From: an uncultured Flavobacteriales bacterium
Lineage (GTDB): Bacteria; Bacteroidota; Bacteroidia; Flavobacteriales_D; Parvicellaceae
Direction of reading: 5' to 3'
DNA: 32,199 nucleotides
Assembly: GCA_913030835.1 (NCBI GenBank)
Contig: CAJWDP010000035.1
Span: 1 to 32,199 of the forward strand
Shown: positions 1 through 32,199 of the stretch, one piece after another
How the letters are laid out: the number at the start of each line of letters is the position of its first letter
Position numbering within the stretch: the first letter of the stretch is position 1
Program-made: the position numbers and the translations under genes
Notes under the pieces: model-generated
What the model was told of the DNA's origin: nothing
What the model saw: the letters and a program-made list of their open reading frames with translations, nothing else
Databases searched by the model: none

Positions 1-2896
1 CATAATTTCCAGCCTCAGCACTGTAAATCCATATTGCATCATCAATGTTCGTTTTACTTACCGCATCCCATGAAATCGGACAAGGGTAAGGATTTCCCAC
101 AAAATTCCATCCTTTCTGATCTGCGGAAGCTGCCAACTCGTTGGCACTTGAATTGTCTCGATTAATGCTGTATTCATAGTCTCCATATCCTGGTGTTCCT
201 GTAAATACCACATTATATGTGTTTGTGCCAGTATATATTCTGTGAGCAGCTGAAGGATTCATTGCATTTGTGATATTGGTCGCAGCAACCCAACCAGCAT
301 TTTTATCTCCGTCACACTGAGACTCGTCATAAGTATAAACTGAACACCAGCTTGGGTAAGTTGCCATAGAGCCTGTAAATCCACTCATGTATACCCCATC
401 GTCCATCATATCATTTAATGTCATGTTTTTAACGCCACTCGTTAATTCTCTCCATCCATTATTGGATGTAGAAAAGTGCTGCTGAACTATAACATCTCCT
501 GAAAATGGATTACCCGGTGAAAGTCCAGTAGATAATTTTGTGCCACTACCTATACTACCATTTTCATCATACAAGATATTGCCTTCCGCATCCTCAATTC
601 TTAGTCCGTGCTCATGTTCAAAGCTACTGGAACCATAATAATAAACAGAAATGGTACTTGAATAACTAAGATCCTGACAGCTAATGTTTACCGTATGAGA
701 GTAGCCCGAAGTGAAAGTATACGATTCTTGAACGACCCCATCAACCATAAAACGTACTTGGGAACCATTCCAGCCATCTCCATAAGAATCAAGTAATGTA
801 AGCACATAACCACCCGGGGTGCCTTTGAGAATTCGTCCTGTTGCTGCAGAATTACTGGCAATAACAAGATTATCATTCGTTACTATACTTCCTCCATCGG
901 GATCCAATGCCCCGTATACATTGTAAGTTCCAGACTCCAATACAATACCGGCCGAGTTTGAAACTGTTAAATTCTGGATATTTTGTACGCCACCATTTAG
1001 TGTATTTGCCGAACTCCCTTGAAAATCAATTTTTCCTAATGAATTGCTCATCGCCAAAGTTCCATTGTTCGTCCAACTACCGTATACATTTAGCGTACTT
1101 CCAGCTATTTCCATTCTACCGCCTGATTCAATTTCAATATTACGCACATTTCCATTGCTTCCATCAATTGTGGGCACGTTGGTTGCTGTTGCGTCTGCTG
1201 ATATAAAAGCATCCGTTGATCCTGTAGGGACAGCGCCTGTTGACCAATTTGCAGCATCAAACCAATCTGGTGAATTACCCAACCAAGAATTTGATTGATC
1301 CAACACGAAATTATCTACAGCAATATCACCGGTAAATGAGCTTCCTGCAGTGTAGTGAAATCGTAGATACGCTCCTTCATAATTGGCTATTTGTGGAGCT
1401 TCTATCTCGATAGCCGTTGCAGCTTCTGTACCTGACGAATGTTGTTGACCAGTAACAGACCAAAGCGGTGCCCAGGTATTTCCATTCAAACTATATTCTA
1501 AGTTTAGTGTTCCAATTGTTGCGCCGTAAGCATGATACTCAAATTTAATAATCGGATTTGGCACACTAGAAAGATCAAAACAGGAAGAAGTCAATGTGTA
1601 AATTCCATTCGATTGGCTTGAAGTTTCACAGTATGCAAACTGGGTGGACGAATTTGAAAAAACCGAAGCTGAGGCAGGACCGGTTCCACTTGAAGTAGTA
1701 GAACTGTTAACGAACCAGGTCGAAGATGCACTTGGCCCCGAAGCTTCCCATAGTAAACCTCCATCGAAATCCTGAGAAAATGGAATTGAAGCATTACAAC
1801 CGATATTCGTTACTAGTAATTCTAGATTTGGTCTATACGCATAAGCAGTCCCACCCGACATATTATTGGGGTCGTAATTGGTATAATCGCTCACTTTTCG
1901 CATAGACATGTTGCCAGAAGTCGAATGGCAATAAAAGTCATCAGTGCTACTATCATAGCCGGATGAATTTTCATCCACCGCTATAAGAATATTGCTTGAG
2001 CCATCCCATTCGAAAGTGCCTTGATTATTCAAAACAGTTACTTGAGTGGGTGAAGCTGAAGTGTTAACAGTGGGTGAAAGGTTTGTAGCAAAAAGTCTTA
2101 GTGTATTGACATCCTCCCAATCGCCGCTGGTTAATGATTCCTTTGCAGTGTGTCCTATATACACATCCCAATCGTTTGTATTCGAGAGATCTGTTCCCGA
2201 GTATTCATACACAAGTGAAACAATTTTACTTCCGGCCGTTAATCCGGCTGCAGATAGTTCCGCAGCGGTATATATCGATTGAGAATAGGTATAGCCATAA
2301 TAAGGCTCTACCGGGCATCCAAGACCAACGTATGTATCTGATCCACCTAATTGATAGGTTGGTATAGTCTCTTCCCCGGCAGATGTAAAGCTACAAGCTG
2401 AACAATCAACATCGTTTCCAAAAACGCTTCCATTACCTGAAGCATCTCCATAAATTTCTACTGTACCCGTTCCGGTAATATCGGAACCGTTTCCTGCATC
2501 AAAATCACCAGCACAAACCAACGAACCTTCAATGGTTACATCAGTAGAATTATTGGAATTTTCACCATTCTCCATTGTCAAGGTTCCGGTAGCCGTAACT
2601 AAAACGGTACAACCGTTTTGAAAATCAACCAAACCGGAGACAGTGAGATCGCCCTCGACCGTTAACACCGTTCCTGAATTCACAGTCAATGGACCGGACA
2701 ATGTGACCTCATGCCCTGACGCAATGGTTGCATCTGTGGTTAATTTATATCCTGAAACTAAGTTTGGAGCTGAACCGGAAATCCAAGTTGAACCCGTTTC
2801 GAAGTCTCCTGATTGGGCCGTTGTTTCCTGGCCTACAAACGAATTGGAAAAGGCAATAGCAAATCCAATAAATAAAAGTGATAATAGATTTTTCAT
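1..2896 (-). CDS. Large secreted adhesin-like protein, MAM-like domain, T9SS-type cargo (3' end outside the window)
   Basis: The reading frame stays open from an ATG at 2896 to the left edge (965 complete codons); the C-terminus is not in the window. I checked the frame at three separate places against the paralogue at 3041-6805. It begins with a signal peptide (MKNLLSLLFIGFAIAFS). A Gly/Thr/Ser-rich stretch of roughly 160 residues follows, with beta-helix-like short repeats, and is absent from the paralogue. Then come the blocks shared with the paralogue: a SDDFYCH block, a MAM-like segment (EYHAYG, LWSVTGQQH), a DSYGDGWNG module and a GWNFVGNPYPCPISW block. These features are typical of Bacteroidota surface or secreted proteins exported by T9SS. 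A C-terminal sorting domain is expected but cannot be seen. No enzymatic motif was recognised, so adhesion or a matrix role is inference. The gene lies 144 bases downstream of its paralogue. Confidence 0.85.
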   Translation of the reverse strand, partial: MKNLLSLLFIGFAIAFSNSFVGQETTAQSGDFETGSTWISGSAPNLVSGYKLTTDATIASGHEVTLSGPLTVNSGTVLTVEGDLTVSGLVDFQNGCTVLVTATGTLTMENGENSNNSTDVTIEGSLVCAGDFDAGNGSDITGTGTVEIYGDASGNGSVFGNDVDCSACSFTSAGEETIPTYQLGGSDTYVGLGCPVEPYYGYTYSQSIYTAAELSAAGLTAGSKIVSLVYEYSGTDLSNTNDWDVYIGHTAKESLTSGDWEDVNTLRLFATNLSPTVNTSASPTQVTVLNNQGTFEWDGSSNILIAVDENSSGYDSSTDDFYCHSTSGNMSMRKVSDYTNYDPNNMSGGTAYAYRPNLELLVTNIGCNASIPFSQDFDGGLLWEASGPSASSTWFVNSSTTSSGTGPASASVFSNSSTQFAYCETSSQSNGIYTLTSSCFDLSSVPNPIIKFEYHAYGATIGTLNLEYSLNGNTWAPLWSVTGQQHSSGTEAATAIEIEAPQIANYEGAYLRFHYTAGSSFTGDIAVDNFVLDQSNSWLGNSPDWFDAANWSTGAVPTGSTDAFISADATATNVPTIDGSNGNVRNIEIESGGRMEIAGSTLNVYGSWTNNGTLAMSNSLGKIDFQGSSANTLNGGVQNIQNLTVSNSAGIVLESGTYNVYGALDPDGGSIVTNDNLVIASNSAATGRILKGTPGGYVLTLLDSYGDGWNGSQVRFMVDGVVQESYTFTSGYSHTVNISCQDLSYSSTISVYYYGSSSFEHEHGLRIEDAEGNILYDENGSIGSGTKLSTGLSPGNPFSGDVIVQQHFSTSNNGWRELTSGVKNMTLNDMMDDGVYMSGFTGSMATYPSWCSVYTYDESQCDGDKNAGWVAATNITNAMNPSAAHRIYTGTNTYNVVFTGTPGYGDYEYSINRDNSSANELAASADQKGWNFVGNPYPCPISWDAVSKTNIDDAIWIYSAEAGNY

Positions 2897-3040
2897 AATG
2901 GATGGTTTTGCCAAACATGGGCAAAAAGCACCCCATTATTTTAACTTGTTGATTTACAATATTTTAGAATGTTTTTATTATTCGAATAACTCCCAATAAT
3001 AGAGTCATTTTCCCATTTTGGGAATTATTGCGTGTTTTAT
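2897..3040 (-). promoter_or_regulatory. Spacer between the paralogues with a nested inverted repeat
   Basis: This 144-base gap separates the stop of the upstream paralogue from the ATG of the downstream one. TTCCCA (3010-3015) pairs with TGGGAA (3019-3024) across three bases, and CAATAAT (2994-3000) pairs with ATTATTG (3024-3030). The nested pairing starts about 10 bases after the upstream stop, so it could be a weak terminator, an attenuator or a processing site. No U-tract follows on the minus strand, so a classical intrinsic terminator is not supported. I saw no TAnnTTTG promoter element. Confidence 0.35.
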
Positions 3041-6000
3041 CTAGAAAAGTACTACCTCTGTAACTGAGCCTGTCTCCATATCCTTGATGTGATAAACACC
3101 TTTACTTAAATCACTCATGTCAATTTCTTTAGAACCATTGACAGCGCAATCGCGAACTAGCTGTCCCATTGAAGAGTAAATTCTCAAATTCACATTTTTA
3201 TCACTATAAATGATAAACTGACCATTTGATGGGTTCGGTACAATTTTGAAAACACCCGGACTACCAAAATCATCTTCAATCACAGTCGTTACCGATCCAA
3301 GAGCCAGTTCAGAATCATAACTGCACCCATTGAAATCAACAACTGCCACAGTATAAACACCGCTACAAAGTGAATCCGCCACTTGACCTGCAATTCCATT
3401 GATGTAGTACGTGTACGGCGGCGTTCCTCCCATTGCATCAACGCGTATTAGCCCATCGCAATCACCCGGACTTGGATTGACCAAATCGTTTGAAACTACC
3501 AATTCGGAAGGGTTTCGAAGCTCAACCTGAAATTGCTCGTTTGCACACCCTTTTCCGCCTCCTATTTCCACTTGATATGTGCCTACACTCAAATGATCAA
3601 ATATTCCAATAGAATCATTGAACACTTCCGTTATTGCGGTTGCTGAAGTAAGGGTGGCAGAAAAGGGAGGTTCTCCACCAAAACCAACGTGAATTGATCC
3701 GTTGTGACTGCCTGAACACGTCACATCCGTCACAGTCACTTCGGAAATCGGATAATAATGGAGCTTGAATCTCACACCAGATGCCATAAGTGGGTTGGAA
3801 TTGAAGCTGTATTCTAATGAATCTGCTATTGGCGTAAATGAATTTGATTCAAGATCTTCCAGCACCAAACAGCCATCAAAATTGAGTACTCCAGGGTTGG
3901 TAAACAGCAATTTGTGTGTACCAAAAACAGAGGAGCTGTAATGCAGATCGATGCTGACCCCATTAAATGTCGAAATCCGGTTCAAGGACAAAGGCGTTGA
4001 ACCTCCTTCCATCCATAAGCTCGGGGCATTTGTTACCGAGGTAAACATTTTGTACCCATCTTTACCAGGGTCATACCCGGCAGTTGCGCCATTATCCAAC
4101 CCTAAAATGACCTCATCATAAAATGAATTTGAGGAATTACTTAACCTAACTTTAAAAAATGGAGACTCCTCTTGGCTTTTCACAAAACCAGTGGCTACAT
4201 CTTGTTTAGCGGCCTCTGTTATGGTTACGGAAGCCCCGGTTGCATTTGCGTGCACCCAAACCCCCTGATTCGCTGCAATTTCTCTGCCTACACTGTTTGT
4301 TCCTCCCCCTGATCCTGTTCCTCCGGTGTAAATACCGTAATTGCCCGCCTCAGCACTATAAATCCAGATCTGATCGTCAACATTCACTTTTGATAGTTGG
4401 TCCCAGGAAATCGGGCAAGGATATGGATTGCCAACAAAATTCCATCCCTTCTGATCTTCAGCCGCCGCAATTTCGGCAGGAAGGGAGTTTTCATAGCTTA
4501 GGTTGTGCGTATAGTCTCCATATCCCGGAGTACCCGTTAGCACTACATTGTACGGGCCTGTACCTGTATATATTCTTGTGGCAGAGGAAGGAAGCATCGG
4601 ATTCGTAATGTTGGTTGCTGCAACCCATCCATTGTTCTTATTGCCATTAGCATTCGATTCGTCATACGTATATACTGAGGTAAAACTAGGGAAAGTAGTG
4701 GCCGCCCCGGCAAACCCGCTCATGGGGATTCCATCGTTATTAAAATCTTCCAATGTCATGCTCTGCACACTGCTCGTAAACTCTCTCCACCCATTTATTG
4801 AAGTTGACAAATATTGTTCAACAATGACGTCTCCATCAAAGGGTGTAATAAAAGGATTCGAATTGGTATAAATACCAGACGCACTGTTGCCCGTATTTGC
4901 TCCATACGGACCTCCCGAGTAGTCCAACACCCCGTCAACAGTAATTGTATAGGTGATTTCCGTATCCCACGACCCTGAGGTGAAATTGAAAGAAACGTCT
5001 GATCCACAACTCAATGTAAAGCTGTCATCATAAGAAGAGCCGCTTGGAACAGCATAACTATTCGAAAAAGCACCATCGATATATACGTCCAAAGATGCTC
5101 CGTTCCAACCATCACCATATGAATCTGCAAGAGAAAGCTCGAATGTTTTGGCAGTAGTACATTGATTTGGTGTAGCCATAATTCGACCAGTTGCAATAGC
5201 GTCACTGGCTATCACCAAATTATCCTTTGTCACTATGGTTCCACCATCGGGGTATAGGGCGCCATAGATGTTGTAGGTTCCTGTTTGAAACTCAATACCA
5301 GCCGGGTTAGAAACACGAATTGAATAAAAGTTCTGAAATCCACCATTCAGTATATTTTGAGATGTACCTGTAAAATTAACAAGGCCATTGTCCGTGTCAA
5401 TCGTTCCGTTGTTCGTCCAATTCCCAAATACGTTTAGTTGTTGTTCATGCGAAATGGTTAGTTTCGCTCCCGACTCAATGGTTATGTTTCGAACCATACC
5501 CGCATCATTGCTAATTTCAGGTTGGTTGGGTGATGATGACGGGAAGGTAACATCTGATGCAGAATCGGGTAAGGTGCCGGTGCTCCAATTATCCGTGTTA
5601 TGCCAGTCGGAAGTTAATCCAACCCAGGCAAGGTCCTGATCGATAACTACGTCGTCAATTGACATATCGCCATTAAAACTAGATCCTTTCACATAGTAAA
5701 ATCTAAAATAAACCTCGGGCATCGAGGCTGTTGGAGTCATATTCACATTGACCACTGTAGCAGGATCTGAGCCTGATGTATGCTGCTGTCCAGAAACCGA
5801 CCACAGGTCTAACCATGAAATTCCATCCGGACTAAACTGAAAGCTCATTGTCCCCATATCCGACCCGTATGCGTGATACGCAAAACTGGCTTTTGGAAGT
5901 AGCACCGAAGAAAAATCAAAGCATCCGGACGTCATGGTAAAGATGGTTGGTCCTCCTGCACTAGCTTCACAAAACGCATAATTCGAACTCGAGGAGTTGG

Positions 6001-6805
6001 ATGTAGGGTCTGAACCAAAAACGGTTGCATCTGTGGGCCCCGTTGCAGTGGATGGTGTACTACCAGATGTAACACTCCAGTTTGTTGACCAAAGGGAACC
6101 ATTTTCAAAGTTCATAGTGAATGGCAACCCGACACAGGTTAAATTTGTGGCGACTACTCTCAAATTGGCATTGTAGTCCTTTACGTAAGATGCAGCCGGT
6201 AAAAAATTCGGATCGGGATTCGTAAAATCCGAGTAGTAAACCAACGTTGATTTACTCGTTTCATGACAATAAAAGTCATCGGTAGAGCTTCCGTAGTTCG
6301 GAGAATTTTCGTCAATCGCAATGATGATATTACTTACACCATCCCACACAAAAGGGATGTCTGCTGCTATTCTTACATCAGAAACGCCAAATGGAGATGA
6401 ACCCGGATTAATAGCGGGGAATGCATTGATTGCAAATGGTTGCAAAGATCCGTGATCCTCCCAGTCGTTCACATCTGCAAAACTGTTTTTCGCAGTGTAG
6501 CCAATGAAAACATCCCAGAGGTCAGAATTGGTTAATGTTGTATTGGTATACTCATAAATTAAAGCTGTAATTTCTGATCCCGCCTGTAATCCAGCACCTT
6601 GAAGCTCAGATGATGTTATGATGCTTTGAGAATAAGAATAGGAATAGAAGGGCTCTATGGGTACATTGGTATTGTACCAAACATCTGAACCACCTATTTG
6701 AACGGTAGTTTGGGCTTTAACTTCAAAAACAAAAGGGATAAAAGTAATACATAGCACATTTGCTGCGCAGATGGCTCTGCGGAGCGTGCAAATAGTAGTT
6801 TTCAT
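3041..6805 (-). CDS. Large secreted adhesin-like protein with MAM-like domain, SprB-like repeats and T9SS type A tail
   Basis: This is a complete protein of 1254 residues. An N-terminal signal peptide ends near residue 31 (VKAQ). A SDDFYCHE block lies near 174-181. A MAM-like domain spans about 228-390 (FAYHAYG, MGTMSFQF, LWSVSGQQH). A beta-rich region covers about 395-545 and a DSYGDGWNG module about 555-635. The GWNFVGNPYPCPISW block at 787-801 is common in Bacteroidota secreted proteins. Two SprB-like repeats follow (about 1024-1095 and 1100-1168; GGEPPFSAT and GGTPPYTYY). Residues about 1185-1254 form a T9SS type A sorting domain (VPNPSNG at 1189-1195, GVYHI, final VVLF), so the protein should cross the outer membrane by T9SS and be anchored or released. 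No catalytic motif was seen; adhesion is inference. It is the tandem paralogue of the gene at 1-2896. Confidence 0.92.
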   Translation of the reverse strand: MKTTICTLRRAICAANVLCITFIPFVFEVKAQTTVQIGGSDVWYNTNVPIEPFYSYSYSQSIITSSELQGAGLQAGSEITALIYEYTNTTLTNSDLWDVFIGYTAKNSFADVNDWEDHGSLQPFAINAFPAINPGSSPFGVSDVRIAADIPFVWDGVSNIIIAIDENSPNYGSSTDDFYCHETSKSTLVYYSDFTNPDPNFLPAASYVKDYNANLRVVATNLTCVGLPFTMNFENGSLWSTNWSVTSGSTPSTATGPTDATVFGSDPTSNSSSSNYAFCEASAGGPTIFTMTSGCFDFSSVLLPKASFAYHAYGSDMGTMSFQFSPDGISWLDLWSVSGQQHTSGSDPATVVNVNMTPTASMPEVYFRFYYVKGSSFNGDMSIDDVVIDQDLAWVGLTSDWHNTDNWSTGTLPDSASDVTFPSSSPNQPEISNDAGMVRNITIESGAKLTISHEQQLNVFGNWTNNGTIDTDNGLVNFTGTSQNILNGGFQNFYSIRVSNPAGIEFQTGTYNIYGALYPDGGTIVTKDNLVIASDAIATGRIMATPNQCTTAKTFELSLADSYGDGWNGASLDVYIDGAFSNSYAVPSGSSYDDSFTLSCGSDVSFNFTSGSWDTEITYTITVDGVLDYSGGPYGANTGNSASGIYTNSNPFITPFDGDVIVEQYLSTSINGWREFTSSVQSMTLEDFNNDGIPMSGFAGAATTFPSFTSVYTYDESNANGNKNNGWVAATNITNPMLPSSATRIYTGTGPYNVVLTGTPGYGDYTHNLSYENSLPAEIAAAEDQKGWNFVGNPYPCPISWDQLSKVNVDDQIWIYSAEAGNYGIYTGGTGSGGGTNSVGREIAANQGVWVHANATGASVTITEAAKQDVATGFVKSQEESPFFKVRLSNSSNSFYDEVILGLDNGATAGYDPGKDGYKMFTSVTNAPSLWMEGGSTPLSLNRISTFNGVSIDLHYSSSVFGTHKLLFTNPGVLNFDGCLVLEDLESNSFTPIADSLEYSFNSNPLMASGVRFKLHYYPISEVTVTDVTCSGSHNGSIHVGFGGEPPFSATLTSATAITEVFNDSIGIFDHLSVGTYQVEIGGGKGCANEQFQVELRNPSELVVSNDLVNPSPGDCDGLIRVDAMGGTPPYTYYINGIAGQVADSLCSGVYTVAVVDFNGCSYDSELALGSVTTVIEDDFGSPGVFKIVPNPSNGQFIIYSDKNVNLRIYSSMGQLVRDCAVNGSKEIDMSDLSKGVYHIKDMETGSVTEVVLF

Positions 6806-6974
6806 GATAGTGCGGCGTTAAGTACGAAAGAAATATACAAAATAATATTTGCCAAATTACCTACCGACCTATGTTTTAGATTGAAAATGTCAAAATATTA
6901 CTACAAATCAAAATCTATTAACAATATTAGGATTCCAACAAAATGGAGCAAAGCAGTTCGTAATTAAAAAGTCT
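6806..6974. other. Spacer between the adhesin gene and the small secreted protein gene
   Basis: This AT-rich 169-base gap should hold the promoter of the adhesin gene read leftward from 6805 and the 3' end of the topoisomerase transcript. I found no exact match to the Bacteroidota -7 element (TAnnTTTG on the minus strand), no clear hairpin and no RNA gene. Confidence 0.4.
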
Positions 6975-7358
6975 TCATCTGACTACGTATTTTTTCTTTT
7001 CTCGAATAGCCACTTTACCTGATTTAGTGTACCATTCGTACTTTATTTTTTCAAACGCTTTCACAACAATCCTGTTTTCCCATTCGATCGATCCATCCTT
7101 TCGCCAGAGAGATTCATGAAGAATGTATTTACAATGTGCCTTACCGAAGCTGCATGTCGTGCAATCATCCAAACTACTTGACAGCTTATATTTCACAGCA
7201 TATCGTACGATGGAATCAGAATACAACTCTTTATATTCATACCAGGTATTACAGTCGGTTATCGAGTCAAACTTTTTAAAATCTGAAATTGACTTTACGT
7301 GCTGCTCATACGATTGATTGGGCAAGTACAGGAATACTATAATAACTAGAAACCTCAA
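6975..7358 (-). CDS. Small secreted protein of unknown function with a TTG start
   Basis: The frame encodes 127 residues and begins with TTG at 7358-7356, immediately after the parC stop codon TAA (7361-7359) and in the same frame as parC. There is no other Met in the protein. The first residues (RFLVIIVFLYLP) look like a signal peptide, which supports initiation here rather than read-through. The mature part is rich in Tyr, Lys and Cys; CTTCSFGKAHC lies around residues 67-77, and the C-terminus has a beta-hairpin-like pattern with WRKDGSIEWENRIV. No family was recognised. It must be co-transcribed with parE-parC if real. Start choice is less certain than the frame itself. Confidence 0.6.
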   Translation of the reverse strand: MRFLVIIVFLYLPNQSYEQHVKSISDFKKFDSITDCNTWYEYKELYSDSIVRYAVKYKLSSSLDDCTTCSFGKAHCKYILHESLWRKDGSIEWENRIVVKAFEKIKYEWYTKSGKVAIREKKKYVVR

Positions 7359-10352
7359 TTAAAATAAGGTAGTCTGTGATCCGGACTCGTCTCCTCCCGC
7401 AGATTTTCCTGTGCGACTTTCAACTTTTTTACCCGATTTCGGTTTTTTAGATTTCACCTCCAGCTCAATCACAACCGCTTCCTCATTATTGGTAGTCCCC
7501 GATATTCCCTCTTGATTCTCACGGCCCGCGCTTTTTTTACCATTACGAGAATCTACATTTTTTTTGATTTCGCTTCCTTTCTCTGAAAGCACGTCCCCAT
7601 TATTTTCGGCGATATTATCGCTAACTTTTGCCTCCGGATCATCGGCAACCGCCAGCTGCTCAACAATCTGATCATCCTCTGCACGATCTAATTCTTCTTC
7701 AGCAGGTTCCTCAGGCCATTGTGGATCGGCTTCACTTCTAATTTCAAGAACATCTTTTACTTTTAATTTTGTAAGCTGATTTCCTTGCGCCTTGATTCCT
7801 TTCACGTCTATGATCTCATTTAAGAGAACTTCCTTATCGGGCAAATGTTTCGTCGACTTAAGGTGCTTATTGAACACTATTTTCACCTTGGGTTCAAAGC
7901 GAGTTGAAACCACGCTCATTTCGTTCCCCTCACCTTCCGGCACGAAATATACCTTCTTAGAGGAAGCGTCTGCCTTGAAACGCTTTACAAAATAGATTTC
8001 CTTTGAAGCTTCCCAATAAACACATGCCAATGGTCTGTTAGGATACCACTTTTCGATGTGAATCAAGTTCTCATCAAATTTCGTGGATAGCTCAAATCCT
8101 GTTATACGGTAGTACCCGTTTTTATATATGGTCAGTATTTTATCATCACCTGCAAATTCACCAAGAAGTTCACCACGCTGGTCGTCGTTTAATCGCTGAA
8201 CCACGCCATCCCACCATACTTTTCGTGCGGCCAACGTTGACCCACCGGTTTCCCGCTGAACGACTTTTGAAATCAGGTCCTTCGTGACTCGATTTCCTCT
8301 AGATCCCCTACCCTTTATTCCTAAATTGCTAAAATCAATGTTGAATTTTAATTTCTTCAAATTCGGTCTTGGACGCAGCTGCACACCAACAACCTCTTTT
8401 CGCCCGTTTGGGTTACAGGAAAAATAATGAACCTTCGATCCCTTATTTCCATTCGTTAAATCGTATTCCTTGTCACGAGTAACTGAATTGATGAAGAATC
8501 TCTTCATGTAAGAAGGGCCACCCCTGCCATCTTGATAAATCATATGATAGATGGTTCTGGTATCGCCCTTTTTCCAAACTTGAATGTGTCGAATCCCTTT
8601 ACCTACAAATTTTTTGTCGGTAATTTTCGTGACCAACATTTTCCCGGTATCAAAAAAGATAATTATGTCGTCAATTTCTGAACAATCCTGAACGAACTCA
8701 TCTCTTCTCAACGTCCATCCGAAAAATCCTTCTTTTCGATTTACATACAGCTTTTTATTGGACACAATGGCAGCTGCCTTTTTCACGTTGTCGAACATCA
8801 TGATCTGCGTCTTACGCTCCCTACCCTTACCAAACTTAGCTTTCAAATCCTTGAAATAGGCAATTGAGTAATCAATCAAATGCTCCAGATCATGTTTAAC
8901 AGACTCTAAATGCTCTTCCAATTTCAATATATTCTCATCCGCCTTGATCGAATCGAATTTGGATATTCTTTTGATCCTAATTTCCGTTAGCTTAACAATA
9001 TCCTCCTCATTTACATCCCGATGTAGCTGAATGGCATCTTTTTTCTTGTTGGATCGACCTGGAGTGGCGATAAATTTGTGCAATCCCTTATCAATAGTAC
9101 TCAAAACCGACTCCCAAGTTTCACACTCTTCAATGTCCCGATAAATTCTGTTTTCGATAAATATTCGCTCAAGTGAAGCAAAATGCCACTGTTCTTTCAG
9201 CTCTGACAATTTGATTTCAAGTTCAAGCTTTAGCAAGTCTTTGGTCCGTTCTGTATTGGCCCTTAGAATTTCCGTAACACCCATAAAAACAGGCTGTTCA
9301 TTAACAATCACGCAGGCATTGGGAGAAATTGAAATTTCACAGTCTGAAAAGGCATAAAGGGCATCAATCATTTTATCAGGAGAAACTGCAGAAGGCAAAT
9401 GAATGATGATCTCAGCAGTGGCTGCTGTGTTATCTTCAATCTTCTTGACTTTGATCTTTCCTTTATCATTTGCACGTATGATCGATGCGATCAAACTATC
9501 GGTTGTTGATCCGTATGGAATTTCTGAAATCATCAGTGTTTTAGAATCAACTTTGGCTATTTTGGCTCTCACTCGGACTTTCCCTCCTCGCAAGCCATCA
9601 TTGTAATTGGAAAAATCAGCGGTCCCCCCATTCGGGAAATCAGGTAATACCTTGGGTTTCTTTCCTCTTAAAACATCAATTGAACCATCAATCAGCTCAA
9701 CAAAGTTATGCGGCAACATTTTGCACGCCAACCCGACTGCTATTCCCTCAGCTCCCTGCGCAAGGAGTAATGGAAACTTAATTGGCAGGTGAACAGGCTC
9801 TTTGTTCCGGCCATCATAAGAAGCTAACCATTCCGTTGTTTTTGAATTGAATGAAGTATGTAGCGCAAATTTAGTCAGACGAGCTTCAATGTATCTAGGA
9901 GCTGCGGCCCGGTCCCCTGTAAGCGTATTGCCCCAATTCCCCTGCGTATCAATAATGATTTCCTTTTGTCCGATCTGAACCATCGCATCACCTATTGACT
10001 GATCCCCATGAGGATGGTACTTCATAGTGTTGCCAATGACATTCGCCACCTTATTGTACCTACCATCATCCATCTCCTTCATCGAATGTAAGATCCTTCT
10101 CTGCACCGGTTTAAGGCCATCACTAAGAGCAGGAACTGCTCTTTCAAGAATTACATAGGAAGCATAATCAAGGAACCAATCCTCATACATACCGGACAAA
10201 GGAATGATGTTGCCCCCATCCTCACCTTCTTCACTACTTGCGCTGGATTCCTCCCGACCATTATCGATCGGATCCATTTTGCCGTTTTCGTTGGATTGTT
10301 CTGAATTGCTCTTTTTGTTCTCCTCCTTGTTCTCTTCGCTTTCCTCGCTCAT
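7359..10352 (-). CDS. parC: DNA topoisomerase IV subunit A
   Basis: The 997-residue protein is the DNA breakage-reunion subunit of a type IIA topoisomerase, which with ParE decatenates daughter chromosomes. A Ser/Glu-rich acidic extension covers residues 1-50. The catalytic core follows: DYASYVILERAVPALSDGLKPVQRR, the YHPHGD motif at 112-117, and the active-site tyrosine at about 154 in APRYIEARL. The C-terminal part from about 540 contains the DNA-wrapping-like region, and residues from about 880 form a long charged low-complexity tail ending in TTLF. Assignment to topoisomerase IV rather than gyrase rests on the adjacent parE gene and on the GNWGN..TGDRAAAPRY type of sequence known from Bacteroidota ParC. 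The residue corresponding to quinolone-contact Ser83 of E. coli GyrA is Gln (HGDQSIGD). The gene starts 9 bases after the parE stop. Confidence 0.93.
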   Translation of the reverse strand: MSEESEENKEENKKSNSEQSNENGKMDPIDNGREESSASSEEGEDGGNIIPLSGMYEDWFLDYASYVILERAVPALSDGLKPVQRRILHSMKEMDDGRYNKVANVIGNTMKYHPHGDQSIGDAMVQIGQKEIIIDTQGNWGNTLTGDRAAAPRYIEARLTKFALHTSFNSKTTEWLASYDGRNKEPVHLPIKFPLLLAQGAEGIAVGLACKMLPHNFVELIDGSIDVLRGKKPKVLPDFPNGGTADFSNYNDGLRGGKVRVRAKIAKVDSKTLMISEIPYGSTTDSLIASIIRANDKGKIKVKKIEDNTAATAEIIIHLPSAVSPDKMIDALYAFSDCEISISPNACVIVNEQPVFMGVTEILRANTERTKDLLKLELEIKLSELKEQWHFASLERIFIENRIYRDIEECETWESVLSTIDKGLHKFIATPGRSNKKKDAIQLHRDVNEEDIVKLTEIRIKRISKFDSIKADENILKLEEHLESVKHDLEHLIDYSIAYFKDLKAKFGKGRERKTQIMMFDNVKKAAAIVSNKKLYVNRKEGFFGWTLRRDEFVQDCSEIDDIIIFFDTGKMLVTKITDKKFVGKGIRHIQVWKKGDTRTIYHMIYQDGRGGPSYMKRFFINSVTRDKEYDLTNGNKGSKVHYFSCNPNGRKEVVGVQLRPRPNLKKLKFNIDFSNLGIKGRGSRGNRVTKDLISKVVQRETGGSTLAARKVWWDGVVQRLNDDQRGELLGEFAGDDKILTIYKNGYYRITGFELSTKFDENLIHIEKWYPNRPLACVYWEASKEIYFVKRFKADASSKKVYFVPEGEGNEMSVVSTRFEPKVKIVFNKHLKSTKHLPDKEVLLNEIIDVKGIKAQGNQLTKLKVKDVLEIRSEADPQWPEEPAEEELDRAEDDQIVEQLAVADDPEAKVSDNIAENNGDVLSEKGSEIKKNVDSRNGKKSAGRENQEGISGTTNNEEAVVIELEVKSKKPKSGKKVESRTGKSAGGDESGSQTTLF

Positions 10353-10361
10353 GTTCTGTTT

Positions 10362-12239
10362 TTATTCCGTCTCACTAAGCTGAATTTCTTCTTGGTCAGC
10401 ATCAACCATATCCTTTTCAACTCTTAGGTTCTTAATGATAAATTCCTGTCTGTTAGGTGTGTTTTTTCCCATGTAAAATTCAAGCAACTTTTCAACGCTT
10501 GATTCATGGTCTATGATTACCGGTTCCAGGCGCATGTCTTCCCCAATGAAGTTCTTGAATTCATCAGGAGAAATCTCACCCAAACCTTTGAATCGGGTGA
10601 TTTCCGGGTTTTTACCCAATTGATTTAATGCGGCAACTCGTTCTTCCTCCGTATAACAATACCTTGTTTCTTTTTTGTTTCGAACTCGGAACAAAGGGGT
10701 TTGAAGTATAAAAACGTGTCCTTTTCGAACGAGGTCCGGAAAGAACTGAAGAAAGAATGTCATCAATAGCATCCGAATGTGCATACCATCAACATCAGCA
10801 TCCGTGGCAATTACAATTTTATTGTACCGAAGGCCTTCAATTCCATCTTCAATATTCAACGCAGCCTGAATCAAATTAAATTCTTCATTTTCGTACACGA
10901 CCTTTTTCGTAAGCCCGAATGAATTCAGTGGTTTCCCTCTCAAACTAAAAACAGCCTGTGTTGCCACATTTCGGCATTTTGTTATCGATCCACTCGCCGA
11001 ATCTCCCTCAGTTATGAATACCGTCGTTTCCTCTCTGTGTTCACTCTTAAGGTCATTGTAGTGCACTTTGCAATCTCTCAGTTTCTTATTGTGCAAGCTT
11101 GCTTTTTTCGCTCGCTCTCTGGCTAATTTTCGAATTCCCGAAAGTTCTTTTCTTTCTTTTTCAGATTGTTTGATCTTTGCCTCCAATGCCTCGACAACAG
11201 CTGGATTCTTATGTAAGAAGTTATCCAATCTTTTCTTAAGGAAGTCCATAACAAACGTTCGAATGGTCTTACCACCCGGCTCCATTTCAAGCGATCCCAG
11301 CTTTGTTTTAGTCTGTGATTCAAAAACAGGCTCCATTACTTTAACGCTGATCGCAGCCACAATGCTCTGCCGAATATCGGCCTGCTCATACTTGCCAAAA
11401 AAGTCTTTTATGACTTTTGCCACCGCCTCGCGATAGGCAGACTGGTGCGTACCTCCTTGCGTGGTATGCTGTCCGTTTACAAAGGAGGAGTAATCTTCTC
11501 CATACGATCTAACATGCGTAAATGCGATCTCGATGTCTTCACCCTCCAGGTGAACCACTGGATACAATGGATCACCATCAAGATTGTCTTCAAGAAAATC
11601 TCTCAATCCGTTCTTTGATGAAAACTGTTTGCTGTTCAGGTGTATTGTTAACCCACGATTCAGGTAACAATAGTTCATGAACAGCTTTTCCAAATACGGT
11701 TGTTTGAATTGGAAATTTTTAAACATCTGACCATCCGGCATAAACTTTATGTATGTACCATTTGGTTCCTGTGTTTTAGAAATGGCCGGATCGGCTTTTA
11801 ATTCGCCTTGTTGAAATTCAGCTCTCTTCGCCTGCCCTTCTCGATACGCTTCTACAATAAAATATTCGGACAATGCATTTACTGCTTTAGTTCCAACACC
11901 ATTAAGACCCACGGATTTTTTAAATGCCTTCGAATCGTATTTGCCTCCGGTATTCATCTTGGATACTACATCCACCACCTTACCTAAGGGGATTCCCCTG
12001 CCAAAATCTCTGACCGTCACCGCACCATCCTTAAGTTTAATGATGATTTTCTTCCCATGCCCCATGACAAACTCGTCAATGCAATTGTCAACGATTTCTT
12101 TCACCAAAACATAAACACCATCGTCAACAGCAGAACCATCTCCCAATTTACCAATATACATGCCTGGACGCATTCGAATATGCTCTTTCCAATCAAGCGA
12201 CCGTATATTTTCTTCCGTATAGTTTACTTTTTCTGCCAT
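10362..12239 (-). CDS. parE: DNA topoisomerase IV subunit B (ATPase)
   Basis: This is the ATP-hydrolysing partner of ParC, 625 residues from the preferred ATG at 12239 ([10 protein letters not shown]). An in-frame ATG six codons upstream (12257) is possible but adds only MYNFIC. The GHKL ATPase motifs are intact: EIVDNCIDE at 48-56 with the presumed catalytic Glu48 and Mg-binding Asn52, RDFGRGIP at 77-83, and [14 protein letters not shown] at 111-124. The TOPRIM motifs TEGDSASGS and DADVDG are also present. The length fits ParE and lacks the longer insertions of some gyrase B proteins. Together with parC it forms an operon transcribed leftward from the 12240-12427 region. Confidence 0.94.
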
Positions 12240-12427
12240 ACAAATAAAATTATACAAATTGACCTACAAGCCTTGGTATACAAGACTTATGTTATCAACA
12301 AGACGGTGTAGAATGTGAACTATTTAAACAAAAAATCACTTATTGAGCCATTGTCCTTCATCAATGCATATTCAATCCTAACCACATTCAGATTTAAGAA
12401 ATTAGTCTAACTTGATCGAGAAAAACA
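12240..12427. promoter_or_regulatory. Divergent promoter region between parE and the SGNH hydrolase gene
   Basis: These 188 AT-rich bases must carry the start signals for parE (left) and for the hydrolase gene (right). I found no exact TAnnTTTG element on either strand. Short CTTG (12272-12275) and CAAG (12281-12284) arms flank GTATA, which is too short to call an operator. No RNA gene was seen. Confidence 0.4.
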
Positions 12428-13132
12428 ATGAAACGAAAAGCAATCAGGACAAAGTTAATATTACTTGCAATTTTACTTGGATTGCTTTGCATTGCTTTTC
12501 TACCAAACTACTTGACTCAAAGCAAAACCAAGAAAGTAATGAGCGAATATTACGCTTCAGCTAGATGGAGCAAACTAAAATCCGAATACGAAAATTTGCC
12601 GATACAAGAAAATTCTACACTCTACTACGGCAACAGTATGACCGAAAACTTTAAACCTTACCAGACAGACAGTTCCGTTCTCAATTTTGGTATTAGTGGT
12701 GATTTTTCTATTGGATTGATTCATCGCATTCATTCAGTAATCCGCCAGCAACCCGCCCGACTATTTATCATGATAGGAATCAATGACATTATTGAAAATG
12801 TGCCTATTGATCAGGTTTATTCAAATTATGAAACCATATTGACATCAATTATCGGCAACTGCCCTAAAACGGAATTGTTCATCCAAAGCACATTGCCCAC
12901 TCGCGACCTGAACAGCACATTTACATCGAGCTATTCAATAAACAAAAAGGTGATGCTCCTGAACCAAAAGCTGAAAACTCTTTGTAAAGAAATGAACCTG
13001 ACTTTTGTGGATTTGTACCCGTATTTTTCAGACGAGGACAATCTACTCAAAAGACAATTGACCACAGATGGAATTCACCTCACTGAAGAGGGGTATACTT
13101 TATGGAGTAAGCAAATCAATAAGTTTTACTGA
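12428..13132 (+). CDS. SGNH/GDSL-family hydrolase, membrane-anchored or secreted
   Basis: The 234-residue protein begins with a positively charged segment and a hydrophobic stretch (residues about 10-26) that is a signal anchor or signal peptide. The four SGNH blocks are present: GNSMTE with the nucleophile Ser70, NFGISGD with Gly91, GINDI with Asn119, and DGIHL with Asp214 and His217. Such enzymes are esterases or lipases and often act on acyl or acetyl esters of sugars in the periplasm. The substrate cannot be told from the sequence. The gene is convergent with ychF, with only 10 bases between the two stops. Confidence 0.82.
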   Translation: MKRKAIRTKLILLAILLGLLCIAFLPNYLTQSKTKKVMSEYYASARWSKLKSEYENLPIQENSTLYYGNSMTENFKPYQTDSSVLNFGISGDFSIGLIHRIHSVIRQQPARLFIMIGINDIIENVPIDQVYSNYETILTSIIGNCPKTELFIQSTLPTRDLNSTFTSSYSINKKVMLLNQKLKTLCKEMNLTFVDLYPYFSDEDNLLKRQLTTDGIHLTEEGYTLWSKQINKFY

Positions 13133-13142
13133 TCAATTTCAG

Positions 13143-14240
13143 TCAGACATTAAATCTGAAGTGCATAATGTCGCCGTCTTCCACTACGTACTCTTTTCCT
13201 TGTACACCGAGCTTACCTGCTTCCTTTACAGCTTGTTCTGATCCGAGCGATATAAAATCATCATATTTCATTACCTCAGCACGTATAAATCCTTTCTCAA
13301 AATCAGTATGTATAACACCCGCTGCCTGCGGAGCCGTTGCCCCTCTTCGTATTGTCCAAGCACGGACCTCCTTGGGTCCGGCAGTGAAATACGTTTGCAA
13401 GTTGAGCAGTGCGTAAGCCGACCGAATCAATTTACTTACCCCAGGTTCTTCAAGACCAAGGTCGTCCAAAAACATTTGCCTTTCCTCAAAGGTCTCCAAC
13501 TCAGAAATGTCCGCTTCAATTCCTGCTCCCAACACCAATACCTGTGCGCCCTCATTCGACACTGCGGCTTTAAGCGTATCCACATAATCATTGCCCGTTT
13601 TGACCGACCCCTCATCTACATTACACAAATACAAAACAGGTTTTGCCGTAAGCAGGTGCAAATCTCTAACATCATTCCACTGATCAGACTCTAATGGTGC
13701 GCTTCTGGCAGAGTTGCCAGACTCAATGTGTTCTTTGAGTATGTTGTATATGTCATAAAGCTTTCCTGCATCCTTATCACCCGACTTTGCTTTTCGACTA
13801 ATCCCTCCAATTCTTTTTTCAATAGCCTCCAGATCCTTCAGTTGAAGTTCCAAATCAATCACTTCCTTATCCCGAACCGGATCAACCGATCCGTCAACGT
13901 GTACGACATTGCCATCATCGAAGCATCGAACCACATGTATGATTGCATCTACCTCACGAATATTCGCTAAAAACTGATTTCCCAGTCCCTCTCCTTTGTG
14001 CGCTCCCTTCACTAGACCCGCTATATCTACAATTTCTATTGTAGTAGGCATAACTCGCTCCGGAGACACCAGCCCCTCCAGCTTTTCCAAACGCGCATCC
14101 GGCACCGTAATAGTTCCAACATTTGGTTCGATCGTACAGAAGGGAAAATTTGCCGATTGAGCCTTCGCATTGGACAAACAATTAAATAGGGTGGATTTTC
14201 CAACATTTGGTAGCCCAACAATTCCGCATTTCAGTGCCAT
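13143..14240 (-). CDS. ychF: Redox-regulated ribosome-associated ATPase YchF
   Basis: The protein has 365 residues, the usual length of the family. It is a cytoplasmic Obg-family P-loop protein that binds ribosomes and prefers ATP. The P-loop GLPNVGKST is at 9-17, switch-like DIAGL at 72-76, and NVDE at 207-210 replaces the NKxD of true GTPases, as known for YchF. The C-terminal TGS domain runs from about 280 to 365 ([24 protein letters not shown]). A promoter candidate and a hairpin lie just upstream. The gene converges on the SGNH hydrolase gene. Confidence 0.96.
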
Positions 14241-14241
14241 A

Positions 14242-14257
14242 GCTGATTTTTTTCAGC
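14242..14257 (-). promoter_or_regulatory. Hairpin abutting the ychF start codon
   Basis: GCTGA (14242-14246) and TCAGC (14253-14257) form a perfect 5-bp inverted repeat with a loop that reads AAAAAA in the mRNA. The 3' arm ends one base before the ATG (14240-14238). It lies between the promoter candidate and the start codon, where it would present an A-rich loop to the ribosome or limit access to the start. A regulatory role is inference. Confidence 0.4.
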
Positions 14258-14259
14258 CG

Positions 14260-14292
14260 CAAATATATAAAAGTAAACAGGTATTGGACAAC
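14260..14292 (-). promoter_or_regulatory. Promoter candidate for ychF, Bacteroidota type
   Basis: On the minus strand TATATTTG (14267-14260) matches the Bacteroidota -7 consensus TAnnTTTG exactly. GTTG (14292-14289) lies 21 bases upstream and matches the -33 TTTG box in three of four positions, at the spacing known for this phylum. The -7 box ends 19 bases before the ychF ATG. Confidence 0.5.
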
Positions 14293-14321
14293 AGATCGTA
14301 CCTAGTTAAAATCGAAAGTTT

Positions 14322-14347
14322 GATTAATAAAAAGCATTGAATTAATC
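14322..14347 (-). terminator. Inverted repeat at the end of the CUB/P-domain gene
   Basis: GATTAAT (14322-14328) and ATTAATC (14341-14347) form a 7-bp inverted repeat with a 12-base loop that includes the stop codon of the upstream-transcribed gene. It is AT-rich and has no following T-tract on the minus strand, so it is at best a weak terminator or an mRNA end-stabilising hairpin. Confidence 0.25.
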
Positions 14348-16765
14348 ATTGAACAAAGTGACATGTCCAGTTTCTGATTCCCCATTCGCATAGACCACTA
14401 CGTAATAGTAGGTCCCCGCCGGAAGCAATTGACCGTTATTGCCGTTTCTTCCATCCCAATCGTTTTGGTAATCATCTGCATGATAGACCGTCTGACCCCA
14501 ACGATTGTAGATGGTCAAGGCTGTATTCGGCCATCTGAACAATCCATCCATAACGAAATAATCATTCTGGCCATTACTACCTTCTCCTATCGTAATCACA
14601 TTCGGAACAATAACAATACACGGATCGGTTGTGATAACAGAAGATGCAGAAACGTCATTACAATATCCATCAAGATCTACAGTATAGGTACCCGCGGTAG
14701 AGACTTCAATTGAGGATGTGTTCTCGCCTGAGGACCACTGGTAGGTTACGGTTGGGTCTGTACCTTCTGTCACATCCAACAGCTGTGTTTCACCTTCACA
14801 AAAGAAATAATCCTGTAAACTTGCTGCTATATCCGGCATAAACAAAATCTCGAGATCTGTACTCAATCCACATTGGACATCCGTAAAGGTATAGGTGTAC
14901 AGTCCCGGTGCATCAACATCAAATCTTGGATTGATAAAGGTGGTATTTGGAAAAAAGGTTGACGTTCCTGGGCCACTATAGGACCATTCTCCACCTTCAG
15001 GAGCATAAGTACCCGTTACTTGGAACGTATAATCACATGCAGTATCGCCGGGGACAAGCTCCGGGCCATTTAAAGTGTAAACGGAAATTGTCGTGTCGTA
15101 CGTACAACCAAAATTATCTGTTATTTGAAACGTGTACCAATTGTCACCGGGATCATCAGGTTGAACAACAATTGCTGTATCCAGTCCCCCGCCGATGATC
15201 GTTGAATCAGGAAGCCATTGCTCTGATTGAATTAGAGGTGTATAAAATTCACTGAAAGGACTTAGGGAAGGATCAAAAAACAATCCCCATTCAAAAAGAT
15301 ATCCATTATCCGCACCGATATTGTCGGTAATGGTAATTACCCAATCACCATCGATCGGACAACCTATAAATCCAGCCCAATTGTCCAAAGGAGTGTAGGT
15401 TCCTGGGGTCAAAATATTGTATCCTGGAGTAACCGTAGAAGGAATCCAATTTCCTGCAGCATTCTCTGCCGACATCGTTCCCAATACAGCTGACATTGAC
15501 CAACAATAGTCTAATCCGATTCCGGGTGTTAATGTGCCATCGTCTAAGGCGTCTCCTAAGAATGTTGTTCCTCCACCACCGGTATAGGTGTCCATTAGAG
15601 TAAGTGTAACACCACTGGGACAAGTAAGTGTGATGTCTAAATCACCTAAGTACGAATGCTCAATATTGATGCAAATCTGTGCCAGGTCAGAAGCACTGGA
15701 CATGGTTGCACCACCAAATCCCGATATGGAAAGTGAATCGGTATGGGCCAAGCCGGAACCATCCGGTAAAAACGTAAGGCCAGCAAAGGACCCTCCCAAC
15801 TGGAAACTACCCACTGTTCCGTCTACACCTGCTGTATCCGTAGACGTAACACCGCCAATTAGATTTGCAGTAGCCCCCAAACAAATAGTATCCGGAACGG
15901 CCTCACAAGTAACAAAACTTGGTATAGTTGAAACTCTTGTTTTAGATATGATCAATTCAGCTAGAAGGATTGGATCCGTTATTTTCATAGATACCAGAAA
16001 TCCTGATCTTGCAGGTGGCGTAAACCAAACGGAATCACCAGTTGCACTCGATCCATCAGAAAAATCCCACTCTACCGTATATGTGTTAATTTGATCATAA
16101 CCGGTACCAGTTACACTAACATCATGAGGGAACACGGGAGTAGCCACGAAAAGAACAGAATCTCCCAAACAAACATCAACATATCCCGTATCAGCAGGCT
16201 GCATATCATTTCCACCTGATATATCACCGTTGATGTAGGCTACCATGTGCGGTTCAAACGGTTGTGGCAAGTTGCCACAGGTAACCGTTCCTTCCCATCC
16301 AGAAGCATTGACCGAAGCATTTGACACAAACTGGAATGTAAGGCAACCGGTTGGATTCGACCAGGATGCATTAGCAACAAAACCGGTCGGATGCGTTGCA
16401 CTATTGAATGCTCCAATTAAAGGGGATGCAGTTGATGGTCCATCGTACACATATAACGTATCTGACGCATCAACATCCCAACTTAATCCACCCCCCATGG
16501 CAAAAGAGCTGGTAACTTTACTTCCTAAAGCCAGATCCGGACAAATCGTTATTGTTTCATTTTCATTATCCGAGTAATTGGCAGAATTACCACCTGAATC
16601 AAAAAAGTTCGCAGGAGCCATTGGATCCGGACTATAGACATTACAGTCCATAGGAGATGACGCATCCATATCCGCATCTGTTATCAAAATTGGTGGACTT
16701 TGAGCCAGAGCTCCCAATGGTAAGCAAAGAGTCCAACAAAACAGTATATATCTAAACCAACTCAT
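14342..16765 (-). CDS. Secreted CUB-like/P-domain protein with T9SS type B (gliding-motility-type) tail
   Basis: The 807-residue protein has a signal peptide ending near residue 22 (ALAQ). A CUB-like domain covers about 60-163 (DTLYVYDGP, SGWEGTVTCG) and a PKD-like domain about 200-275. A proprotein convertase P domain (P/Homo B) covers about 355-500: ICINIEHSYLGDLDITLTCP, GDWVITITDNIGADNGYLFEWGL. Ig-like beta modules follow, and the C-terminal type B sorting domain spans 717-807 (IVPNVIT, LTIYNRWGQTVY, LLPAGTYYYVV). No protease domain accompanies the P domain. It is probably delivered by T9SS to the cell surface; the binding target is unknown. Its ATG overlaps the stop of the upstream small gene by four bases (ATGA), which points to translational coupling. 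Confidence 0.9.
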   Translation of the reverse strand: MSWFRYILFCWTLCLPLGALAQSPPILITDADMDASSPMDCNVYSPDPMAPANFFDSGGNSANYSDNENETITICPDLALGSKVTSSFAMGGGLSWDVDASDTLYVYDGPSTASPLIGAFNSATHPTGFVANASWSNPTGCLTFQFVSNASVNASGWEGTVTCGNLPQPFEPHMVAYINGDISGGNDMQPADTGYVDVCLGDSVLFVATPVFPHDVSVTGTGYDQINTYTVEWDFSDGSSATGDSVWFTPPARSGFLVSMKITDPILLAELIISKTRVSTIPSFVTCEAVPDTICLGATANLIGGVTSTDTAGVDGTVGSFQLGGSFAGLTFLPDGSGLAHTDSLSISGFGGATMSSASDLAQICINIEHSYLGDLDITLTCPSGVTLTLMDTYTGGGGTTFLGDALDDGTLTPGIGLDYCWSMSAVLGTMSAENAAGNWIPSTVTPGYNILTPGTYTPLDNWAGFIGCPIDGDWVITITDNIGADNGYLFEWGLFFDPSLSPFSEFYTPLIQSEQWLPDSTIIGGGLDTAIVVQPDDPGDNWYTFQITDNFGCTYDTTISVYTLNGPELVPGDTACDYTFQVTGTYAPEGGEWSYSGPGTSTFFPNTTFINPRFDVDAPGLYTYTFTDVQCGLSTDLEILFMPDIAASLQDYFFCEGETQLLDVTEGTDPTVTYQWSSGENTSSIEVSTAGTYTVDLDGYCNDVSASSVITTDPCIVIVPNVITIGEGSNGQNDYFVMDGLFRWPNTALTIYNRWGQTVYHADDYQNDWDGRNGNNGQLLPAGTYYYVVVYANGESETGHVTLFND

Positions 16766-17136
16766 TTACTCTTACTATTACCTTTTATGTGCTCAACACT
16801 TCGAACAACAAGTAACTTGTCGTGACCCTTAATTTTGTAATACAGATATCTGTTTTCAACCGGAGTGACGCCAAGTTCGAAAAAATTAATTTTGGAAAGA
16901 TCATCTACTATGATTTCTCCGATTACTTCAGCCGGATTTGATTTCCCTTTGAAGTTGGCCAGATAAAATCCATGGTCTAAACATGCATTTATATACTTGA
17001 ATTCCTCTATTTGATTCGTCTGCATTTCAATAAGTTCAGACTCTGAGAATTTCACAAATAATCGATCATCAAATTCCTGCGCCTTCAAAACCAAAGCGGC
17101 CAGAATGAAAATAGATAAAGGGATAATCTTTTTCAT
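16762..17136 (-). CDS. Small secreted protein of unknown function
   Basis: From the preferred ATG at 17136 the protein has 124 residues; the longer frame begins at 17196, but the extra 20 residues are not needed. The chosen start gives a good signal peptide (MKKIIPLSIFILAALVLKAQ). The mature part is about 100 residues with RLFVKFSESEL and a basic C-terminus (GNSKSK). No family or motif was recognised. The gene overlaps by four bases the CUB/P-domain gene and is probably made with it in a fixed ratio, so an interaction or accessory role in its export is a reasonable guess only. Confidence 0.72.
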   Translation of the reverse strand: MKKIIPLSIFILAALVLKAQEFDDRLFVKFSESELIEMQTNQIEEFKYINACLDHGFYLANFKGKSNPAEVIGEIIVDDLSKINFFELGVTPVENRYLYYKIKGHDKLLVVRSVEHIKGNSKSK

Positions 17137-17307
17137 TTTACTAAGTGGTGTATGTTGTAATAATCCAAAAACAATAATACTTAAATTCATCGACAAGTTC
17201 CAATCGGAAGTTCAACAACAATCAAATTATACAATTTTAGAAAAGTTGTTAACATCCAATTCCTCTAGACAAACGGAAAAACTATTTTTGAGTTAAAATA
17301 AGAGAAA
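17137..17307. promoter_or_regulatory. Divergent spacer with a promoter candidate for the transketolase operon
   Basis: This 171-base AT-rich gap separates the minus-strand small secreted gene from the plus-strand transketolase N-half gene. TATTTTTG (17283-17290) matches the Bacteroidota -7 consensus TAnnTTTG and ends 17 bases before the ATG at 17308. I could not find a TTTG -33 box at 19-21 bases upstream, so only half of the promoter is supported. No matching element was seen for the leftward gene. Confidence 0.4.
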
Positions 17308-18153
17308 ATGATCGATTACAAGCAGTTGAATGACCTGTGTTCTCAGACAAGAAGAGATATTGTCAGAATGGTTGCAGAAGTAAATTCCGGGCATCCAGGT
17401 GGATCCCTAGGTTGTGTAGAATACTTCATAGCCCTCTATCATGAAATTATGAATCACAATTCGGACTTTTCCATGGACGGAAAAGGAGAGGATGTATTTT
17501 TTCTTTCAAACGGACACATTTCACCCGTCTTTTATAGCACGCTGGCAAGAGCGGGATATTTCCCCGTGAATGAACTAAATACCTTTCGGAAAATTGATTC
17601 CCGACTCCAAGGACACCCTACCACCCACGAAGGCCTGCCTGGAGTCAGAGTGGCAAGCGGATCACTTGGCCAAGGGTTGTCCGTTGCAATTGGTGCTGCT
17701 CAATCAAAAAAGCTGAATGGAGACAGTTCATTTGTTTACTCATTGCATGGCGATGGAGAACTACAGGAAGGTCAAATTTGGGAGGCGGCTATGTATGCTG
17801 CCGGGAATGGAGTTGACAACTTAATTTCTACCGTTGACTACAATGGCAAGCAAATTGATGGGTCTTTGGATGATGTATTGCCAATGGGAGACCTGAAAAA
17901 GAAATGGGAAGCATTTGGATGGGAAACTCTTGAGATCGAAGATGGAAACAATATGAAACAAGTTATAGAAGGCTTGCAAAAAGCAAAAACATTAACCGGA
18001 AATAAAAAGCCTGTTATGATCTTAATGAGAACAGAGATGGGGAATGGAGTGGATTACATGATGGGCACGCACAAATGGCATGGATCAGCCCCAAATCAGG
18101 AACAATTGAATATTGCATTAAACCAGTTGGAAGAAACTTTAGGTGACTATTAG
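17308..18153 (+). CDS. Transketolase, N-terminal subunit
   Basis: The 281-residue protein is the thiamine-diphosphate-binding half of a split transketolase, which moves two-carbon units between sugar phosphates in the non-oxidative pentose phosphate pathway. NSGHPGGS (26-33) carries the conserved His. The cofactor and Mg motif runs from GDG (148-150) to Asn179 (HGDGELQEGQIWEAA to VDYNGKQ). The C-terminal half is encoded separately at 19571-20539; the sum of 603 residues is close to a full transketolase. The two genes are separated by a VWA gene, which is unusual because split halves are normally adjacent. Confidence 0.93.
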   Translation: MIDYKQLNDLCSQTRRDIVRMVAEVNSGHPGGSLGCVEYFIALYHEIMNHNSDFSMDGKGEDVFFLSNGHISPVFYSTLARAGYFPVNELNTFRKIDSRLQGHPTTHEGLPGVRVASGSLGQGLSVAIGAAQSKKLNGDSSFVYSLHGDGELQEGQIWEAAMYAAGNGVDNLISTVDYNGKQIDGSLDDVLPMGDLKKKWEAFGWETLEIEDGNNMKQVIEGLQKAKTLTGNKKPVMILMRTEMGNGVDYMMGTHKWHGSAPNQEQLNIALNQLEETLGDY

Positions 18154-18160
18154 CATTATA

Positions 18161-18179
18161 CATGTAAACGATTTACATG
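18161..18179 (+). promoter_or_regulatory. Perfect inverted repeat spanning the VWA gene start codon
   Basis: CATGTAAA (18161-18168), spacer CGA, and TTTACATG (18172-18179) form a perfect 8+8 bp inverted repeat. The ATG of the VWA gene (18177-18179) is the end of the right arm. As RNA the start codon would be paired in a tight hairpin; as DNA the dyad is operator-like. The left arm also contains ATGTAA (18162-18167), a start codon directly followed by a stop. Confidence 0.6.
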
Positions 18180-19574
18180 AATAGAATTATTGTAACCATA
18201 TTAATAGTAGTAATTACCAGTGTTTGTATCGCACAGCAATCAAATACAGATTCCAACATTGAAACGACTAGAGTTTTATTCATTTTTGATGGATCAAACA
18301 GCATGAATGCTCAATGGCAGAGCAGTAGTAAAATTAAGATCGCAAAGCAACTTTTAAAACAAACTTTAGATAGCTTAAAAGGGTTTGAAAATATTGAGTT
18401 GGCCCTTCGCATGTATGGGCATCAATACAAAATATATCCTGGACAACAAAACTGTGAGGACACCAAACTAGAAGTCCCTTTTGCACCGGGAGACGACAAT
18501 ATTGACAGAATTAAAACACGATTGAGAAGTCTTACCCCCCAAGGCACAACACCTATAGCTCGAAGCCTAGAATACGCCGCAAATGACTTTCCCGAATGTT
18601 CAAATTGCAGAAATGTTATTGTTTTAATTACTGATGGAATTGAAGCTTGCGATGAAGATCCTTGCGCTGTTGCAAGAGCCCTAAGGTCAAAAGGAATTAT
18701 CCTTAAGCCATTTGTTATTGGAATTGGCATTGATCCAAGCAAATTATTGTCCTTGAAGTGCATTGGAAAGTACTATGACGCAACGAGTGAAGCAACGTTT
18801 AAAAGTGCGCTTAGGGTTGTTGTCAGCGAAGCGCTGAATAATACCACGGTTCAGGTCAATCTGAAAAAAGAATCAGGAAAACCAACAGAAACGGACGTTC
18901 CAATGGTTTTTTACAACCGCAAAAACGGGGCTCCTATGTATAACTTTATGCATACACTGGACAAATGGCAAAACCCCGATACGCTCAGTATAGATCCGTT
19001 AAGCATATACGATCTGGAAGTGTTCACAATTCCCCATTTAAGAAAAGACAGCATCCGGTTTAAACCCGGTGTGCACAACATTGTCGAATTGGATGCAGGA
19101 CAGGGTGAACTGACTGTGAACGTAAATAGCTCGGGCGGAAGATTTCCGGGGATGAAAGTGCTGATTAAAGATCCGGCAACCAGCGAAATCATTCATGTTC
19201 AAAACATGAACAGCTCAACTAAATTGCTAATTGGTGAATACGACTTAGAAATTTTGACATTACCAAGGATCAAATTTGAAAAGGTTAAAATCAAACAGAG
19301 CAAAAGAACAACCATTGAAATTCAGCAACCAGGAAACCTCAACATCGTGTACCCAGCCACCGGAAACGGGTGCATCTACAAGATGGAAGGAGACCAACAA
19401 CAATGGGTGTGCCCATTGCAAGCGAACGAGCTGGTAGAAATGTTCGTGATGCAACCTGGAAAATACAAGCTGGTGTTCCGATCCGATCGATCAAGGAGGG
19501 CAGCCTACACAGTAGAAAAAGATTTTAGAATATCCTCAGGACTAATTACAGATTTAAATTTATTACATCCATGA
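18177..19574 (+). CDS. Secreted von Willebrand factor A domain protein
   Basis: The 465-residue protein has a signal peptide (cleavage near IAQ, residue 20). A VWA domain spans about 31-200 with a complete metal-ion-dependent adhesion site: Asp38, Ser40, Ser42 (DGSNSM), Thr124 or Thr125 (GTTPIA) and Asp153 (LITDGIE). Four Cys residues at 93, 141, 144 and 158 together with Cys163 suggest disulphides. Residues from about 210 to 465 look like repeated small beta-sandwich modules (GELTVNV, GNLNIVY). It should act in the periplasm or at the cell surface, binding a protein partner through the metal site; the partner is unknown. It lies between the two transketolase genes, 23 bases after the first and overlapping the second by four bases (ATGA, 19571-19574). 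Confidence 0.88.
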   Translation: MNRIIVTILIVVITSVCIAQQSNTDSNIETTRVLFIFDGSNSMNAQWQSSSKIKIAKQLLKQTLDSLKGFENIELALRMYGHQYKIYPGQQNCEDTKLEVPFAPGDDNIDRIKTRLRSLTPQGTTPIARSLEYAANDFPECSNCRNVIVLITDGIEACDEDPCAVARALRSKGIILKPFVIGIGIDPSKLLSLKCIGKYYDATSEATFKSALRVVVSEALNNTTVQVNLKKESGKPTETDVPMVFYNRKNGAPMYNFMHTLDKWQNPDTLSIDPLSIYDLEVFTIPHLRKDSIRFKPGVHNIVELDAGQGELTVNVNSSGGRFPGMKVLIKDPATSEIIHVQNMNSSTKLLIGEYDLEILTLPRIKFEKVKIKQSKRTTIEIQQPGNLNIVYPATGNGCIYKMEGDQQQWVCPLQANELVEMFVMQPGKYKLVFRSDRSRRAAYTVEKDFRISSGLITDLNLLHP

Positions 19575-20539
19575 AAGAGTTTAACATACTTGGGAATCAA
19601 GATACCAGATCTGGTTTTGGAGACGGTCTATTACAGCTAGGACACGCGAATGAAAATGTTGTAGCCCTATGCGCAGACTTAACCGGATCACTTAAAATGA
19701 ATGCATTTGAAAACACCTTCCCCGATCGCTTTTTTCAGGTAGGAATTGCAGAAGCAAATATGATGGGAATAGCCGCCGGTATGACCATAGGAGGAAAAAT
19801 ACCCTTCACGGGAACTTTTGCCAATTTTTCAACTGGTAGAGTATATGATCAAATTAGACAATCGATCGCTTATTCCCATAAAAACGTGAAGATTTGTGCA
19901 TCACATGCCGGGCTTACATTAGGTGAAGACGGAGCCACTCATCAAATCTTGGAGGATATCGGGATGATGAAAATGCTACCCGGAATGACGGTAATAAATC
20001 CGTGCGATTACAATCAGACCAAAGCAGCTACAATAGCCATAGCCGAACATGAAGGGCCGGTATATCTGCGCTTCGGAAGGCCTAAGGTGCCTATTTTTAT
20101 TGAAGAGAATGAACCCTTTGTGATTGGGAAAGCTGTCATGTTGAATGAAGGAACAGATGTATCTATCTTCGCAACAGGCCATCTGGTTTGGAAAGCGATC
20201 GAAGCAGGTCGTGTTCTCGCGGAACAGGGAATTTCCGCCGAAATTATAAATATCCATACCATTAAACCATTGGATGAAGAAGCAGTCTTACAATCGGTAA
20301 ACAAAACAAAATGTGCTGTGACGGCTGAGGAACATCAGCTGGCCGGAGGACTTGGTGATTCGATTGCTCAGTTGCTTTCCAGAACTCAACCTGCTCCAAT
20401 AGAATATGTAGCAGTAAACGATACTTTTGGAGAAAGTGGAACTCCGGACCAGCTTATGGTCAAATATGGCCTGGATTCTTCAGACATAATCAATGCAGCT
20501 AAAAGAGCAATTGCAAGAACATCAAAACAAATGGCTTAG
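19571..20539 (+). CDS. Transketolase, C-terminal subunit
   Basis: The 322-residue protein holds the pyrimidine-binding and C-terminal domains of the split transketolase. Glu61 in QVGIAEANM is the conserved Glu that activates thiamine diphosphate. SHAGLTLGEDGATHQ (111-125) is the second conserved active-site stretch, and the C-terminal domain includes AVTAEEHQLAGGLGD. Its ATG overlaps the stop of the VWA gene, so its translation probably depends on ribosomes that have finished the VWA protein. It should form a complex with the product of 17308-18153. It resembles the C-terminal subunits of transketolase rather than a pyruvate dehydrogenase beta chain because the partner gene carries transketolase motifs. 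Confidence 0.93.
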   Translation: MKEFNILGNQDTRSGFGDGLLQLGHANENVVALCADLTGSLKMNAFENTFPDRFFQVGIAEANMMGIAAGMTIGGKIPFTGTFANFSTGRVYDQIRQSIAYSHKNVKICASHAGLTLGEDGATHQILEDIGMMKMLPGMTVINPCDYNQTKAATIAIAEHEGPVYLRFGRPKVPIFIEENEPFVIGKAVMLNEGTDVSIFATGHLVWKAIEAGRVLAEQGISAEIINIHTIKPLDEEAVLQSVNKTKCAVTAEEHQLAGGLGDSIAQLLSRTQPAPIEYVAVNDTFGESGTPDQLMVKYGLDSSDIINAAKRAIARTSKQMA

Positions 20540-20573
20540 GTGACTTAACTAGTAGTCTGGCCATCCGAAATTC

Positions 20574-21104
20574 ATGACTGACGAAGAACTGGTTAAATTA
20601 TTTAAGGATGGTGACAATCCAAATTATGCCTTTAATCTGATCGTTAGAAAACACCAGGAACGTCTTTATTGGATGATCAACCGAATCGTTCAGAACCATG
20701 ACGATTCGGACGATGTAATTCAAAACGTTTTCATCAAAGCATGGAAAGCCCTACCAAAATTTAGAGAGGATGCTAATCTTTACAGCTGGCTCTATAGAAT
20801 CGCAACAAATGAAGCACTAACCTTTATCAAAAAAAGAAAAAGGCGGGGCTATACTGTTGAGGTAGATAGTCAATTTAAAGGAACGTTAAACACGAATGAT
20901 CCAACGGAAAATGAAATTTTGGAAAAATTAGAAACAGCGATTGCCCGTCTTCCGGAGAAACAACGTTTAGTATTTCACCTTAAATACTACGAAGAAAAAA
21001 AGTACGCTGAAATTTCAGAAATTTTGGATACTTCAGTAGGAAGTCTCAAGGCATCTTATCACCATGCAGTTAAAAAAATCGAACAATTTCTTACCGATAA
21101 TTAA
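20574..21104 (+). CDS. ECF-type RNA polymerase sigma factor
   Basis: The 176-residue protein has sigma region 2 at about 22-90 (DDVIQNVFIKAWKAL, LYSWLYRIATNEA) and region 4 at about 117-170 (LPEKQRLVFHLKYYEEKKYAEISEIL, VGSLKASYHHAVKKI), with no region 3, as in ECF sigma factors. It redirects RNA polymerase in response to an envelope signal. The next two genes encode a probable membrane anti-sigma factor and a CpxP-like periplasmic protein, a trio known in Bacteroidota. It starts 34 bases after the transketolase C-half, so it may share that transcript or have its own promoter inside that gene; I did not see one. Confidence 0.93.
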   Translation: MTDEELVKLFKDGDNPNYAFNLIVRKHQERLYWMINRIVQNHDDSDDVIQNVFIKAWKALPKFREDANLYSWLYRIATNEALTFIKKRKRRGYTVEVDSQFKGTLNTNDPTENEILEKLETAIARLPEKQRLVFHLKYYEEKKYAEISEILDTSVGSLKASYHHAVKKIEQFLTDN

Positions 21105-21134
21105 ACCAATTCAACAATTGAAAGTCTTAAGAAC

Positions 21135-21707
21135 GTGGATATAAATGAGGAACATAACGATGGCGCAGAGCTTGAGAAAATGGCTCCAACCCTATTTGGG
21201 CTAAAAAAAGATCGATTGGGAAACGTTCCTGATGGCTACTTTGATGAATTGCCTCAAAGGATTCAGGAGGCCATTTCATCAAAGGAAAATACAAAGTGGC
21301 AATGGTCGAATATGTTCAAAACAAAACGGTATATCAGCTATGTACTAACTACGATTGCTCTTATTTTCGGTATTTACTGGGTGGTAGACAATCAAAACCA
21401 ATTCAACAGAAATAATAATGATCTGGTTCATCACGAGTTTATTGAACTTGAAAACATGACGGTTTCTGACATCATTGACGAACTTTCTGGTTTTACTATA
21501 GAGAGTGAAGAAATAAGTTTGCTTGATACCACGGTAACTAACAACTTTCTAGCAACATTGGATCACGATTACTATTTCGACGATTTTTACAATTCTTTTG
21601 ACGAAGAACCTTCACCTAATTACGAGGATGAACTCTACTTGGAAGAACTGGAGAGTTACTTCGGCAGCTTTGAATTGGAATTCAACGAAGAAATCAAACT
21701 AAACTGA
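21135..21707 (+). CDS. Probable membrane-bound anti-sigma factor
   Basis: The 190-residue frame starts with GTG at 21135 (MDINEEHNDG); an ATG at 21180 is the other possible start. The cytoplasmic part contains GNVPDGYFDELPQRI (29-43), a pattern seen in proteins encoded next to ECF sigma genes in Bacteroidota. One transmembrane segment lies at about 66-84 (YISYVLTTIALIFGIYWVV). The remaining 105 residues are strikingly acidic (DDFYNSFDEEPS, EDELYLEELESYF). The expected topology is sigma-binding N-terminus in the cytoplasm and acidic C-terminus in the periplasm. Function is inferred from position and topology, not from a confirmed domain. It ends five bases before the CpxP-like gene. Confidence 0.75.
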   Translation: MDINEEHNDGAELEKMAPTLFGLKKDRLGNVPDGYFDELPQRIQEAISSKENTKWQWSNMFKTKRYISYVLTTIALIFGIYWVVDNQNQFNRNNNDLVHHEFIELENMTVSDIIDELSGFTIESEEISLLDTTVTNNFLATLDHDYYFDDFYNSFDEEPSPNYEDELYLEELESYFGSFELEFNEEIKLN

Positions 21708-21712
21708 ACATT

Positions 21713-22168
21713 ATGAAAACATTTATTTGGTTAATCGCATTTAGTTTTTCCTTATTACCTATGCAACTACTTGCGCAGGGTCAGGGAGGGAAAAAAGAGC
21801 AAATAGAAGCAAAACGTATCGCTTTTTATACAGAAAAACTCGACCTAAGTCGATCGGAAGCTGAGGTTTTTTGGCCTGTGTACCGGGAGATGAACAAGCA
21901 GCTGCTGGAATTAAGAAAAGAGATGAAAGCAAAACGAAAAGGCAATGTTTCAGAAATTAGCGACAATGAATTGGAAAAACTTTTGGATGACATGATAGAC
22001 TTCAAGCAAAAGGAGCTTGATGTGAAAAAAAGGTACCACGAAGAATTCAAGGATATTTTACCGATTCGTAAGGTTGCTAAGCTCTATCATGCTGAAGAAC
22101 AATTCAAAAAAAGAATGGAATCCAGTAAAAGTAAACCACCCGGGGCTCAACAGCGTCCACGTAGATAA
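21713..22168 (+). CDS. CpxP/Spy-like periplasmic protein, probable sensor for the ECF sigma factor
   Basis: The 151-residue protein has a signal peptide ending near residue 22 (LLAQ). The mature protein is nearly all charged helix, with YTEKLDLSRSEAEVFWPVYREMNKQL resembling the LTxxQ-type motif of Spy/CpxP proteins, and a basic Pro-rich end (QQRPRR). In other bacteria such proteins sense metal or misfolding stress and bind the anti-sigma factor. Here it follows a sigma factor and its probable anti-sigma factor with a 5-base gap, so it most likely tunes that pathway. Its strong basic charge would suit binding to the acidic periplasmic tail of the preceding protein, which is my inference. Confidence 0.82.
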   Translation: MKTFIWLIAFSFSLLPMQLLAQGQGGKKEQIEAKRIAFYTEKLDLSRSEAEVFWPVYREMNKQLLELRKEMKAKRKGNVSEISDNELEKLLDDMIDFKQKELDVKKRYHEEFKDILPIRKVAKLYHAEEQFKKRMESSKSKPPGAQQRPRR

Positions 22169-22207
22169 GAAACCTTCTGTTTCGCCATTGTATTGTAACT
22201 TAGGGCC

Positions 22208-23389
22208 ATGTCCGATTTGAAGCAATTTAAAGAGCTGTTAGCTCAAACTTCTCCCACGCCTTTAGGGCTTTCAATAAGAAGTGCAAAAGGTAGCTGTGTT
22301 TATGATAAACATGGGAAGGAATACCTAGATTTTACTTCCGGCATAGCCGTAAGTGCATTAGGCCATGGCCATCCAAAAATTAATGACGCCTTGAAGAAGC
22401 AGATCGACAAACATCTGCATGTAATGGTTTATGGTGAATTCATACAAGAAGCACAACTAGATCTAGCTAAAAAACTGACCGCCATACTCCCCAAAAATCT
22501 TTCACAGGTTTATTTTGTGAATTCGGGAACTGAGGCAAATGAAGGTGCTTTAAAGCTTGCCAAACGCTTCAATCAGAGAACCGAGATCGTTTCTTTTGAA
22601 AAAAGCTATCATGGTAGCACCCATGGTTCCCTTTCCGTGAGTGGAAACGAAAATAAGAAATACGCTTTTCGACCCTTGCTACCTGATGTAAAGTTCATCC
22701 CTTTTAACTGCGAAAGTTCCCTGAATTCAATAACGACCAGAACCTCTTGCGTAATAATGGAGACAATCCAGGGCGATGCAGGAATTCGAATTCCCACTCG
22801 ATCGTTCATGCAAGCATTGAGAAGCAGGTGTACTGAAACCGGGGCATTACTGATCTTAGACGAAATTCAATGTGGAATGGGAAGAACGGGAACCATGTTT
22901 GCTTTCGAGCATTTTGAAATTGTTCCCGACATCCTTACACTTGGAAAAGCATTTGGTGGTGGCATGCCAATAGGAGCTTTTGTAGCCTCCGAAAAAATCA
23001 TGCAGTCACTAAGCAGTAATCCTCCGTTGGGCCACATTACGACATTTGGAGGTCATCCACTCCCTTGCGCAGCTGCAGCTGCAGCATTGTCTATACTAGA
23101 AGAAGAAAAAATAATAGATCGGGTGGAGGAACTTGGGAACCTACTCGAATCAATACTTCAGCATGAAAACGTAATAGAAATCAGAAGAATTGGGCTTATG
23201 CTAGCAATTGATCTGGAGTCCCCCCAACAGGTTCAAAAAGTCGTAGAGAAAACGATGGAAAACGGTGTTCTTTGTTTTTGGTTCTTGTCATGTCCAGCAA
23301 GTTTTCGAGTTGCACCGCCCTTGAATATTAGTAAGGAGGATCTCGAGAAAGGAGCACATGTTATAAGACGTGCTTTTGACACCCTTTAA
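22208..23389 (+). CDS. Class III PLP-dependent aminotransferase, acetylornithine/ornithine aminotransferase-like
   Basis: The 393-residue protein has the full class III layout: DFTSGIAVSALGHGHP (41-56), SGTEAN (106-111), ILDEIQCGMGRTG with Asp218 for the pyridine nitrogen, and the PLP lysine Lys247 in LTLGKAFGGGMP. Acetylornithine, ornithine or a related omega-amino acid is the likely amino donor; the sequence alone does not settle which. No arginine biosynthesis genes adjoin it. It lies 39 bases after the CpxP-like gene and converges on the CoA-binding gene, their ends overlapping by four bases. A GAAAC/GTTTC short repeat (22169-22183) in the gap is too weak to call a terminator. Confidence 0.88.
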   Translation: MSDLKQFKELLAQTSPTPLGLSIRSAKGSCVYDKHGKEYLDFTSGIAVSALGHGHPKINDALKKQIDKHLHVMVYGEFIQEAQLDLAKKLTAILPKNLSQVYFVNSGTEANEGALKLAKRFNQRTEIVSFEKSYHGSTHGSLSVSGNENKKYAFRPLLPDVKFIPFNCESSLNSITTRTSCVIMETIQGDAGIRIPTRSFMQALRSRCTETGALLILDEIQCGMGRTGTMFAFEHFEIVPDILTLGKAFGGGMPIGAFVASEKIMQSLSSNPPLGHITTFGGHPLPCAAAAAALSILEEEKIIDRVEELGNLLESILQHENVIEIRRIGLMLAIDLESPQQVQKVVEKTMENGVLCFWFLSCPASFRVAPPLNISKEDLEKGAHVIRRAFDTL

Positions 23390-23751
23390 AATACCCCCAT
23401 ATTTAACATCACGAGAGTACACGCTTCCTCCACCTGAATACCCATTGATTGAAGTCTTTCCATATATTCAGGGCTTTCCGCTCCTGGATTAAAAATCACC
23501 CTTCTCGGCCGAATGGATTCAATGTAGTTGTAATAATCACGCTGATTTTCAGCCCTTAGGTAAAGAGTTATGGTATCAACACCTTCCAAAGGCACAGGAT
23601 TGTCATGAATTTTAACATTGTCAACCTCCCCTGCTTTCCTACCGACTGCATGAACCGTATAACCATTTTCGATGAGCAATTTCAACGCTTTATTACTGTA
23701 GCGAGCACTATTTTCCGATGCTCCAAGCACCAATACTTTTTCTCCTTTCAT
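23386..23751 (-). CDS. CoA-binding domain protein
   Basis: The 121-residue protein is a single Rossmann-like domain of the CoA_binding_2 type. It starts with VLVLGASENSARYSNKA (6-22), has HAVGRK near 34-39, NPGAESPE at 88-95, and a conserved Cys111 in EEACTLVM. It probably binds CoA or a related nucleotide in the cytoplasm; no reaction is known for the family. Its ATG overlaps the stop of the upstream MORN/YwqK-like gene by four bases. Its stop overlaps that of the convergent aminotransferase gene. Confidence 0.85.
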   Translation of the reverse strand: MKGEKVLVLGASENSARYSNKALKLLIENGYTVHAVGRKAGEVDNVKIHDNPVPLEGVDTITLYLRAENQRDYYNYIESIRPRRVIFNPGAESPEYMERLQSMGIQVEEACTLVMLNMGVF

Positions 23752-24803
23752 TTTTCTTTTTCCTTTTTGGCTTTTGCTTCTTTTTTCTTTTTTCTTTCTT
23801 CCTCTTTTGCTTTTCTTTTCGCTTCCTTTGGATCTTCCTCCGGAGCCTCACCAGTATCAATTACAACAGGGTTTCCAAACCGATCGTACTCTACTTTTTT
23901 ATATACTTCATCATTCGAATAGAATAGCTCCAGCTTGGGTTTACCGTCCTCATGAAAGGACTTCCAATGCCCACTACTTTTTCCTTCAGAATACACTTCA
24001 ATTTCCCGCAGCACCCCGTCGTCGTAATAAAATTTCCACTCCCCTTCCTTCTTTCCATTCGAGTAGTAATTTTGAAACAACATTTGCCCTTCTGCTGTGT
24101 AGAAAACTGACTCACCATCAAGTTTTCCCTGCATGTAATTTTTAGCCATTTTGATCTGGCCATTATCGTAATACAAAACGTATTTCCCATCAAACAAACC
24201 ATTAGCGTAACCAATTTCACTTCGTGGCGTTCCATTGTCATAATTGACTACACTAAGTCCGTGCTTCAAGTTGTTCGAATAGCTTTCCTTTTTAGTCACC
24301 TGACCAGATTCGGAAAACCAAGTCCACTCCCCTTCTTTGCTTCCCATGTCGTAGTTGTTTTCCCAAGCTAAAGTGCCATCTTCATACCAGTATCTCCACC
24401 AACCGTGCTCAATATTTTGAATGTAGGGAGTAATTGCTTTTTTATTGCCATTCTCCCAGTATGCTAAAGAGTTTCCATGTTCTTTTCCATTGATAAATTC
24501 GGCTTCTCTTTCTCTGTTTTCATTATCGTAAAATGACACACAAACCCCCGTAAAAGGCTTTTGAGTTTTTTTGTTGTATATAAGTGAGTTTCCTGCGTCG
24601 TATTCGAGGTCATCATTACAATTACATGCCTTCACTGACCTCTTTGGTGTTTCGGATTGATTTTCCTTGGACTCATCAGTCACCTGCTGATCATCAGAAG
24701 AATTTACCGGATTCCCTCTAGTTATCTGCCCAGTTCCAATGGTTACACCCACAAATAAAAGTAAGAAGATGAGAGGGGTACGAATTAAATACGACTGAAT
24801 CAT
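23748..24803 (-). CDS. Secreted or membrane-anchored MORN/YwqK-like repeat protein with basic tail
   Basis: The 351-residue protein begins with a hydrophobic signal segment (about 8-24). Residues about 70-310 are eight or so MORN_2-like repeats of about 23 residues (GKEHGNSLAYWENG, GKKEGEWKFYYDDG, SSGHWKSFHEDG). Proteins with this repeat are often labelled YwqK-family antitoxin, but in Bacteroidota they are usually secreted and no toxin gene is visible here, so I do not support that label. The last 33 residues are almost all Lys, Glu, Arg and Ala and likely form a charged helix. It is separated by 31 bases from the upstream glycosyltransferase gene and overlaps the CoA-binding gene by four bases. 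Confidence 0.85.
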   Translation of the reverse strand: MIQSYLIRTPLIFLLLFVGVTIGTGQITRGNPVNSSDDQQVTDESKENQSETPKRSVKACNCNDDLEYDAGNSLIYNKKTQKPFTGVCVSFYDNENREREAEFINGKEHGNSLAYWENGNKKAITPYIQNIEHGWWRYWYEDGTLAWENNYDMGSKEGEWTWFSESGQVTKKESYSNNLKHGLSVVNYDNGTPRSEIGYANGLFDGKYVLYYDNGQIKMAKNYMQGKLDGESVFYTAEGQMLFQNYYSNGKKEGEWKFYYDDGVLREIEVYSEGKSSGHWKSFHEDGKPKLELFYSNDEVYKKVEYDRFGNPVVIDTGEAPEEDPKEAKRKAKEEERKKKKEAKAKKEKEK

Positions 24804-24834
24804 GAAAACGATTTTACGCCTTAATTTACAATTT

Positions 24835-25920
24835 TCAAGCCAATTGGTTCAATAGTTTCGTAAATGCCAAATTATAAATGGGGATTTGCACAGACCAATC
24901 ATAATGGAACACCGATGTTTCCAACTCGTTTTTCTCATCCCATAGTAGAATTAAATTCCTCAATTTTTGCTTAAGCTGATCATAATCCGCATACAAGTGA
25001 TCTCGTTTGACGTGCTCAGGATAAGATAAACGGTTGGGCAACAATGGATGCGCTCCAAAGTGAATTGCTTCTACCACACTCCCCCCAAAAAATTCTTGAA
25101 TCGCTGTACTGATCACAATGTCGCATGTGCTGAGCAACTGCTGATATTCTTCCTTAGATTCAACAAAACCCCACTGTACTATTCTATCTCTGAATTTATC
25201 CCTCGCTTGATCAAATACAGCAGGATATTCTCCAAATGATTCTCCCAGCACCATTACTTTCCAGTCAAGATCGTTTATCGATTCCAAGGCATTAAAAAAT
25301 TCCTCAGGATTCTTGTCATACTCCCATCTATGGTTCCAGAGAATCACAGGTTCTTCATTTAATTTTCCTATCGGGTTGCTATTTTTAAGATCTAGCCCCA
25401 AATACAGAACTTCAGATTTCTTCTCTATGGACTCAATGGATCTGCTGAAATTTCCATCCGGAAACTGACTTAAAAAATTAGGCAATAAACCAAGAAAACT
25501 ATTCATATGGTACCGGCTATTAAAAAAACACCAGTCTGAGATCAATGCGCTTGTAAAATTAACCCACCCATAATGGTTGTCTCTTACCAAACGCAGATCA
25601 TCATCCCGCTTACTCCAGGGATAGCTGATCTGGTTTTCATGAAAATAGATTGCAATCGGAACGTTTTGATCAAAATACAATGACTTGAAAGTTGCCACGT
25701 CGAGATAATCTGATACCAACAAAAGATCATATCTTTTACCCAAATCATTCAATTTTTCGGATAACTGAACGGCTGCACCATGCATTCTCCATTTCCAGTG
25801 TCTCCCTGGCAATGAACAAATATCAATTTCATGAGAACTGTATTGACAGAGCTCCTCACACCACCTTTTATGAGCACCCGTAAAATATGGCTCGATCAAA
25901 AGAATGTTCACTTTTTTCAA
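24835..25920 (-). CDS. tRNA-queuosine alpha-mannosyltransferase-like glycosyltransferase (DUF3524/GTDC1 type)
   Basis: The 361-residue protein has the signature N-terminus of the QTMAN/GTDC1 family (LLIEPYFTGAHKRW, SLPGRHWKWRMHGAA at 37-50) and a GT4-type C-terminal half (WNHRWEYDKNPEEFF, STAIQEFFGGSVVEAI, LPNRLSYPEH). In animals the family member adds mannose to queuosine in the anticodon of tRNA-Asp; bacterial members are annotated as the same. Cytosolic: no signal peptide. The substrate in this organism is inferred from family only. The start codon overlaps the stop of the DUF5777 gene by four bases (25917-25920), so it is translated as part of the cytochrome operon. Confidence 0.88.
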   Translation of the reverse strand: MKKVNILLIEPYFTGAHKRWCEELCQYSSHEIDICSLPGRHWKWRMHGAAVQLSEKLNDLGKRYDLLLVSDYLDVATFKSLYFDQNVPIAIYFHENQISYPWSKRDDDLRLVRDNHYGWVNFTSALISDWCFFNSRYHMNSFLGLLPNFLSQFPDGNFSRSIESIEKKSEVLYLGLDLKNSNPIGKLNEEPVILWNHRWEYDKNPEEFFNALESINDLDWKVMVLGESFGEYPAVFDQARDKFRDRIVQWGFVESKEEYQQLLSTCDIVISTAIQEFFGGSVVEAIHFGAHPLLPNRLSYPEHVKRDHLYADYDQLKQKLRNLILLWDEKNELETSVFHYDWSVQIPIYNLAFTKLLNQLA

Positions 25921-26801
25921 GCTCCTTTTGGACGACGCAACTTGAATACTCTGGATATGGTAAATCCAATTCTAAATTGTCCCTCCAAGACATCAGAAGT
26001 CGTATAAGGAATGAACTGGGTTTCACCCAAGCCTCTGGAATTGGTGTAATTCAGCTGAAATATGTGTCCTCCGGTATCAAATTCCAATCCGATGCCTATT
26101 GGGTTAAAATACGTCCCAAAATTGGTCGATCGATTGTACGGAAACAAGTAATGGTATTCAGCAATTACACCGATCATCTTTGTCATCTTAATTCTTGTTG
26201 CCAATCCCGCGGAAAAAATTCCATTCTGATCGTCAAAGGACACGAAATTTCTGTGAACATAGGATGGCATCAGCTGCAACGAAAATCGCTCATTAAATTT
26301 TCTTCCAATGATTAGCGAGGTGCAATAAGCCAATCTGTGGGCGGCTTCCCGATAGGAAGACGGAGAAGTTGGGTCGCTACTCGCTTCAGACAATGCATAA
26401 CTGCTAGTGCCAAGAACGACCACCGTAAAAGGCATGGTTCCATCCGTTTTTTGAGCAAGCAATTTGTATTTCAAATACCCATCGAGCAATTGCCGGTATG
26501 GACCTGAACCCTTACTTCTACCAAAACCCAACGAGAGATTGTTGGAAACCCCATACTCGATTGCCAAGCGCACATCAGCCGCCTCATCCAAACCAAACAT
26601 AGTAGATGCGCCACCAAACTCGCCCAAAAGGTCTCCAAAACGATGGCTAATTCGAATATCCATTGCCCCTTTCATAAGCGTCTCTACACTATGCCCGTTG
26701 ATCACTCTAGTATCATTGAACGTTCTATAGATATAATCCTGTCCGAAAGAATTAAATGCAATACACCCGAGTACTATTGCTGCTATTATTGTTCTTTTCA
26801 T
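25917..26801 (-). CDS. DUF5777-type outer-membrane beta-barrel protein
   Basis: The 294-residue protein has a signal peptide ending near residue 20 (SFGQ). Most of the rest is alternating beta-strand sequence with aromatic girdles, and has the blocks MKGAMDIRISHRFG, DVRLAIEYGVSNNLSLGFGRSK and TNSRGLGETQF typical of the DUF5777 barrel family of Bacteroidota. It likely sits in the outer membrane; the transport or electron-transfer role is unknown. In other Bacteroidota the family is often found next to c-type cytochromes, and here it is between a cytochrome gene and the tRNA mannosyltransferase gene, overlapping both by four bases. Confidence 0.88.
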   Translation of the reverse strand: MKRTIIAAIVLGCIAFNSFGQDYIYRTFNDTRVINGHSVETLMKGAMDIRISHRFGDLLGEFGGASTMFGLDEAADVRLAIEYGVSNNLSLGFGRSKGSGPYRQLLDGYLKYKLLAQKTDGTMPFTVVVLGTSSYALSEASSDPTSPSSYREAAHRLAYCTSLIIGRKFNERFSLQLMPSYVHRNFVSFDDQNGIFSAGLATRIKMTKMIGVIAEYHYLFPYNRSTNFGTYFNPIGIGLEFDTGGHIFQLNYTNSRGLGETQFIPYTTSDVLEGQFRIGFTISRVFKLRRPKGA

Positions 26802-27820
26802 TTTGAAGCCTGTTGATTTATATAAGCAGCAAGATCCTCCAGCTGCTGGTGACTCATTCTTTCTAATGTGTAGTTGGGCATGTACGGTTTATAACCATTA
26901 ATTGAATAGGTTCCTTTTCTTGAAATGTAGTACACGGACTTATTCCCATTCCCCGACAGATGCTTTTTCAGAAAAGAAAAATCGACTTTCTCGTGAGACA
27001 AAACAAAATTAGTAACCCCCCCATCCCTATGACAATGTAAACAGCTATTATCGTATACTAATTTTCCATTATCAACTGATCCATTGCTGCCATATTTCCT
27101 TTCCGATTGGCTCAATGGATTTAAAAATGTAGCATGAGAAATCTGTGAATAATGCTGTTTTAACAAGCTTGATTTGCCAATTTTATCAGTTGAATTCACA
27201 TCAGTAACCTTATCAATTTCACTCTGATTCAGACCCAGGTCTTTTACAGTAAGTCCAATAGAATGCAAATAATGCAGAACTGCTTCCAACTCCCAATCTT
27301 CAAATAGCCTTCCTTGCGAGCATGTGGTGGCACAGAGCTGAATTGCATTAACCAGTGTGTCGCGGGCCGGAGCAACCAAACCTCCATATTTTTTCAAGTA
27401 ATCATCGTTGTACCAATGCTCTCTGTTCACCACTCCGAATAGCGTAGTTCCTTGTAAAAATGGAATTTTATGCTCCACAGCATACTTCAATCTGCTTTCA
27501 GGATTTGGATCTTCCAGCACAGGATCTTCCCTGACCACATTATGACAATCGATGCAAACGAAATACCTGGATTGTTTCTTTGTTGGTTTTCCATTTGGTG
27601 ATGTAGTCCTGCCCGAAAGAACCAATTCGGACCCTTTCTTCACCTTCTCCGGATCTAGCTCTGAAATGAAATGAAGCCCCTTGGGTTCTCCCAGCTCTGA
27701 AAGTAAAATATCAACCCGTTTTTCTGAAATGTCAACCTGATTGTCCCGAAATCGATCAATGGTAAAGGAAAGCAACAGAATTCCAAAACTAGCACCTATA
27801 AGCAAAATTAACCCTCTCAT
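26798..27820 (-). CDS. c-type cytochrome with two CxxCH haem sites
   Basis: The preferred ATG at 27820 gives 340 residues and begins two bases after the stop of the upstream gene; a longer frame from 27856 would overlap that gene. A hydrophobic N-terminal segment (3-20) serves as signal peptide or anchor. CIDCH (89-93) and CLHCH (260-264) are haem c sites, and MPNYT near Met314 gives a probable axial Met. A third paired Cys motif, CATTCSQG (163-170), lacks the His and may be a disulphide or a degenerate site. The protein should act in the periplasm in electron transfer, linked to the DUF5777 barrel gene, which it overlaps by four bases. Confidence 0.88.
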   Translation of the reverse strand: MRGLILLIGASFGILLLSFTIDRFRDNQVDISEKRVDILLSELGEPKGLHFISELDPEKVKKGSELVLSGRTTSPNGKPTKKQSRYFVCIDCHNVVREDPVLEDPNPESRLKYAVEHKIPFLQGTTLFGVVNREHWYNDDYLKKYGGLVAPARDTLVNAIQLCATTCSQGRLFEDWELEAVLHYLHSIGLTVKDLGLNQSEIDKVTDVNSTDKIGKSSLLKQHYSQISHATFLNPLSQSERKYGSNGSVDNGKLVYDNSCLHCHRDGGVTNFVLSHEKVDFSFLKKHLSGNGNKSVYYISRKGTYSINGYKPYMPNYTLERMSHQQLEDLAAYINQQASK

Positions 27821-27822
27821 AA

Positions 27823-28206
27823 CTAATTGTTTTGTGCCCCCTGCTCGGCCCAGCATTCAATCATTTGGATGGTAGAATCTGGCAATTTTGGAGATCCAAT
27901 GGGTCTTGGCATGGGTATGCACCCCGGACTGTGATTGATTGCACAGATAATCGAATTGATTTTTGAAGATACCTCAGTATAATCCTCCCAATTGTTTCCC
28001 GCCGCTGATGTTGTGGCATCATGACAACCACTAATGGCACAATTGGTCTGGAATATTGGGTTTATATCGTTAGCGTATGACATGACTGTTGTGTCACAGA
28101 AATTAAGTGGCGGGATCACAATCTCGTCACTTTTATCTTTCGTGCAGCTTGCTACCAATAGGTTAACTAACATTAGTATTAGCACCCAACTGTGCGCTGG
28201 TTTCAT
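27823..28206 (-). CDS. Lipoprotein with a CX4CH haem-like site
   Basis: From the ATG at 28206 the protein has 127 residues; the longer frame from 28230 adds eight residues that weaken the signal peptide. The lipobox is LVASC with lipidated Cys21. The stretch NDINPIFQTNCAISGCHD (47-63) has a CX4CH motif (Cys56, Cys61, His62), like the haem-type motifs in many Bacteroidota lipoproteins. Several other Cys residues (37, 88, 96, 118) could form disulphides. IPMPRPIG near 97-104 may give an axial Met. Probable periplasmic or outer-membrane electron carrier at the head of the cytochrome operon; the haem claim is inference from motif. Confidence 0.78.
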   Translation of the reverse strand: MKPAHSWVLILMLVNLLVASCTKDKSDEIVIPPLNFCDTTVMSYANDINPIFQTNCAISGCHDATTSAAGNNWEDYTEVSSKINSIICAINHSPGCIPMPRPIGSPKLPDSTIQMIECWAEQGAQNN

Positions 28207-28443
28207 GGATGAATTAATCATACCGTACATATTTAAATTCGTTCAATTTATCCGACTGAAATATAACTAATAAACTAATTCATAGAAGTGTCTGATTGTA
28301 CCTTTTCAAACTAGAAAAATGAACTTTCAACCAGATCCACTCTTAGGTAATGATTTTACAATCAGCTGTAAATCTGATTCATCAATTGTTTTTTTTTCAG
28401 TTTATGCATAAATTACAGTGCAATCAAGTAAACCCATTGAAAC
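28207..28443. promoter_or_regulatory. Divergent promoter region with an imperfect inverted repeat
   Basis: These 237 AT-rich bases separate the leftward cytochrome operon from the rightward M4 peptidase gene. GATTTTACA (28352-28360) and TGTAAATC (28367-28374) form an inverted repeat with one extra T and a 6-base spacer; it lies 70 bases before the peptidase ATG and could be an operator. A run of nine T follows at about 28389-28397. No exact TAnnTTTG element was seen on either strand. No RNA gene was found. Confidence 0.4.
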
Positions 28444-31400
28444 ATGAAACGAACGACATGTCTTTTGACGTTAGTGTTGGTATGCCTAACGTCCATTAAT
28501 TTCAGCCAAACTATTATTAGCGGCGAGCGGGCCAATCAGCATGTAAAAGGTGCCGAATTGTTACGGTCAAGTAAGCACAGTAATTTACCTTCCTATATTA
28601 AGTTCAAGAAAGAAAGTGAGATTGATTTTGACGATCTAATTGTTTGGGTAAAGAAAAATCTTCTAAGAAATTCAGGCACGGATTTACAACTTGTTTCTAA
28701 GCATGAAGATCAGTTCGGAGATATTCACTACAAATTCAATCAAACCCTAGGTGGATTTAAAGTAACATTTGCCGAATGGATTGCGCACACCAAAAACGAT
28801 AGGGTTTACTCATTGAATGGAATGCTGCACAATACAATTGCACCTTCAATGGCATCAATTAGCGAGTCTCAAGCGCTAGACTACGCAAAATTACACATCG
28901 GGGCATCCATCTACAAGTGGGAAATACCGGCGGAAGAAGCACACATCAAAACCGAACAGCTCTCCCGTTGTGGCGATAATGGTGCTTGCCAAATTAACAG
29001 TGTCCAAGATGTTAAAGAAAAAATTGCTGCTCAAAAATTGAAATGTGCCGGGCATCTGAATAAAAAAGCTACCTATTTCCCTAAGGGAGAATTGGTTTAT
29101 GTTCCAAAACAAGGATCATATTCAGCTTCTGAATACAGATTGGCTTGGAAGTTCAACATTTATGCACACGAACCAGTATCCAGATCAGAAATCTACATCG
29201 ATGCCATTACGGGAGAAGTAGTGTTTGAAAATGAAATCATTCATGAAGCAGACACCCCGGGAACGGCTGAAACAGCATACAGTGGAACAAGAAGCATTGT
29301 AACAGACAGCTTTAGTGGAGGATATCGCCTCAGAGAATCAGGAAGAGGAAATGGGATCAACACGTATGACATGAACGAAAACACCACCTATGGTTCAGCC
29401 GTTGATTTCACGGATGGTGATAATTATTGGAACAATTTTAATGCAGATCAGGACGAAGTTGCAACAGATGCTCATTGGGGAGCAGAGATGACTTATGATT
29501 ACTTTTTAAATGAGCATGGAAGAAACAGCATTGATGGGGCCGGCTTCACTTTGAATAGCTATGTTCATTATGACAATAGCTACGCAAACGCATTTTGGGA
29601 TGGCAGCAGGATGACTTATGGCGATGGAAGCGGCAGTTGGAGCCCGCTTACCGCATTGGATATAGCAGCACACGAAATTGGTCATGGCCTATGCAACTTT
29701 ACAGCGAACTTGGTCTATCAAGACGAATCTGGCGCATTGAACGAGTCGTTTAGCGATATCTGGGGAGCGGCAATAGAAAATCACGCGAGACCAACCAATT
29801 GGAACTGGTTGATCGGTGAGGACATTGGGTCCGCGCTACGATCAATGTCTAACCCCAATGCTGCTGGCGATCCCGACACGTATTTCGGAACCAACTGGGC
29901 ACCACTTGGTGGACCGGATAATGGTGGAGTTCACACCAATTCAGGCGTTCAAAATTTCTGGTATCACTTGCTTACCGAAGGCGGTTCGGGAACGAATGAC
30001 AACGGGGATAGTTATTCTGTTACTGCTCAAGGATTTACAGTCGCTTCACAAATTACGTTTAGAAATCTTACGGTATATCTTACCAGTAATTCTGAATTTG
30101 CCGATGCCAGATTCTATGCAATTCAATCGGCAACTGATCTTTTTGGTGGGTGTTCTCCTGAGGTCGAAGCTACCACAAATGCTTGGTATGCAGTTGGTGT
30201 AGGACCACAGTACAGTGCGGTGGTCAATGCAGACTTTAGCGCGCCTACATTAAGCGCTTGTTCTGCACCATTTACAGTTGATTTTTCAAATTTGAGTACG
30301 AATGGTGTCAATTTCACGTGGGATTTTGGTGACGGAAATACCAGTTCAGTAACAAATCCATCACACGTTTACACATCGAATGGAACGTATACCGTAGAAT
30401 TGCTTGTGGATGGAGGTGCTTGTGGGCAAGACTCTATCGTATTTCTAGATTATATTACGATCGATTCAGCTCTTCCATGTATTACCATTTTACCAACATC
30501 GGGTTCTGCTGATGTACAAACCAGTTGTACTGGAACAATATACGATAGTGGCGGAGCATCTGCGGATTATGGGGCAAATGAAGATGCTCAGATTACGATC
30601 TCTCCGCTCGGAGCATCTTCTGTAGATCTTACATTTCCTTTCTTTGATATTGAACCAGGTAGCGCTTCCAATTGCGATTATGACTACATTGAGATATTTG
30701 ATGGTCCATCTGCATTCTCTCCGCTCATTGATCGGTACTGCAACGATAATCCACCTACGGGCACAATTAGCTCTTCCGGCGGCAGTCTTACCATTGTATT
30801 CCATTCCGACCCAGGACTTGAGCTAGAGGGATTTCAGGCAGATTGGACATGCGTTTTATCTACAGCGCCACCATTGGCCAATTTCTCGGCAAACGTAACA
30901 GAAACGTGTACTGGGGAAGTTCAATTCAATGATCTGAGTACTAATGGACCAACTTCTTGGTCGTGGGATTTTGGAGATGGAAATACTTCAACAAATCAAA
31001 ATCCATCGCACACGTACGCCAGCAATGGCCTGTATACGGTTGAGCTAACTGCATCTAATGTGAATGGAAGTGACGTAAATACTAAGGTAGATTATGTTTT
31101 GGTCAATTTACCCGCAGCTCCAACGGCAGCAGGAGACTCCATTTGTGAAGGTAGCTCATCAAATTTAACAGCTTCTGGCGGAACAAATATGAGCTGGTAT
31201 GATGCAGCAACAGGCGGAAGCTTAATTGGAACCGGAAACAGCTATACTACACCGGTTCTTTCCACCACAACTACCTACTACGTTCAGGAGGAAGTGGAAC
31301 AAACACCACAAAATGTTGGTCCTTTGGATAACACATTTGGTGGCGGGGGATATTTTAACGGAAATCAACACTTGATATTTGATGTATACACCCCGGTCAA

Positions 31401-32199
31401 GCTCGTTTCTGTATGGGTTGACGCACAAGGAAGTGGAAACAGGACAATTGAGCTCCGTGACAACACGGGATCGGTAATTCAGTCGGCGGTAATCAATATT
31501 CCTGATGGAGAAAGTAGAATCACTTTGGACTTTGACCTTCCTGTTGGTACAGACTTGCAGTTGGGTACGCTCTACGGTAGTTCTCCTTCTTTGTTTAGAA
31601 ACAACTCCGGTCCTTCTTATCCCTATACCTTGCCAGGAATTTTAAGTATAAAGAACAGTAGTGCCTCAGTAGCGGGATACTACTATTTCTTCTATGATTG
31701 GGAAATTCAAGAACCAAACTGCGTTAGTGCGCGAACTCCCGTAGAAGTTGCAGTTTTACCGATTAGTGATCCGACCATTGATCCGGATGGACCGTTTTGC
31801 GAATTTGATGCTCCTATCACCTTGAATGCAGCTTCATCTGGAGGAAGCTGGTCAGGGCCTGGTGTAACCGGCAGTATTTTTGACCCTGCAGTCGCTGGAA
31901 TAGGAAATCATCTTATTTCGCACACAATTGGTGGATTGTGCGGAGGAACAGATACAACTACAATCGTGGTACAAGCTTCATTCGACCCAACAATAGATCC
32001 TGCAGGACCTGTTTGCGAAGATGATACACCATTCGCTATGACAGGTGCTGATCCGGGTGGCAACTGGAGCGGAACAGGTATTGTTAGCTCTAACCTATTC
32101 GATCCTAGCATAGCAGGAGTTGGAACACATACCATAAGCTATAGTTTTTCAGGGGCCTGTGGTAATAGTGATTCAACATCATTAGAAGTTTTAGCTTCT
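28444..32199 (+). CDS. M4-family (thermolysin-like) metallopeptidase with PKD, CUB and Ig-like modules (3' end outside the window)
   Basis: The frame runs 1252 codons from ATG 28444 to the right edge without a stop. A signal peptide (about 1-22) is followed by an FTP-type propeptide. The zinc site HEIGH has His410, Glu411 and His414, and Glu434 in NESFSD is the third ligand, exactly 24 residues after His410 as in thermolysin. His497 in GGVHTNSG matches the catalytic His. After the peptidase come a PKD domain (about 596-670), a CUB domain (about 679-803; DYDYIEIFDGPSA), a second PKD (about 810-880; WDFGDGNTS), an Ig-like module, and two 72-residue repeats up to the edge. A T9SS tail is expected beyond the edge. 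The enzyme should act outside the cell on proteins or peptides. Confidence 0.93.
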   Translation, partial: MKRTTCLLTLVLVCLTSINFSQTIISGERANQHVKGAELLRSSKHSNLPSYIKFKKESEIDFDDLIVWVKKNLLRNSGTDLQLVSKHEDQFGDIHYKFNQTLGGFKVTFAEWIAHTKNDRVYSLNGMLHNTIAPSMASISESQALDYAKLHIGASIYKWEIPAEEAHIKTEQLSRCGDNGACQINSVQDVKEKIAAQKLKCAGHLNKKATYFPKGELVYVPKQGSYSASEYRLAWKFNIYAHEPVSRSEIYIDAITGEVVFENEIIHEADTPGTAETAYSGTRSIVTDSFSGGYRLRESGRGNGINTYDMNENTTYGSAVDFTDGDNYWNNFNADQDEVATDAHWGAEMTYDYFLNEHGRNSIDGAGFTLNSYVHYDNSYANAFWDGSRMTYGDGSGSWSPLTALDIAAHEIGHGLCNFTANLVYQDESGALNESFSDIWGAAIENHARPTNWNWLIGEDIGSALRSMSNPNAAGDPDTYFGTNWAPLGGPDNGGVHTNSGVQNFWYHLLTEGGSGTNDNGDSYSVTAQGFTVASQITFRNLTVYLTSNSEFADARFYAIQSATDLFGGCSPEVEATTNAWYAVGVGPQYSAVVNADFSAPTLSACSAPFTVDFSNLSTNGVNFTWDFGDGNTSSVTNPSHVYTSNGTYTVELLVDGGACGQDSIVFLDYITIDSALPCITILPTSGSADVQTSCTGTIYDSGGASADYGANEDAQITISPLGASSVDLTFPFFDIEPGSASNCDYDYIEIFDGPSAFSPLIDRYCNDNPPTGTISSSGGSLTIVFHSDPGLELEGFQADWTCVLSTAPPLANFSANVTETCTGEVQFNDLSTNGPTSWSWDFGDGNTSTNQNPSHTYASNGLYTVELTASNVNGSDVNTKVDYVLVNLPAAPTAAGDSICEGSSSNLTASGGTNMSWYDAATGGSLIGTGNSYTTPVLSTTTTYYVQEEVEQTPQNVGPLDNTFGGGGYFNGNQHLIFDVYTPVKLVSVWVDAQGSGNRTIELRDNTGSVIQSAVINIPDGESRITLDFDLPVGTDLQLGTLYGSSPSLFRNNSGPSYPYTLPGILSIKNSSASVAGYYYFFYDWEIQEPNCVSARTPVEVAVLPISDPTIDPDGPFCEFDAPITLNAASSGGSWSGPGVTGSIFDPAVAGIGNHLISHTIGGLCGGTDTTTIVVQASFDPTIDPAGPVCEDDTPFAMTGADPGGNWSGTGIVSSNLFDPSIAGVGTHTISYSFSGACGNSDSTSLEVLAS
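31768..32199 (+). repeat. Tandem 216-base coding repeats in the M4 peptidase gene
   Basis: Two units (31768-31983 and 31984-32199) each encode 72 residues with the pattern DPTIDP.GP.CE, GG.WSG.G, IFDP or LFDP, AG.G.H. The second unit ends at the right edge of the window, so more copies may follow. At DNA level the units have diverged and only the protein pattern is well kept. They are Ig-like extracellular modules. Confidence 0.75.

Follow-up and report, generated by a model that had tools for sequence, protein, structure and literature searches.

Genes and features of the locus

The window analyzed here is a stretch of 32,199 nucleotides from an uncultured Flavobacteriales bacterium (contig CAJWDP010000035.1). 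The features discussed are the following, all on the plus strand:

17283–17290, plus: candidate −7 promoter element TATTTTTG, a match to TANNTTTG, 17 bases before the TK-N start
17308–18153, plus: transketolase N-half (TK-N), thiamine-diphosphate-binding subunit, 281 aa (Pfam Transketolase_N, E 2.5e-47)
18177–19574, plus: V, exported VWA protein, 465 aa (Pfam VWA, 3.8e-11, and VWA_2); signal peptide at residues ~1–19, VWA domain at ~28–222, C-terminal part of ~240 aa with predicted beta-sandwiches
19571–19574, plus: ATGA overlap of 4 bases between the V stop and the TK-C start
19571–20539, plus: transketolase C-half (TK-C), pyrimidine-binding and C-terminal domains, 322 aa (Transket_pyr, 3.1e-43; Transketolase_C, 7.4e-29)
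20574–21104, plus: ECF sigma factor, 34 bases past TK-C (Pfam Sigma70_r2 and r4_2)
21135–21707, plus: probable anti-sigma factor (from its position after sigma and one hydrophobic segment at residue 66)
21713–22168, plus: CpxP/Spy-like small protein, probable envelope sensor (from a signal-peptide-like start and its homologues)
22208–23389, plus: class-III aminotransferase, ArgD-like, last of the same-strand run (Pfam Aminotran_3; argD subfamily below cut-off)

Transketolase halves, when split, are subunits of one enzyme. In the window, Transketolase_N is on one gene and Transket_pyr with Transketolase_C on another, and the genome itself has one TK-N match at E ≤ 1e-20. Open reading frames and Pfam agree with the layout of the original prediction, TK-N, V, and TK-C on the plus strand with spacings of 23 bases (TK-N to V) and −4 (V to TK-C). 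No tRNA and no Rfam family was found within the window.

The sigma factor reaches 99.5 bits with the ECF sigma profile TIGR02937 (cut-off 42.9). The product of 21135–21707 is without a match in Pfam and NCBIfam searches. The matches of the CpxP-like protein to LTXXQ/Metal_resist (0.087 in the window, 4e-4 and 1.5e-4 in the best homologues) are all below the curated cut-offs.

The motif TANNTTTG, which we take to be the Bacteroidota −7 promoter element, occurs across the window at chance level (30 matches found vs. 31.5 expected), and TATTTTTG as the TK-N promoter is only suggestive. In this chance-level scan, the plus strand has no TANNTTTG match between 17291 and 20421, the next being at 20422; no terminator-like site was found on the plus strand in 16700–21800, also in a scan at chance level.

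The protein V

The VWA profile (PF00092/PF13519) matches V with 44 bits (curated cut-off 23.8), and all 31 members of an alignment spanning 35%–76% identity to V match it at E ≤ 0.1. Residues D38, S40, S42, T125, and D153, presumably the MIDAS metal site (DxSxS, Thr, Asp), are invariant in the 31 sequences, and so are C93, C158, C163, and C195. Because these residues are invariant at such identities, V itself is under selection. When V is aligned with 4jdu, which is an aerotolerance-related protein from Bacteroides fragilis, Asp-x-Ser-x-Ser and the second Asp are in register and the Thr is one place off.

In the hydropathy profile of V, only one segment, which starts the protein at residue 1, rises above the cut; Q20, at the likely cleavage site, is present in at least 90% of the 31 members. 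With a signal sequence and no further membrane segment, V is predicted to be an exported soluble protein, and it has the appearance of a VWA protein of the periplasm whose metal site is intact. The earlier claim of an exported VWA protein with such a site is borne out by the hydrophobic start and the invariant MIDAS residues. Two other modes of export were considered and rejected: inspection of the 31-row alignment reveals no conserved Cys directly after the signal region, where a lipoprotein would have one, and none of the 31 members has, at E ≤ 0.1, the Por_Secre_tail or CHU_C match that would mark type IX secretion cargo.

Structure models have a mean pLDDT of 84.4 for the whole of V and 92.3 for residues 222–465. 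A structure search matches the VWA fold at Z ~21. The C-terminal part of ~240 aa matches no Pfam family, and a sequence search of it against solved structures gave no convincing match. In the fold search, its best 50 rows are pilin-, surface-, and fibronectin-type beta-sandwiches with a TM-score of at most 0.31, so that the modeled fold would be assignable to a general fold class only.

Gene order within the order, the class, and the phylum

Among 150 genomes sampled from the order, 117 have V between TK-N and TK-C, and an arrangement common to so many is far beyond chance. The two halves are adjacent without V in 18 of the 150, and wherever a V match was accepted (124 genomes) V is beside a TK half; TK-N matches at E ≤ 1e-40 occur in 141. 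The original prediction took the halves to be normally adjacent; in the genomes sampled from the group, they are more often separated by V. These counts leave out paralogues (TK-C weaker than ~1e-65, TK-N than 1e-40, V than ~1e-20), among them V rows such as G145 (1.3e-7) and G066 (7e-5) and weak TK-C rows such as G030, G050, G077, G083, G095, and G147. The V pieces of G022 were merged, and in G034, G037, and G048, with V across two contigs, the order was inferred from both ends.

In the class (Bacteroidia), V is present in 100 of 139 genomes. It follows TK-N (gap < 3000 nt) in 86 of these 100, within 300 nt in 83, the distances in G202, G212, and G233 being 506, 1296, and 1369. In the other 14, including G219 (partial V, 1.4e-44), V is elsewhere, with TK-C still directly behind it in G188 and G224. 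The class count excludes TK-N-like paralogues with weaker matches, another TK-N piece in G266, and small V fragments; 20 of the 39 genomes without V are listed. In a set of 40 loci (39 families with one each, plus one) chosen among genomes with V after TK-N, TK-C comes next after V in 33 of the 38 with enough contig. In a phylum sample, seven of 198 genomes match V, and only one of them, G515 (partial, 4.5e-40), is outside the class; among the 27 of 198 rows listed, the unmatched genomes are from families of the class itself.

The conservation over many genera and families is the outcome that had been named in advance as favoring a functional unit; Cryomorpha ignava QSSC 1-22 (locus L156) is one cultured species with N-V-C. 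A chance insertion or an assembly error confined to the genome of the window, for which the 18 genomes with adjacent halves could be cited, is barely credible: it is ruled out by the order N-V-C in 117/150, by V after TK-N in 86/139, and by TK-C as the next gene in 33/38. The original prediction held that relatives with adjacent halves and no V, plus a separate TK-C promoter, would point to such an insertion; the relatives exist (the same 18), and the promoter part was covered only by the chance-level scan. The distances of the three proteins correlate alike over 118 loci (r = 0.56 for N-C, 0.60 for N-V, and 0.63 for V-C). N, V, and C therefore diverge together, as in an arrangement that was inherited and has lost V repeatedly, and not as in a chance insertion; by the spread on the tree and this parallel divergence, V would be ancestral and would have been lost where it is missing.

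At the V/TK-C junction, 86 of 123 distinct N-V-C loci pass the end filters. The median distance from the V stop to the TK-C start is 5 nt, with 65 of the 86 within 20 nt, an overlap of any length in 21, and three large distances (568, 580, and 1690); the exact 4-base overlap is found in seven only. Judged by the spacing, the supply of TK-C may plausibly depend on the translation of V. That V, through its translation or export, sets the amount of TK-C and ties carbon flow to envelope state is a reading that we consider unlikely. Such coupling would agree with the short median distance and the 21 overlaps, with an arrangement conserved across the class, and with the presence of an envelope-type sigma trio further along the run, but the exact overlap is rare and TK-C does not come after V in five of the 38 loci. 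The trio, of which the original prediction makes no mention, lends some indirect weight to an envelope link. V is also commoner with a split TK-N (97/125 vs. 3/14, p = 5e-5, uncorrected for kinship), split meaning that the frame with the strong TK-N match is no longer than 412 aa; the 14 other genomes have a one-piece frame (seven, including G267), weak matches only (five), or no match (G167 and G215). Against coupling, V is absent in 28 of those 125 genomes, as in the 18/150 of the order, and persists without TK halves in two lineages. Its broadest form, with V translation setting TK-C supply across most of the class, an envelope-stress sigma on the same transcript, and pentose-phosphate flux wired to envelope state, is slightly more doubtful still.

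V is separable from transketolase: V-less relatives keep both halves, with the order TKN-TKC-sigma in L106, L251, L255, and L261, and two half-less lineages keep V. The latter, with V directly before sigma and no intact TK halves, are L195, L206, L209, L210, and L213, together on one side of a branch in the V tree, and, on another, L219 and L220; both lineages keep V directly before the trio of ECF sigma, membrane protein, and CpxP-like protein. What stands before V in L195 is only a remnant of the 3′ part of TK-N, and this genome has a transketolase frame of 698 aa elsewhere. In G003 and G023 the V match has internal stops, and in G022 and G154 it is in pieces, so V may be decaying in these four.

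Among the loci scored for sigma, the gene comes after in 65 of the 96 that have V and in four of the 21 that lack it (p = 5.6e-5, uncorrected for kinship; 41 of 158 rows left unscored), and the kinship-corrected test has five supported pairs, too few. Sigma is missing in 31 of the 96 loci with V and, in the family set, in 19 of 38 loci. Of 521 confirmed matches, the best 80 make up the named loci, which therefore lean toward relatives of the window; in them, V is linked to the TK halves in 72/74 and 67/73 (counting the L195 relic as TK-N present) and to sigma in 44/67, and the CpxP-like gene is present in all 44 with sigma. Since the link of V to TK is better kept than that to sigma, a partnership between V and sigma fits poorly here.

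Ten solitary V copies adjoin other genes. For ten proteins that flank V copies away from TK, from eight loci, Pfam gives no common theme; they are a methionyl-tRNA synthetase, peptidases M3 and M28, a methyltransferase, FTCD_C, Nramp, a type IX fn3 protein, a histidine kinase, YbeY, and one without match.

Interpretation and comparison with known systems

The reading we prefer, to which we give about an even chance, is an ancestral operon of the Bacteroidia with TK-N, V, and TK-C, in which V is a periplasmic envelope-maintenance protein allied with the sigma trio and not with transketolase. The operon of the class would often have continued with ECF sigma, the probable anti-sigma, the CpxP-like protein, and the aminotransferase, read as a single transcript starting upstream of TK-N, and TK-C would be made by ribosomes that reinitiate or restart at once behind V. 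The V protein would be soluble in the periplasm and bind a ligand via its metal-dependent VWA domain; a role in envelope maintenance, as partner of the sigma/anti-sigma/sensor trio rather than of transketolase, is probable from the domain type. We propose that V has kept its place mainly through the tight junctions, at which rearrangements other than its clean deletion would be costly, whereas that deletion is tolerated.

A frozen-operon reading, less probable but to be taken seriously, is that V was caught early between the halves and is functionally connected with neither transketolase nor the sigma trio, tight operons rarely breaking. The loss of V in 18/150 of the order fits, as do its move in 14/100 V-bearing genomes of the class (though G188 and G224 keep TK-C behind V), V left without TK, and the ten neighbors without theme. 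The invariant metal-site and cysteine residues, a mark of selection on V, argue against it, and retention behind TK-N in as many as 86 of the 100 genomes with V is more than one would expect of inertia alone.

The gene of an exported protein nested in the operon of a housekeeping enzyme over dozens of families is a long-lived puzzle of gene order; a narrow literature search found no published description. Natural experiments are at hand in relatives without V, without the enzyme halves, or with both, and an uncharacterized VWA family is given a place in the genome and a link, open to test, with a sigma module of envelope type.

Two-gene split transketolases have the same full Pfam domain set and the same strand as the halves of the window. 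Their halves are adjacent in 18/150 genomes of the order, whereas the window and most sampled relatives have the gene of an exported protein between them.

ECF sigma, anti-sigma, and CpxP/Spy-like genes form envelope-stress modules, and the window has the same order of sigma, one-segment membrane protein, and small exported protein (20574–22168). Unlike those modules, the trio of the window shares its run with transketolase, and the CpxP-like call is below Pfam cut-offs.

BatA/BatB of Bacteroidota aerotolerance share the VWA domain with V, and the match in row 14 of the structure search has Z 20.9 over 169 residues at an rmsd of 1.9, a score that many other VWA domains equal. BatA/BatB have a membrane segment after the VWA domain and a MoxR-type ATPase gene nearby. 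V, in contrast, has a signal sequence, no later membrane segment, and a C-terminal part of ~240 aa without Pfam family; a Pfam scan of 18 proteins from the window found no MoxR-type gene. V as a Bat protein is rejected from the missing later segment and from 18.9 bits with the NCBIfam BatB model NF047506 (cut-off 350).

The pilus-tip protein Mfa5 of Porphyromonas gingivalis and the Gram-positive pilus adhesin SpaC have, as V, an exported VWA domain, and SpaC also combines it with beta-sandwich domains. Identity to V is low (9%–20%), V has no type IX tail, and SpaC superimposes on V with a TM-score of 0.36 on the query and a poor rmsd.

Gene order at the split transketolase

The N-V-C arrangement, in which the gene for an exported VWA protein (V) lies between the transketolase N-half and C-half genes (TK-N and TK-C), is genuine, and it proves both more ancient and more widespread than the original prediction could know. 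The three ORFs occupy exactly the positions first assigned to them, among the following features:

3041-6805, minus strand: large protein bearing a SprB repeat as well as a type IX secretion tail
14342-16765, minus strand: large protein bearing a P-domain as well as a type IX secretion tail
Upstream of TK-N, opposite strand: small ORF (16762-17196), type IX secretion tail protein, YchF
17308-18153, plus strand: TK-N (Pfam Transketolase_N)
18177-19574, plus strand: V (Pfam VWA)
19571-20539, plus strand: TK-C (Pfam Transket_pyr plus Transketolase_C)
20574-22168, plus strand, same run as transketolase: ECF sigma, membrane protein with one hydrophobic segment, small CpxP/Spy-like exported protein
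3' of these, plus strand: ArgD-like aminotransferase
24835-25920, minus strand: protein with a tRNA-queuosine mannosyltransferase N-terminal domain (QTMAN_N)

From TK-C onwards, the gaps in front of sigma, the one-segment protein, the small exported protein and the aminotransferase are 34, 30, 5 and 39 bases. In the window's own genome, TK-N has one match (E <= 1e-20).

TK-C, V and TK-N were each searched in the same 150 genomes of the order and the match positions joined. The order TK-N, V, TK-C, which the original prediction proposed to look for in relatives, is present in 117 (10 of the 13 families sampled), counting G034, G037 and G048, where V spans two contigs. The halves are adjacent without V in 18 genomes; TK-N and V occur with TK-C on another contig or not found in 4, V and TK-C with TK-N not found in 3, and a single half without V in 3, while all three genes fall below the cuts in 5. 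TK-C is on another contig in G055 and G059 and 1.7 kb from V in G065, and the V match is broken by stops in G003 and G023. Relatives in a separate scan include Flavobacteriales, Crocinitomicaceae, Cryomorphaceae, Bacteroidales and others.

In the class, split-type TK-N occurs in 125 of 139 genomes. Among these 125, V follows TK-N in 86 (within 300 nt in 83), lies elsewhere in 11, with TK-C directly behind it in two (G188 and G224), and was not found in 28; V is also present in 3 of the 14 genomes without split TK-N. The anomaly first seen in a V between the halves is thus inverted, V-between being the common state in the class genomes sampled. In a set chosen for V after TK-N (39 families with one genome apiece, and one further genome from a family already represented), the next gene is TK-C in 33 of the 38 loci with enough contig, three of them with a small ORF in between, and sigma is downstream in 19 of 38. 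V matches occur in 195 of 296 class genomes (E <= 1e-30) but in just 7 of 198 genomes sampled from the phylum; a single match, itself partial, came from outside the class.

Additional V genes are also observed. A tandem pair lies on contigs other than that of TK-N in one family (L222 in G206; also in G239 and G268). Second copies in G224, G282, G248 and G177 (L230, L231, L233 and L234) have neighbours that share no theme. A 712-aa frame (G219:C1:1355561-1357630) aligns to the V family over two separate segments and looks as though it carries an insert or extra domain.

Probable losses and partners of V

On a tree of 158 TK-N sequences, the V-after-N state needs 15 changes (16 under the first labelling, 6 of them forced by well-supported branches). 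At 118 loci, the pairwise distances of V track those of TK-N and TK-C as closely as TK-N tracks TK-C. In V-less loci (22 loci, 21 genomes) the halves are -18 to 89 bases apart, which leaves little space for remnants of V. The simplest history has a single early N-V-C state, with V then lost cleanly and repeatedly, and the ancestral-operon reading is well supported; since the trees are unrooted, the direction of change is based on parsimony.

By the same parsimony on unrooted trees, the reverse loss also occurred. Intact transketolase halves are gone, with V directly before sigma, in two separate branches of the V tree of 153 rows (L195, L206, L209, L210 and L213; L219 and L220). One-piece transketolase frames of 686-701 aa occur in four of the seven genomes (G205, G238, G592 and G593), two others have shorter frames (525 and 485 aa), and the frame search gave no match in the seventh. 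In L195 a remnant of TK-N, from its 3' part, persists ahead of V (L195:5236-5496), and a one-piece transketolase lies elsewhere in the genome. In these branches V stays in front of sigma once the halves leave.

Partners were counted in those of the named loci (best 80 of 521 confirmed matches) whose flanks were long enough. V has TK-N ahead of it in 72/74 (the L195 relic counted as one), TK-C follows in 67/73 and sigma in 44/67, with a CpxP-like gene beside sigma in 44/44; YchF is upstream in 29/55 and the aminotransferase downstream in 15/61. These counts make V-transketolase the most durable link and the V-sigma module the second. Among the loci scored for sigma, it lies downstream in 65 of the 96 that have V versus 4 of the 21 that lack V (p 5.6e-5, uncorrected for kinship; the kinship-corrected test is low in power).

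Junctions and transcription signals

Of 123 distinct N-V-C loci, 86 passed the end filters. The median distance from V stop to TK-C start is 5 nt, within 20 nt in 65; the genes overlap in 21, by exactly 4 nt in 7. In scans at chance level, plus-strand TANNTTTG, the Bacteroidota -7 promoter element, was absent from 17291-20421, the interval 16700-21800 showed no terminator-like site on the plus strand, and a single sigma-70-like plus-strand site appeared at 17992-18020, between the TK-N start and V. With the short V to TK-C spacing, these results make co-transcription and V/TK-C coupling plausible; TK-N, V and TK-C would then share a single transcript.

The V protein and its possible role

V begins with a signal-sequence-like stretch and has no conserved lipoprotein cysteine, type IX tail or later membrane segment. 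Across 31 members, the residues of its metal site and four cysteines never vary. V passes no NCBIfam cut-off and its C-terminal part has no consistent Pfam match, so by the measure of these libraries the V family is uncharacterised. A role in an envelope module is a moderate guess; the bold reading is that this operon might couple carbon to the envelope through a regulatory link.

The structure model of V (mean pLDDT 84.4, pTM 0.60) contains a VWA fold, with Z about 21 against many VWA domains. A separate model of the C-terminal 244 residues (mean pLDDT 92.3) has just a general likeness to pilin- and fibronectin-type beta-sandwiches.
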